A program made the translations under genes and the position numbers. A stretch of 54,747 nt of DNA, from positions 1 through 54,747 of the forward strand of contig MFRN01000026.1 of NCBI GenBank assembly GCA_001784585.1. The letters run 5' to 3'. Below the pieces are notes generated by a model. It was not told the origin of the DNA and did not search any database. It saw nothing but the letters and a program-made list of their open reading frames with translations. The stretch comes from Candidatus Melainabacteria bacterium RIFCSPLOWO2_02_FULL_35_15 (GTDB lineage Bacteria > Cyanobacteriota > Vampirovibrionia > 2-02-FULL-35-15). Shown here piece by piece: positions 1-54,747 of this stretch (its first letter is position 1; every line of letters starts with the position of its first letter).

Positions 1-1007
1 CTCAAAGAAGAGTCATTGAGTCTGCAATACTTAGACTATTAGAAAATGAACACAACATACCTGAAAGTGAATTAAGTTTATATAGATCAATTAGGGAAAC
101 ATTCAGGCAAAGGCTCAGACAACCATCCATAACTATAAACAGAACAGACCTGGAAAATTACATACAAACTGTACAAAATGGAAGAGGTGCTTTTAATCAA
201 ATTCGGAACCCGGCAATAAGGCAGAGATTAACCAATGATGCTAATCAGTTGCTCCGTTCGCTGCAACAAGCTCGAAATCAAAATCAGACAGTCCAGTCAT
301 CACCTCCTCAACCATCAGCTCAGTCATCGCCTCTTCAATCACCAATCCAGTCATCACCTCCTCAATCACCAGCTCAGAGGCCGCAACCAGCTTCTCCAAG
401 ACAACCAACTGTAAGAGCAGTAGGAGCCGGGATTCTGCTTGCCAGAACACGTCTGCTGGTTGCAGGAAGCAGAGATGGTTATGTATGCCCAGGAGAAAAC
501 ATAGAAGGTGAATGTCGCGAATTACATAATATCGAATCTACCCTGGACCGCTGTAATGAAATCAGTGAAGAGACAAGAAGAGAACTATCAGGAAATATTT
601 TAAGGCTTGCTGATGCATTACATAGAAAGCTGCAACCCAATGAGTTTAATCAGCGACTTATAGCAGAGCTCAGAGGGCTTAGCGATGAGATATTAACTGC
701 TACTACCCAGGCAGAACAAAGAAACACTAGAGCAATAACATATCTTAGAACCATTGTAGACCACCAGGCATTTAACAGCCGCCTTACTGAAGGGCAAAGA
801 AGCTTTTTCCGAAATCTTCACACCAGTCTTCAAGAAACTAGACTTGGGAGCTTAAGTAACACCAGATTACAGACTGCAAGAAGTGATGTTATGAGTCACA
901 GACTTGCTTATACAAGAAGCTTTGGAGCACACGAAGGTGACTCATTTTACAGAGCAATGTGTGATCTGGAAGCTTTTTTGCTAATGGAAGAGAATTCAAG
1001 AAGATAA
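1..1007 (+). CDS. Pro/Gln-rich protein of unknown function, 5' end outside window
   Basis: The reading frame is open from base 3 to the TAA at 1005-1007 (about 334 residues), so the gene begins left of the window. The TTG at 249 is only an internal codon. I recognise no family. The visible part is helix-prone and rich in Arg, Gln, Glu and Asn. A Ser/Pro/Gln linker at 294-400 separates two charged segments. The downstream part holds two Cys near bases 487-540 and Arg-rich helices such as LRLADALHRKLQP. No membrane segment is visible. It converges with secF across a 22-nt gap with no obvious terminator. Frame and truncation are certain; function is unknown. Confidence 0.75.
   Translation, partial: QRRVIESAILRLLENEHNIPESELSLYRSIRETFRQRLRQPSITINRTDLENYIQTVQNGRGAFNQIRNPAIRQRLTNDANQLLRSLQQARNQNQTVQSSPPQPSAQSSPLQSPIQSSPPQSPAQRPQPASPRQPTVRAVGAGILLARTRLLVAGSRDGYVCPGENIEGECRELHNIESTLDRCNEISEETRRELSGNILRLADALHRKLQPNEFNQRLIAELRGLSDEILTATTQAEQRNTRAITYLRTIVDHQAFNSRLTEGQRSFFRNLHTSLQETRLGSLSNTRLQTARSDVMSHRLAYTRSFGAHEGDSFYRAMCDLEAFLLMEENSRR
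294..374 (+). repeat. Three tandem 27-bp repeats encoding a Ser/Pro/Gln linker
   Basis: Three consecutive 27-base units begin at 294, 321 and 348. They encode QSSPPQPSA, QSSPLQSPI and QSSPPQSPA. The unit is a multiple of three, so copy-number change would keep the frame. It forms a flexible linker in the partial gene at the left edge. Confidence 0.9.
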
Positions 1008-1029
1008 AAGACTATAAAAAAATTAACAA

Positions 1030-2001
1030 TTATCTTATTGCTGCAACCTTAGAAGGATTAACCGGCTGTACTTTTTTTCTCTTACTCAGCTCTCTCCACC
1101 AGACAAGAAGAGCACTTGCCACAAAAATACTGGAATATGTTCCTGATGCGATTCCTAAGAACATGGCGCCGACAAAGTTCTTGGTAGTTTCACCGCCAAT
1201 AAGATATAAAGTTCCAAGTGTTAAAAGTACAGTAAGAGAGGTATTAATACTTCTAACCAATGTTTGATTTATACTTTCATTTGCAATTTCAGCAAAGGTT
1301 TTATTTTTACTTAAATATTTTGAGTTTTCCCTGATTCTGTCGAAAACTACAATGGTATCGTGAACTGAAAAACCAATTACAGTCAGAACAGCAGTTATAA
1401 ACAAGCTGTCAATTTCCAATCCCCAGATTAAACTAAATATTGAAAACAAACCAATTAAAATAAATACATCATGAAGCAGTGCAATAATGGCACAGAGCGC
1501 ATAATCTCTTTTAAATCTGTAACTAATATATAAAACAATACCAACCAGTGTAAACACTAAAGCAAGCAGACCAGAAGTAAGCAATTCCGGTCCTATAATC
1601 GGGCTTACAGTATCTATAGATAAAATTTCAAACTGACCAAATGTTGTTATTAAATCTCTGTCCAGTCTTTCTTTTTGACTGGATTTTTTCTGAGTGGATT
1701 TTCTTTCTTTAATAGCCTTTGATCTGATAATTAAAACCTGTGATCCGTCTTCACCCACTTTAGATAACTGAATATTACTTCCTCCAAGTTTGTGTTTATC
1801 CAGGATCCTTCTTACTTTTTCCAGTTCAAGTTTTTGAGAGAACTTATATTCAAGTTTTGTTCCACCTGTAAAATCAAGTCCAAGTTTAACTGGTGTCCCA
1901 TATTTTACAAAACACATTCCAATTGCAATAAATCCGGGAATTAAAACAGCCAGTGAAAACCCAATCCAGAACCATCTATATTTAACGATATCGACTTTCA
2001 T
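1030..2001 (-). CDS. secF: Protein translocase subunit SecF
   Basis: SecF pairs with SecD at the SecYEG translocon and uses the proton gradient to help export proteins. The frame shows one N-terminal membrane segment (about residues 12-32), the family signature GLDFTGGT at the start of the periplasmic domain, then five C-terminal membrane segments carrying VHDTIVVFDRIREN. The ATG at 2001 gives 323 residues, normal for SecF. A GTG at 2010 would add three residues and is less likely. secD usually lies directly upstream on the same strand, but here yebC diverges instead, so SecD must be encoded elsewhere. The periplasmic loop has a Lys/Ser-rich stretch near residues 105-120. Confidence 0.95.
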   Translation of the reverse strand: MKVDIVKYRWFWIGFSLAVLIPGFIAIGMCFVKYGTPVKLGLDFTGGTKLEYKFSQKLELEKVRRILDKHKLGGSNIQLSKVGEDGSQVLIIRSKAIKERKSTQKKSSQKERLDRDLITTFGQFEILSIDTVSPIIGPELLTSGLLALVFTLVGIVLYISYRFKRDYALCAIIALLHDVFILIGLFSIFSLIWGLEIDSLFITAVLTVIGFSVHDTIVVFDRIRENSKYLSKNKTFAEIANESINQTLVRSINTSLTVLLTLGTLYLIGGETTKNFVGAMFLGIASGTYSSIFVASALLVWWRELSKRKKVQPVNPSKVAAIR

Positions 2002-2064
2002 TAGTAACACTAAAAATATAGCAGGTAAGAGTGATAAACTGGTTCATTATAAAATAAATTTCAT

Positions 2065-2820
2065 ATGTCAGGACATTCTAAGTGGGCACAAATTAAACGT
2101 AAAAAGGCAGTTACTGATGCTAAAAGAGGAGCTGTATTCTCAAAAATTTCAAAAGAAATTATGGTAGCTGCCAGACTGGCAGGGCCGGATCCTGCCAGTA
2201 ACTTTCGTCTAAGATTTGCAATTGAAAAAGCAAAGACAAACCTGATGCCCCAGAATAATATTCAAAGAGCTATTGAAAAAGGTGCAGGATTAGATTCAGT
2301 AAGCTCACATATTGAAGAAGTTATTTACGAAGGATACGGGCCGGGTGGTACTGCAATTTTAGTTTTATGCACTACTGATAACAGAAATAGAACCGTGGCT
2401 GATCTCAGAAGTTATTTTTCAAAGTATCATGGCAAGCTGGCTGAAAGCGGCGCAGTAAGCTGGATGTTTGCAAAAAGAGGTGAAATAAAAATCTCAAAAT
2501 CAGCATTCGATAATCAGGATCAAATCTATGAACTGGTCATTGAAGCAGGAGCTGAAGATATTGATTTTTCTGATGAAGAATGTACCGTCATAATCACAAA
2601 GCCGGATGAGCTTGAAAAAGTACAAAAAAATATTCTTACAAAAAACATAAAGCCTGTGGAAACACAGCTTTCATACCATCCTAAAGAACACATTGAAATT
2701 ACTGATCCTGACTGTGCAAAAAACATAGTAAAACTTCTTGAAATCATTGAAGAGCACGATGATGTACAGGAAGTTTATTCTAACTTTGATATAAAAGAAG
2801 AAGCCTTAAATGCAAATTAA
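2065..2820 (+). CDS. yebC: YebC/PmpR (TACO1) family protein
   Basis: Members of this family act as DNA-binding regulators or, as shown for some homologues, help ribosomes translate difficult motifs. The N-terminus MSGHSKWAQIKRKKAVTDAK is the family hallmark, and the acidic C-terminal domains follow at the usual total length (251 residues). It diverges from secF over 63 bases. The stretch just upstream is A+T-rich with TATAAA/TAAAAT around 2048-2055 and no Shine-Dalgarno sequence. Its 3' end overlaps the next gene by 11 nt, so the two are probably cotranscribed. Family assignment is firm; the molecular role in this organism is open. Confidence 0.95.
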   Translation: MSGHSKWAQIKRKKAVTDAKRGAVFSKISKEIMVAARLAGPDPASNFRLRFAIEKAKTNLMPQNNIQRAIEKGAGLDSVSSHIEEVIYEGYGPGGTAILVLCTTDNRNRTVADLRSYFSKYHGKLAESGAVSWMFAKRGEIKISKSAFDNQDQIYELVIEAGAEDIDFSDEECTVIITKPDELEKVQKNILTKNIKPVETQLSYHPKEHIEITDPDCAKNIVKLLEIIEEHDDVQEVYSNFDIKEEALNAN

Positions 2821-4084
2821 AAACTTTATTCAAACCAAACAAGACTCTCAAAAACTTTCTGATGAAGACATAAATTACTTTATTAAAAACTTAGATGACT
2901 TTTCTCAAGATGAGATTACTCAATGGCTAAAAGCAGTAAAAGCAAATGGTTTAGATGATGATGAAACATCTGCACTAACACTAGCAATGGCAAAATCAGG
3001 AAATATCCTGGACTGGAAAGAGCTGGAACCTACCGTAGATAAACACAGCACAGGAGGTATAGGAGATAAGATAACGCTTCTTTTTGTACCGCTGATTGCT
3101 GCATATGGAATTAATATTCCAAAGTTATCAGGCAGATCTCTTGGAATTACAGGTGGAACTATTGATAAGTTAGAGTCAATACCAGGCTTTAAAACAAATC
3201 TTTCCATTAGTGAAATAAAGGAACAGGTTAAAAAAATTGGATTAGCTGTATGCAGTACCAGTTCTGATCTGGCTCCGGCTGATAAAAAACTTTATTCAAT
3301 TCGTGATGTAACAGACACAATAGACTCCATTCCTTTAATTGCTTCATCTATTATGAGTAAAAAAATTGCTGTTGGATCGAAAAATATTATTCTCGATGTA
3401 AAAGCTGGCTCAGGTGCATTTATGAAAACCATTAAAGATGCAAAATTACTTGCAAATAAGATGGTAAATATCGGTAAAAATTTAAATAAAAATATTAAAG
3501 CTGTTGTTACTGATATGAATGAACCGCTTGGACACAAGATTGGAAATGCTCTTGAGATAAAAGAGGTTATTGAAGTTCTTTCAGGAAAAGAGATTGACGA
3601 CTTGACTGAAATTGTAATTTACCTGGCAAAGGAAACAATAAACCTTATAAATCCAGATGAAAAGTCAAAAGAAGAAAAACTAAAACATTTATTTCTAAAT
3701 GGAAGTGTACTGAAAAAATTTGAAGAAATGGTAAAAGCCCAGGGTGGGAATTTAAATATTGATTTACCAAAGGCAAGATATATTGAAGTCTTAAAAAGTA
3801 AGTCAGACGGCTATATACAAAAATTAGATGCTCAAACTGTCGGTGAAGCAGTTTTTAATTTAGGCGCAGGAAGGAAGTCAGTGTCAGACAGTATTGATCA
3901 TTCAGTTGGAATAGTGCTTTTAAAAAACCATGGTAATAAAGTTATAAAAGATGAGCCTTTGCTTGAGATTCATGCAAAAAGCAAAGAAGATGCAGATAAA
4001 GTAAAAGAAAAATTACTATCAGGTATAATTTTTGGACAAAACCCGTCACCTAAATTAAAATTAATTCATGAGATTATAAAATGA
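2810..4084 (+). CDS. pdp: Pyrimidine-nucleoside (thymidine) phosphorylase
   Basis: The enzyme splits thymidine, deoxyuridine or uridine with phosphate to the base and (deoxy)ribose-1-phosphate, for nucleoside salvage in the cytosol. The sequence carries the family phosphate-binding motif KHSTGGIGDK, then SGRSLGITGGTIDKLE, and SIPLIASSIMSKK around the nucleoside site. The length (424 residues) is typical. It aligns by eye more closely with Bacillus-type Pdp than with E. coli DeoA, so either name could be used. The start at 2810 overlaps yebC by 11 nt, and the stop overlaps the next start as ATGA at 4081, which indicates one transcription unit of yebC, pdp and the Yip1-like gene. Confidence 0.92.
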   Translation: MQIKNFIQTKQDSQKLSDEDINYFIKNLDDFSQDEITQWLKAVKANGLDDDETSALTLAMAKSGNILDWKELEPTVDKHSTGGIGDKITLLFVPLIAAYGINIPKLSGRSLGITGGTIDKLESIPGFKTNLSISEIKEQVKKIGLAVCSTSSDLAPADKKLYSIRDVTDTIDSIPLIASSIMSKKIAVGSKNIILDVKAGSGAFMKTIKDAKLLANKMVNIGKNLNKNIKAVVTDMNEPLGHKIGNALEIKEVIEVLSGKEIDDLTEIVIYLAKETINLINPDEKSKEEKLKHLFLNGSVLKKFEEMVKAQGGNLNIDLPKARYIEVLKSKSDGYIQKLDAQTVGEAVFNLGAGRKSVSDSIDHSVGIVLLKNHGNKVIKDEPLLEIHAKSKEDADKVKEKLLSGIIFGQNPSPKLKLIHEIIK

Positions 4085-4680
4085 ATGTAGAAAATCCAAA
4101 TATAAACTACAATATTTCGAATGATGGACCAAAAATCGGTTTTTTAGAAGCCTTTTATGGTGTTTTATTTAGCCCGAAAAAAGTATTTGAAGATTTATTT
4201 AATGAAGATACTTTTACAGTAGTAGTTTACGGAATACTTGCAGTTCTTTTATCCAGCCTTGGGAAATTAGAGCCAGGAAATGTAGGCATATTAAATATTT
4301 TTGGTATAGAAATAATAGGAGTTCTAAGCTGGTTTTTTGTCGGTATACTTATTTTTTTCTTAAGCACAGTTTTTAAAACTCCGAATAGCAACCTGGGAAG
4401 ACTCTTAGGTTTTACAGGACTTTCAAGTATCCCCTTTTTACTTCTGGCACCAGTTTCTTTAATTGGTAATTTGAACTCTTTTGTTTATAGTGTCTGTGAA
4501 ATTTTTGTTAGCATATGGTCATTTATTCTTTTTTGGATAGCACTGGCCAAGAGCTTTCAGTTAGAAGGCTGGCGTGTGCTTCTTATGGCAATTGTTCCGT
4601 TTTTGCTGGGGATATTTTTGTTTACTTTCTTAATTGCAAATTTATTTGGAGCGTTTTTTTCAGGAATGTTCCTTAAGTAA
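4081..4680 (+). CDS. Yip1-like integral membrane protein
   Basis: The 199-residue protein has a short polar N-terminus followed by about five hydrophobic segments. The phrase AFYGVLFSPKKVFEDLF just before the first segment resembles the entry motif of bacterial Yip1/YIF1-family (DUF1282-like) membrane proteins, whose function is not established. Translation is probably coupled to the phosphorylase through the ATGA overlap. The 3' end overlaps the convergent histidine kinase gene by 8 nt. Confidence 0.7.
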   Translation: MNVENPNINYNISNDGPKIGFLEAFYGVLFSPKKVFEDLFNEDTFTVVVYGILAVLLSSLGKLEPGNVGILNIFGIEIIGVLSWFFVGILIFFLSTVFKTPNSNLGRLLGFTGLSSIPFLLLAPVSLIGNLNSFVYSVCEIFVSIWSFILFWIALAKSFQLEGWRVLLMAIVPFLLGIFLFTFLIANLFGAFFSGMFLK

Positions 4681-6604
4681 CTAAAGGTATTATTTCCAGT
4701 TCTTTACTCTCACTTTGAACTTTTTCTGCAGGCACAGTAATTTCCAATGTAGCTCCTGCATCTGCGGGCTTATTTAAATACTGAACACTTGCTCCTATTA
4801 ATTCTGCTCTTTCCTTCATATCAATTAAACCAAATCCGCCACCAGAGGCATTTTGTGATATACCTCTGCCATTATCAGAAACCAAAATCAATATTTGTCC
4901 CGGCTGTTGCCCAATCAGGACTTCTACCTTAGTAGCCCCTGAGTGTTTATAAACATTATTTAATGCTTCCTGAATTATTCTATAAAGATGAATTTCATTT
5001 GCTTCAGAAAGTTTTATTTTAGAAAGTTTTGTTACAAGTTTTGACTGAATCGTACCGGCAGAGCGCCTGAAAAGTTCATCCAGAAGATTTTCAATAGCAG
5101 GAATAAGCCCTAAAACATTGTCCAGCATAGAAGGCCGTAAGTCATTAATAATTCTTCGTATTTCATAAGTTACATTACTAAGTATCTGGACAGAATCTTT
5201 AAGCTGATTTTTAAGCATTTGCGGTACTTCTTCTGAATTGACACTGGATTCAATTTGTCTCCTCAAATCTGTTATTCTCGCCAGAGTATCATCATGGAGA
5301 TCCCTGGCAATTCTTTTTCTTTCTTCCTCACTTCTGCCTGAAAGCTGCTTCCTGACTTCTTTTAATTCATTGACTCTTTCATTTAATTCTGACAAAGCCA
5401 TGCTAAGCTGTGTATTTTTTCCTTTAAGTTCTCCTTGTGAATTTTCTAACTTTACATTCTGCTCCTGCAGATTTAACTGCAGAAAGACCAGAGATCCGAT
5501 AATTAAATTTCCCAGAAGCAAAAATATAACAGGGACAATTTCAAGTAATAAATTAAAATGAGTGTAAGAGATTTGTGTAGACAAAAGTATAATGATAAAC
5601 AAAGATAAAGCTATGATAAGTCTTCTTACAGCAGGAACAGTACTAAAAAGCATGCCGAGAAGCATACTAAGAAAGACAAACGACATGTGAAAATCATTTA
5701 AGCGAAGCTTAAATAAATAAGATTTGTCAAGCAAATTTGCAAGGGCTGTTGCCTGAACCTCGCTGTCAGATATAAAAATATCTTTTTGTACAGGGCTCAA
5801 TAATTGATCCCTGAGCAACTTACTCTTTAAACCAATTCCTAATATAACAATTTTATCTTTTAAATCAGAAGGTTTTATTTCTCCTTCTAAGAGATCAATA
5901 AATGAATATCTGGAAAAGTGGCCTTTTGGGTATCGTAAATAAAAGTCATTTTTATTTTTTAATTTCTGATTGATTTCATTACTGCCCGAAACCTTATATA
6001 AAGCATATGAAAATGCTGGTATATTTTTATAATTTAAATCTACCAGTTCTGATTTATGAACAATCTTGTCATAATCTGCATACAGTTCTCCATAACCCAC
6101 CGCAGAAGCACTTTTTAAAATATCATTTAAGGGATAAGAGGGAAAAGAATGTACTGAATTGGCAATAACAATATTCTTATATTTTAAAATGGTTTTTGCA
6201 AGTATCTCATCAGATCTGCTGCCTGAAGAATTGTTCAAATTTAAATTTATTCCAATTGCCTTTATGCCACTGTCTTCAAGTTTTTCAATGGCCTGTTTTA
6301 TTAAATCTCTTCCCTTCCTTTCAAAATCTTTTATCGGTATTCCATCCTGGCGAAGCAAAAATTGTGTTTTATCATCAAAAAGAATAAGGATAATTTTTTT
6401 TGTAGCTGGTATTTGACCTGTTAAATCTTTATTCAAAGAATTACGGCTGTTAATTATTTCAAGTTCAAGTGGCAGCCACAATTTTTTTTCTATATTTAGT
6501 ACAATAATTGCCAGTACTAAGCCAAAAGCAAGCCCAAGAAGTATTTTTTTGGTAAAGTACTTTTTTTCAACCTGCAGACCTTTTAAAAATTTAATTATAT
6601 TCAT
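4673..6604 (-). CDS. CHASE2-domain sensor histidine kinase
   Basis: A membrane sensor kinase. Residues about 20-38 form a signal anchor, about 45-295 an extracytoplasmic CHASE2 domain (ligand unknown), about 305-375 three membrane helices, and 376-425 a coiled coil. A HisKA_3 dimerisation domain follows, with ARDLHDDT and the phospho-acceptor His at about 437. A HATPase_c domain comes next, with N-box EALNNVYKH, G1 box DNGRG and G2 box GGGFGL. HisKA_3 kinases normally signal to NarL/LuxR-type regulators, but none lies nearby. The ATG at 6604 is the only plausible start before an in-frame stop. It abuts the tatD start with no spacer, so each promoter must lie inside the other gene. The architecture is common in cyanobacteria but not exclusive to them. 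Confidence 0.92.
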   Translation of the reverse strand: MNIIKFLKGLQVEKKYFTKKILLGLAFGLVLAIIVLNIEKKLWLPLELEIINSRNSLNKDLTGQIPATKKIILILFDDKTQFLLRQDGIPIKDFERKGRDLIKQAIEKLEDSGIKAIGINLNLNNSSGSRSDEILAKTILKYKNIVIANSVHSFPSYPLNDILKSASAVGYGELYADYDKIVHKSELVDLNYKNIPAFSYALYKVSGSNEINQKLKNKNDFYLRYPKGHFSRYSFIDLLEGEIKPSDLKDKIVILGIGLKSKLLRDQLLSPVQKDIFISDSEVQATALANLLDKSYLFKLRLNDFHMSFVFLSMLLGMLFSTVPAVRRLIIALSLFIIILLSTQISYTHFNLLLEIVPVIFLLLGNLIIGSLVFLQLNLQEQNVKLENSQGELKGKNTQLSMALSELNERVNELKEVRKQLSGRSEEERKRIARDLHDDTLARITDLRRQIESSVNSEEVPQMLKNQLKDSVQILSNVTYEIRRIINDLRPSMLDNVLGLIPAIENLLDELFRRSAGTIQSKLVTKLSKIKLSEANEIHLYRIIQEALNNVYKHSGATKVEVLIGQQPGQILILVSDNGRGISQNASGGGFGLIDMKERAELIGASVQYLNKPADAGATLEITVPAEKVQSESKELEIIPLVT

Positions 6605-7372
6605 ATGACTTTCATCGATTCACACTCTCATTTAATTCTTAAAGAATTTGATAATGACAGGGACAATGTAATCCAACAAGCATTGTCTAATGGCATTACA
6701 CATATTGTCCAGTCCTGCGATAATCTGGATGAAATAGAAAAGAACCTGATTTTAACAAAAAAATATGGAAATCTGTATTCAAGTGTTGGAATTCACCCTC
6801 ATGAAGCCAAACTCTGGACAGATGTAAGCTATGACACAATTATAAAATATACAAAAGAGGAAAAAGTAATAGCAATAGGAGAGACCGGATTGGATTTTTA
6901 TTATAACCACAGTCCACAGGATATTCAGCTTAAAGTATTTCGAGAACAAATAAAAATTGCAAATGAGGCTTCACTTCCATTAATCATCCATACCCGTGAT
7001 GCTTTTAAAGAAACAATTAAAATATTAAAGGAAGAAAAAATAAAACATGGCGGGGTTTTTCATTGTTATACAGGAGATTTGGATATTGCAAAAGAAGCCC
7101 TAAAACTTGGTTTTTATATTTCATGGTCAGGAATAATAACTTTTAAAAAAGCTTTTGATCTAAGAGAAGTGGCAAAAAATATTCCACTGAAAAACACATT
7201 AATCGAAACAGATTGTCCTTTTTTAACCCCGCTTCCACATCGCGGAGAAAGAAACGAACCAAAGTATGTAAAATATGTTGCAGAAGAGCTGGCAAAGATT
7301 CATAATGTTAGCGTGGATAAAGTAGGAGAAATAACATCAGAGAATACAAAAATATTGTTTGGGATAAAGTAA
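6605..7372 (+). CDS. tatD: TatD-family metal-dependent DNase
   Basis: TatD proteins are cytosolic TIM-barrel hydrolases with 3'-5' exonuclease activity on DNA and roles in repair. The metal ligands are visible: DSHSHL at residues 5-10, GETGLDFYYNHS, the HTRD and FHCYTG motifs, and TDCPFLTP near the C-terminus with the usual PHRGERNEP. The length of 255 residues is normal, and the HxH motif so close to the start supports this ATG. The gene starts on the base after the divergent kinase start (shared CATATG). No Shine-Dalgarno sequence is visible. The FAD oxidoreductase follows after 5 nt. Confidence 0.95.
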   Translation: MTFIDSHSHLILKEFDNDRDNVIQQALSNGITHIVQSCDNLDEIEKNLILTKKYGNLYSSVGIHPHEAKLWTDVSYDTIIKYTKEEKVIAIGETGLDFYYNHSPQDIQLKVFREQIKIANEASLPLIIHTRDAFKETIKILKEEKIKHGGVFHCYTGDLDIAKEALKLGFYISWSGIITFKKAFDLREVAKNIPLKNTLIETDCPFLTPLPHRGERNEPKYVKYVAEELAKIHNVSVDKVGEITSENTKILFGIK

Positions 7373-7377
7373 GAGCA

Positions 7378-8700
7378 ATGCCAAAGATAGAATTACACTA
7401 CAAAGAACTCCCGCCATGTGATGTACTTGTCGCCGGAGGCGGATCTGCAGGTGTAGCAGCTGCAGTCAGTGCAGGGAGAGCCGGGGTAAAAACTATTTTA
7501 ATAGAAAAAAGCACATTTCTGGGCGGCACAGCTACAGGCGCACTGGTCACACCAATGATGAAAAATACTCTTCCGGCAAAAGGATTGTTTTCAGAGGTAT
7601 GTGACAGGCTTATGCAAGCTGGTGGAGGAGCTACTTTTAAAGATGGCAATCCTGGCTGGTTTAATCCGGAGATTTATAAAATCGTCCTTGATAAAATATG
7701 CCTTGAAGCACATGTGAAGTTAATGTTTGATTGTCAAGTCATTGAAGCAATTCATGAATTGCCTTTCCTTCGTAAAGTTATCTTTTTTAATAAAAGCGGC
7801 TGCTTTTCTATTTCAGCAAAAGAGTTTATAGATTGCACCGGTGATGGTGATTTGATGGCGTTTTCCGGCGTGAGCTATGAATCAGGTGAAAACAATCATC
7901 GTCAGTCTATGTCACTTCGCTTTATGATGAGCGGAGTTGATTTAAAAGCTCTTGCAAAATGGCTTCAGGAAAATGATAAAAGAGGTGATTCACCTGTTCA
8001 TTTTTTAGATAATGGAGACATTTTACTTTCAAGTGCTCATACTTTTGAAAAAGAATGGACTTTAAAACCTTTCTTTGATGAAGCTTTAAAAAATACTGAC
8101 TTAAAAAAAGAAGATGCAGCATATTTTCAAATCTTTTCTGTACCTGGCTCTCCGGGGCTTGTAGCATTTAACTGTCCAGGAATTATTTCAGGAAATAAAG
8201 TTTTAGATCCTTTAAATAGTGAAGATACTTCATGGGTTTTAACTCATGGAAGGCAAATGATAGAAAGAATAAGCAGTTTTTGTAAAAAGTATCTCCCGGG
8301 TTTTAGTAATTCTTATGTTTGCCAGATTGCGCCATATATTGGAGTACGTGAAAGCAGAAGATTAATTGGTCAGTATGTTTTAAGTGCAGAAGATATTTTA
8401 AGCGGACAAAAGTTTGAAGATGCAATTGCTGATTCAGACTGGCCTATTGACATTCATCCTTCAAAAATTGGTGAAAGAGAGCAGTTACGTCACCCGCCTA
8501 AAAATGATTATTACCAAATTCCACTTCGTTCACTCTTACCCAAAGAAAATGAAATTAAAAATCTTATTGTAGCAGGACGTTGTCTGTCAGCTGATTTTGA
8601 AGCTCAGGGATCAGCCAGGATTCAGGCAAACTGCTGGGCCATGGGTGAAGCAGCAGGACAATTGGCTGCAAAGAGGGTTAATTATTCTCTGCGTTCTTAG
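7378..8700 (+). CDS. FAD-dependent oxidoreductase (FAD_oxidored family)
   Basis: The protein has an N-terminal dinucleotide-binding motif, DVLVAGGGSAGVAAAVSAGR, followed by FLGGTATGALVTPMM. Near the C-terminus is a second FAD contact, NLIVAGRCLSADFEAQGSAR. This pattern matches the FAD_oxidored family (PF12831), whose members are mostly uncharacterised. The length of 440 residues fits. It has no signal peptide and is probably cytosolic. It follows tatD by 5 nt and is probably cotranscribed with it, but that context does not reveal the substrate. Confidence 0.85.
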   Translation: MPKIELHYKELPPCDVLVAGGGSAGVAAAVSAGRAGVKTILIEKSTFLGGTATGALVTPMMKNTLPAKGLFSEVCDRLMQAGGGATFKDGNPGWFNPEIYKIVLDKICLEAHVKLMFDCQVIEAIHELPFLRKVIFFNKSGCFSISAKEFIDCTGDGDLMAFSGVSYESGENNHRQSMSLRFMMSGVDLKALAKWLQENDKRGDSPVHFLDNGDILLSSAHTFEKEWTLKPFFDEALKNTDLKKEDAAYFQIFSVPGSPGLVAFNCPGIISGNKVLDPLNSEDTSWVLTHGRQMIERISSFCKKYLPGFSNSYVCQIAPYIGVRESRRLIGQYVLSAEDILSGQKFEDAIADSDWPIDIHPSKIGEREQLRHPPKNDYYQIPLRSLLPKENEIKNLIVAGRCLSADFEAQGSARIQANCWAMGEAAGQLAAKRVNYSLRS

Positions 8701-8785
8701 GTGAAATATTAAATAATTATAAAGATCGAGATACAGTTTAATCAAGATATGAAAAAATAATTTAAAAAGAACAAGCAGGTTTTAT

Positions 8786-9610
8786 ATGTCTGATACACAA
8801 ATAGTCCCAATTGTCTTAACACCAATGGCAGTAGTAGGGACAAAGCCCAAATCTAAAAAACAGATAGAAGAAGAGTTAGCTAAAATAAAGGATCTAAATC
8901 CGTTATCAAAGACAAATCTAACAAGTGGTATTGGAGGAGCCGTTACAGTTTTTGAGCTGGCAAATTTATTGATAAATCCTAAAGCAGGAGCTTTAAGTTA
9001 CATAATTACAATTGGAGGTGGAATTCTTACTGGATTAGGGTTTCTTATTTCACCTTCTTTAGAATGTGAGAAAGAGCCGGAAGTCTTATCACCACCAGTA
9101 CGCCCGGCTCCAGAAATACCACCTGCAGAAACTCCACCCCCATCCTCCAAAAAAGCACAGCCAGTTCCTGAAATTCAAAAAACTCCTTTTGATGAATGGA
9201 TTAAAAAGATTGATTTATTGAAAACTGCTATTGTAAGCAGCAATCTTTCAAAAAGTGAAAAAAGATCCAAAGTTACAGAACTACTTAACATTCTAAGAGA
9301 TACAACTGGCAAAACAACTACCAGACTTGAATTGGATAATCACTCTAAGCTAAGAATATATACACTAGAGCTTTTAAGAGACATTATAATTAATCCAAAT
9401 GAAAAAAATGAGCAAACTATAAGCAGATCTTTAAAAGCAATATTAAATCTTTTTATGAAAGATACCAGAGATAATCTTAAATCTAATGCTGGCGCAGCTT
9501 TACTGATAATCGTTAATGAAAGAAAAGATGCAGTGGAAAGACTTGCTTCAAGTGATCCTGAAATAACCAGGGATAAAATAATTGCAAAATTAAAACAAAT
9601 AAAAAAGTAA
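8786..9610 (+). CDS. Hypothetical protein with membrane segment, Pro-rich linker and helical C-domain
   Basis: A 274-residue protein I do not recognise. Residues about 45-88 contain two hydrophobic Gly-rich segments (GGAVTVFELANLLI and YIITIGGGILTGLGFLI). A Pro-rich linker spans about 95-130 (PPVRPAPEIPPAETPPP). The rest is a charged, wholly helix-prone domain with Leu spacing that suggests short helical repeats. A weak AGG lies 6 nt before the ATG. The 85-base gap upstream shows nothing else. It converges on the antiporter gene with a 16-nt gap. Confidence 0.6.
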   Translation: MSDTQIVPIVLTPMAVVGTKPKSKKQIEEELAKIKDLNPLSKTNLTSGIGGAVTVFELANLLINPKAGALSYIITIGGGILTGLGFLISPSLECEKEPEVLSPPVRPAPEIPPAETPPPSSKKAQPVPEIQKTPFDEWIKKIDLLKTAIVSSNLSKSEKRSKVTELLNILRDTTGKTTTRLELDNHSKLRIYTLELLRDIIINPNEKNEQTISRSLKAILNLFMKDTRDNLKSNAGAALLIIVNERKDAVERLASSDPEITRDKIIAKLKQIKK

Positions 9611-9626
9611 AAGATATTTTAAAGAG

Positions 9627-10724
9627 CTAACCGGATTTAAAAATTATAAACACCAGATAAGCCAGGTAAAATACCCCGCCTAAAAGGAAAGTTTTAAATG
9701 TAAGTTTGTTTTTTCTTGAAGCAAATAAAACTATTCCTGCACTGATTAAACAAAAAATAAAAGTCAGGTAAGAGATTGCAGAAGTCATATGCCAGTCTGT
9801 AAATAAAAGACCTATTGAGACAGGAAAGGTACTCTGGAAAACCAGAGCTCCGGATACATTCCCTACAGCAAGAGTATCCTTTTTCTGTCTTATCCACATC
9901 CAGCTGTTAAACTTTTCAGGAAGTTCTGTAGCAAGCGGTGTAAGCAAAAGGCTTATTATAAATGCAGGAAAGTTTAATCTGTGGGATATTTCTTTCAGTA
10001 CTTCCACAAAGTGATGTGCACTAAAAAGCAATAATCCCAATGAAAACACAAGCTGACAATAAATTAAAAAAGTCGTGGGTTTTTCCGCCATAGGCAGACC
10101 CGCCTTTGTCGGGAAATTTGGAATAAACTTTGTTAAAAAAAACGGATCCAGATTATCTTCCAGTTCTTCTCCTTTGTATTCTTCCTTTGTTTCTTCTTTA
10201 ATCGTTTTATACAAATAAACTATATATAAAATCATCAGTACAACAGCTAAAATTACATGAAAAATATGATTTAAAAAAATTGCCAGAAATGCAAGAAAAA
10301 ATGAAATAAGAAAAAACGAAAGATCTCTTTCAAGAACTGTTTTATCTGTGTTTATAGCACTAGAGTTTCTTCTGCCTGACTTAAAGTATAAATAACTGGA
10401 AAGGCCAATTAGGAAAAAAGCAACTGTGCTTAACATAAAGGGAGCACCAATTATGGCCCCCATACTAATCTGGTTAATCGAATTTAATGCATCTACCTCA
10501 CCCTTTAAAACCTTAACCATATTTTCCCAGCTTATACCCCAGAAAATCGCTACAAGCGGGACAATTGTCTCCGGCAAAGCTGTTCCTACGGCAGCTAAAA
10601 GGCTCCCGGTAATTCCATGCGACAGATTTAACCTGGCACCCAGCCATTCAACTGAATTGCTGAAAATAATGCAGGAAATTAAAATTGCAATTAAAGAAAT
10701 CGAAAAATAAAATAAAATTTCCAT
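9627..10724 (-). CDS. Sodium/calcium exchanger family (CaCA) membrane protein
   Basis: An inner-membrane cation/Ca2+ antiporter of about ten helices. Both alpha-repeats are visible: ITGSLLAAVGTALPETIVPL near residue 40 and ISLLLTPLATELPEKFNSW near residue 260. Their acidic residues bind the cation in this superfamily. The length (365 residues) is typical of bacterial members. An acidic cytosolic loop (about residues 175-215) lies between the two halves and carries the segment encoded by a GC-rich palindrome (10083-10115). AGGG lies about 6 nt upstream of the start. It is divergent from ctpA. Ion specificity cannot be read from the sequence. Confidence 0.9.
   Translation of the reverse strand: MEILFYFSISLIAILISCIIFSNSVEWLGARLNLSHGITGSLLAAVGTALPETIVPLVAIFWGISWENMVKVLKGEVDALNSINQISMGAIIGAPFMLSTVAFFLIGLSSYLYFKSGRRNSSAINTDKTVLERDLSFFLISFFLAFLAIFLNHIFHVILAVVLMILYIVYLYKTIKEETKEEYKGEELEDNLDPFFLTKFIPNFPTKAGLPMAEKPTTFLIYCQLVFSLGLLLFSAHHFVEVLKEISHRLNFPAFIISLLLTPLATELPEKFNSWMWIRQKKDTLAVGNVSGALVFQSTFPVSIGLLFTDWHMTSAISYLTFIFCLISAGIVLFASRKNKLTFKTFLLGGVFYLAYLVFIIFKSG
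10083..10115. repeat. GC-rich imperfect palindrome embedded in the antiporter gene
   Basis: The 33-base stretch begins TTCCG and ends CGGGAA. Its arms contain AGGC and GCCT around a short AGACCC loop, with a few mismatches and one bulge. It is much richer in G+C than its surroundings. On the minus strand it encodes PTKAGLPMAE in the hydrophilic middle loop. It looks like a small palindromic element inserted in frame. I see no second exact copy in this window. Confidence 0.55.
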
Positions 10725-10753
10725 CGATTACCCTACAAAGTTATAGAATAGAC

Positions 10754-10775
10754 TATATTTAACATTATTTGAGGA
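10754..10775 (+). promoter_or_regulatory. Probable ctpA -10 box and Shine-Dalgarno
   Basis: TATATT at 10754-10759 is a possible -10 element. GAGGA at 10771-10775 lies 10 nt before the ATG at 10786 and supports that start. This gene therefore uses a conventional leader, unlike the one that follows it. Confidence 0.5.
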
Positions 10776-10785
10776 TTTCTTAATC

Positions 10786-11982
10786 ATGGATAACAAAAAC
10801 ACTACAAAGATTTATTTAAAATTTAATTTAGTAACTTTTTTAGTGGTTTTTTTGCTCTCATCTTCAACAATTTTCATTCAAAAAGTTAAAGCAAATTCAA
10901 ACAGCATATATGCAAGCTCTGTTTATAAAACAGCATGGGAAACAATAAATGAAAAATATTATTTCAAATCAAAAGTAAATCTGGAAAGATGGGAAAATAA
11001 ATTTGAAAATAAAATCGATGATTTGGATGATGCACATAACTGCATAAACAAACTTGTAAGAGAACTGGATGATCCATATACAAAGTTTTTATCAAGAGAA
11101 AAATTTCAGGAAGAACAAGATATTATTAACTCTACACTCACAGGCATAGGAGTAAAATTATCAAATAAAAAACCTATAGTGCTGGATGTACTGGCTGAAA
11201 GTCCAGCCGAAAAAGAAGGAATAATGCCAAATGATTATATCCTCTCTGTAGGTAATAAAAGTACAAATAATCTCGATGGAAGCCAGACGGCAGATTTAAT
11301 CAGAGGGCCAGTTGGAGCACCATTTACAGTTAAGCTAAAAAGAAGAGAGAAGGTTTTAACTAAAACTCTTAGACGGGAAGAGTTAAAATTCAGGGCAGTC
11401 TCAAGTCGCTTACTGGATAATAATATTGCACTTATAAAAATTGATTCTTTTCTTCCTGCAAATACAAGTAATTTATTTAAAGATGAAATTATAAAGTACA
11501 TGTCAGCTGATGGAATTATTATAGATTTGCGAAATAATTCAGGTGGGCTTGTAAAAAATGCTATAGAAATTGCAGATATGCTTTTAAAGGAAGGAAAAAT
11601 AATAAGTACAGTTAATCTGTCAAAGACAATAAATGATTTTGCAAATTCAAGTCAGATTTATAACTCTAACATAGTTATTTTAGCTAATGAGCGTACTGCA
11701 AGTGCAAGTGAAATCTTACTCAGTGCACTAAAAGAAAATAAAAGAGCTATAGTAATAGGTAAAAAGACCTTCGGAAAGGGGCTTGTACAGGAGCTTATTA
11801 GATTGCCTGATGACACAGCATTGCAGGTAACCATAGCTGTTTATCTTACTCCGAATGGAACCTTTATTAATAAAAAAGGTATTATTCCTGATGTAATTTT
11901 AAATAATGAAGAAAAACAATTAGAAAAAGCCAGGGAAATTCTGTATACATTAAAAGAAAAATCAAAGATTGCTTTTTTATAA
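10786..11982 (+). CDS. ctpA: Carboxyl-terminal processing peptidase (S41, CtpA/Prc family)
   Basis: A secreted or membrane-anchored serine protease that trims protein C-termini in the cell envelope. The N-terminus has a hydrophobic anchor (about residues 13-32). The PDZ domain follows (GIGVKLSNKK to about residue 190, including AESPAEKEGIMPNDYILSV). The protease core contains DGIIIDLRNNSGG, the nucleophile segment ERTASASE (Ser at about 306 or 308) and the general-base Lys segment KKTFGKGLVQE. The length of 398 residues is normal. The gene is divergent from the antiporter gene and is followed after 18 nt by a small gene with its own promoter-like box. Confidence 0.93.
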   Translation: MDNKNTTKIYLKFNLVTFLVVFLLSSSTIFIQKVKANSNSIYASSVYKTAWETINEKYYFKSKVNLERWENKFENKIDDLDDAHNCINKLVRELDDPYTKFLSREKFQEEQDIINSTLTGIGVKLSNKKPIVLDVLAESPAEKEGIMPNDYILSVGNKSTNNLDGSQTADLIRGPVGAPFTVKLKRREKVLTKTLRREELKFRAVSSRLLDNNIALIKIDSFLPANTSNLFKDEIIKYMSADGIIIDLRNNSGGLVKNAIEIADMLLKEGKIISTVNLSKTINDFANSSQIYNSNIVILANERTASASEILLSALKENKRAIVIGKKTFGKGLVQELIRLPDDTALQVTIAVYLTPNGTFINKKGIIPDVILNNEEKQLEKAREILYTLKEKSKIAFL

Positions 11983-11985
11983 AGT

Positions 11986-12000
11986 TGTTATAATAATTCT
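11986..12000 (+). promoter_or_regulatory. Extended -10 promoter for a probable leaderless gene
   Basis: TGTTATAAT at 11986-11994 is a perfect extended -10 element. Six bases separate it from the ATG at 12001. A transcription start about 7 nt beyond the -10 box would fall on the A of the ATG. No Shine-Dalgarno sequence fits in the 18-nt gap after ctpA. Confidence 0.6.
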
Positions 12001-12435
12001 ATGGTATCTCCAAGCTTACTTCCCAGACACAATATCGGTGCTATCTGCAGTCAGGTTAGTTTTGACAAGGTAACCCATGCAGTACACCTGTTAAATATTC
12101 AAAATGTTTTTCAGACACCTACTCTGCCTGCTACACTTTCACAGTTTGTAGTAGCAAACCAGTGGACAAATGCTCAGGGAAATTTTTTACAGCAGTTAGA
12201 GATTTATACACCAAGTGGACAATTACTTGCTGAAAGAAAAAATCAGTTTACTATTACCTCCAGCCCCCCTATTTCATGTCACTGGTGCATTGATTCATTT
12301 TCAATGATGTTAACCCTTAGAGAAACCGGAGTTTACTTTGTAACCATTTCTATTGGCAGGCTTGAAGGACCTATGGAATCTGTCTGCAATATACCATTTG
12401 AGTGTCGGCTGGTTCCAGTACAATCTGCAGGATAA
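12001..12435 (+). CDS. Hypothetical beta-rich protein, 144 aa
   Basis: A soluble 144-residue protein without signal peptide or membrane segment. Alternating hydrophobic residues suggest a beta-sandwich (for example FLQQLEIYTPSGQLLAE and GVYFVTISIGRLEG). It has five Cys, including SCHWC and SVCNIPFECRL. I do not recognise the family. Its TAA shares an A with the murG ATG (TAATG at 12433-12437), so murG translation is probably coupled to it. It seems to have its own promoter inside the ctpA-murG gap. The coding call rests on clean neighbour boundaries and good start and stop context. Confidence 0.65.
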   Translation: MVSPSLLPRHNIGAICSQVSFDKVTHAVHLLNIQNVFQTPTLPATLSQFVVANQWTNAQGNFLQQLEIYTPSGQLLAERKNQFTITSSPPISCHWCIDSFSMMLTLRETGVYFVTISIGRLEGPMESVCNIPFECRLVPVQSAG

Positions 12436-13598
12436 TGAAAATGAAAAAAATTGTACTATGCGGTGGTGGAACAGGTGGACATGTTTTCCCAAACATTGCA
12501 ATCAGTGAACTTTTAAAAAAACAAGAGTGTGATTTATTTTACATAGGTGTAAATGGAAAAATCGAAGAAAAACTTTGTGAAGAAAACAGTATTGATTTTT
12601 ACGGTTATGAATTTTCCGGTTTTCCCAGGAAGCTAAGAAAAGAAATTCTAATCTGGCCGTTCAATCTTCTTAAAGCAGTTTCAAAAGCAAAAGTCTATTT
12701 AAAGCATTTTAAGCCTGATATGGTTTTTGGAACCGGTGGTTACTCCAGTGCTCCTGTTTTTATAGCTGCAAAAAGATTAAATATCCCTTATATAGTTCAT
12801 AACCTCGATGTCAGATTTGGCCTTGCAAATAAACTCTGTGCAAACGGTGCTTCCTGTATAACACTCGGCTTCCCGGCAAATTCAGATTTTTTAAAAGATA
12901 CCAGTTGTTTCGTCACCGGTAATCCTGTAAGAAAAACTTTTATTGATATTGAAAATGAAGACAAAGAACTGATTTTTAAAGAATTTAATCTGGATCCTAA
13001 AAAGAAAACTATTTTTGTAATCGGCGGTTCACAGGGAGCAAATGCAATAAATGAAACTATTCTGGAAATACTAAAAGAACTTATTTTAGACAATAACATT
13101 CAGATTATTCACCAAACCGGTGAAACAAGTCACGAAGCTTTTTCTAAAAGAATCCCTGCTTCTGTAGGGGGAGGGTTAAAACCTGCCTCTATTACAAATT
13201 ATATTGCAAAACCATTTTTTGATAATCCGGAAAAATGTTATTATGTCTCAGATCTTATAATTTCCCGCTCCGGTGCCATGACTACTACAGAAATTATCAC
13301 TCTGGGCAAGCCAGCTATATTTATCCCTTACCCATTTGCCGGAAACCATCAGGAAGCAAACATAACACATTTGGTTGAAGCTGGTGGAGCAGTTTTACTC
13401 AGGCAAAAAGAGTTTACAGGTAAATTACTTTTAGGTACTATCCTTGAAATCATAAATGATGAGGACAGATTAAATAAAATGTCAAAAATCACAAAATCAT
13501 TTGCAAAGCCTAATGCACGGGAAGATATAGTAAAGTTAATTCTTGAAACTATTGATAAAAAAGATTCAGATATAGAAAATTTAACAGGTGTTATTTAA
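12435..13598 (+). CDS. murG: UDP-GlcNAc:undecaprenyl-PP-MurNAc-pentapeptide GlcNAc transferase MurG
   Basis: MurG adds GlcNAc to lipid I to form lipid II at the inner face of the membrane. The sequence shows the N-terminal GGGTGGHVFPN loop, the FGTGGYSSAPV motif, the nucleotide-loop motif GGSQGANAINE, and SRSGAMTTTEI followed by FAGNHQEANI in the donor-binding half. I chose the ATG at 12435 (MKMKKIVLCGG), which forms TAATG with the previous stop and gives 387 residues. The ATG at 12441 is equally possible. A GC-rich palindrome at 13151-13177 encodes RIPASVGGGL in the loop after HQTGE. That makes this stretch longer than in typical MurG. The stop overlaps hisH by TTAA. Confidence 0.95.
   Translation: MKMKKIVLCGGGTGGHVFPNIAISELLKKQECDLFYIGVNGKIEEKLCEENSIDFYGYEFSGFPRKLRKEILIWPFNLLKAVSKAKVYLKHFKPDMVFGTGGYSSAPVFIAAKRLNIPYIVHNLDVRFGLANKLCANGASCITLGFPANSDFLKDTSCFVTGNPVRKTFIDIENEDKELIFKEFNLDPKKKTIFVIGGSQGANAINETILEILKELILDNNIQIIHQTGETSHEAFSKRIPASVGGGLKPASITNYIAKPFFDNPEKCYYVSDLIISRSGAMTTTEIITLGKPAIFIPYPFAGNHQEANITHLVEAGGAVLLRQKEFTGKLLLGTILEIINDEDRLNKMSKITKSFAKPNAREDIVKLILETIDKKDSDIENLTGVI
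13151..13177. repeat. GC-rich imperfect palindrome embedded in murG
   Basis: A 27-base stretch with left arm AATCCCT and right arm AGGGGGAGGGTT. It is distinctly G+C-rich within an A+T-rich gene. It encodes IPASVGGGL in a surface loop of MurG. It resembles a class of small palindromes of the CCCT...AGGG type found in many genomes. Together with the element at 10083 it suggests in-frame insertion of palindromic units into proteins. Confidence 0.5.
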
Positions 13599-14164
13599 AC
13601 AAAAAACTCCTTTAATAATTCCAATCCTGCATCCCCGCTCTTTTCCGGATGAAACTGAACTGCAAGTAAGTTATCTTTTTTTATTACTGAGGTAAAGTTT
13701 TCACCATCATATTCTGTCTCTGCATAAATAATATTTTTATCTTCTGGAATCACATAATAAGAATGAACAAAATAATATTTTTTTCCATTCGAATCATTCC
13801 ATCCTATATGAGGAATTGTTTTTGCTTTTTTAAACCTGACTACTTTCCCTTTAAATATCCCTAATCCTTTTTCTTCCAGGTTTTCCTCACTATCTTCAAA
13901 TAAAACCTGCATACCTACACAGATTCCTAAAAATGGCTTTAAACCTCTTGCTGATTTAATGATTACATCCTGTAAATTATTTTTTTTTATGGCAGACATA
14001 ACTGCACCAAATGCACCCACACCAGGAAATACAACTGCATCTGATTTTTCTATAACACCTATATCTTTTGTAATTTCAGCATCAACATCAATAAATTTTA
14101 AAGCTTTATAAACGCTGTGAAGGTTACCGGCACCAAAGTCGATTAGTGATACTTGCTTTTTCAT
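13595..14164 (-). CDS. hisH: Imidazole glycerol phosphate synthase subunit HisH
   Basis: HisH is the glutaminase half of the HisFH complex. It releases ammonia from glutamine for imidazole-ring formation in histidine biosynthesis. The triad is visible: GICVGMQ with Cys at about 82, and VQFHPEKSG supplying His and Glu. The start [21 protein letters not shown] is typical, and so is the length of 189 residues. The start overlaps the leuS stop (ATGA), so it is transcribed behind leuS. No hisF or other his gene is present here. The 3' end overlaps murG in a shared TTAA. Confidence 0.95.
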
Positions 14165-16686
14165 TTCACAACAATATTCACGATCTTGTCAGGTACAATC
14201 ACTATTTTTATTAGTTCTTTCCCATCCATTCGTGCTTTTACTTTTTCCTGTTCTAATGCAATTTTCTCAAGTTCTTTTTGCGATTGTCCTTTTTTTGTAG
14301 TTAAAACATCTATTTTTTTTCCGCCCATCTGGATAACCAGCTCAATTTTATCTGTAACAAGTGCTTCCTTATCATATTCAGGCCACTTTTGCTCATGAAC
14401 AGAATAATGTCCACCAAGTTTACTCCAGAGTTCTTCGGTAATATGAGGTGCCAATGGTGCTAACAGCTTTAACAAATTTGTAAAAGAAAAACTTAAGACT
14501 TTACTTTCTACATCACTGTAAGATTCTTTATTTAAAATGAATTTATACATTGCATTTACAAGCTCTGTCATGCGGGCAATAGCAGTATTAAAAATATACT
14601 TTTCAGATGAAATATCTTCTGAAACAGATTTGATTGTATAATTTGCTGTTTTATATAAATCTTCTAATAAAAGTATTGCATGTAATGTCTCCAGTGGGAT
14701 AAATCTCTCATAAATTGTCAAGTTTGCATTTTCTTTCAGGTTAAAAAATAATCTCCAAATCCTTTCAATAAACCTGTACTGCCCGATTGCACCCTGTGTA
14801 GACCACTCAATTTCCTGCTCAGGAGGCGCTGCAAATAAAATAAACAATCTTGCAGCATCTGCACCATACTTGTCAAAAAAATCTATAGTTCCTACTACAT
14901 TTCCTTTCGACTTGGACATTTTGGTAATTTTCCCCTCTTTTGAACTAAACATGGTTACCATCCCCTGGCTAAGAAGATTGGTAAATGGTTCATCAAAATT
15001 TAAAAGCCCGAAATCTCTTAATGCTTTTGTAAAAAATCTTGAATATAAAAGGTGTAATATAGCATGTTCTACTCCGCCTACATATTGATCTACCGGCAGC
15101 CAGTAGTTTACTTTTTCTTTATCAAAAACTGCTTTATCATTTCCGGCATCTGAGTAACGGAGATAATAATAACTTGAACAAATAAAAGTATCCATCGTAT
15201 CTGTTTCACGTCTGGCTTCTTCGCTACATTTGGGACACTTTACATTAAGCCATTCTTTTGCTTTTAGAAGTGGAGATCCGCCACTTCCTGTAAACTCAAT
15301 ATTAGTTTCAGGAAGCTTTATCGGTAGTTCTTTTTCATTAACCGGAACTACACCACACTTATCACAATAAATAATTGGAATAGGACAGCCCCAGTATCTT
15401 TGTCTGCTTATTAACCAGTCACGTAAACGGTAAGTAATTTTCTTTTTACAAAAACCGTTTTTACTTCCATATTCAGCAATTTTTTTCTTTCCGTCTTCGT
15501 TATTTAATCCATCAAAAATATCTGAATTGATCATTATTCCAGAACCAATATAAGCATGTGATAACTCTCTGCCCAAGCCATCAGGAGAAACTACCTGCTT
15601 AATTTCTAAATTAAATTTTTTAGCAAATACAAAATCTCTTTCATCATGTGCCGGTACTCCCATAACAGCACCGGTACCATATTCAAGAAGAGTATAGTCA
15701 CTTATCCAGATCGGGATTTTTTGGTTATTAAACGGATTCAGAGCAAAGGTGCCAAGAGGCGTACCGGTCTTTTCTTTGTTTTCAGAAAGCCGTTCAATCT
15801 CAGTTAATAAGCTTGTCTGTTTTATATACGCCTGAACTTTTTCTTTGTTTTCATTCGCCGTAAGCTCAGTAACAAGCGGGTGCTCCGGTGCTAACACCAA
15901 AAATGTAGCTCCATAAACAGTATCAGGCCTGGTAGTATATACCGGGATTTGAAGACTGTGACCTGCAGTAAAAATAATTTCAGCTCCCTCAGATTTACCA
16001 ATCCAGTTTTTTTGCATCAGTTTTACCCGTTCGGGCCAACCGTTTAATTTTTCAAGATCGTTCAGTAACTCTTCTGCATACCGGGTAATCTTTAAAAACC
16101 ACTGTCTCATCATCTTTCGCTCTACAGGAGTGTCATCATGTCTCCAGCATTTTCCATCTTCCACCTGTTCATTTGCTAAAACTGTCTGGCATTGCGGGCA
16201 CCAGTTTACCGGTGCATCTTTCTGATATGCAAGGTTATGTTTGTAAAACTGAAGAAATAACCACTGTGTCCATCTGTAATAATCCGCATTACATGAAATT
16301 ACCTCTCTGTTCCAGTCATAACTTGTACCCAGTCTTTTTAGCTGCTGATTTTTCATGTACTCAATATTTTTTTTCGTCCACTGGTGAGGAGGTACTTGTC
16401 TTTCAATTGCAGCATTTTCAGCAGGCAATCCAAATGCATCAAAGCCCATAGGATTTAAGACATTGAAGCCAAGCATTCTTCTGTGTCTGGATATAACATC
16501 GCTAATGGTATAAACTCTCATATGTCCCATATGAAGATCTCCGCTTGGATACGGGAACATTACTAAGGAGTAATACTTAGGTTTCTTATCAAAATCAACA
16601 GCTTTATGGATAGAGGTTTTTTCCCATTCCTCCTGCCATTTATATTCAATTTCTTTAGGCTTATAAATTACAAATAATAGAATCAT
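14161..16686 (-). CDS. leuS: Leucyl-tRNA synthetase
   Basis: A class Ia aminoacyl-tRNA synthetase that charges tRNA-Leu. The HIGH-type motif is HMGHM (about residues 52-56) and the KMSKS motif is KMSKSKGN. The CP1 editing domain with [12 protein letters not shown] and [13 protein letters not shown] is intact, as is the [10 protein letters not shown] segment. The length of 841 residues is typical of bacterial enzymes. The start at 16686 gives the N-terminus [18 protein letters not shown], whose first seven residues are unusual. No later ATG precedes the conserved [15 protein letters not shown] (16701-16696, minus strand) lies 9 nt upstream, so the leader would be only a few bases long. Confidence 0.97.
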
Positions 16687-16839
16687 CAGGTTTTAATTAT
16701 ATTATGGAATAAAATATCCGGGTTAGCTCTAATCCTTTGGTTTATAGTTATTAAGGAATCAGTCTTGAGGCTGGAAAAGGGAATAGTATAACAGAAGCTT
16801 AATTATAAACAATCCTATAAAGAAATCAATTTTAAAAGA

Positions 16840-16851
16840 TATAATGCAAGT
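16840..16851 (+). promoter_or_regulatory. TATAAT box 6 nt before the start codon
   Basis: TATAAT at 16840-16845 is followed by GCAAGT and then the ATG at 16852. The geometry is the same as at 11989 and 45346, and no Shine-Dalgarno sequence is present. The rest of the 165-base leuS divergent region shows nothing else I can name. Confidence 0.55.
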
Positions 16852-17490
16852 ATGAATCAAAGAAAAATAATCCTCAGTTTAATTTTTTTGTGTAGTTTGA
16901 CTTGCAGTGCAAACGCTACTGAAGTAAGTAAATCCTCCGGTGTAAAGCTCGAGAGACACTTTGTTTTTGATACATTACCATTAAATCTTGAGGAAATTAC
17001 CTCTGCCAGTGACAGAATATTTACCGGCATTTGTACTAATGCAGAAGAAATAGAAGATGATCCGGAATCCGGATTACCTGTATTTAAATACACATTTAAA
17101 ATTATTGAAGTAATAAAAGGACTTCAGGGAAAAGAAGAAATAACATTTAAACAATGGAAACCTACAGTAAATGGTGCCAGCTATGAAGCAGAGAAAAAGT
17201 ATATTTTGTTTTTATATCCAAACAGTGAAAGAGGATTAACAAGTCCGGTAGGTTTTTTACAGGGACAATTCGAAGTTCAAAAGAAAGGGTTTATAAGAAG
17301 AAGTGAAGTTGTAAAAAATAAGTCCGGCAATAGAGGATTAAACAGAAATCTAAAGACACAAAAGAAAGTAGTTATTCATGAAGATAATTATATAAATAAC
17401 TATGTGGAAGAATGTTCTGAACTTGGAATACCGATGAGATATCAGGAATTTGTTAAAGCAGTTAAATACCTGGCAAAAAGAGGAAAATGA
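16852..17490 (+). CDS. Secreted protein of unknown function, matrixin companion
   Basis: A 212-residue protein with a cleavable signal peptide (LSLIFLCSLTCSANA, cut after residue 22 or so). The mature part contains EITSASDRIFTGIC, TFKIIEVIKGLQGKEEITF and YEAEKKYILFLYP. I associate this pattern with uncharacterised proteins encoded beside matrixin-type metalloproteases in several phyla. The C-terminus is basic. Its stop overlaps the protease start as ATGA (17487-17490), so the two are translationally coupled and probably act together outside the cytosol. A chaperone, inhibitor or substrate role is possible but not shown by the sequence. Confidence 0.75.
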   Translation: MNQRKIILSLIFLCSLTCSANATEVSKSSGVKLERHFVFDTLPLNLEEITSASDRIFTGICTNAEEIEDDPESGLPVFKYTFKIIEVIKGLQGKEEITFKQWKPTVNGASYEAEKKYILFLYPNSERGLTSPVGFLQGQFEVQKKGFIRRSEVVKNKSGNRGLNRNLKTQKKVVIHEDNYINNYVEECSELGIPMRYQEFVKAVKYLAKRGK

Positions 17491-19481
17491 AAAAACTTTA
17501 TCTACTTTTAGTCTTAGTTTTTTTTACAGGCTGCTTAAGTGTCAACGCTGGCGGTCCTTTAGTGGTAAAGAACGGGATGGCTATAACCTATGGAACAAAG
17601 CCTCTTGTTTACAGATATGATCTAGGACCGCTTGGAATATTTAGTAATACAGAAGCAAGACAACTTTTTGAAGACAGATTTATGGACTGGGAGGCAATTC
17701 CTACAGCGTTAAATTCCTTTAAACGTGATAATCCTGACTCTTTAACATTTGATGTTACTGCAAGTAATTTTGATCCCATCCTGAACTCAAAAAATCTTTT
17801 GGGTTATACTCCTGTAATATTTGATAATGATGGATCATTGTTAAATGCTTTCCTGGGAAATGGTGCAGGGAATTCTGTGCTTGGATTATCTGGCCCTATT
17901 ACTGTAAACTCAGGTCCACTGGCAAATCAAATTGCTGAATCGCAAGCTGTATTTAACGGCAGATTTGTAGATGGTATTGATACCCCTGCTAATCCTGAAT
18001 CAAGTATTGATTCTTTTAAAGGCACTATAATCCATGAGTTTGGACATGGTCAGGGTTTAGATCATTCACAGATAAATGTTGAAGCCGTTAAGCCCGCATC
18101 AGGACAGGAAATCAGGGATACAGTTCCATTAATGTTTCCTGTAGCAGTAAATGATTTATTTTTAATTAGGCGGGATGATGCTTCTGCAATTTCTTTACTT
18201 TACCCAAATCAAAGCACACTGGGTAGTTTTGGGACCATAGAAGGAAAACTTCTCAGGCAGGATGGAGTGACACCTGTTCTGGGTGGAAATATAATTGCAA
18301 GGAGTGTAACTGATCCTAAACTGGAAGCAGTTTCATGTGTGTCGGACTATCTGACAGAGGGTGATGGTTTTTACAAATTATTTGCCGTACCTCCGGGACA
18401 ATATACTATTGAAATAGAACCAGTTGATCTTTCATTTACCGGAGGTTCAGGTGTTGGTCCATATACTGCAAGCAAAACAGATAAATCATTCCAAAATCCT
18501 GTCCCAAAAGGATTCTACACCGGAGCAAATAAACCAATAACTCTTGATCAAAGTCAGGCATTAGTAGTCAGTGTAACAGCCGGACAAACAATAAAAAATG
18601 CAAATATTATTGCATCACAAACAGCAGCTTCAAGCACTTCAACCTCAAGTACCTCAAGCACCTCAAGTACATCAAGTTCTTCAAGCAGCGGTTCTTCTGT
18701 TCCTGGTGAAATAAATGAAACTGAGCCAAATGATTCCGTTAATGAAGCTCAAACTGTCACACTGCCGGTTACAATCTCAGGAAATATTGCAAAAGGAGAT
18801 CCGGGAGAACTGGAGCTAAGTACAGAAAGTGGTGAGCAGGTTATAATCAGCGATCTTTTTAAATTTACATTTACTCAGCCTGATTCACTTAATGCCTTAC
18901 TTACTATTCCAAATGATTCAAGCAACGGTGATCTTGATTTGATTTTATTTAATGAAGATGGCTCACAAATAATAGACTCTTCAAGTCAGAACGGAAGAAC
19001 TGATGAGTTAATTAGCACCTCACTTCAGGCAGGTACTTATATTCTGGGAGTTGGAGCATTTTCTGGCTCATCATCATATAAGCTTTCAATAACAAACTTA
19101 GCTGGTGTTCCATCTGTAATACTTTCAGGCCCTACTACGATACTACTCAGTAATCAGGGGGTAAATAAATTTATTATTAAAGCAAATGCATATAATTTTA
19201 CATCCAGAGCAAACTGTAAGATTAAAAAATCAAGTAGCCAGCTTCTTAAAAACGGACTTAAATCATTTTTACTGGATGCAGTAAGAACAAGTAAAAAAAT
19301 CACGTTTAAAATACCATTTATACAAGCTATTGACTTAATAAACAGTCAAACAGAAGAAACAGTTACAATATCAGTAATTTGTTCAAATGGTGCAAGTGAT
19401 GAAATAGATATACTTATCACGCCAAACATACAAAAAATTACAGGAAATAAAACTTACCGGTATATTTTCAGAACCAAGTAA
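17487..19481 (+). CDS. Secreted matrixin-like zinc metalloprotease with PPC domain
   Basis: A 664-residue extracytoplasmic protein. The N-terminus is a signal peptide ending FFTGC, possibly a lipoprotein site with Cys16. The metzincin zinc motif HEFGHGQGLDH is at about residues 183-193, followed by a candidate Met-turn PLMFPVA near 214. Next comes a carboxypeptidase-regulatory-like beta domain (about 240-370), a Ser/Thr-rich linker (about 383-405), and a pre-peptidase C-terminal (PPC) domain with ETEPNDSVNEAQ to about 545. The final 100 residues are unassigned and basic. The likely role is degradation of external protein; the substrate is unknown. Confidence 0.85.
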   Translation: MKKLYLLLVLVFFTGCLSVNAGGPLVVKNGMAITYGTKPLVYRYDLGPLGIFSNTEARQLFEDRFMDWEAIPTALNSFKRDNPDSLTFDVTASNFDPILNSKNLLGYTPVIFDNDGSLLNAFLGNGAGNSVLGLSGPITVNSGPLANQIAESQAVFNGRFVDGIDTPANPESSIDSFKGTIIHEFGHGQGLDHSQINVEAVKPASGQEIRDTVPLMFPVAVNDLFLIRRDDASAISLLYPNQSTLGSFGTIEGKLLRQDGVTPVLGGNIIARSVTDPKLEAVSCVSDYLTEGDGFYKLFAVPPGQYTIEIEPVDLSFTGGSGVGPYTASKTDKSFQNPVPKGFYTGANKPITLDQSQALVVSVTAGQTIKNANIIASQTAASSTSTSSTSSTSSTSSSSSSGSSVPGEINETEPNDSVNEAQTVTLPVTISGNIAKGDPGELELSTESGEQVIISDLFKFTFTQPDSLNALLTIPNDSSNGDLDLILFNEDGSQIIDSSSQNGRTDELISTSLQAGTYILGVGAFSGSSSYKLSITNLAGVPSVILSGPTTILLSNQGVNKFIIKANAYNFTSRANCKIKKSSSQLLKNGLKSFLLDAVRTSKKITFKIPFIQAIDLINSQTEETVTISVICSNGASDEIDILITPNIQKITGNKTYRYIFRTK

Positions 19482-19491
19482 CAGGTAACGT

Positions 19492-19503
19492 TATAAAAAT
19501 CAA
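19492..19503 (+). promoter_or_regulatory. TATAAA box 6 nt before the start codon
   Basis: TATAAA at 19492-19497 is followed by AATCAA and the ATG at 19504. No Shine-Dalgarno sequence is visible in the 22-nt gap. It fits the leaderless geometry seen at three other genes in this window. Confidence 0.45.
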
Positions 19504-20784
19504 ATGTCAAATAAGCCGCCAAAAAAAATATTGCTGGATAATGGCCTTGTAATAATAGCCGAGGAAATTCCGACTGCTTTATCCTGCACATTAAGCATAT
19601 GGGTTAATGCTGGTTCAATTGATGAGGAGGTAAGCAATAACGGCATTTCACATTTTATTGAACACATTGTTTTTAAAGGTACAAAAACAAGGACAGCTCT
19701 AGATATAGCAGAACAAAGTGAAAATGTAGGAGCTAATTTAAATGCTTTTACAGACAGAGAACATACTTGTTATCATACAAGGGTTTTAAGCGAGCATATT
19801 TCTGTAGCACTTGAATTATTTTTAGATATGTTATTTAATCCAAAACTTGACGAAAATGATTTTGAGCTTGAAAGGCAGGTGATTTTAGAAGAAATTAAAA
19901 TGTATGAAGATACTCCTGAAGATTTGGTTCAGGATTTTTTGTTTGAAATTATATGGAAAGAACACCCGCTTGGAAAGCCTGTTACAGGCACCACAAAATC
20001 AATTTCAGATCTTAAAAAAGATCTTGTTATAAAATATCTGAATAATTTATATACTCCGGATAACATGGTTATTTCAGTAGCAGGAAAATTTAATCTTGAC
20101 GAAATTATAAAACAGGCAGAAAAATTTGTTTCCCATATTAAAAGAAAAAATAAAAAGGTTGAACCTCCTCCATTAATTCTCACACCGGATATTTTTATCA
20201 AAGCAAAGGAATTAGAACAGTTACACTTAAGCTTCGCCACTAAAGGCGTTTCTGTATTTGAAGAAGACAGGTATGTTTTAGCCGTAATCGACATTGCTCT
20301 TGGGGGTGGAATGAGCTCCAGGTTATTTCAGGAAATAAGGGAAAAAAGAGGACTGGCATATTCTATTTCATCTTATTACCACACAAATAAACTTGGAGGA
20401 TTATTCGGGGTATATGCTGCTACTACAAGCAAGGATGCAGGCGGAGTTACAGACTTAATTCTTAAGGAGTTAAAAGCTATAAAAAAGAATGGCTTAAAAG
20501 CTGACGAGCTTGACAGGGCAAAAATGCAGCTTAAAACCAGTTTGTTTTTAGAGCTTGAATCAAACCAGGTAAGAGCATTCAGGAATGCATTATATTCACT
20601 TTATTATAATAAATTTTTTACAATTGATGAAATAAATACCTCTGTCCAGTCAATTACAAATGAAAGAGTTGCTAAGCTGGCAAATGAATTATTTGATTCA
20701 AAATATTTTACACTTACCCTTCTTGGACCAAAAGGCGGATTGCCAACTAAAACACAGCTCGAGGATGTGATTAAAAAATATTAA
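19504..20784 (+). CDS. M16 family zinc peptidase (processing peptidase/pitrilysin type)
   Basis: An inverted-zincin protease. The HxxEH motif is HFIEHIVFKGT at residues 50-60, and the third metal ligand lies in the downstream helix with RQVILEEIKMYEDTPED. The second, inactive M16 half carries GGGMSSRLFQEIREKRGLAYSI. The length of 426 residues matches the short bacterial YmxG/PepR-type members. There is no signal peptide, so it is probably cytosolic. The 3' end overlaps the convergent amidotransferase gene by 14 nt. Confidence 0.93.
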   Translation: MSNKPPKKILLDNGLVIIAEEIPTALSCTLSIWVNAGSIDEEVSNNGISHFIEHIVFKGTKTRTALDIAEQSENVGANLNAFTDREHTCYHTRVLSEHISVALELFLDMLFNPKLDENDFELERQVILEEIKMYEDTPEDLVQDFLFEIIWKEHPLGKPVTGTTKSISDLKKDLVIKYLNNLYTPDNMVISVAGKFNLDEIIKQAEKFVSHIKRKNKKVEPPPLILTPDIFIKAKELEQLHLSFATKGVSVFEEDRYVLAVIDIALGGGMSSRLFQEIREKRGLAYSISSYYHTNKLGGLFGVYAATTSKDAGGVTDLILKELKAIKKNGLKADELDRAKMQLKTSLFLELESNQVRAFRNALYSLYYNKFFTIDEINTSVQSITNERVAKLANELFDSKYFTLTLLGPKGGLPTKTQLEDVIKKY

Positions 20785-21493
20785 TTGTTTTTCTGTGAGC
20801 AAGTTCCTCAAGCTCATCATTTAAAATAACTTCAGGCATCTTAAGTCCTTTTCGTTCCAGAGCTAATCTGATTAATTTATCTGCCAGATGTGGATTTTTA
20901 GGTAAAAGTGCTCCATGCAGGTATGTACCAAACACATTTTTATATCTGATTCCTTCAAAACCATCTTCTCCGTTATTTCCACTACCACGAATAATTTTTG
21001 CAAAAGGTTTAACTGAAGAGCCCGGATAAGTTTTGCCGCTGTGGTTTTCGAAGCCAACAATTGTATTCTTTGACTCAATCTCTTTACACAATACATTTCC
21101 AATCATTCTTTTATTACCAGCGATCGTATAAAGATCCAATGCATCTATGCCTGGTATTTCAGAACCATCTTGTGCTCTGTAATACTTACCGAGTAACTGG
21201 TAACCGCCACAGACAGCTAAAAAAACCACATTGTCTTCGATTAAATCAGTCAGCTCTTTCTTCTTCATCTGAAGATCATTTGACACTAAAACCTGCTGTT
21301 GATCCTGACCGCCCCCCATAAAAAAAATATCAAAGTTTTTACCTTGTAAATCTTCATTGGGGCTAATGGCTGTCACATTTAAATTAATACCTCTAGCCTG
21401 ACATCTGAAAGACAAAGTTAATACATTCCCTCTGTCACCATAAATATTCAGAAGTTTAGGATAAAGATAAGCAAGTTCAAGTATTAACGACAT
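20771..21493 (-). CDS. gatD: GatD-like type 1 glutamine amidotransferase
   Basis: GatD supplies ammonia to MurT, which amidates the D-glutamate of lipid II. This protein has the CobB/CobQ-like amidotransferase fold, with the nucleophile segment FLAVCGGYQLLG (Cys at about 95) and a catalytic His in FGTYLHGALL. The N-terminus LILELAYLYPKLLNIYGDRGN is typical of GatD. The length of 240 residues fits. MurT, usually the adjacent gene, is not in the window. The start at 21493 is 44 nt from the divergent small gene at 21538. Confidence 0.85.
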   Translation of the reverse strand: MSLILELAYLYPKLLNIYGDRGNVLTLSFRCQARGINLNVTAISPNEDLQGKNFDIFFMGGGQDQQQVLVSNDLQMKKKELTDLIEDNVVFLAVCGGYQLLGKYYRAQDGSEIPGIDALDLYTIAGNKRMIGNVLCKEIESKNTIVGFENHSGKTYPGSSVKPFAKIIRGSGNNGEDGFEGIRYKNVFGTYLHGALLPKNPHLADKLIRLALERKGLKMPEVILNDELEELAHRKTINIF

Positions 21494-21526
21494 ATGTTAT
21501 ATAATAATTTACGTTATTAAGGAAAT

Positions 21527-21530
21527 GAGG
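21527..21530 (+). promoter_or_regulatory. Shine-Dalgarno supporting the 21538 start
   Basis: GAGG at 21527-21530 lies 7 nt before the ATG at 21538. It supports translation of the small two-gene unit that follows. Confidence 0.5.
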
Positions 21531-21537
21531 TAAGCAA

Positions 21538-21759
21538 ATGTCAGATTCAGTAAAGAAGGCTATTAAATTATACAAAGATAACAAAAAAAAGATAGGCGAT
21601 TTTATAAAATGGTCAGATAAACAAGTTCTAGCTATCAGGGATAAAATGAGGAAAGTATCCAGAAAAAACCGTGGTAAGTGGACACTTGAGTTTTATGAAT
21701 CGCTACAGTTAATCAATAAAGAAAGCCTAAAAAGAAAATTAACCCAAAAGACTGCATGA
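21538..21759 (+). CDS. Small basic protein, 73 aa
   Basis: A Lys/Arg-rich, helix-prone protein (KKAIKLYKDNKKKIGDF and LRAIRDKMRKVSRKNRG-like segments). It has no membrane segment or recognised domain. It has a good Shine-Dalgarno sequence and overlaps the next small gene by ATGA (21756-21759). Nucleic-acid binding is possible from the charge but not shown. The pairing of two small, overlapping, hydrophilic genes is compatible with a toxin-antitoxin or regulator pair, though nothing in either sequence proves it. Confidence 0.6.
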   Translation: MSDSVKKAIKLYKDNKKKIGDFIKWSDKQVLAIRDKMRKVSRKNRGKWTLEFYESLQLINKESLKRKLTQKTA

Positions 21760-21962
21760 CATCGAGAAGAAAATTCATGGGTGCAGATATTGATCTGGTT
21801 TTAAAAGGTGAGCTGGAAATTGATAAATTTTGTGCTACAAGAAACGTCAGCCCGAGAACTGCTTATGTCTGGTGCTTAGAACGTGCCACCACAGAAGAAC
21901 AGTGCGAAAAAGTTAAACGGTGGATGAAGGAATATTTTGATAAGGGTGTAGGTTTAATTTAA
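21756..21962 (+). CDS. Small protein with possible helix-turn-helix, 68 aa
   Basis: Coupled to the previous gene by an ATGA overlap. Residues about 18-45 (ELEIDKFCATRNVSPRTAYVWC) have the helix, tight turn and helix spacing of a small DNA-binding fold. The C-terminus is a charged helix. Its TAA shares TTAA (21959-21962) with the stop of the convergent Cys-rich gene. No family is recognised. Confidence 0.6.
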   Translation: MTSRRKFMGADIDLVLKGELEIDKFCATRNVSPRTAYVWCLERATTEEQCEKVKRWMKEYFDKGVGLI

Positions 21963-22414
21963 TTATAAGTCACATTACTTATTTCCCAGGCATATTCACA
22001 AACCGGATTTGAGCCATTTTCACAGCTGCGCCCACTTAGCTCGTTACTGTTTCCAGGACATTTTGGTATTTTACCTTCTGAACAGTAAGCCATATCATCC
22101 TTCCAGGTTACATATTCGACACAACCAACCTCAACATTTTTTGGCGCAGGAAAATCACTACCTTCAATAACACATACAGGCTCTCCATCACACGGTTGCA
22201 AAGGAATATATTTTACATCTTTATTAATATTGTTTGTATCCAAATTAAAACTCAGACAAGCTGCTTCTTCATTTTCTCCACAAATTATTTTACCTTCCTT
22301 GCTGCAGGCTGGTGGCATTGAATATTTCAACCCTTTCATATCAGCAAAACATATATTGAAAGATAGTAAACCCCCCATAAATAAAGACAAAGATAGCCTG
22401 ATACACCTGCCCAT
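21959..22414 (-). CDS. Secreted Cys-rich protein, 151 aa
   Basis: It has a signal peptide (LSLSLFMGGLLSFNICFA, cut near residue 24) and a mature domain of about 127 residues with ten Cys, enough for five disulfides. Cys-containing pieces include PPACSKEGKIICGE, PCDGEPVC and SCENGSNPVC. No family is recognised. It lies 49 nt downstream of rph on the same strand and may be transcribed with it. It is probably extracytoplasmic and disulfide-stabilised. Confidence 0.7.
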   Translation of the reverse strand: MGRCIRLSLSLFMGGLLSFNICFADMKGLKYSMPPACSKEGKIICGENEEAACLSFNLDTNNINKDVKYIPLQPCDGEPVCVIEGSDFPAPKNVEVGCVEYVTWKDDMAYCSEGKIPKCPGNSNELSGRSCENGSNPVCEYAWEISNVTYN

Positions 22415-22463
22415 AACTCAGGTATCGTTCTTTTGTACTGGATCTTTAAAAAATAGTTACTGG

Positions 22464-23180
22464 TTATCCCGTGATTTCAATTTGTTTTTTTATTATTTCC
22501 TGAATTCCTTTATAAGCCAGCTCTACCATTTGATTAACTAAGCTCTGACTAAAAGGCTTCCCTTCAGCAGTCATCTGAAGTTCTATAATCTGCCCGGATT
22601 TATTCATAACTACATTACAGTCAACTTCTGCTTTTGAATCTTCATTATATGAAAGATCAAGTAAGAGGTCCCCATTTACCACCCCTACACTTACAGCTGC
22701 TACTGGTTCTATAAGAGGTATTTTTGCAATAAGTCCTTTATCTTTTAATCTGGAAAGTGCTTTATAGCTAGCTATAAATCCTCCGCATATACTGGCCACT
22801 CTGGTCGAAGCATCTGCATTGATTACATCTGCATCAATAGCAATTGTTCGGGGCCCGAATTCATTTAAATTAAATGCTGCTCGCAGACTTCTCCCAATAA
22901 GCCTTTGAATTTCATTTGTTCTTCCTGATGGTTTTCCTTTTGTAACTTCTCTTTGACTACGTGGCCTGGTAGAACCTGGTAGTAATGAGTATTCTGATGT
23001 AAGCCAGCCTTTATTTTTACCTTCCAGAAAAGGAGGTACTTTTTCATCAATCATTGCAGTAACCAGAACTTTTGTCTGACCAAGCTCTACTAAAACTGAA
23101 CCGTCTGCATTTGGTGCAAAGCCTGATTTAAAGACCAAAGGTCGTAATTCGTTATTTTTACGGTTGTCAGGTCTTGGCAT
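22464..23180 (-). CDS. rph: Ribonuclease PH
   Basis: A phosphorolytic 3'-5' exoribonuclease that trims tRNA precursors, active as a hexamer. The sequence shows RPDNRKNNELRPLVF at the start, SEYSLLPGSTRPRSQRE with the phosphate-site arginines, and GRTNEIQRLIGRSLRA, then DADVINADASTR. The length of 238 residues is normal. A TGCTAAAAT extended -10 on the minus strand lies 8 nt before the ATG, and an inverted repeat lies just upstream of it. The leader would then be zero to one base long, and no Shine-Dalgarno sequence is visible. Confidence 0.96.
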   Translation of the reverse strand: MPRPDNRKNNELRPLVFKSGFAPNADGSVLVELGQTKVLVTAMIDEKVPPFLEGKNKGWLTSEYSLLPGSTRPRSQREVTKGKPSGRTNEIQRLIGRSLRAAFNLNEFGPRTIAIDADVINADASTRVASICGGFIASYKALSRLKDKGLIAKIPLIEPVAAVSVGVVNGDLLLDLSYNEDSKAEVDCNVVMNKSGQIIELQMTAEGKPFSQSLVNQMVELAYKGIQEIIKKQIEITG

Positions 23181-23188
23181 AGGGGTTT

Positions 23189-23194
23189 ATTTTA
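23189..23194 (-). promoter_or_regulatory. Extended -10 box of rph
   Basis: On the minus strand TAAAAT (with upstream TGC) lies 8 nt before the rph ATG. It predicts a start of transcription at or next to the start codon. Confidence 0.45.
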
Positions 23195-23198
23195 GCAT

Positions 23199-23229
23199 TT
23201 CCTGACAGCAAAATTATTTTCGTCAGGAA
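23199..23229. repeat. Inverted repeat upstream of rph
   Basis: Arms TTCCTGAC (23199-23206) and GTCAGGAA (23222-23229) are perfect over 8 bp, with a 15-base A+T-rich spacer. The repeat sits upstream of and next to the rph -10 box. That is the position of an operator or of a 5' hairpin of an upstream transcript, not of an rph terminator. Confidence 0.5.
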
Positions 23230-23290
23230 TTTATTATTCTACGATTAAATCCAGGTTCAGTCCTAAAGAATTATTAGGAAATTTAACTGT

Positions 23291-23380
23291 TTGATAACCA
23301 CAGAGTCTTATAGTATTGGGTATAAAGGCTGTAGGGGAGGCCCGGAGTTACCGACATCAGGTTCAAGAAAGGTAAAAGCC
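23291..23380 (+). ncRNA. Possible structured leader, weakly GEMM-like
   Basis: The 90 bases before the 77-aa gene are richer in G than the surroundings. They contain ATAACC, then GGGTATAAAGGC, and end with CCGGAGTTACCGA. The order and 3' end are similar to the c-di-GMP-I (GEMM) aptamer pattern AAACC, GGGACGCAAAGCC, CGGGGTTACCGA. The canonical GNRA loop and GCAAAG are missing. The frame can also be read as coding from a TTG at 23291. This is a weak call. Confidence 0.2.
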
Positions 23381-23614
23381 ATGATTTACAATCCAATATT
23401 CGAAGAAGAAAAGGGGAAAAAATTGGAATTCAAGCAGCTTAAAAAAGAAATTAAGCACCGTGCCAGAAAAGAAAGCATGAAGCAGGTAATGGACAGAGTT
23501 TATCACTTACTGCAAAAGAAACCAGTTTTAACTCTTACAGCTCTGCTTCATCCGATAGTAAATTTATTTAAATTTACAAAGAAGAATGAAGAACAAATAG
23601 TAGAAAAGACTTAA
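23381..23614 (+). CDS. Small basic helical protein, 77 aa
   Basis: The ATG at 23381 has AAAGG about 9 nt upstream and begins MIYNPIFEEEKGKKLEF. The protein is charged and helical, with one amphipathic or weakly hydrophobic stretch (VLTLTALLHPIVNLF, about residues 49-63) that could touch a membrane. A TTG at 23291 would extend it by 30 residues in frame, but those residues are of atypical composition. I prefer the ATG. No family is recognised. It converges with the 1455-aa gene across 21 nt. Confidence 0.55.
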   Translation: MIYNPIFEEEKGKKLEFKQLKKEIKHRARKESMKQVMDRVYHLLQKKPVLTLTALLHPIVNLFKFTKKNEEQIVEKT

Positions 23615-23635
23615 ACCCTGTAGAACTTTAACAAA

Positions 23636-26600
23636 TTATGCAGCATCTTTTTGTACTTGTACAAACGGTAAAGTCGCAGTACTATGTGAATTTTTACCGT
23701 TATTTTTCTTCTTAAGGAAGAACTGATCATTTTCAAATAATATCTGTTCAGCAAGATCCAATGAGTTCATTTTGTCTTCTTCAGCAACACTCATTTTCAT
23801 TTTTGGAAAACCAAAATATGTACCTAATGCAAAAGTATCAAACAGTGATGCAGCCCAATCTTTTTCCAAAGGAAGCCAGGAAAGTAAAGCAAACATAGAA
23901 CCAGCAAATACCTGTCCATATCCGGCTCTTTCAGGATTATACTTAATAGTTTTCCCGTCAAGACCAAGACCTCTTGTCATTTGTGGTAAGCCATTTTGAT
24001 TTGCTGCTACTTCAAGGCCATTTAATATAATTGGAAGAGATTGTACAAATGTTGCCCCTGACATCAGCCATTTCCCGACATTATTAAATCCACTTTCAGT
24101 AATCTCACCAAATTTTTCCATTCTTCCAAAAAGACCAGCACCAATTGCACCAAGTCCACCTAAAACACCAGCTAAAGAAAATAAATGTCCGGTACTCGGT
24201 ATAGTAAAACAGGCATTTCCTGATTTATCTGAGACTCTATTTTTAAACTGGAAAATAAGCTTAGGGTGCATTATAGTTTGTTTAAGCATATATATTGTAG
24301 TTAAAATTGAGCTTGATAAACTCCCTACAAAATTTCCAATAAATTGAGGTAGTCCTGCATTTGCTACAGCTTTGCTAATAGGCAGCATAATTTTTTCAGT
24401 ATTAAATCTGGTTACATCAACCTGGAATGGCCTTGGGTCTAAAATTCCTTTTACTGGTTTATCAGCTTTTATTTCTTCTTCGGTAAGAATATTTGAGCTT
24501 AATTGTCTTTGAGCATTTTGTATTCCCCTGCCTGTAAGTAAAAACAAGTTTGAAAATGCATATCCAATATGTTTTGGACCATTTGGTAAAAATAAGGCAG
24601 AAAATATATTCCCAAGCTCACCTATAGTTATTGAGTAATATTTATTTACATTTAAGACTCCTCTTAATGCTCCTGCTCCTGCTGAAATTGCCCTGACTGT
24701 CTGAGACATCCAGTACCCAAATGAATAAATTGATTCCTGAGTGCCATCAAACAATTTGCTGCTTAATCTTATTAAGCCACCAATACTTAATAAACCTCCG
24801 CATACTGCAAGAGTTGAGCTAAAAATATTTGGAAGCTTTGTAATAAGTGATCTTAGATTTTTTTGACCTTTTTCAGTATTTCCAAAACCCAGCAAACCAG
24901 TTAACCATTTACGTTCGAACAAACCTTTAATTGCTGGTTGAGGTGGTAAAGCTGGTTCTTCAGTAACACATTTTTTTATTAAAAAATCAGGATCGTCAAA
25001 TACCTCAAAAGTATCTTTATAAACAAGGATTCCAAAAATACCATTTTTTGCTTCATTTGAAATAATTCTTTTTGTTAAAGATTCTTCATCACCTGTAAAT
25101 CGTTTACCATTTTTAGTAGCAAGCGATCTGTCTTTTTCCATCCTATAATATTTTTCCCCTGACTGCGAATTAAAATATTCAAAATAAACACTGGAATCAG
25201 ACACATAATCTGACATATATTTACTTCTTTTTAATTCTTCAATACAAACTTTGTAATGCTTAACTAACTGGTTTTGTTCAGGAGTTACTCCTTTGTCATC
25301 CAAAGCAACTGCTTGGTTAAACTCAGTCCAGTCAAAGTATGGATTAATTTTTGTCAGCCATCCTACACCATAAGCCAGGCTCATTATTTGTTCTCCTGGC
25401 TGTTCAAAATAATAGGTTCTAGGCTGAAGAAACAGCCAGATTTCTCTTCTTATTTCTTCTTCAGAATAAGTTTTATCATCAAGAGGAGTAACTTTAAAAT
25501 AACCGTCTTTATCCTTACTACTCCTGTCTATATCAATAATTTTCTGGTATCTGCCACCTTCAAGTTTTTTAAGTCCAAAAATACCCTGTTCACTATAATC
25601 TTCTGAAAATATTTCATACTGACCTTTCCTTGCTCTTTCTACATCTTCAGTACGCTTATTTATAGTATCCTTTATGTAATCATGTTCTCCGATATTATGA
25701 TAAATCTGGACAGCACCACCGCCTATTTTAATATTATTTATAGTAATAACTGAATGAAGAGCTTCCCTGTGGGCAGGGACATCGCTTTTACTGTCTCCAA
25801 AAGTAAAAATTATTTTTTTCTTTTTTATTCGTTCCTGCGGCTTTGGAATAGCTTCTGATTTTGGCAGGCAAATTGTTAATTCCCAATATCCCGGTCCCCA
25901 CGGTCTTAGAGGAGTACGCTTATCTTCAAATGAAAAAATTGGAACCCTGACTTCATCACCATTGTACTTAAGTTTATAATTAACACAAAATAATGCATCG
26001 GCATAAAAACATTTTTCATCCTCATTAACAAGAGATCGTAAAAAGTCATCTTCAAAAGTAGAATCTATATATTTAATAACATCTTTTCCTATACCTGTTG
26101 ATTTATCAAATTCTTTCCTTAGCCATTCGACATAATCATATACGTCCATACTGCCGGTTTCGCTTTGTAATTTTGTTATAAAAGTACTACTGAATTCCAG
26201 TTTTTTCTCATCATCACAGTTGAAAATAGGATTATTAGAAAATTCTTCTCTGCTATAGTTCATTTCCAGGTATTTTAATATCTTCCACTGTAGAAAACCT
26301 TTTGCACCTTGATTTTTATAGACGCCTCTTGCTTTCTCAATAAAAGCTTTCATGTTTTCATCATTTTTTCGAATTTGATAATTTAAATCTCTTATATAAC
26401 TTCTTGCTCCTTCTTGATTTTCAATATCTTTTAAAGTCCAAATAGCTTCGTCAATTGTTTCAGGATGCGGAATATTTCTAGAATCTCTTATGTGTACACA
26501 TGCCGATAAATCATCAGCATCTTTTATTTTTTCAAGGAATAGTCCTGGATTTCCTTTAAGGCACTTAAAGTAATTTATACACTCTCTTTCTATGCCATAG

Positions 26601-28003
26601 ATATCTGTATATTTTATGTAGTCTTCATTGGAATCATGTCCAATAATTTCTATAAGTGAAAATAGCTCATCACTGGTTTCTTGAACTGCTTTTTTTGCAT
26701 TTCTTATCTCTACACTACCAGCTCCACTATCTTCTAAATGTTTTAAGGTTTCCTTAGCTTCATTCCACTTTTTCTCTAAACCTTTACGTACAAACTTTCC
26801 ATAGTTAACATGATTTACCAATACTTCTACAAAGTGTTTATAGCGTTCAGGTTTATCTTTATCACTTAAATCTTCAACTTTAGTTTTTAAATCTCTATAA
26901 TCAACCTTTTCACCGTGATCTATAATTTGTTCTTTAAGTGCAAATATTTTTTTTAGGGACTGTCCGTAAACCTCTCCTGTTTTTCTTTCAGTATTCAGGA
27001 TAAAGTTGTTTAAATTTTTAGGTTCTCCTACAATACATCCATGTTTTCTTACTGCATCTTTAATAAGCCTGTCTAGATTAAAGCGTTTCATTGCATCTAC
27101 AGCTGCTATTGCCTGAGGTGCTATCTTTGTCCAGTTATCTTTTTTTTCTCCATATGCTGTACTTAAGGCTGTCTGGTCAACTTTTCTTGAAATTTCATAT
27201 TGGTCTTCTGGTGAAAAGCCACCAATTTCTACAATTCCATCATAGTGCTCACTCTCTATACGTTTAGTATCCAGACCAAGTCCACATGTAGTAATTTTAA
27301 TTGACCACGGGGTCCTGTTTGTATTCAGGTGGATCCTTGCACCAAGTACATCTGATAATGCTTTTATTGTATGGTTGAGTGCATGGATTTGTTCAAGATG
27401 TTGTGCTATTCGTGTAGAATGCGGTCGTCTAGTTTTGTCTACAATAGTACCATCGACATCAACATAAAACTCAATTTCAGCATCATGCTCAATAGACATT
27501 ATTACTGCTTTTGCAAGATGGTTTACAAAAGCATTGTGATTGTATCGTAGTATTTCCTTCTTACTCAAATCAAGCGGCATTGGCAAGCCTTTGCCTACAT
27601 CACGAGTCAGCCCATCCCAGGGATCTTTACCCTTACCTATATTTTCATAACCAAAATCTACTACTTCCTGTGTTCTGTTAACCACCCACCATGCATTTTC
27701 AAGTATTGCTTTTTTTCTTTCTTCTACATTATTTTCATCTATTGCTGCTACATCTTTTACTGCAGACATTCCATGTATAAATGCAGGATTTTCTTCTTCA
27801 ATATCAAGCAATCTTTTACAAAAACCTTTTGAACTACTTACAGTCCTATTTGGACCACTTCTTTCTGTTACTGGAAATGTGGAAAGTAAGTATCCTTTTT
27901 CTGTAGTTACAGAACCTTTCCTGGGATCAATTATTTTCGGAACATGACCACTGTAAGGATTTTCAAGTCTGAACTTTGGTGTTGATGTAGCTGGTTGAAC
28001 CAA
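23636..28003 (-). CDS. Giant HAD-like/membrane protein of unknown function, 1455 aa
   Basis: The start is TTG at 28003 with a strong AGGAG 8 nt upstream. No membrane segment occurs in the first 1000 residues. HAD phosphatase motifs are split: motif I VDVDGTIVD at about 181-189, a motif II candidate HLNTNRT at about 225-231, and motif IV FTFGDSKSD at about 733-741. About 500 helical, charged residues separate them. Residues 840-1060 look like a soluble mixed domain. Residues about 1075-1420 contain eight or so hydrophobic Gly-rich segments. The C-terminus is hydrophilic. The HAD motifs resemble the trehalose/sucrose-phosphatase class, but the rest is not recognised. No partner gene is obvious. 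Confidence 0.75.
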   Translation of the reverse strand: MVQPATSTPKFRLENPYSGHVPKIIDPRKGSVTTEKGYLLSTFPVTERSGPNRTVSSSKGFCKRLLDIEEENPAFIHGMSAVKDVAAIDENNVEERKKAILENAWWVVNRTQEVVDFGYENIGKGKDPWDGLTRDVGKGLPMPLDLSKKEILRYNHNAFVNHLAKAVIMSIEHDAEIEFYVDVDGTIVDKTRRPHSTRIAQHLEQIHALNHTIKALSDVLGARIHLNTNRTPWSIKITTCGLGLDTKRIESEHYDGIVEIGGFSPEDQYEISRKVDQTALSTAYGEKKDNWTKIAPQAIAAVDAMKRFNLDRLIKDAVRKHGCIVGEPKNLNNFILNTERKTGEVYGQSLKKIFALKEQIIDHGEKVDYRDLKTKVEDLSDKDKPERYKHFVEVLVNHVNYGKFVRKGLEKKWNEAKETLKHLEDSGAGSVEIRNAKKAVQETSDELFSLIEIIGHDSNEDYIKYTDIYGIERECINYFKCLKGNPGLFLEKIKDADDLSACVHIRDSRNIPHPETIDEAIWTLKDIENQEGARSYIRDLNYQIRKNDENMKAFIEKARGVYKNQGAKGFLQWKILKYLEMNYSREEFSNNPIFNCDDEKKLEFSSTFITKLQSETGSMDVYDYVEWLRKEFDKSTGIGKDVIKYIDSTFEDDFLRSLVNEDEKCFYADALFCVNYKLKYNGDEVRVPIFSFEDKRTPLRPWGPGYWELTICLPKSEAIPKPQERIKKKKIIFTFGDSKSDVPAHREALHSVITINNIKIGGGAVQIYHNIGEHDYIKDTINKRTEDVERARKGQYEIFSEDYSEQGIFGLKKLEGGRYQKIIDIDRSSKDKDGYFKVTPLDDKTYSEEEIRREIWLFLQPRTYYFEQPGEQIMSLAYGVGWLTKINPYFDWTEFNQAVALDDKGVTPEQNQLVKHYKVCIEELKRSKYMSDYVSDSSVYFEYFNSQSGEKYYRMEKDRSLATKNGKRFTGDEESLTKRIISNEAKNGIFGILVYKDTFEVFDDPDFLIKKCVTEEPALPPQPAIKGLFERKWLTGLLGFGNTEKGQKNLRSLITKLPNIFSSTLAVCGGLLSIGGLIRLSSKLFDGTQESIYSFGYWMSQTVRAISAGAGALRGVLNVNKYYSITIGELGNIFSALFLPNGPKHIGYAFSNLFLLTGRGIQNAQRQLSSNILTEEEIKADKPVKGILDPRPFQVDVTRFNTEKIMLPISKAVANAGLPQFIGNFVGSLSSSILTTIYMLKQTIMHPKLIFQFKNRVSDKSGNACFTIPSTGHLFSLAGVLGGLGAIGAGLFGRMEKFGEITESGFNNVGKWLMSGATFVQSLPIILNGLEVAANQNGLPQMTRGLGLDGKTIKYNPERAGYGQVFAGSMFALLSWLPLEKDWAASLFDTFALGTYFGFPKMKMSVAEEDKMNSLDLAEQILFENDQFFLKKKNNGKNSHSTATLPFVQVQKDAA

Positions 28004-28214
28004 GTCTTATTCTCCTTTGAATAATCTCGTTTTATATAGAATTCTTAAATAATTATCTGAACCTCAATTTTACAAACTTTATACATTTTAAATACAATGT
28101 GATTTTAGCACCGTAAACAGGGTAAATTTTAAGCTTCTTCATAATGGTTTTATATTTGTAATTCAAGTTAAGGTTAAGGAGGTTAACCTTGTTCAAAATA
28201 CCTGTCAAATCAGT
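28004..28214. other. Intergenic region between OCD-family gene and giant gene
   Basis: The 211 bases between the OCD-family stop (28215) and the giant-gene start (28003) are A+T-rich. On the minus strand they hold AGGAG 8 nt before the TTG. The only structured element is the inverted repeat at 28170-28190. No tRNA or terminator with a T-run is visible. Confidence 0.5.
28170..28190. repeat. Perfect 8-bp inverted repeat with GGAGG loop
   Basis: AAGGTTAA (28170-28177) and TTAACCTT (28183-28190) flank GGAGG, so a plus-strand RNA would show a Shine-Dalgarno sequence in a hairpin loop. Six bases later is a TTG (28189) opening a 64-residue hydrophobic frame antisense to the OCD-family gene. Read from the minus strand it is only a hairpin without a U-tract, 25 nt after the OCD stop. 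Confidence 0.5.
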
Positions 28215-29177
28215 TCAAATTCTCCTTAATTTCTCCAAAAATAACTTGGCAACTAAAATATCAAATAAAGCAATCCCTAAATTAAACACAAGGATTCTTT
28301 TTGGTGTATTTTTTCTTTTATATTTTTCTGCAATAATTTCCCCGATTTCTTTTTTTATCTTTGGAGCGTTTAAAGGAAAATAATGTCTCAATTTATTTTT
28401 TAATTCATACTGTGGAATATCATCTGTATAAACTTCATCTAAACATTTATATAACCTCGGATCAATTCTTGTTCCATAGTCAACTGGCAGTATTAAAACA
28501 TCACCTTTTAAATCTTTGTGAAAAATATATGGTGTGATTCCGGCAGGAAAAGTAGTAGCTGACAAAATTATATCTGAATTCTTTACAACTTCATGAAAAT
28601 CCTTACTCGAATTAAATTTTTCTTTTGGCCATCTTTCCAAAAAATCACTTAAAAAATTATCACCATGATTATAAAGAATAAAGTTTACATCTTTAAAAAT
28701 TGCTTTAAAAGCTAAAACATGAACATAAGCCTGCACCCCTAACCCAAAAATACCCACTGTAATTTTATTTTTTTTAGGAGCTAAATATTTTGCACACACG
28801 GCACTTACAGCAGCTGTTCTAATGGCTGTAATCCAGTTTCCTTTTAAAATTGCAACTGGTATTCCATGCTTAGGTTCATTTAAAATAATTATACTGTTTA
28901 AATAAGGCAGACCAATTTTTAAATTTTTCGCAAATGCACCAATCCATTTAATTCCAAATGTCTCCAGACATCCTTTTTCATTAGAAACAGATACTGACAT
29001 TGAATCTGCAAAGGCACCCGGAGCAGGTAATTTAGGTCCTATTTTAGGAGGTAAGCTAACCAAGCCCAAGCCTTTTTTTCTAAACCCTTCTTCTACAATA
29101 TTAATTACATCTTTTATTTTTAAAACTTTTTTGATTTTTTCATCATCAAGAACTATTTTGATCTTTTGATTTTGCAT
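28215..29177 (-). CDS. Ornithine cyclodeaminase/mu-crystallin family dehydrogenase
   Basis: A cytosolic NAD(P)-dependent enzyme of 320 residues. Visible family features are GIKWIGAF and LPYLNSIIILNEPKHGIPVA, the substrate-side TAIRTAAVSAVCAKYLA, and the Rossmann motif VGIFGLGVQAYVHV. Members include ornithine cyclodeaminase, alanine dehydrogenase and ketimine reductase, and the sequence alone does not decide which. It lies 11 nt downstream of the VCBS-repeat gene on the same strand. It is probably the last gene of the run starting at 31995, which suggests cotranscription rather than shared function. Confidence 0.85.
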   Translation of the reverse strand: MQNQKIKIVLDDEKIKKVLKIKDVINIVEEGFRKKGLGLVSLPPKIGPKLPAPGAFADSMSVSVSNEKGCLETFGIKWIGAFAKNLKIGLPYLNSIIILNEPKHGIPVAILKGNWITAIRTAAVSAVCAKYLAPKKNKITVGIFGLGVQAYVHVLAFKAIFKDVNFILYNHGDNFLSDFLERWPKEKFNSSKDFHEVVKNSDIILSATTFPAGITPYIFHKDLKGDVLILPVDYGTRIDPRLYKCLDEVYTDDIPQYELKNKLRHYFPLNAPKIKKEIGEIIAEKYKRKNTPKRILVFNLGIALFDILVAKLFLEKLRRI

Positions 29178-29188
29178 GTTTATTTCTT

Positions 29189-30169
29189 TTATTCAATTTT
29201 TTGTAATATAGATATTGCCGGTAAGCATCCACCCGGGACATTCCATTTATAAGTAAGGGTTTCCTGCTTTTTAAAATTTAATATGTTCCATTTCTTATCA
29301 TTTGGATCCCAGGTAATTAGCTCTGGAATCCCGTCTCCATCAGTATCTCCGGAAGAAGGTATATCATTAACGCCACCAAACTTTATTTCATTTTGACTTC
29401 CGTCTTTTGCATATTTAAAATACCAGGTTTGATTTGATTTTCTCCAGAGCACAAGGTCACATCTGCCATCTCCGTCATAGTCATTCGGAACTATTGTGTC
29501 CCATTCTTTACCATGCTGTATATGTTCACTTTGATTAAAATCAAAACCAGTGCCAGACTTAACTATATGCCAGAAACCATCATCTGGCCTCCAGGCACCA
29601 AGATCAGTTTTTCCATCTCCATCATAATCTGCAGAGAATGAACTATCCTGATATACTCCGTAAGAAATAAATTTACGCTGTTCGCCAGTATTTTCATCTT
29701 TATATGTTACAAGCCATGCTCCTGCTGATGGTCTCCAGACTGATGCTTCATATTTTGTATCACCATCTATATTTGTAGGAATAGGGAAATCACCTATCGA
29801 ACCTAAAAACTCTTTTTTTTGGTGCCCTGGAGAAGAAGATAAATTTATAATCCATTGACCTGAATCAGGATGAAAAAATGCAAAATCAGTTTTTTTATCT
29901 CCATCATAATCTGCAAAAACAGGCTGATAATTTATTCTAGTATCAAAGAATTTTTTCTCATAGAATTTATTGTCAGATGTAAGCTGAAAGTACAAAGTAT
30001 TTGTCTGTGGGTTCCAGACAGCAAGATCAAAAATTTTATCCCCGTCAAAGTCAGTGCCATAATTTGATAATGAAGAAAATACAATTAATTTATCCTTAGT
30101 TAGATCCGATATAAACAAAGGAACAGAAGTAAAGAGTAAGGTTAATAGTAAAATTACAGGTTTCATCAT
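29189..30169 (-). CDS. Secreted six-repeat VCBS/FG-GAP protein
   Basis: A signal peptide (VILLLTLLFTSVPLF) precedes six repeats of about 45-50 residues. Each has a calcium-loop-like DxDGDxxxD: DFDGDKIFD, DYDGDKKTD, NIDGDTKYE, DYDGDGKTD, DYDGDGRCD and DTDGDGIPE. Each is followed by a Trp-containing strand such as WRPDDGFWHI. The pattern predicts a beta-propeller exposed outside the cell. The start overlaps the stop of the upstream membrane-protein gene (ATGA). The same six-repeat module is fused to the C-terminus of the membrane protein at 32181-35285. Likely roles are glycan or protein binding; no catalytic motif is seen. Confidence 0.85.
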   Translation of the reverse strand: MMKPVILLLTLLFTSVPLFISDLTKDKLIVFSSLSNYGTDFDGDKIFDLAVWNPQTNTLYFQLTSDNKFYEKKFFDTRINYQPVFADYDGDKKTDFAFFHPDSGQWIINLSSSPGHQKKEFLGSIGDFPIPTNIDGDTKYEASVWRPSAGAWLVTYKDENTGEQRKFISYGVYQDSSFSADYDGDGKTDLGAWRPDDGFWHIVKSGTGFDFNQSEHIQHGKEWDTIVPNDYDGDGRCDLVLWRKSNQTWYFKYAKDGSQNEIKFGGVNDIPSSGDTDGDGIPELITWDPNDKKWNILNFKKQETLTYKWNVPGGCLPAISILQKIE

Positions 30170-31995
30170 ACAGTAACACCATTTGTTGTTTTTAGATTTT
30201 CTGTATTTTTCTTTTTTTCAAGTAACTTTACTAACAAATAAATAAAAACAATAAGTGCGCCAAAACTAATATAAGTAGCAGTTTTTCTTATCTGCGTATG
30301 CTCAAACTTTACTTTTACTTCATGCTGTCCGGAAGGAACCTGAAATGATATAGCCCCGATTCTCTGTTCTGTATCAATATTCACTGGCTTTTTATCAATA
30401 TAAACATTCCATCCGGGAAAAGAAAAGGTTCGTAGTCGTATCCTATGATCAACGGGTGAAAAAACTTCAAACATTCTTTCATAAGATTTCCACTCTAAAA
30501 GTTTAAATTCAGTATCCGGGTTAGAAGAAGCAATAGAAGGAGAGAAATCTTGCCCAGGAGCAAAATTTCTCCAGTTTGGATCTCCATTAATGTTTGGTCT
30601 GTATTCATTATTTGACCAGAGAACATTAACTGCTGATTTAAGCAAGCTCTCCTCAGGAACCCATTTCCAATGAAACATGTTTATATAATTAACATAAACC
30701 AACAAAGATAATACAAACACTATTGAAAAAAACACAAATTTATACCCGGAAAAATTAATTTTTTCTTTGATCAATGTTTTTATTAAATCAAATGCAAACA
30801 ACATTACCAATGAACCAAAAACAAGTGAAAAGGTGGTAAATCTCCAGGGAAATTGAATAGTATGGAGGGGTTTAATCATAATCCAGATAAAGAAAGACAC
30901 AGGAGTCATCATTAAAAAAGAAAGGGCAAACATTGTAATTGCTGTGTTTATTCTAAGTGACTCGCTAAAATAAAGTTTTACTTTGTCCATATTTAAAATT
31001 AAGACAAACATACAAATTAAAACAGCTGCTCCAAAGAGAGCATTACTAACTTCATAGTACCTGTGATCAAACATAGCCCAGGCATAACCTTCACTTCTAT
31101 CTCTATCTAAATAGGTGTATAAGAAATTTTTTAAATAGTCCCAAAGAGGTCCTTGTATTATCACTTCATCTGCATGAACAAATTTCTTTTCAAGACTTGC
31201 CGGGATTAAATAAAAACTTGAAAGTGCTGTCCCAAGCCCAAGACTCAAAATAAAGTTTCTTAAAAATTTTCTGGTTTTATAAATAAAAATACTGAAGAAA
31301 AAATATGGAACAGATAAAAGAGTAAAACAAAAGGCTGTAGCAATGTGAGATAAAACAAGACCAGCATAACCAAACGAGGTGATTACAAGTGACTTTAAAT
31401 CAATGTTCTTATTTTTATCAAAAATATCTAATCCATAAAGAGTCAAATATACAAACGCAATGGCCAGTGTACTATTTGGCCAATTTGTATTATAGGTGTA
31501 TATATGAAAAGCTGGTGAAAAAATCACAAAAATCAAAGCTAATGTTGTTGAAACTGCAGAACCATGTCTCCTCAAATATAAATAACCAGTACACGTGGTT
31601 AGAATCATTGGAGCAACATGAATCCATTTTACTGAAAGAATTGCATTCCTAAATAAGAGATCAAAAAATACATAAAGGTAATAAATAAGAGGGGCATAAA
31701 AATTAAATACTGCTAACCCATAACCACTCCCTTGTGCATCAATCCATCTGGGATAATACTGCCCCTGCCAAAAGCATCTTTTAAAATTATATGCACGTTC
31801 CATATGAATATGCCAGTCAGCATGGCTTGGAACGCTTTTTAAAAATAAGATTGGACCTGCTGCAAGGATTAAACATAAAACAATGAATACAAATCTTTCA
31901 GCCCTTGAATGTAAAAAATAATATTCGTTCTGCTTTGGAGCATCTGGATTGCTTTGTATTTGATTTTCTTCTTTTTTTCCCTGAGTAGCTTCCAT
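30166..31995 (-). CDS. Polytopic membrane protein, 6-pyruvoyl-tetrahydropterin-synthase-related (PF10131-like)
   Basis: A 609-residue protein with about 11 membrane helices and a C-terminal extracytoplasmic beta domain plus final helix. Near the N-terminus is HADWHIHMERAYNFKRCFWQ followed by YPRWIDAQGSGYG and FNFYAPLIYYLY. Later comes the family phrase IQFPWRFTTF. I know these features from the misnamed PTPS-related membrane family, which looks like GT-C glycosyltransferases using lipid-linked donors. The first loop Asp/His could bind metal. It heads a minus-strand unit with the VCBS protein and the OCD-family gene, divergent from 32181. Confidence 0.7.
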   Translation of the reverse strand: MEATQGKKEENQIQSNPDAPKQNEYYFLHSRAERFVFIVLCLILAAGPILFLKSVPSHADWHIHMERAYNFKRCFWQGQYYPRWIDAQGSGYGLAVFNFYAPLIYYLYVFFDLLFRNAILSVKWIHVAPMILTTCTGYLYLRRHGSAVSTTLALIFVIFSPAFHIYTYNTNWPNSTLAIAFVYLTLYGLDIFDKNKNIDLKSLVITSFGYAGLVLSHIATAFCFTLLSVPYFFFSIFIYKTRKFLRNFILSLGLGTALSSFYLIPASLEKKFVHADEVIIQGPLWDYLKNFLYTYLDRDRSEGYAWAMFDHRYYEVSNALFGAAVLICMFVLILNMDKVKLYFSESLRINTAITMFALSFLMMTPVSFFIWIMIKPLHTIQFPWRFTTFSLVFGSLVMLFAFDLIKTLIKEKINFSGYKFVFFSIVFVLSLLVYVNYINMFHWKWVPEESLLKSAVNVLWSNNEYRPNINGDPNWRNFAPGQDFSPSIASSNPDTEFKLLEWKSYERMFEVFSPVDHRIRLRTFSFPGWNVYIDKKPVNIDTEQRIGAISFQVPSGQHEVKVKFEHTQIRKTATYISFGALIVFIYLLVKLLEKKKNTENLKTTNGVTV

Positions 31996-32180
31996 TTTCT
32001 ATATTTTTAGTTTTAGTAAATCAAGTTATTGTCCAATCTAAGATACCATTTCTAAGCAAGCTACTTAATATGGTAACGTAACGTAACAAGAAACACTAGA
32101 AAAAATAAACTTTATAGTATTGTAATTATTTGTTTCTAATAATGGTTTCTTGCGTCAAATAGTTAGAAAGAGTTAAAATC
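31996..32180. promoter_or_regulatory. Divergent regulatory region between two glycan-related membrane genes
   Basis: The 185-base gap carries three tandem GTAAC units (32073-32087). It also has an inverted pair, CAAGAAAC (32087-32094) and GTTTCTTG (32145-32152), whose 50-base spacer includes TATAGT at 32113-32118. Both divergent genes encode envelope proteins of related type, so a shared operator is plausible. No factor can be named. Confidence 0.4.
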
Positions 32181-35100
32181 ATGCATTTTTTAATAGCTTT
32201 AATAATTTGGTCTTTTTTGGTGTTAGCATCTGCGTTTGTTGGCCATATAGTTGCAAAGATTTTTAAATCAGACGAAGAAAATTCGTTATTAAAACTTTTA
32301 ATTGAAATAGCTACAGGATTCTCTTTTTTACTAATAATAATTAACTTAATAGGCAGAGTTACAGGAAATCTTTATCTAGCATTACTTATAGCTTTATTAA
32401 TTATAATTTCTACTTGTATCTTAAGACGCATTGAATTAACTGAATTTTTAAAAAGCTTCTTTGAAAAACTAAAAAACTTAGAAAACAAATATTTAATTAT
32501 TTTACTTTTATCAATAAATCTAATCTATGGTTTAACTGCTTTCTCTACTATTAAGATTGATCATTTAGGTTTCGGTGATAAACATATATTTAGCATAAAT
32601 CAGCTTATTGCTGGAACATACCCTCCTAAATATTTTTTCCTTGCCAGCTTAGATCAAAGAAAGAGTTTTGGAGCAGATATATTAGCTGCAACTGTATCAA
32701 AATTATCCGGTATACATCCTGAAATATCGCTTGATTTACTAGCCTTGATTTTTTTAAATTTATGTCTTTTAACATTTTATGCATTAACTAAAAAATACCT
32801 GAATTCAAATCAGATAAATAAATATCTTGTTCCATTTTCAGCATTTTTAGCCTGGGGACCGGTAACTAGCTTATTTAGTAAAACTCCAGGAGAGGTAATC
32901 CCGACAAAATTCTTTGAAAAGATTAACTATTTAACACAAAACAGATTGATTGATAGTGCACACTGGTCAGGAATTGTAATTCATCATTTCTTTGCCCCAG
33001 CTTTAGGAATAGGGATATTTTTCTTTCTTATTGCTCTCTATTTTTTATTTAAATATTTTGACGAGGAAAAAGATTTAAATAGAGCCATTTTTCTGGGAGC
33101 ATTTTTAAGTAGTTTAGTAATCATAGACTTTTCAAAATTTATTGTTTTAACTTTTACACTAATCTTATATTTTCTTTTTTCCTCTAAACTTGATGGGCTT
33201 TTAGTAAAAGGTGATATTTCCTCGCTTAAATTACCTGCCATCTTACTTTTATCACCATTTGTATTTGGATTAATTCATGGGAACTGGATGGTAATAAATA
33301 ATAACTTTGATCCTATCGGTACATTCTATAAATTTGGAACTTCAAATTTAAACAACAATTTATGTCCACTTAAAAGCAATACTCTATTACTTATTATTTA
33401 TGCATTTGGTTTTTATGTTGCATATAAAGCAAATCATAAGTGGATTAAATTTTTAATTCCATATTTCGTTTTCAGTTTAATTTTTCCTTATTTTATAACC
33501 ATCCCAAATGCCGGAATAGGAAAGCTTTTCATGATAAGTAATTTGCTTGGTGCTTTTGCTGTTCCCTGTACTATTGAATTCATACAAAACAAATTTAACT
33601 TTACAAAACAAAATTCAAATGCTTATTATGCTGTAATATTTTTTATTTTATGTTTCAGTACTTTAATGTTCTGGATATTTGGAGATAGAGAGAAACCATT
33701 ATTCAGAATAGAAGCTGATAAAGTAAAATTTTCAGGATTTCAGACTATACCATCTATAGACAATTTAGAAGAAGCACCATTTATAAAAAAATTAAAGTCG
33801 CAGGATCTAAGAAACAAATTAATTATTACTGAACCTGCTTATATTGAAACACTTACTTTTAATACAGGCTTATTTTCACCTGGATTTATAAATTCTGCTG
33901 TTATTAAATCTGAATACCCTATAAGCCAACAAGCTCTAAATTTTAATACAACGCTTCACACTAATAAATATTTTGACCTAGATAGAGATTTTTCTATAAA
34001 AGAAAAGGTAGGTTGGATTTATTTAACTCCTGGGATGTTTAGAACATTAATGTACCCACAAAGCAGAAAAAGATTACTAGAAGCTTACTTAAATAAAGGG
34101 GTAACTTTAATACAAAGCAATAATAAAGAAGATAAAATTTCTGTAAAAGAATTATTTAAAATAGATCCTAAAACTTTACCTACAAAAGACAATAAAATAA
34201 ATAATAAGAAACTGATTAAACTTACAAAAGATCTAAATAAACATCCTAGGTATATCCAAGAAATAATTAGATCTCCATTCTTTGGAATTTATAATGCTAA
34301 ATCAAATGATTTTGATGGAGACAAAATTGCAGATGTTGCCTTTTTTGATGAATTCACCAAGCACTGGCATATAATTTATGGAAAAAATCATGAAGAAGCT
34401 GATATTGATTTAACAAACAGTCTGTTCCCAAACAACAAATCATTTAATTTACTTGTCCCAATACCATCAGATTACGATGGCGATGGAAAGACTGATATTG
34501 CTTTGTTTGAAAAAGGATTTGGGACATATCATATTATTAGATCTTCTGATTCGATATCTGATTCTATGCTTAGTGGTTGCTACAATTATGGTGAATTGCC
34601 AGTACCATCAGATTTAGATGGAGACTCAAAAACTGACGTTGGATGTTTAACTTTATTTACAGGATACTGGGCTGCACTTATATCATCTACCGGATATACA
34701 TTTCAAGGCAAACAAATAGGTGTTTCTCAAACAGATATTCCTACATATGCTGATGTAGACGGTGACAGAAAATCAGATTATGTCGTTTATAAGTCAAACA
34801 AAAATCAATTTAACATTTATTTATCATCAGAAAATTTTAATCAGGTAAAGTTTATCCAGATTCCCATTGGAAACAAAAATTCACGAGTAGTTCTCGATGA
34901 CTACGACGGTGATAAAAAATTTGATTTAGCAACATGGACACCTGACTCGGGAGAATGGGAAATTGCATATGCAAAAGATTTAATCGGAAATAACACTTTA
35001 TATAACACTGGGGTTACACCTCCTGCATTTGTAGGCCATGGTATAGCACAAAATACAAATAATAATGTCCAAGGTTCAGCATTGTGTGCTACACGCAAAT

Positions 35101-35285
35101 TTATATTAGGAAAACCTACAGACATACCAATGCCAGGAGATTACGATGGAGATGGGAAATCTGAAATAGCAGTTTTTCGTGTTAAATCCGGGAAGTTGGA
35201 AATACTTTTCTCTGATGGAAGCAAAAGAATAATTAATCTTTCTAAATATAGGGGCTTAATCCCTGCAAACTTTATTGGAGTTTGA
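32181..35285 (+). CDS. Polytopic membrane protein fused to six VCBS repeats, 1034 aa
   Basis: Residues 1 to about 515 contain roughly 12 membrane helices in a GT-C-like arrangement, with IKIDHLGFGDKH in an early loop. About 515-700 is an extracytoplasmic soluble domain. Six VCBS repeats follow: DFDGDKIAD, DYDGDGKTD, DLDGDSKTD, DVDGDRKSD, DYDGDKKFD and DYDGDGKSE, with the same spacing as the secreted protein at 29189. The product would place a propeller on the outer side of a membrane-embedded, probably glycosyltransferase-like, core. It precedes a GT2 gene by 7 nt. Enzymatic activity is inferred from topology and context only. Confidence 0.7.
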   Translation: MHFLIALIIWSFLVLASAFVGHIVAKIFKSDEENSLLKLLIEIATGFSFLLIIINLIGRVTGNLYLALLIALLIIISTCILRRIELTEFLKSFFEKLKNLENKYLIILLLSINLIYGLTAFSTIKIDHLGFGDKHIFSINQLIAGTYPPKYFFLASLDQRKSFGADILAATVSKLSGIHPEISLDLLALIFLNLCLLTFYALTKKYLNSNQINKYLVPFSAFLAWGPVTSLFSKTPGEVIPTKFFEKINYLTQNRLIDSAHWSGIVIHHFFAPALGIGIFFFLIALYFLFKYFDEEKDLNRAIFLGAFLSSLVIIDFSKFIVLTFTLILYFLFSSKLDGLLVKGDISSLKLPAILLLSPFVFGLIHGNWMVINNNFDPIGTFYKFGTSNLNNNLCPLKSNTLLLIIYAFGFYVAYKANHKWIKFLIPYFVFSLIFPYFITIPNAGIGKLFMISNLLGAFAVPCTIEFIQNKFNFTKQNSNAYYAVIFFILCFSTLMFWIFGDREKPLFRIEADKVKFSGFQTIPSIDNLEEAPFIKKLKSQDLRNKLIITEPAYIETLTFNTGLFSPGFINSAVIKSEYPISQQALNFNTTLHTNKYFDLDRDFSIKEKVGWIYLTPGMFRTLMYPQSRKRLLEAYLNKGVTLIQSNNKEDKISVKELFKIDPKTLPTKDNKINNKKLIKLTKDLNKHPRYIQEIIRSPFFGIYNAKSNDFDGDKIADVAFFDEFTKHWHIIYGKNHEEADIDLTNSLFPNNKSFNLLVPIPSDYDGDGKTDIALFEKGFGTYHIIRSSDSISDSMLSGCYNYGELPVPSDLDGDSKTDVGCLTLFTGYWAALISSTGYTFQGKQIGVSQTDIPTYADVDGDRKSDYVVYKSNKNQFNIYLSSENFNQVKFIQIPIGNKNSRVVLDDYDGDKKFDLATWTPDSGEWEIAYAKDLIGNNTLYNTGVTPPAFVGHGIAQNTNNNVQGSALCATRKFILGKPTDIPMPGDYDGDGKSEIAVFRVKSGKLEILFSDGSKRIINLSKYRGLIPANFIGV

Positions 35286-35292
35286 TTTCTAA

Positions 35293-36234
35293 ATGAACCA
35301 AGAAGCAATATATTCAATAGTTATTCCTGCCTTTAATGAGGAAATCATAATAAATGAAACATATGTAAAGTTAAAAAAAATAATGGATAGTCTTAATGAA
35401 GAATATGAACTGGTGTTCATAAACGACGGGAGCATTGATAACACTTCAAGTATACTCAAAGAAATTTGTAATAAGGATAAGCATGTCAGGCTTTTAGATT
35501 TTTCTAGAAACTTTGGACATCAGATAGCAATAAGTGCAGGTATCGATCACGCTACCGGTAAAGCTGTAGTAATAATAGATGCAGATTTACAGGATCCGCC
35601 GGAAGTAATCCCTCAAATGATTAAAAAGTGGAAAGAAGGATATGAGGTGATTTACGGAAAGAGAAGTAAACGAAAAGGTGAAACGATTTTTAAAAAAATC
35701 ACGGCATACTTGTTCTATCGTCTTCTTAAATATTTAACTAACTATGAAATTCCGGCCGATACTGGCGATTTCAGATTAATTGATTACAAAGTTTGCAATG
35801 CATTAAGAAGTATAAGTGAAAAAAGTAGATTCATGAGAGGAATAATTAGCTGGATTGGTTTTAAACAAACATTTATAGAGTATGTTAGAGAAGAAAGAAA
35901 GGCAGGGGAATCAAAATACCCTCTAAGAAAAATGATCCACTTTGCTTTAGACGGTATCACCTCTTTTTCTTATAGACCTTTAAGACTGGCAACATACATT
36001 GGGTTATTTCTTTCTGCTGGTGCATTTTTATACTTTTTTTATGCGGTATATCAATATTTCTTTAACGTAAGAACTGTTCAGGGTTGGACATCTACAATAG
36101 CAGCAACAGTGCTTTTTAACGGAATTATTTTAGTTATGCTGGGTATAATTGGTGAATATGTAGGTAGAATTTATGAAGAAACAAAAGACAGACCTCTTTA
36201 TATACTAAGGGAAAAAGTCGGGTTTAAAGAATAA
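35293..36234 (+). CDS. Polyprenyl-phosphate glycosyltransferase (GT2, GtrB/DPM1-like)
   Basis: The GT2 fold is clear: YSIVIPAFNEEIIINETY, FINDGSIDNTSSIL, then the metal-binding DADLQDPPEVIPQM and ADTGDFRLIDYKV. Two C-terminal membrane helices (about residues 230-255 and 265-290) are typical of enzymes that load a sugar onto undecaprenyl phosphate at the inner membrane. The length of 313 residues is normal. It sits 7 nt after the membrane/VCBS gene and 2 nt before the methyltransferase. It could supply lipid-linked sugar to the GT-C-like neighbours. Confidence 0.92.
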   Translation: MNQEAIYSIVIPAFNEEIIINETYVKLKKIMDSLNEEYELVFINDGSIDNTSSILKEICNKDKHVRLLDFSRNFGHQIAISAGIDHATGKAVVIIDADLQDPPEVIPQMIKKWKEGYEVIYGKRSKRKGETIFKKITAYLFYRLLKYLTNYEIPADTGDFRLIDYKVCNALRSISEKSRFMRGIISWIGFKQTFIEYVREERKAGESKYPLRKMIHFALDGITSFSYRPLRLATYIGLFLSAGAFLYFFYAVYQYFFNVRTVQGWTSTIAATVLFNGIILVMLGIIGEYVGRIYEETKDRPLYILREKVGFKE

Positions 36235-36236
36235 AA

Positions 36237-37040
36237 ATGGATAATGTAGAAGAAGTTTTAAAAAGAGAAAAAGAGTTTCATGATGAATGGGCATCTACAA
36301 TTGATCTGGAGAATATAAATGTAGAATCTTTTTTTGAATCATCTACAGCTCCTGAAAATCGCTTTATATTAACTCGGCTGGGAGATATAAAAGGTAAAAA
36401 ACTACTTGATATTGGTTGTGGTGCTGGTGAAAATAGTGTTTACTTCGCAAAAAAGGGAGCTATTTGTACAGCTACTGATTATTCATCTGGGATGGTAGAA
36501 GTCGCTAAAAAATTTGCAGCTAAAAATAATGTGAAAATTGAAGCTCATACAATGAATGCTATGGATATGGATATCCCGGATAATACTTTTGATATTACTT
36601 ATGCTTCAAACATCCTTCATCACGTAGACCAATATAAAACTCTAAAAGAAATGCATAGAGTGCTAAAACCTGGTGGTAAAGCCTGTTTTTGGGATCCTCT
36701 TAAACATAACCCAATTATCAATGTTTATAGAAAAATAGCCACAAAAGTTCGTACAGAAGATGAGCATCCATTAGATATTAATATTATTAAATATGCCAGA
36801 TCGTTATTTAAAGAAGTTAATTACGATACTTTCTGGCTTTGCTCTCTTTGGATTTTTTTACAGTTTTATTTAATGGAAAGAGTTAATCCAAACAAAGAGA
36901 GATACTGGAAAAAAATAATTTCTGAAGAAAAAAGACTAAGAGGTGAATATTTATTTCTTGAAAAATTAGACGACCTTGTAAAATTAATACCCTTCATGAA
37001 ACGATTTGCCTGGAATATTGCCGTGGTGGCTACGAAGTAA
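36237..37040 (+). CDS. Class I SAM-dependent methyltransferase
   Basis: The SAM motif I is LLDIGCGAGENSVYFAKKGA (about residues 58-77). It is followed by the acidic strand end (TATDYSSGMVEVA) and a UbiE-like FDITYASNILHHV and MHRVLKPGGKACF. The length of 267 residues is usual. The C-terminal 100 residues include an amphipathic segment (WLCSLWIFLQFYLMERV), which suggests a lipid or membrane-associated substrate. It follows the GT2 gene by 2 nt and converges on the GT-C gene with a 6-nt gap. Confidence 0.9.
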   Translation: MDNVEEVLKREKEFHDEWASTIDLENINVESFFESSTAPENRFILTRLGDIKGKKLLDIGCGAGENSVYFAKKGAICTATDYSSGMVEVAKKFAAKNNVKIEAHTMNAMDMDIPDNTFDITYASNILHHVDQYKTLKEMHRVLKPGGKACFWDPLKHNPIINVYRKIATKVRTEDEHPLDINIIKYARSLFKEVNYDTFWLCSLWIFLQFYLMERVNPNKERYWKKIISEEKRLRGEYLFLEKLDDLVKLIPFMKRFAWNIAVVATK

Positions 37041-37046
37041 GTTTAA

Positions 37047-38318
37047 TTAACTTTCTGTACCTCTAACAACAATCATAAAGTATATTTGAGCTACAATTGC
37101 AATTATAAATAACCTGGCAAGAACTGATTTTAAAAACTGTTTTTCATTTAATAAGCAATTTGTATACAATCCAGCCCATCCAATCCATGACCAGCAAATA
37201 TAACGATATTCCATAGCACAAGCAAAAGGATTTCTTGTCAAATATGCAATATCTATTAAATGGGCTAGAGCAACAACAGCAAATGATAGCTTGGAAAAAT
37301 TTGATTTGAAAGCTACTTTTAAGGCAGCTAGATAAGCTATCAAATGAACCCAAAGAAATAACCATGCAAATCCTATATGTGGGGTGTCAAAATGGAAAAC
37401 AGAAAGTACTGAACTTATAAAAATATATGACCAGTAACTATATCTTTTCGTTGTTTCACGAGGCCATGCATGGTTCCAGGGGTCTTTCCATACAGTTTCA
37501 AAATTTTTAAATATTGTAGTTGGAAGAAATCTGTCAATAAGAGGTCTGTCATCAATACGAAGAGTAGCTGCTAATCCACCTGCATTATTTGGAAATAGTT
37601 TCCCGGAATAAGGTTTATTATGAAGTAATGTCCATGGTAATAAAGAAGCAAGTGCCAAAAGCAAAATAAATATTATCTTTTTTTCTAATCCTTGAGATTC
37701 CTTATTCTTTTTCAGACTCCAAAAACAAATGACTATAACAGTTAAAATTGCACCTCCAGCTGTTAGCTTAGAATAAAGCCCAAGAGAAGCAGCAAGAAAC
37801 AAAAAAAATGCTGTTTTTTTAGACCATTGAAAATAAAGTTTATAACCCAATGCTAATACAGTAAGAGAAAGAAGTATCGCTAAAGAATCATTATTATAAG
37901 TTGAGAACATAATTACAAACATCGGAGTAGTTGCTATAAAAAGCAAAACTAAAGACTGGATAAATGAATTTGTGGTCATTTTCTTTATAAACCAAAAAAT
38001 AATAAATATAGCAAAAAGTCCATAAAAAACAGATAATCCTCTGACGCAATTTATATGAAGTAATTTATCTGATGACTTAAGTGAGGCTGGAAAAATAAAG
38101 CTATTTAAAAAATAATAAGCCGGTGGTTGCCATGTCTCCCATCCTTCGTAAGGAGCTGGTAGTTTATGTCTAGTAGCAAGTATTTCACTATATTGAATGT
38201 GACCATCAAAGTCATAAACCCTCCAATTATATGGCGTATTTCTAAAATAAAAAAACATTCCGGAAAGCCATATTATTGATACTATTAAAAACACTTTTAA
38301 TTCTTTAAAATTATACAT
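37047..38318 (-). CDS. GT-C/GT39-like membrane glycosyltransferase
   Basis: A 423-residue protein with about 10-11 membrane helices. The first external loop has YDFDGHIQYSEILATRHKLP and then EGWETWQPPAYYFLNSFI. An acidic pair before the first long loop and a QPPxYY phrase are usual for protein-mannosyltransferase/ArnT-like GT-C enzymes, which use polyprenyl-linked sugars. The acceptor is unknown. It is the last gene of the minus-strand run that starts with hddC at 43827, 10 nt after the epimerase. Confidence 0.75.
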   Translation of the reverse strand: MYNFKELKVFLIVSIIWLSGMFFYFRNTPYNWRVYDFDGHIQYSEILATRHKLPAPYEGWETWQPPAYYFLNSFIFPASLKSSDKLLHINCVRGLSVFYGLFAIFIIFWFIKKMTTNSFIQSLVLLFIATTPMFVIMFSTYNNDSLAILLSLTVLALGYKLYFQWSKKTAFFLFLAASLGLYSKLTAGGAILTVIVICFWSLKKNKESQGLEKKIIFILLLALASLLPWTLLHNKPYSGKLFPNNAGGLAATLRIDDRPLIDRFLPTTIFKNFETVWKDPWNHAWPRETTKRYSYWSYIFISSVLSVFHFDTPHIGFAWLFLWVHLIAYLAALKVAFKSNFSKLSFAVVALAHLIDIAYLTRNPFACAMEYRYICWSWIGWAGLYTNCLLNEKQFLKSVLARLFIIAIVAQIYFMIVVRGTES

Positions 38319-38328
38319 ATATCCTAAT

Positions 38329-39270
38329 CTATTGCTTTCCTAACATTTCCCTAACTGATCTTTTGATAGCTTCTTTAGAATTATATTTTGCTCTCCAGTC
38401 AAGACCATGAATTTTAGTTAAATCAAATCGAACGATTGGTACATCTCCCTTCCAGCCTCTATCCCCACCAGTATATTGAAGGCTCACATTCCTAAGTCCC
38501 ATTTCTTCTAACACAACTTCAGCAATTTCATTTACTGTAATATAACTATCAGTTGCTATATTAAAAACATTTACAATTTTATCAGTCTTGTCAATTACAA
38601 ATTTCATGGCATCTACAACGTCACTCACATGAATGTAAGATTTACTTTGTTTTCCATCTCCTAATATCATTAACTCTTTTGGGTGCTCTTTTAGTTTTCT
38701 AATAAAGTCATAGGCAACTCCATGGGTTTGATTTTTACCTACGACATTAGCAAATCTAAATATCCATGACTTCATATCAAACATATGACAAAATGCACTT
38801 ATTATAGCTTCAGCTCCTAACTTGCATGCTCCATACATAGAAGAAGGAAGTAATGGTCCAAAATCTTCCGGGGTTTCAGTAAAACCAACATCACCATAAA
38901 CCCCACTTCCAGATGAATAAGCAATAGATTTAACACCAGTTAACCTCATTGATTCAAGCAAATTATAGGTAGCAATAATACCTAATCGTAGATCTAAATC
39001 GGTTTCTGTCATTGCTTTTGAAATATCAGGATTAGCTGCAAAGTGATAAACAAAATCATGTCCTTTGATATTTTCTTTTATTAGCTCAAGATTTTGAAGA
39101 TCTCCTTTTATCAATTTTAAATTTTTATTCTTTAAATGGTGCTGAATATACGATATTTGACCAGAACAAAAATTATCAAAAACAGTAACTTCAGCTGTTT
39201 TATCTTCACATAATTTATCAACTATTGTTGAACCAATAAAACCTGCTCCACCAGTAACAAAATATTTCAT
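38329..39270 (-). CDS. NAD-dependent nucleotide-sugar epimerase/dehydratase (extended SDR)
   Basis: A Rossmann enzyme with YFVTGGAGFIGSTIVDKL at the N-terminus, the Ser of AYSSGSGVYG and the catalytic YGACK. DRGWKGDVPIVRFD is near the C-terminus, as in UDP-glucose 4-epimerase and related enzymes. The length of 313 residues fits. The exact sugar cannot be told from sequence alone. The start overlaps the stop of the upstream Glf-like gene by ATGA, which indicates tight coupling. Confidence 0.9.
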   Translation of the reverse strand: MKYFVTGGAGFIGSTIVDKLCEDKTAEVTVFDNFCSGQISYIQHHLKNKNLKLIKGDLQNLELIKENIKGHDFVYHFAANPDISKAMTETDLDLRLGIIATYNLLESMRLTGVKSIAYSSGSGVYGDVGFTETPEDFGPLLPSSMYGACKLGAEAIISAFCHMFDMKSWIFRFANVVGKNQTHGVAYDFIRKLKEHPKELMILGDGKQSKSYIHVSDVVDAMKFVIDKTDKIVNVFNIATDSYITVNEIAEVVLEEMGLRNVSLQYTGGDRGWKGDVPIVRFDLTKIHGLDWRAKYNSKEAIKRSVREMLGKQ

Positions 39271-40556
39271 GCCATAACCTTTGTATTCAACTTCTTTGCT
39301 AATTTCTTAGCATTAGCAATACAAACATCACTATTTATATAAATAAACTGAGCAAAACGACCAAGTAAATTTATTTCTAATCTATCAAAGTATTCATAAA
39401 TTATTTTCATGCTTCTTGTGTAATTAAGATCATACACAGGGTAGGCATATTTAATATATTTAATATCTGTTTCACACACATCAGCTCTCTCAATAAAACC
39501 TTCTTTTATTAACCAGAATACTGTCTTATCAATTACTTCTTTACTCTCAACTTTTTCCTTAGGAATATTACTATTAAACGTAACCTCTGCAAAAATTGAA
39601 GAACATCCGGGTGGAGCTAGAGTATCTGAGAAGCCTGTGCTAAAACAATATCTATGAGCTAAGCTATCTTTATCATGGACATACATTGCTGTTAAACTAT
39701 TGTGCTTGATTTTATTTAGTCCAACCAAAACCACTGCCATTGAATTATAACGTAAAGCATTTATAGCATCTTTTATACTTTCAGGTACATCTTGTTTTAA
39801 TATTTTTATTAGTTCAAATATTGGAAGCGTCGATACCAAACTTCCATATGAATGAGCGGAGTTTTGAGTTTGAACATACCATTTATTGTCTTTTTTAGAT
39901 ATGGCTTTAACTTCTGAATTTGTGTAAATGTTTTTTAATTTATTCTCAAAAGCACGTACTAAAGATTGAATCCCTCCTTTTTTTGGATAATAAAAATATA
40001 ATTGATGAGTATAACCTTCTGTTTCAATGCCTATAGCTGATTTAATAATATCTTCAACAGGGGGTTTTGGTATTCTTTCTACCCATTCCATTCCCATTTC
40101 TGCCGGATCAATTTTCCAGATTTTTTCATTATAAGGAAGCATATATTTATCTGATATTGATGTGCCGAATGTATAATAAAACCACTCTTTTAAATTAGAG
40201 GGTTTAGGATGATCATTCTTTAAGTAATCTCTTAAGCATTCAAAAATTTCTTCTTTATCCAATGCATGCAAACCATTTTCGAACGGATATTTCACAAAGC
40301 ATCCTTTATACCAGATCTTATTACTTCGTCTTTTTTTGTGAATATTTTCTCCTAATAAATCAACCTCAAATTTAAGAATATCTTTATTAGATGAAAACAT
40401 TATATGTCCACCAATATCGTAAAGAAAGCCATTTTTTTCAAACGTTGTACAAAGCCCCCCGCAACTATTATCCTTTTCTAAAATTTCGTAATCCTGTTCT
40501 AGAAAATAAGCTAAAGCAAGCCCAGAAATCCCTCCACCTAAAATACCTACTGTCAT
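39267..40556 (-). CDS. Glf-like/amine-oxidase-type flavoprotein
   Basis: The N-terminal FAD motif is VGILGGGISGLALAYFL, followed by NSCGGLCTTFEKNGFLYDIGGH. The latter is the glycine-rich pattern of UDP-galactopyranose mutase and protoporphyrinogen-oxidase relatives. The length of 429 residues is in range. A role in modifying a nucleotide sugar or lipid-linked sugar is plausible from context. AGGGG lies about 6 nt before the start. A second flavoprotein of this type is at 51059-52594. Confidence 0.8.
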   Translation of the reverse strand: MTVGILGGGISGLALAYFLEQDYEILEKDNSCGGLCTTFEKNGFLYDIGGHIMFSSNKDILKFEVDLLGENIHKKRRSNKIWYKGCFVKYPFENGLHALDKEEIFECLRDYLKNDHPKPSNLKEWFYYTFGTSISDKYMLPYNEKIWKIDPAEMGMEWVERIPKPPVEDIIKSAIGIETEGYTHQLYFYYPKKGGIQSLVRAFENKLKNIYTNSEVKAISKKDNKWYVQTQNSAHSYGSLVSTLPIFELIKILKQDVPESIKDAINALRYNSMAVVLVGLNKIKHNSLTAMYVHDKDSLAHRYCFSTGFSDTLAPPGCSSIFAEVTFNSNIPKEKVESKEVIDKTVFWLIKEGFIERADVCETDIKYIKYAYPVYDLNYTRSMKIIYEYFDRLEINLLGRFAQFIYINSDVCIANAKKLAKKLNTKVMA

Positions 40557-40583
40557 TTTTAACCCCTGTTTTAATTTTAAAGA

Positions 40584-41246
40584 TTAATCATAATACTCTT
40601 GTAAAAAAATCCTCCTAAAAGTCCATATTGTACTTGAAAACTTTCTTAAGGTAGTTGTTCCAATCCTTTCATAATAATTTATGGGAACCTCAGTATACTT
40701 ATATCCATGCTTAATCGGTCTAATTAAAAGCTCTACAGGAAATGCCGGACCATCTGCCTTCCAATCTAACGAGTGGATTAAATCTCTTTTATATGCTCTC
40801 ATTCCACTGTGTACATCTGTTGTTTTTATCCCATGTCTTAGCCAGGCAAGAAAAGCAAAAAACCTATTGGCTAAAAAATTAGGGAAAGGCATATTTTTAG
40901 GCTTATTTAACACTCTTGTAGTATTTACTAAGTCATATCCATCTCTACAGAGTTTGACAAGTTTTGGTATATCTTTGCTTGGATAGGTACTATCACAATC
41001 CATAGTAACAATTACTTCTCCACTCGCTGATTTTAAAGCAAGCTCCATTGCTTTACCATAACCCTTTGGTGGAAATTGTTTTATTACTTTTGCCCTATTC
41101 TTTTCAGCAATCTCAGCAGTTTTATCCTTACTACTATCAACAAGCAAAATTTCTGCTTCTGGAACAGCTACTTTAATATCATTAATGACTTTTTCAACAG
41201 CACCTTCCTCATTCATAGAAATCATTACAACTGATACATCTACCAT
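40584..41246 (-). CDS. GT2 glycosyltransferase, DPM1-like without membrane helices
   Basis: The ATG at 41246 (MVDVSVVMISMNEEGAV) is preceded by AGGA at 7 nt. The in-frame ATG at 41252 is too close to that site and less likely. The GT2 core shows LLVDSSKDKTAEIA, the metal motif MDCDSTYPSKD and SGMRAYKRDLI. It is 220 residues long without C-terminal membrane helices, like soluble dolichyl/polyprenyl-phosphate mannose synthases. It follows the methyltransferase by 19 nt in the heptose-glycan run. Confidence 0.9.
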   Translation of the reverse strand: MVDVSVVMISMNEEGAVEKVINDIKVAVPEAEILLVDSSKDKTAEIAEKNRAKVIKQFPPKGYGKAMELALKSASGEVIVTMDCDSTYPSKDIPKLVKLCRDGYDLVNTTRVLNKPKNMPFPNFLANRFFAFLAWLRHGIKTTDVHSGMRAYKRDLIHSLDWKADGPAFPVELLIRPIKHGYKYTEVPINYYERIGTTTLRKFSSTIWTFRRIFLQEYYD

Positions 41247-41265
41247 AACCATTTCCTTTCAAGGG

Positions 41266-42015
41266 TTACTTTTGGGCAACAAATACAAATTGAAATGCAA
41301 ATAATTCTTTACGAATCCTGCAAATAATTTTTTCTAAAGGTAAAAAATATTTTATATATTGTTTATAAAGCGGATTATCTAAAATTGCCCGTGGATTCTG
41401 GAGAGATTCTAGATTAGCCTTACCTTTCATAAACCGTTTTATAAATGGAACAAATGGTCGAACAATACCAGGATTAAAATCTTCTTTTATAATTTTTAAT
41501 CTTGCTGCTTTTATTAAACGTCTCATGCTAGATAAGGTAAAAAAACGAATATGTGTACGATCGCAGGTGCCAGTATCAGTATAGTTAAAAGCACCAAACA
41601 AAAACTTAAGGCGAACATCCCATATAACAACGTTTGGAAGAGAAATAATAATTTCCCCATCTGGTTTTAATAATGATTGATAAAGAGAAAGGACAGAGAA
41701 GGGATCATAAAGATGCTCTAAAATATCTGCAAAAATAATAATGTCAAATTTTCTATTTTTAAGATTACACGGCAACCTGTTGAAATCTTCAATATCAACT
41801 TCATAAGCTTCATCTAAGCGTTGTTTGGAAATTTCAATAGCTTTTTTCTCTCTTTCCAAACCAACGACATAATTACCTTTTTTTTTAAGACTTTCTCCAA
41901 TTGCTCCATATCCACAGCCAACATCAAGAATTTTCTTTCCGGAAGAAACACACCTAACTAATGCAGGATTAATATCTTCATAATATTCATAATTTTTTTT
42001 ATATAAGTTCTCGAT
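41266..42015 (-). CDS. SAM methyltransferase with no standard start codon
   Basis: The open frame on the minus strand runs from the stop at 42042-42040 to 41266. It encodes KKILDVGCGYGAIGESLKKK (SAM motif I), then DIIIFADILEHLYDP and LLKPDGEIIISLPN, a complete class I methyltransferase. Between the upstream stop and motif I there is no ATG, GTG, TTG or CTG. The first usual start is a TTG at 41859, which would lose motif I. An ATC at 42015 has AGAGG just upstream and is the best non-standard candidate; an ATT at 41973 is another. A run of eight A in the 5' part would be a natural frameshift site, but the other frames also lack a start. Confidence 0.7.
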   Translation of the reverse strand: MENLYKKNYEYYEDINPALVRCVSSGKKILDVGCGYGAIGESLKKKGNYVVGLEREKKAIEISKQRLDEAYEVDIEDFNRLPCNLKNRKFDIIIFADILEHLYDPFSVLSLYQSLLKPDGEIIISLPNVVIWDVRLKFLFGAFNYTDTGTCDRTHIRFFTLSSMRRLIKAARLKIIKEDFNPGIVRPFVPFIKRFMKGKANLESLQNPRAILDNPLYKQYIKYFLPLEKIICRIRKELFAFQFVFVAQK

Positions 42016-42050
42016 TTTTCCTCTCTTATTTTTTGGACTTTAATTAAAAA

Positions 42051-43112
42051 TCAATAGTGGTAGCTAGAGGTCAATTTTAGCTCTCGTTGAAGAGATTGCC
42101 TCCTATTAAATATATTCATCATTACTTTCGACCCATCAAAATCAAATTTAAATCTCATTCTTCTCATTCCATATTCAGACATAGCTCTGGTTAATTTTGA
42201 CTGCATTTCTTTAGGGCAGTAAAAAAGCATAAATCCACCACCACCGGCACCTAAAATTTTTCCACCTAAAGCACCATTTTTTATTCCCAGTTCATATAAA
42301 TCATCAATACTGGAGTTAGTAATTCTGTTTGATAATCTTTTTTTAGCTTGCCAGTGTACATCCATTAATTTTCCAAACTCATCCAGATTTCCAGAATTAA
42401 CCGCATCAAGGGTTTTAAAACCAATGTCTTTTATTTCATGAAGACTTTCTACAACTATTTTATGAGTTTCATTCTTTTTGTTTTGTGTTGCTTTGTTTTG
42501 CTCTTTTAAAATTTCTGAAGCCGACCTTGTGGTATTGGTATAGTATATAAGTAATGAACTCTCCAATTCATCAATCGCATCCTCAGACAACCTTTCAGGT
42601 CTTTTTACTTTTACTAAACCATTTTTATTTATATCCATTACAATGAAACCACCAAAAGCTGCAGTATATTGATCCTGTTTACCTACAGGCTGTTTTAAAA
42701 CATCCATTTCAATATGACAGGCTTCTTCAGCTAAGTCCTGCTGCGAAATAGAAATATTTTTATAACAATGAAGAGCATTTAATAAACCAACTAAATAACA
42801 ACCAGAAGAGCCTAAGCCCGTACTTGCTGGAATATCTGCCATAGACTGGATTTCAACAGCACTTGTAACTTTCATAAGTCTTAATGATTCTCTTACAAGA
42901 TCATGTTTTATATCTTCAATATTTGAAACTTCTTCATATTTTGAATATTTAACTCTTATTAAATCATCCACTATAGGTGTATTTAAGTGAATGTACATGT
43001 ACTTGTCTATAGTTACAGAAAAAATAAAACCACTATGTTCACTGTAGTAAGAAGGCAAGTCAGTTCCACCTCCGCCAAGAGTTATTCTAAATGGTGTTCT
43101 TGTAATTATCAT
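42051..43112 (-). CDS. hddA: D-glycero-D-manno-heptose 7-phosphate kinase (GHMP family)
   Basis: The start is the ATG at 43112 (MIITRTPFRITLGGGGTDLPSYY) with AAGGAG 10 nt upstream; 353 residues. The GHMP ATP loop is PASTGLGSSGCYLVGLLNAL, and the C-terminal motif is LGAGGGGFMLFYCP. This N-terminus is typical of heptose-7-phosphate kinases (HddA). The assignment is strengthened by the guanylyltransferase gene 1 nt upstream and by gmhA and gmhB nearby. The reaction makes D-glycero-alpha-D-manno-heptose 1,7-bisphosphate. Related GHMP sugar kinases are possible alternatives. Confidence 0.85.
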   Translation of the reverse strand: MIITRTPFRITLGGGGTDLPSYYSEHSGFIFSVTIDKYMYIHLNTPIVDDLIRVKYSKYEEVSNIEDIKHDLVRESLRLMKVTSAVEIQSMADIPASTGLGSSGCYLVGLLNALHCYKNISISQQDLAEEACHIEMDVLKQPVGKQDQYTAAFGGFIVMDINKNGLVKVKRPERLSEDAIDELESSLLIYYTNTTRSASEILKEQNKATQNKKNETHKIVVESLHEIKDIGFKTLDAVNSGNLDEFGKLMDVHWQAKKRLSNRITNSSIDDLYELGIKNGALGGKILGAGGGGFMLFYCPKEMQSKLTRAMSEYGMRRMRFKFDFDGSKVMMNIFNRRQSLQRELKLTSSYHY

Positions 43113-43113
43113 T

Positions 43114-43827
43114 TCAAATCTTCTCCTTTTGTATAATTTCCTCAGCTGTAGCAAGGGCTTCTTTTGTATCTATTGCCAAGACAAAACTATCTGTTAAATA
43201 TCCTTTTATTATAATTCCTTTAGAAATTAATTCCGGGAAAATATCTTTACCAAAGTCAGAAGCAGCATTATTAGGAATCATATTTAAAATGTCCGGTTCT
43301 AAAATATAGACCCCTGCATTTACATATCCTTCTATACTATTTCCTCTTCCCTCAATAAAAGAATCTATCACATTATTTCCTGTAATCTTTATAACACCAC
43401 CAGCAATACCTGAATTTAAAGCTTCTTTAGGATTAAACAAAGCTATAGTCACTTTAGAATTCTGAGAAATGTGGAAATCTAACATTTCGCTTAGATTTAA
43501 ATTTGTATAATTATCCCCATAAATAACAAAGAATCTTTCATTCTTAATAAACCATTCTGCATTTTTTACTGCTCCACTAGTACCTAAAGGTTTATTTTCC
43601 AAAGAATACTGAATATTTATATTCCATTTATCCCCATTACCAAAATAATTTTTAATGACTTCAGGTAGATGGTAAACAAGCACACAAATATCTTTTATAT
43701 TATGCTTTTTCAAAAGTAAAATATTATGTTCTAAAATAGGTTTGCCAGCTACCTCATACATTGGCTTTGGTATATTTTCAATGTTCAGTCTTTTCCCGAA
43801 TCCACCAGCAAGTATAAATGCTTTCAT
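43114..43827 (-). CDS. hddC: D-glycero-D-manno-heptose 1-phosphate guanylyltransferase-like
   Basis: A sugar-1-phosphate nucleotidyltransferase with the signature FILAGGFGKRLNIENIPKPM and a metal-binding FFVIYGDNYTNLNL. It is 237 residues long, typical of HddC and related short transferases. With GHMP kinase, SIS isomerase and HAD phosphatase genes around it, GTP use and GDP-heptose as product are the best reading. The nucleotide specificity is inferred. GAGGA lies 6 nt before the ATG. It heads a seven-gene minus-strand run ending at 37047. Confidence 0.8.
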   Translation of the reverse strand: MKAFILAGGFGKRLNIENIPKPMYEVAGKPILEHNILLLKKHNIKDICVLVYHLPEVIKNYFGNGDKWNINIQYSLENKPLGTSGAVKNAEWFIKNERFFVIYGDNYTNLNLSEMLDFHISQNSKVTIALFNPKEALNSGIAGGVIKITGNNVIDSFIEGRGNSIEGYVNAGVYILEPDILNMIPNNAASDFGKDIFPELISKGIIIKGYLTDSFVLAIDTKEALATAEEIIQKEKI

Positions 43828-43885
43828 TTTAGTTCCTCAAGATACAAGGATATCACTGCCAAACATTAGTTTTTAAATTTGGGTA

Positions 43886-43980
43886 TATAATCTAGTAAAA
43901 TGAGTTACAAAGATTTGAACCACATAAAAACATACTTAGAACAAACATCAAAAATTGCACTAATGCTTGATAGAGACTAA
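43886..43980 (+). pseudogene. Copy A: decayed promoter and 5' end of gmhA
   Basis: TATAAT at 43886-43891 (inside TTGGGTATATAAT, identical over 13 bases to the gmhA promoter) is followed by a frame that stays open from an ATG at 43900 to TAA at 43978. Bases 43915-43971 match the first 19 codons of gmhA (46645-46701) at 50 of 57 positions; three of the differing codons are synonymous. The aligned ATG is TTG here. The rest of gmhA is missing. It lies directly upstream of ATPase 1. Confidence 0.85.
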
Positions 43981-43984
43981 GGGG

Positions 43985-44025
43985 TATATTATATACTGGT
44001 GATGATTATACCGTGTAATATCACC
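43985..44025 (+). promoter_or_regulatory. Promoter-like boxes and inverted repeat before ATPase 1
   Basis: TATATT (43985-43990) and TATACT (43992-43997) are followed at once by an inverted repeat: GGTGAT at 43998-44003 and ATCACC at 44020-44025, extended by ATTA and TAAT inside after one bulge. The repeat covers the predicted transcription start. That position suits an operator, perhaps for autoregulation. It also contains alternative GTG and ATG starts (43999, 44002) in frame with ATPase 1. Confidence 0.45.
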
Positions 44026-44037
44026 ACATACCTTAAA

Positions 44038-45183
44038 ATGTTTACAAGAACCATATCAAAATTTATAAAGTCATCAAAAAAAAGCATTCTTTTACTTGGG
44101 CCAAGGCAGGTTGGAAAGTCTACTTTAATCAAGAGCTTATCGCCAGCTCTGAAAATCAACTTAGCATTAGAGGATACTTTTCTGGATTTTGCAAGCAATC
44201 CAAAGGAGCTAACAGATAAACTATCACAGGTAAAATATCAAACTGTTTTTATTGATGAAATACAAAGATTACCCGGATTGCTAAACACTATACAAGCTAT
44301 ACTTGACGACAGCAAAAAGCCGTTAAAATTTTATTTAACAGGTTCAAGTGCAAGAAAATTAAAAAGGGGTAAAGCAAATCTTTTGCCAGGGAGAATTCAC
44401 ACATATTATTTATTTCCTCTCACTGCCAAAGAACTAAATTATGAGCTTGATTTACATGAAGTATTATCTACTGGCTCCTTACCTGGCATCTTAACTGAGA
44501 AAGAAAAAAAAGAAAAATATAAAACATTACGCTCATATGCATCTGTTTATTTAAAAGAAGAGATTCAAGCTGAAGCTCTTACAAAAAACATAGAAGGATT
44601 TTCCAGATTTTTGTTTGTAGTTGCAGCTGAAGCCGGTAAATTTTTAGATATTTCAAAGATTTCAAGAGAAGCAAGACTCCCATGGCAAACGACTTTAAGA
44701 TATTTTGAAATTTTAGAGGATACTTTAATTATTCAGCGTTGCGAGTCATTCAGTAAGTCTGAAAGAAAACGTTTAGTTCAGTGTCCACGATTTTTCTTTT
44801 TTGATATTGGTGTTTTAAACGCTTTATTAGGAAATTTTAACCTGTCGCCAGATCGCATAGGAATACTATTTGAGCATTTGATTTTTAATCAGATTGTACA
44901 TAGTGCAGCTGCACTAGACAAAGACATTAGAATATCTTCTTACAGAACCGGACATGGAGCTGAAATAGATTTTATCGTGGAATTAGAAGGAGAAGTATAT
45001 GCAATAGAAGCAAAAGCATCAAGAAACATTGGACTATCAGATCTTCGTGGTTTTCAAAGTTTTAAAGAGTTTTATAAAAAACCTCATAAGTGTTATGTAG
45101 CTTACCTTGGTGATTCTGCTAAAAAAATCAATGGCATAACTATACTTCCCTGGATAGAACTAATTAAAGAGCTGGATTTATAG
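44038..45183 (+). CDS. AAA ATPase with DUF4143 C-terminal domain (ATPase 1)
   Basis: Walker A is LLLGPRQVGKST (about residues 18-29) and Walker B is VFIDEIQRLP, followed by the sensor phrase FYLTGSSARKLKRG. This is the AAA_14 plus DUF4143 architecture. The C-terminal domain ends with a PD-(D/E)XK-like core: GHGAEIDFIV and then YAIEAKAS (Asp, then Glu-x-Lys). A winged-helix-like stretch (ISKISREARLPWQTTLRYFEIL) lies between. I chose the ATG at 44038 (381 residues); the in-frame GTG/ATG at 43999/44002 would add 12-13. The function of this family is not established. The gene sits between the two arms of the heptose locus and is flanked by gmhA fragments. Confidence 0.88.
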   Translation: MFTRTISKFIKSSKKSILLLGPRQVGKSTLIKSLSPALKINLALEDTFLDFASNPKELTDKLSQVKYQTVFIDEIQRLPGLLNTIQAILDDSKKPLKFYLTGSSARKLKRGKANLLPGRIHTYYLFPLTAKELNYELDLHEVLSTGSLPGILTEKEKKEKYKTLRSYASVYLKEEIQAEALTKNIEGFSRFLFVVAAEAGKFLDISKISREARLPWQTTLRYFEILEDTLIIQRCESFSKSERKRLVQCPRFFFFDIGVLNALLGNFNLSPDRIGILFEHLIFNQIVHSAAALDKDIRISSYRTGHGAEIDFIVELEGEVYAIEAKASRNIGLSDLRGFQSFKEFYKKPHKCYVAYLGDSAKKINGITILPWIELIKELDL

Positions 45184-45243
45184 TAAGCACATTATCGAAC
45201 ATTAGTTTAGATTTTTTAAAATTATTACCGCGAATTCTCCGGG

Positions 45244-45303
45244 TATAATGTAGTAAAAGGAATCACAAAGATTTGAACCACATAAAAACCTACTTAGAAC
45301 AAA
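45244..45303 (+). pseudogene. Copy B: second decayed promoter and 5' end of gmhA
   Basis: TATAAT at 45244-45249 is followed by sequence that matches copy A at 38 of 39 bases (45265-45303 against 43907-43945). It therefore also matches the first 9-10 codons of gmhA. The aligned start is TTG (45273), with AAGGA about 10 nt upstream. After 45303 the similarity ends. The upstream ACATTAGTTT at about 45200 is also shared with copy A. It lies between ATPase 1 and ATPase 2. Confidence 0.8.
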
Positions 45304-45345
45304 TCGGTTTGTGCAATTTAGAGTTAATGTTTCTAAAAAGGCGTG

Positions 45346-45357
45346 TATAATAGAGTT
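45346..45357 (+). promoter_or_regulatory. TATAAT box 6 nt before the ATPase 2 start
   Basis: TATAAT at 45346-45351 plus AGAGTT leads to the ATG at 45358. No Shine-Dalgarno sequence is present. This supports the ATG at 45358 over the GTG at 45343, and suggests a leaderless mRNA. Confidence 0.5.
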
Positions 45358-46491
45358 ATGTATTCTAGACTTCTACAATCTCCCCTGAAAGGAAAGCAAA
45401 GTTTCTTTATCTTTGGTGCAAGAGGAACAGGAAAAAGTTTCTGGATAAATAATGAAGTAAAAGAAAAAATCGTTATAGATCTACTTGATTCAGATATTAA
45501 TTTTGATCTTGAGGCACACCCCAAAAAATTAGAAAATTACATACCACAAAATTATAATGGATGGATAGTAATTGATGAAATACAAAAAATCCCTTCTTTA
45601 TTAGATGAAGTTCACAGATTAATTGAAAAAAGAAGGGTTAAGTTTATTTTGACAGGATCAAGCGCAAGAAAATTAAAAAGAAAAGGTTCAAATTTACTTG
45701 CTGGAAGAGCTTTGATTTATAGAATGTATCCACTAACCACAAAAGAGTTAGGTAAAGATTTTGATTTATATAAGTCTTTATTATATGGACAATTACCACA
45801 GATATACAATGAACCTGGAATTAACTCTGATAAATATTTAAATTCATATGTGAAAACTTATCTAAAGGAAGAAGGACTTAGCAGAAATTTAGGCGCTTTT
45901 TCAAGATTTCTAGAAGCAGCAAGTTTTTCGCAAGGCTCGGTTTTAAACATGAGTGAAGTTGCCAGAGAAGCTGGAATAAAACAAAAAACTGTAGAGGGTT
46001 ATTTTGATTTACTTGAAGATATGCTTTTAAGTTATAGAATACCCATTTTTACAAGGAGAGCAAAGCGTAGATTAATAGCTCATCCAAAGTTCTATTTTTT
46101 TGATGTGGGGATTTTTCGAACATTAAGACCAAAAGGAATCCTAGATAAAAAAGAAGAAATAGATGGGCCTGCCCTTGAAACATTGGTTTTACAAGAGCTA
46201 ATAGCTTTAAACGATTACTATGACCTGGGTTATGAAATGTACTATTGGCGAACAAGCCACGGAGCCGAGGTAGATTTTATACTTTATGGACCTAAAGGAT
46301 TAGTAGCTATTGAGATAAAAAGAGCAAAAAAAATACACTCTTCTGATTTGAACGGATTGAGATCTTTTGCAAAAGATTATAAAGAAGCAAAGCTGTATAT
46401 TTTTTACTGCGGTGATAAAAAAGAGTATCATGAAGATATTCAAGTAATCCCAATTACAAATGCATTTAAAACTCTTAAGGAATTTCTTTAG
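45358..46491 (+). CDS. AAA ATPase with DUF4143 C-terminal domain (ATPase 2)
   Basis: Same architecture as ATPase 1, 377 residues. Walker A is FIFGARGTGKSFWI, Walker B is IVIDEIQKIP, and the sensor phrase is FILTGSSARKLKRKG. A winged-helix-like segment is MSEVAREAGIKQKTVEGYFDLL. The C-terminal nuclease-like core is HGAEVDFIL and then LVAIEIKRAK. Outside the motifs the two ATPases differ at most positions, so they are old paralogues or separate acquisitions, not a recent copy. The gmhA fragments in front of them are by contrast almost identical. Function unknown. Confidence 0.88.
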   Translation: MYSRLLQSPLKGKQSFFIFGARGTGKSFWINNEVKEKIVIDLLDSDINFDLEAHPKKLENYIPQNYNGWIVIDEIQKIPSLLDEVHRLIEKRRVKFILTGSSARKLKRKGSNLLAGRALIYRMYPLTTKELGKDFDLYKSLLYGQLPQIYNEPGINSDKYLNSYVKTYLKEEGLSRNLGAFSRFLEAASFSQGSVLNMSEVAREAGIKQKTVEGYFDLLEDMLLSYRIPIFTRRAKRRLIAHPKFYFFDVGIFRTLRPKGILDKKEEIDGPALETLVLQELIALNDYYDLGYEMYYWRTSHGAEVDFILYGPKGLVAIEIKRAKKIHSSDLNGLRSFAKDYKEAKLYIFYCGDKKEYHEDIQVIPITNAFKTLKEFL

Positions 46492-46577
46492 AAAGCAAAA
46501 GAACCTGATTCAATGCATCTTGAGTAGCGATTGCTAATACAAATCATTACTAACACAAAAGAAGGAACCGAAGCCGC

Positions 46578-46623
46578 AACTATACTTCCCTGGATAGAAC
46601 TAATTAAAGAGTTGGGTATATAA
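46578..46623 (+). pseudogene. Remnant of the 3' end of a DUF4143 ATPase gene
   Basis: Bases 46578-46611 are identical over 34 nt to 45138-45171, the 3' end of ATPase 1. In frame they read TILPWIELIKELGI and stop (TAA 46621-46623), against TILPWIELIKELDL in ATPase 1. Nothing of the preceding gene body is present. The remnant runs straight into the gmhA -10 box, with which its stop codon overlaps. Confidence 0.85.
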
Positions 46624-46636
46624 TTTGCAACAGGAG
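46619..46636 (+). promoter_or_regulatory. gmhA -10 box and Shine-Dalgarno
   Basis: TATAAT at 46619-46624 and GGAG at 46633-46636, 8 nt before the ATG at 46645. At the position of this GGAG copy A has ATGAG, which opens the 43900 frame; copy B has AGGA. Confidence 0.55.
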
Positions 46637-46644
46637 ACAAAGTA

Positions 46645-47262
46645 ATGAACTACATAAAAACTTATCTGGAACAAACATCAAAAATTGCACAAATGCTTGA
46701 TCAGGAACAAATTCATCTAGCAATAAATATTCTTTTAAATGTAAGAAACGAAAAAGGCCGACTATTTATTCTGGGGGTTGGCGGTAGTGCAGGAAATGCT
46801 TCACATGCAGTTAATGATTTTAGAAAAATAGCCGGGATTGAAGCTTATGCGCCTACGGACAATGTTTCAGAACTTACAGCCAGAGTAAATGATGACGGAT
46901 GGGATTCTGTTTTTTCCAGCTGGCTAAAGGTAAGTAACCTGAACTCAAAAGATGTTTTAATAATTTTTTCAGTCGGTGGCGGCAGTATAGAAAAAAACAT
47001 AAGTACAAATCTTGTTAAAGCCCTGAATCATGCAAAATCAGCTGGGGCAAAGACTATTGGTATAGTAAGCAGAAATGGCGGTTATACAAAAGAAGTTGCT
47101 GACTGCTGTATATTAATTCCTACATTAAGTCCGGAAACAGTAACACCACATGCAGAAGAATTTCAGGCAGTTGTCTGGCATTTATTAGTTTCACATCCTG
47201 AAATCCAAAAAAATCAGATGAAGTGGGAAAGCACTGTTCAGACAGTTTCTATAAACAAATGA
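46645..47262 (+). CDS. gmhA: Sedoheptulose-7-phosphate isomerase-like SIS protein
   Basis: A single SIS-domain protein of 205 residues with FILGVGGSAGNASHAVNDFRK, IFSVGGGSIEKNIS and TPHAEEFQAVVWHLL. GmhA converts sedoheptulose 7-phosphate to D-glycero-D-manno-heptose 7-phosphate. The fold fits, and the coupled gmhB gene, the transaldolase and the nearby hddA/hddC make this reading likely. The phosphate-loop sequence differs from E. coli GmhA. Its stop overlaps the gmhB start (ATGA at 47259). Partial copies of its 5' end occur at 43886 and 45244. Confidence 0.82.
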   Translation: MNYIKTYLEQTSKIAQMLDQEQIHLAINILLNVRNEKGRLFILGVGGSAGNASHAVNDFRKIAGIEAYAPTDNVSELTARVNDDGWDSVFSSWLKVSNLNSKDVLIIFSVGGGSIEKNISTNLVKALNHAKSAGAKTIGIVSRNGGYTKEVADCCILIPTLSPETVTPHAEEFQAVVWHLLVSHPEIQKNQMKWESTVQTVSINK

Positions 47263-47855
47263 ACGTGGCAGTTTTTTTAGATCGTGACGGTGTTATAAAT
47301 CCTCTGGTTTTAAATCCAAAAACAAATGAGCATGAAGCACCTGCAAATCAAAATGATTTTAAATTATTTCCTTATGTGATTGAAGCCCTGAAAGAATTAC
47401 AGAAGCTGGGTTACAAACTATTCCTGGTGTCAAACCAGCCGGATTACGCTAAAGGAAAAACTACTCTTGAAAATTTAAAATTGGTTCATAACAAACTGGA
47501 CTCTATATTAAAAGAAAATAATATTATTTTTACTGAATATTATTATTGCTATCATCATCCGGAAGGAGTTATTCCTGAATACTCATTTAAATGTAAATGC
47601 AGAAAGCCCGGCAATTTATTTTTAATTCAGGCACAGGTAAAATACAATCTGGAATTTCCAAAATCCTGGATGATTGGAGACAGTGATGTGGATATTTTTT
47701 GCGGTCAATCAGTAAAAGCAGGAACTATTCTGGTTAAAACAAGAGAATCTGCTCATAGAACAGGGAAAAGCACACCAGAATATATAGCTAACAATTTACA
47801 AGAAGCTGTTGACGTGATAAAAGAGAAACAAGGAGATATCTATGTTAAACATTAA
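47259..47855 (+). CDS. gmhB: D-glycero-D-manno-heptose 1,7-bisphosphate phosphatase
   Basis: A HAD phosphatase of 198 residues. Motif I is FLDRDGVINPL, motif II is LVSNQPD, motif IV is MIGDSDVDIFCG. The zinc-binding loop typical of GmhB/HisB phosphatases is seen as CYHHPEG followed by CKCRKPG. I chose the ATG at 47259, which makes the ATGA overlap with gmhA and puts motif I near residue 6. A start at 47223 would put 12 unrelated residues in front. The product is heptose 1-phosphate for HddC. Confidence 0.9.
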   Translation: MNVAVFLDRDGVINPLVLNPKTNEHEAPANQNDFKLFPYVIEALKELQKLGYKLFLVSNQPDYAKGKTTLENLKLVHNKLDSILKENNIIFTEYYYCYHHPEGVIPEYSFKCKCRKPGNLFLIQAQVKYNLEFPKSWMIGDSDVDIFCGQSVKAGTILVKTRESAHRTGKSTPEYIANNLQEAVDVIKEKQGDIYVKH

Positions 47856-48582
47856 AGATTTAAAAATTAAAATATTTGCAGATGGCGCAGATATTAAAGC
47901 TATGATTGAGGCCTATAAAGGAGGTATTGTAAAAGGTTTTACTACAAATCCAAGTCTGATGAAAAAAAACGGGATTACGAATTATGAGTCATTTGCAAAA
48001 GAAGTTTTAAAGTACATTCCTGACAGGCCGATTTCCTTTGAAGTTTTTTCAGACGAGTTTGATGAAATGGAACTACAGGCAAAAGAAATAGCTTCCTGGG
48101 GAAAAAATATAAATGTAAAAATTCCTATTACAAATACAAAATGTCACTCTTCAATTCCACTGATTAAAAAATTATCAGGCGAAGGACTTTCTTTAAATGT
48201 TACTGCAATTCTCACCGTGGAACAGGTAAGAGAAACTCAGAAAGTATTAAATCCTGATGTTTACAATATAGTCTCGGTTTTTGCAGGAAGAATTGCTGAT
48301 ACAGGAAGAGATCCTGTGCCTTATATGACTGAATGTTCAAAAATACTAAAACCACTACAAAAAACTGATTTACTGTGGGCAAGCTCAAGAGAGCTTTTAA
48401 ACATATTTCAGGCTGAAGCTGCCGGGTGTCAGATTATTACTGTAACAAATGATATTTTAAAAAAATTATCAAATGTCGGAAAAGATCTTACAGAGCTTTC
48501 GCTGGACACTGTAAAAATGTTTTACAGTGATGCTTCTCAGGCTGGATTTAAAATTAATACAGGCAAAGTAGGAATTAAATAA
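47842..48582 (+). CDS. tal: Transaldolase family protein
   Basis: A small-type transaldolase of 246 residues. IFADGADIKAMIEAYKGG and GFTTNPSLMKKNG are at the N-terminus. The Schiff-base Lys is probably in NVKIPITNT. LNVTAILTVEQV, SVFAGRIADTGRDP and LLWASSRELLNIFQAE follow. AGGAG lies 6 nt before the ATG, which is inside gmhB (14-nt overlap). Transaldolases interconvert fructose 6-phosphate, erythrose 4-phosphate and sedoheptulose 7-phosphate. Its place after gmhA/gmhB suggests it feeds sedoheptulose 7-phosphate to the heptose pathway. Confidence 0.88.
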   Translation: MLNIKDLKIKIFADGADIKAMIEAYKGGIVKGFTTNPSLMKKNGITNYESFAKEVLKYIPDRPISFEVFSDEFDEMELQAKEIASWGKNINVKIPITNTKCHSSIPLIKKLSGEGLSLNVTAILTVEQVRETQKVLNPDVYNIVSVFAGRIADTGRDPVPYMTECSKILKPLQKTDLLWASSRELLNIFQAEAAGCQIITVTNDILKKLSNVGKDLTELSLDTVKMFYSDASQAGFKINTGKVGIK

Positions 48583-48604
48583 GTGCTAAAATTAAGTCCG
48601 TCAA

Positions 48605-50182
48605 ATGAATATGATCTATATAATCGGTTCAGGACCAGCAGGTGTATCTTGTGCTCATGCACTACTTAGCCAGGGGCTTGAGGTTACTATGCTGGATTCC
48701 GGAATAGAACTTGAAAGTGAACGTACAAAGATTTTAGAGAAATTAAGCAATACTAAACCAGAGAACTGGGACTTAGGCTTAATAAATACAATTAAAGGAA
48801 ATACTGTAGCAAGTACCAGTGGCAGTTTTTTTAAGGGTGTTTACGGATCTGATTTTCCTTATAGAGAAACAGACACATATCTGCCTTATGAAGCTAAAAA
48901 TGTTCAGCCAAGAATATCCCTGGCAAAAGGAGGACTAAGCAATATCTGGGGAGCTGCTGTTCTGCCATATCTTGATGAAGATATCAGAGACTGGCCAATA
49001 TCAGTAAAAGATCTTGCGCCTTATTATGAATCTATACTTTCATTTATGGACATGGCTGCTGTTAATGATGATTTGGCTAGCAAGTTTCCTCTATACAGTA
49101 AAACTTACCAGTCTTTAATTTCTTCTCATCAGACTGTGGATCTGATGGAAGATCTTAAGGTAAATAAAAATATTTTAAATAAGAGAGGATTTTTATTTGG
49201 TCATTCGCGTCTTGCTGTACATTCTAAATCCACAAACGGAAGGTCTGGCTGTGTTTACTGTGGGCTTTGTCATTACGGCTGTCCTGTAGGCGCTATTTAT
49301 AATTCTTCCGGCACATTAGAAGAACTTAAGAAAAATAAAAACTTTCATTATATAAAAGATGTTATTGTACAAAAAATTGCAGAATCAAATAGTACAGTTA
49401 AAATATTTGCTGCTTCAAGATTAAAAAATGAACCTGTTTTCTTTACCGGAACACGGATTTATTTAGCATGTGGTGTAATTTCTACTACTAAGATTTTGCT
49501 AAAATCACTTGAAGCTTATGACAGAGAGTTAACGATAAAAGACAGTCAATGGTTTTTAATTCCTCTAATCAGATATAAAAAATCTTCCGGTGTTGTAAAT
49601 GAAAAATTGTATACATTGTCACAATTATTTGTTGAATTGTTTGATTTAAACTTAAGTAAAAATGTCATAAATCTTCAGTTCTATATGTATAATGATTTGT
49701 TTTTAAATGCCATAAAAAACATTTTAGGTTTTACATATCCCATATTTAAGTTCCCGGTTAATGAGCTACTGGACAGACTTATGCTCATAATGGGTTATCT
49801 GCATTCCGATTCTTCGTCTACATTTTCTATAAAACTCCAGGAAGATAAACTGGTAATGGAAGCAAAGATTAATAAAAATGTAAACAAAACCATAAGTGGC
49901 GTTTATAAAAAAATATTTGAAAATAGAAACTTATTTAAAGCCATTCCAGTACCAGGTATTACAAAGATTCCAAAACCTGGTTATGGATCACATTCAGGCG
50001 GCAGCTTTCCCATGAGATTAAAACCAAAAGATTTTGAGACTGACACTTTAGGCAGGCCTACAGGTTTTTCCAGAGTACACGTCATCGATTCTACAATTTT
50101 TCCAGGTATACCAGCTACCACTATTACACTAACTGTCATGGCAAATGCTTATAGGATAGCCTCCAGATATAATGATACTTAA
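48605..50182 (+). CDS. GMC-type FAD oxidoreductase with a four-Cys motif
   Basis: A 525-residue flavoprotein. The FAD motif is YIIGSGPAGVSCAHALL, and the C-terminal GMC signature is HVIDSTIFPGIPATTITLTV with GSHSGGSFPM before it. In the middle is CVYCGLCHYGCP with Cys at about 216, 219, 222 and 226, a CxxCxxCxxxCP pattern that could hold an iron-sulfur cluster. It follows the transaldolase by 22 nt. TGCTAAAAT at 48584-48592 could be a separate promoter. The substrate is probably a sugar or glycolipid alcohol, inferred from context. Confidence 0.82.
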   Translation: MNMIYIIGSGPAGVSCAHALLSQGLEVTMLDSGIELESERTKILEKLSNTKPENWDLGLINTIKGNTVASTSGSFFKGVYGSDFPYRETDTYLPYEAKNVQPRISLAKGGLSNIWGAAVLPYLDEDIRDWPISVKDLAPYYESILSFMDMAAVNDDLASKFPLYSKTYQSLISSHQTVDLMEDLKVNKNILNKRGFLFGHSRLAVHSKSTNGRSGCVYCGLCHYGCPVGAIYNSSGTLEELKKNKNFHYIKDVIVQKIAESNSTVKIFAASRLKNEPVFFTGTRIYLACGVISTTKILLKSLEAYDRELTIKDSQWFLIPLIRYKKSSGVVNEKLYTLSQLFVELFDLNLSKNVINLQFYMYNDLFLNAIKNILGFTYPIFKFPVNELLDRLMLIMGYLHSDSSSTFSIKLQEDKLVMEAKINKNVNKTISGVYKKIFENRNLFKAIPVPGITKIPKPGYGSHSGGSFPMRLKPKDFETDTLGRPTGFSRVHVIDSTIFPGIPATTITLTVMANAYRIASRYNDT

Positions 50183-50185
50183 GCC

Positions 50186-51070
50186 ATGAATCAGCAAAAA
50201 AGAAAATGTATTATCTCCGGCACAAGCGGCTTTGTAGGTTCACACATTAAAAGTTGTTTTGTTAAAAATGAATGGGAAGTTTATGAACTAAAACATACTG
50301 TACAAAACGGTAATTTAAATGACAGGCATTTAATACCTTATTCATTAGGAGACAAAATTGATAGCAAAATTTTCAGCGACCTGGAAGTTTTTGTTCACTG
50401 TGCTTATGATTTTAGACAACGCAGATGGGAAGATATTTTTAATGTAAATATTACTGGCAGTATAAATTTACTTAGGGCAGCAAAATCAGCAGGTTTAAAA
50501 AAAATAATTTTTATTTCATCAATAGCTGCTTTTGATAACTGCAAATCCATGTATGGAAGAGCAAAGCTGGAAATTGAAAAAGAAGCCTTAAAAACAGAGG
50601 CTGTAATTATCAGACCAGGACTTGTTTACGGTCAAAATCCGGGCGGAATGTTTGGTGCATTAAATAAAGCTACTTCTCTTCTTCCGGTAATTCCGGTTAT
50701 AGGAAGTGGAAATGATCTGATGTTTTTAATTCACATTGAGGATTTGTGCAGGTTAGTATATAAATTTTCCACTGGTGAGATAAAAAATTCCTTAAATCCA
50801 ATGGTTGCAGCACATGAAGAAGGAAAAACTTTTAAAGATGTTCTTGATACCCTGTTAAATTCCAAAAACAAAAAAGCACTTTATATTCCAGTTCCATATA
50901 ATTTAGTATTTGCAATGCTAAAAATAATAGAAGGAACAGGATTAAAAATCCGATTTAAGAGTGATAGTCTGATAAGTATGGTGAGTTATAATCCAAATCC
51001 ATGTTTTGATCCTGAAATATCACGAAAGATTCAGTTTAGAGATTTTAATGTTCAAACCCTAAACTCTTAA
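50186..51070 (+). CDS. NAD-dependent epimerase/reductase (extended SDR)
   Basis: A 294-residue Rossmann protein: [18 protein letters not shown] at the N-terminus, [10 protein letters not shown] as the Ser strand, and the catalytic pair as [20 protein letters not shown] follows. It starts 3 nt after the GMC gene. It resembles nucleotide-sugar epimerases or 4-reductases of surface-glycan loci. Substrate unknown. The 3' end overlaps the convergent flavoprotein gene by 12 nt. Confidence 0.88.
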
Positions 51071-52594
51071 TTCTTTTTTCTTTTCAATATTTATATTCCA
51101 TATATTGTCTTTGGTTTTAATTTCATTAATAATATTTTCTACAGCAATCATTGCACTTAACATTGAATGGTCCTGGTTATTATATCTATGCATACCATTT
51201 CGGCCTATTAAAAACAAATTTTCAAACTTATCTGTAAAACTTCTAACTACAGAAAATCTGTCATATGTACTGCAATATACAGGGTAAGTATTTTTCATTC
51301 TGATAATTGTGCTGTCAATAACATCATCTTTTTCTATAATATCTATTTTAGAAAGTTCGTTAATTGCAAATTTAATAAAATCTCCATCAGGCATATTCCA
51401 TAAACTGCTTCCTTCATTGCAAAAATATTCAAGCCCAATCCACACATTTTCCGGATTTTGAACCATATACGGACTCCAGTTATTAAATATCTGAATCCTT
51501 CCAACCCTTACATCTCTTTCCTGAATATAAATCCAGTTATCGGGTATTAAATTATTAAATGTCTTTATTTTGGTTTCGTTTTTAATTTTTAGCTTCTTTA
51601 AAAGCAATCCAACTGTTATTAAATCGCGATAAGCAAGCCCGTTTGCAATCTCACGTACATCATGTGGTATTTTATTTTCAAAGCAGTTAATAAGCTCTTT
51701 AACAGGCATAGTTGAAAGAAAATAATCACCTGTTTGTGACTTAATTTCATTATTGTTTTCATCTCTTACTTTAATCTCTGTAATCCTGTTACCTTCACAC
51801 TTTATTCCTGTAACTTTGTGTCTTTTAAAAATTTTTCCGCCTTTCTTTTCTACCATCCGGGCAACTGTTTCCCACATTTGTCCCGGTCCAAACTTTGGAT
51901 ACATGAACTGTTCTATTAAACTTGTTTCTATTTTTTTCTGTTCAAGGGAAAAATCTTTTGAAAAAATTTGTCTGAATGCATGAATCAGAGCTTTTGTAAC
52001 TGATAAACCTTTAATTCTTTGCGCACCCCATTCCGGTTTAATCTGATTACACTTTACACCCCAGACTTTCTCGGTATAATCCTTAAAAAATGTTAAATAC
52101 AGTTCACTGCCGAATCTGTTTATAAAAAAATCTTCAAGGGATTTTTCCTCTTTAATCGGAAAAAGTCTAATCTGTAAATAACTAAATCCTATTTTTAACA
52201 TTCTTATAAAACCAAGATTGATAATTGTATTCATATTTAATGAAACAGGATAATTAAAAAACTTTCTTAAGAAAAATATCCTTGAGAGGCGATTCCTGAT
52301 AAGCATTACTTTATCTGCCTTTTCAGGATCACTTCCATTTTTAGACAGAGCTGTCTGTAAGGGTAAAATATTCTGCCACCACTGCATAACCCTGTCAGAT
52401 TTAGAAAAAAACCTGTGTCCGCCAATATCTATTCGATTTCCTTTATAATTTATAGTTTTTGAAATGCCACCTATATCATCAGTCATTTCAAAAATAATTG
52501 GTTTAATATCGGTCTTATTTAAAAGTTCATAAGCAGTAGTCAATCCTGCTGGACCTGCTCCGACAATTATTGCTGTTTTATTCTCTCTACTCAT
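51059..52594 (-). CDS. Glf-like NAD(P)/FAD-dependent oxidoreductase, 511 aa
   Basis: The FAD motif is [17 protein letters not shown], followed by [40 protein letters not shown] is at the C-terminus, as in amine-oxidase-fold proteins of capsule and O-antigen loci. It is longer than the Glf-like protein at 39267 (429 residues) and only distantly similar. The likely role is in sugar or lipid-linked intermediate modification; the reaction is unknown. It is divergent from ugd, with a palindromic repeat between them. Confidence 0.82.
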
Positions 52595-52617
52595 ATATTA
52601 TTCAATTGATTTATCTA

Positions 52618-52643
52618 TAGAGACGCGCCATGGTACATCTCTA
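52618..52643. repeat. Imperfect 26-bp palindrome centred on CCATGG
   Basis: The arms TAGAGACGCG and TACATCTCTA pair with two mismatches and one G-T around the central CCATGG. The arms resemble the GTAGAGACG...CGTCTCTAC palindromes that I associate with cyanobacterial genomes. It lies between divergent genes, so it is not a terminator for either. Confidence 0.6.
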
Positions 52644-52705
52644 ATAATACAATTTTATGATATATTATAGTTTTCCAAGAAAATTATACTGGAGCGATAT
52701 AAAAA

Positions 52706-54046
52706 ATGAAAATTGTAGTAGTTGGTTTAGGTTATGTAGGTTTAGTCACTTCAGCATGTTTGGCTGAGCTTGGGCATGATGTTTTAGGAATTGACATTGA
52801 TCCTGAAAAAATTAAACTGTTAAAAGACGGCCAAATGCCAATTTATGAACCCGGCTTACGAGAACTGGTTTCAAAAAATAATTCTGAAGGCAGATTAAAT
52901 TTTACAAATAGTTTTAGTACTGAAATTGATACGGCTGATCTTATATTTTTAGCAGTGGGTACTCCATCAAAAGAAAACGGCATTCCGGATGTAAGCGCTA
53001 TTTATAAAGCAATAGATTCATTGGTTCCGTTTATTAAAAAATATAAAATTTTTATTTTAAAATCCACTGTTCCGATTGGCATGAACTTTGAAATAAAAAA
53101 ATATTTAAAAACCAAACTGATTTCTGAATTTGAAGTAGTTTCAAATCCTGAATTTTTAAAGGAAGGCACTGCTATTCAGGATTTCATGAAGCCAGACAGA
53201 ATTATAATAGGCACAGATAATATAAAAGCTTCTGAAATAATGAAAGAACTTTATTCTCACTTTACAAGGAACAGTCACCCAATCTTAATAATGGATCCAC
53301 TTTCAGCAGAAACAGTAAAATATGCCAGCAATTTAATGCTGGCTTTAAAAGTATCTTTTATAAATGAACTTGCTCTCTTATGTGATTCAATCGGCGCAGA
53401 TATAAGAAGAGTACGGGAAGGCATAATTACAGATCCAAGAATTGGCTCACAGTTTTTATATCCTTCAGTTGGTTATGGTGGATCATGTCTTCCAAAAGAC
53501 GTTCAGGCTGTAGTTCACCTCTGTAAAGAAAAATCAATCGATCTGTTAATTCCCAGTGCAGTACTTAAAGCAAATGAAAATCAATCCGGCTGGTTTATAA
53601 ATAAAATAGCAGTTTACTTTGGAAGTGAAATAAAAAATAAAACACTTGCCATCTGGGGTACGAGCTTTAAGGCAGGTACTGATGATATCAGGGAATCTCC
53701 GGCGATTAAAATAATCGAAGGGCTGGCAAAACTAGGTGTCAAGCTAAAGTTATATGATCCTATTGCTTTAAAAAACACAAAAAAATATTTTGAGAATTCT
53801 GAATTTAATAAGAAACTGGAATATGCAAAAAGTGAAATGGACTCAGTAAGTGGTGCAGATGCACTGATAGTATGCACAGAATGGCTTCAGTTTAGAAGTC
53901 CAGACTTTGAAAAACTCGCATCTTCACTTAAGGATAAAATAATCTTTGATGGCCGGAATTTATATGATCCGGAGAAACTAAAATTATACGGATTAGGCCA
54001 TATCGGTATAGGAATTCCTGCTAACAAAGTAAAAGCTAAGGTTTGA
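52706..54046 (+). CDS. ugd: UDP-glucose 6-dehydrogenase
   Basis: The enzyme oxidises UDP-glucose to UDP-glucuronate with two NAD+, for capsule or polysaccharide synthesis. The NAD motif is VVGLGYVGLVTSACLAELGHD. The central domain has EFLKEGTAIQDFMKPDRIIIG. The catalytic Cys is in GYGGSCLPKD (Cys at about 261). The last domain begins IWGTSFKAGTDDIRESP. The length of 446 residues is typical. GDP-mannose dehydrogenases share this fold, but the motifs favour Ugd. GGAG lies about 12 nt before the ATG. Confidence 0.93.
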   Translation: MKIVVVGLGYVGLVTSACLAELGHDVLGIDIDPEKIKLLKDGQMPIYEPGLRELVSKNNSEGRLNFTNSFSTEIDTADLIFLAVGTPSKENGIPDVSAIYKAIDSLVPFIKKYKIFILKSTVPIGMNFEIKKYLKTKLISEFEVVSNPEFLKEGTAIQDFMKPDRIIIGTDNIKASEIMKELYSHFTRNSHPILIMDPLSAETVKYASNLMLALKVSFINELALLCDSIGADIRRVREGIITDPRIGSQFLYPSVGYGGSCLPKDVQAVVHLCKEKSIDLLIPSAVLKANENQSGWFINKIAVYFGSEIKNKTLAIWGTSFKAGTDDIRESPAIKIIEGLAKLGVKLKLYDPIALKNTKKYFENSEFNKKLEYAKSEMDSVSGADALIVCTEWLQFRSPDFEKLASSLKDKIIFDGRNLYDPEKLKLYGLGHIGIGIPANKVKAKV

Positions 54047-54209
54047 TATCCGAAACAAGTACTTCCTAATCTCCACTATATGAAGGATGTTTCACTTAAG
54101 TTATTAACCTAATCATAGTTTTATTGTTGTTACTCAGATGGCTCTTATGGTGACGTGGAATAATACTAATAAATTTCTTACAAATCCCAGCTCTTAAATC
54201 TAATATTAA
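54047..54209. other. Intergenic region with no recognised element
   Basis: The 163 bases after ugd are A+T-rich. I see no RNA gene, clear hairpin with T-run or repeat. A TAATAT box is at 54201-54206, close to the next start. Confidence 0.4.
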
Positions 54210-54747
54210 ATGCATAAAACAAATAAATTGAAGTTTATTAAATCAATTGCCTGTTTATTGGCCGTGTTTTTATTTAATTTCCCTACTTTTGCTGCTCTGA
54301 ATACAGGTAATAATAAAGACAATGACCTGAAATTTTCTAACCTTTTTGTTATTCCTGATTATTTCTCATCAAAACTAACTTTTTCAAAACATGATTATTT
54401 AATTTCTGAGGATTTTACAGAGGATAGTCAGCCAGTACCTGGTAGTGAAGATACTTCCGAACCTGAAGAAGACCCACCTCTGGATCCTTCTTTGGAGCCT
54501 ACTATTTGGGATTCTTCCAGCGATCCTCCTTCTCCGGATTTACCGTCTTCTAATGATCTATTACCTGCTACAGACATTTCTTTACCGGATACTTTTACGG
54601 ATAGTCCATCTACTTTTGAGGAAAATACATTACCACCTTCTGATGTATCATCTCCTCCAGTTCCCTCCTTTGAGAATATTCCTTCCCCTGCCCAGGAAAC
54701 TCTTCTTGATAACGAAGGAGCAGCTACAACAAACACTGTAACTCAGG
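54210..54747 (+). CDS. Secreted Pro/Ser/Asp-rich protein, 3' end outside window
   Basis: From the ATG at 54210 the frame is open to the right edge (179 codons). It starts with a signal peptide: MHKTNKLK, then SIACLLAVFLFNFPTFA, cut near residue 29. The mature part becomes rich in Pro, Ser, Asp, Glu and Thr (for example EDPPLDPSLEP and SDPPSPDLPSSNDL), which suggests a disordered, acidic, surface-exposed or linker region. No domain is seen in the visible part. No stop is present because the gene runs out of the window. No good Shine-Dalgarno sequence is visible. Confidence 0.7.
   Translation, partial: MHKTNKLKFIKSIACLLAVFLFNFPTFAALNTGNNKDNDLKFSNLFVIPDYFSSKLTFSKHDYLISEDFTEDSQPVPGSEDTSEPEEDPPLDPSLEPTIWDSSSDPPSPDLPSSNDLLPATDISLPDTFTDSPSTFEENTLPPSDVSSPPVPSFENIPSPAQETLLDNEGAATTNTVTQ

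What the first reader, a model, noticed from the sequence alone, without database searches (positions are those of the whole stretch)
46578..46623. Scar of a third DUF4143 ATPase joined to the gmhA promoter
A 34-base perfect match to the ATPase 1 3' end, in frame and with its own stop, lies directly before gmhA. Its stop overlaps the gmhA -10 box. It shows that an ATPase gene of the ATPase 1 type once ended here, so at least three units existed, or that an exchange event left the tail.
Basis: seen in the sequence. Interest (0 to 1): 0.6.

Follow-up and report, generated by a model that had tools for sequence, protein, structure and literature searches.

The report
Jumping ATPase genes duplicate gene ends
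The 34-base scar before gmhA is real and best read as a by-product of single-gene ATPase-nuclease units (the family catalogued as phage-defence candidate PDC-S01) that move one gene at a time into the ends of other genes, often leaving a copy of that gene end on the far side; such flanking copies recur across several bacterial phyla.

Summary
In detail: 46578-46611 is a perfect 34-base copy of the ATPase 1 3' end, in frame, with a TAA inside the TATAAT box of gmhA, and it is not a genome repeat. The gmhA promoter plus 5' end (46612-46701) is also copied before ATPase 1 (43879-43971) and between the two ATPases (45244-45303). So each ATPase is flanked by duplicated target DNA, and the tail is most simply part of the duplication around ATPase 2. 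A third ATPase is possible but not required. The pattern is general. In 184 DUF4143 ATPase genes, 23 have strong direct repeats in their immediate flanks, against 0 of 247 control genes. Near-identical ATPases sit in unrelated places with homology ending at the promoter and stop codon, and a sister species holds a clean empty site (1.3 kb unit, about 3 nt shared). Duplications run from ~3 to ~140 nt. The family is PADLOC's PDC-S01, reported as the fourth commonest 'defence' in prokaryotes but untested. Single-gene mobility is well supported. That the AAA+-PD-(D/E)XK protein drives it is inference. Long duplications also flank a few other small genes, so a general insertion process is not excluded.

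The parts
43114..43827 (-). hddC-like nucleotidyltransferase, left neighbour of the array
   Evidence: Pfam NTP_transferase 1.4e-32; conserved with hddA next to gmhA in G008
43879..43971 (+). P1: displaced copy of the gmhA promoter and first 19 codons, left of ATPase 1
   Evidence: 83% to 46612-46701 over 93 nt, 92% to P2 over 60 nt
44038..45183 (+). ATPase 1: AAA_14 + DUF4143 (PADLOC PDC-S01), Walker A/B and D...ExK motifs
   Evidence: AlphaFold model pLDDT 86.6, Foldseek to clamp loader/RuvB AAA+ and CRISPR ancillary nucleases
45138..45183 (+). ATPase 1 3' end, the copy inside the intact gene
45244..45303 (+). P2: second displaced copy of the gmhA promoter and about 10 codons, between the ATPases
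45358..46491 (+). ATPase 2: AAA_14 + DUF4143, 36-37% identical to ATPase 1
46508..46561 (-). relic of an hddC-like C-terminus (FVLAIATQDALN) in the spacer after ATPase 2
   Evidence: 76% over 55 columns to G008 hddC, 0 of 2000 shuffles
46578..46623 (+). the finding: second copy of the ATPase 1 3' end, ending in TAA inside the gmhA -10 box
46612..46701 (+). P3: gmhA promoter (GGGTATATAAT, conserved before gmhA in related genera) and first 19 codons, the working copy
46645..47262 (+). gmhA-like sedoheptulose-7-phosphate isomerase (SIS domain), the gene whose 5' end is duplicated
   Evidence: Pfam SIS_2 7.8e-12; NCBIfam gmhA 2.5e-17, below its cut-off; orthologs in relatives

Best explanation
DUF4143 ATPase genes behave as single-gene mobile units of about 1.25 kb: a compact promoter, often with a palindrome over it, plus the coding sequence up to just past the stop. 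A unit inserts preferentially into spacers and gene ends. The target is often duplicated (from ~3 nt to ~140 nt), so the hit gene end is restored on one side and its displaced copy stays on the other. At gmhA this happened at least twice. ATPase 1 landed in the gmhA 5' region (leaving P1 and P2/P3). ATPase 2 then landed at the ATPase 1-gmhA junction and duplicated it; the right-hand copy is the tail 46578-46623 joined to P3. The gmhA end at P3 was probably exchanged or trimmed later. Shown: the duplications, the statistics, the mobility of the same gene between unrelated sites, an empty site. Inferred: the order of events at gmhA, and that the AAA+-nuclease protein cuts the target with a wide stagger and so drives its own insertion.
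For: Both ATPases in the window are flanked by copies of target DNA. Immediate-flank direct repeats >=50 bits: 23/184 ATPases vs 0/247 other genes, Fisher p 1.4e-9. Of 46 local repeat pairs spaced 0.8-2 kb, 29 enclose a whole ATPase vs 4.9 expected. Gene ends duplicated: UDG 3' end 73 nt, thiE 5' end 35 nt with uninterrupted rnd-thiE junctions in four relatives, transketolase 3' end, ADP-ribosylglycohydrolase-like 5' end, groEL end region, and in Prevotella a 137-nt repeat directly abutting the unit. The same ATPase gene at 86-92% DNA identity in unrelated contexts, matches ending at promoter and stop. Empty site L277 vs filled L218 in sister species, 1.3 kb unit. Up to 43 copies per genome. 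Invariant Walker and D..ExK residues.
Against: Most ATPases (161/184) show no strong flanking duplication, and the two empty sites found show about 3 nt (L218) and none (L228, a two-gene insert). Long flanking repeats also surround other small genes: PIN modules, AlbA_2-, Uma2- and AAA-ATPase_like-type genes, so the process may not be specific to this protein. At gmhA the tail copies are identical over 34 nt while P2 and P3 differ at 7 of 32, which a single duplication without later exchange does not explain. The hddC relic also needs an extra step.
Confidence: 0.6

Rival explanations
1. The ATPases are passive cargo: single-gene defence systems (PDC-S01) acquired by transformation or other transfer and integrated by a general illegitimate or homology-facilitated process that duplicates target ends, then kept by selection for phage defence.
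For: PADLOC files the family as single-gene phage defence candidate PDC-S01, very common in prokaryotes (PMC12988326). Similar long duplications flank unrelated small genes. Duplication lengths vary widely.
Against: Two copies at 90.5% DNA identity sit in different places of one genome (L067/L068) and genomes carry up to 43 copies, which fits multiplication within genomes. Units carry no linked cargo. Defence is not demonstrated: validation is described as pending for most such candidates.
Confidence: 0.3
2. The tail is the remnant of a third, ATPase 1-type gene that stood directly before gmhA and was lost by a deletion running from an hddC copy to near its 3' end.
For: The spacer holds an hddC C-terminal relic followed by the tail, colinear with hddC-P1-ATPase 1 in the window.
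Against: The hddC relic is only ~72% identical to the window hddC over 29 nt while the tail is 100% over 34 nt, so they are unlikely to come from one duplication. No other ATPase sequence is in the spacer.
Confidence: 0.25
3. The tail arose by exchange of the gmhA end: recombination with another gmhA allele joined a foreign promoter and 5' end to an ATPase 1 stub at a microhomology (GGATTTATA / GGGTATATA).
For: P3 is closest to the G001 gmhA 5' end (4/57 differences) while P1 and P2 resemble each other (2/32) more than P3. The junction shows a short similarity (sequence).
Against: The stretches are short. This explains the P3 side but not why an ATPase 1 end lay there in the first place, so it is an addition to the duplication model rather than a replacement.
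Confidence: 0.2

Closest known systems
PDC-S01, phage defence candidate (PADLOC-DB 2.0; AAA_14 PF13173 + DUF4143 PF13635, COG1373-type)
   Same: Same domain architecture and profile matches; described as ATPase fused to a PD-(D/E)XK member (PMC12988326).
   Different: Known only as a defence candidate proposed from its embedding in other systems. Mobility as a single-gene unit and duplicated gene ends are not mentioned in the passages read. Mobility could itself produce embedding.
Genomic islands and phages that integrate at gene ends with a tyrosine recombinase
   Same: Gene end restored by a copy, displaced copy on the far side, tandem accretion (own knowledge of the class).
   Different: No integrase in the 1.2-1.3 kb unit; the target gene differs at every insertion; the duplicated length is not fixed.
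Insertion sequences (DDE transposons)
   Same: Small mobile unit, target duplication.
   Different: No transposase gene; duplication length varies from ~3 to ~140 nt; no terminal inverted repeats seen at the two best-defined units (L204, L218).
Free-standing homing endonuclease genes
   Same: Single selfish-looking nuclease gene, frequent horizontal movement (own knowledge).
   Different: Here copies lie at unrelated sites and the target is duplicated, instead of copying into one cognate site.

Membership tests
PDC-S01 / DUF4143 ATPase family | AAA_14 ATPase domain followed by DUF4143 | tested here: met
   Both domains far above cut-off in both window proteins; PDC-S01 profiles 4e-64 and 4e-59
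PDC-S01 / DUF4143 ATPase family | Intact ATPase and PD-(D/E)XK-type residues | tested here: met
   Invariant G26 K27, D73 E74, D311, E324, K326 in 11 members; AAA+ fold with matches to CRISPR ancillary nucleases
PDC-S01 as anti-phage defence | Protection against phage | not testable with these tools
   Needs an experiment; the literature describes validation as pending for most such candidates (PMC12988326)
Mobile genetic element | Same unit in unrelated sites with sharp ends | tested here: met
   Six gene pairs at 82-92% identity, homology limited to promoter plus CDS in the clear cases
Mobile genetic element | Filled and empty site in close relatives | tested here: met
   L218 (G028) vs L277 (G033); L228 vs L299 is a two-gene insert
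Insertion sequence (DDE) | Fixed short target duplication | tested here: not met
   ~3 nt, 35, 36, 66, 73, 126, 137 nt
Insertion sequence (DDE) | Terminal inverted repeats and a transposase | tested here: not met
   Unit holds only the ATPase gene; no inverted repeats seen by eye at the ends of L204 and L218
Integrase-type gene-end element | Site-specific recombinase in the element | tested here: not met
   No other gene fits in the 1.2-1.3 kb units
Homing endonuclease gene | Insertion at one cognate site | tested here: not met
   Targets include gmhA, clpC, UDG, thiE, transketolase and groEL regions

The most novel reading that the evidence does not exclude
PDC-S01 is not, or not only, a defence system but an autonomous single-gene mobile element of a new type: an AAA+-PD-(D/E)XK protein that makes a wide, variable staggered cut in the target and inserts its own promoter-plus-gene unit, duplicating up to ~140 nt. 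Its 'embedding' in defence loci would then partly reflect mobility.
Probability: 0.33. Interest if true: 0.87.

Novelty: new variant of a known kind. Interest (0 to 1): 0.62.

Why it matters
The DUF4143/PDC-S01 family is counted among the commonest 'defence systems' of bacteria and archaea on genomic-context evidence alone. If its genes jump one by one and leave duplicated gene ends, context evidence needs re-reading, and a simple experiment (does the gene transpose, does the nuclease site matter) becomes the test. It also explains odd gene-end scars, duplicated promoters and fused tails, such as the one before gmhA.

Tried and rejected
A common genomic repeat as the source of the tail: rejected. 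Decayed third ATPase in the spacer: no significant similarity. A precise site-specific breakpoint at gmhA codon 19 (also suggested by a G010 contig ending there): dropped, because P2 ends at codon ~10 and the P1 homology may run further. Thermus plasmids as strain-level empty sites: confounded by IS elements. Moraxella, Agrobacterium, Acinetobacter and Rhizobium plasmid copies: no clear duplication. Prevotella empty site for L204: could not be searched from that locus. AAA-ATPase_like family as a second test set: too few copies here. Literature: DUF4143, COG1373, PF13635, PDC-S01, guilt-by-embedding; no description of mobility with duplicated gene ends was found, but most subscription papers are not held.

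Full report
OBSERVATION. The window is contig 26 of a 1.94 Mb genome. The repeat is as described: 46578-46611 is identical to 45138-45171, the match extends at 93% over 45 nt, it is in the ATPase 1 frame, and its TAA (46621-46623) lies inside the TATAAT box of gmhA. It is not a dispersed repeat. The promoter GGGTATA(TAAT) belongs to gmhA: it precedes gmhA in most related genera that have quite different upstream genes.

The gmhA promoter and 5' end occur three times: P1 43879-43971 left of ATPase 1, P2 45244-45303 between the ATPases, P3 46612-46701 at the working gene. The layout is hddC(-) | P1 | ATPase 1, tail | P2 | ATPase 2 | spacer | tail' P3 gmhA. Each ATPase is therefore bracketed by copies of the same target DNA: ATPase 1 by P1 and P2/P3, ATPase 2 by tail+P2 on the left and tail'+P3 on the right.

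GENERALITY. Ten full copies of the family lie in this genome, and up to 43 in relatives. Around 55 ATPases of the family-level relatives, 13 have a direct repeat of >=50 bits within 400 nt of both ends, versus 0 of 122 other genes in the same stretches. In another family the count is 3/52 (controls 0/25), and in a multi-phylum panel from public genomes 7/77 (controls 0/100). Pooled, 23/184 versus 0/247, p = 1.4e-9. Looking from the repeats instead: of 46 local repeat pairs spaced 0.8-2 kb, 29 enclose a whole ATPase, 4.9 expected. A few repeats belong to dispersed families (for example the element shared by L078-L091), so not every one is a target duplication.

ANATOMY OF THE UNIT. The same ATPase gene (86-92% DNA identity) is found in unrelated contexts in different genera, and twice in one genome (L067/L068); in the clear cases homology begins at the -35 box and stops just past the stop codon. 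A palindrome overlaps many promoters (score >=9 in 37% versus 1.8% of shuffles). In cases where the duplication abuts the unit, the 5' gap is mostly 25-95 nt (243-248 in two), the 3' gap 0-86 nt and the unit about 1.2-1.45 kb. Clean examples: Prevotella L204 (137 nt: the end of the upstream gene and the promoter of the next, both restored); L065 (66 nt); L068 (UDG 3' end, 73 nt); L071 (thiE start, 35 nt, with rnd and thiE directly adjoining in four relatives); L142 (transketolase end); L161 (start of an ADP-ribosylglycohydrolase-like gene); L163 (groEL end region); L224 (promoter and start of a neighbouring ATPase, the same event type as at gmhA).

EMPTY SITE. In sister species G033 (88% identical) the flanks of the G028 copy L218 are joined; the filled site has a 1.3 kb unit with only about 3 nt shared at the edges. 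A second site, L228/L299, is a two-gene insert without a clear duplication. So long duplications are frequent but not obligatory.

PROTEIN. Eleven members share Walker A, Walker B and D..ExK residues. The model (pLDDT 86.6) matches clamp-loader/RuvB AAA+ proteins and, more weakly, CRISPR ancillary nucleases. PADLOC names the family PDC-S01. PMC12988326 calls it the fourth commonest defence in prokaryotes, describes an ATPase fused to a PD-(D/E)XK member, says the PDCs were found by embedding, and says validation is pending for most of them.

HISTORY AT gmhA. Best reading: ATPase 1 inserted in the gmhA 5' region, then ATPase 2 at the ATPase 1-gmhA junction, duplicating it; the tail is the right-hand copy. 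Complications: the tail copies are identical over 34 nt, but P2 and P3 differ at 7/32 while P1 and P2 differ at 2/32, and P3 is nearest to the G001 gmhA. So gmhA or its 5' end was probably exchanged later, or the array arrived with a foreign gmhA end. The spacer carries a relic of an hddC C-terminus (FVLAIATQDALN) closer to the G008 hddC than to the hddC of the window. In G008 the hddC-gmhA interval also holds two other DUF4143 genes (L085), so it is a hot spot.

MECHANISM AND LIMITS. Shown: duplicated flanks, enrichment, mobility, an empty site. Inferred: a wide staggered break made by the protein itself. Other small genes (PIN modules at the MGMT end in L008, AAA-ATPase_like L226, AlbA_2 L187, Uma2 L171) also sit between long repeats (most of these family names were read from the sequences, not scanned), so a general insertion process that favours small nuclease or toxin genes is a serious rival.

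Noticed in passing
L008 (G000:C33) 91-150, 886-945, 1724-1787: The 3' end of an alkyltransferase (MGMT-like) gene is present three times, with PIN-type toxin-like units between the copies: the same logic with a different cargo.
   Followed up: partly
L226 (G028:C62) 421-662 and 3152-3393: A 242-nt, 95% identical direct repeat brackets an AAA-ATPase_like gene (PF09820 matches at this place), a different ATPase family.
   Followed up: partly
L053 (G009:C5) about 1460-1670: A 147-nt relic, 80% identical to ATPase 1, lies directly before an O-methyltransferase gene after an ATPase-like promoter and start: an internally deleted ATPase at a gene start.
   Followed up: partly
window 46508-46561: Antisense relic of an hddC-like nucleotidyltransferase C-terminus between ATPase 2 and the tail.
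   Followed up: yes
L085 (G008:C12): The hddC-gmhA interval of another genus also carries two DUF4143 ATPases of a different subgroup.
   Followed up: partly
L028 (G010:C8 end): A contig ends exactly at gmhA codon 19, as if the gmhA 5' end were repeated in that genome too.
   Followed up: no
L254 (Simkania negevensis plasmid pSn): A DUF4143-type ATPase lies between two diverged copies of a site-specific integrase gene (79% over 322 nt).
   Followed up: no
upstream of many ATPases: Palindromes with arms up to 18 bp overlap the promoter, with starts that look nearly leaderless; possible operator or recognition site.
   Followed up: partly
L066, L073 and L097: A 550-690 nt stretch, 76-79% identical, lies beside ATPases in three genomes; not identified.
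   Followed up: no
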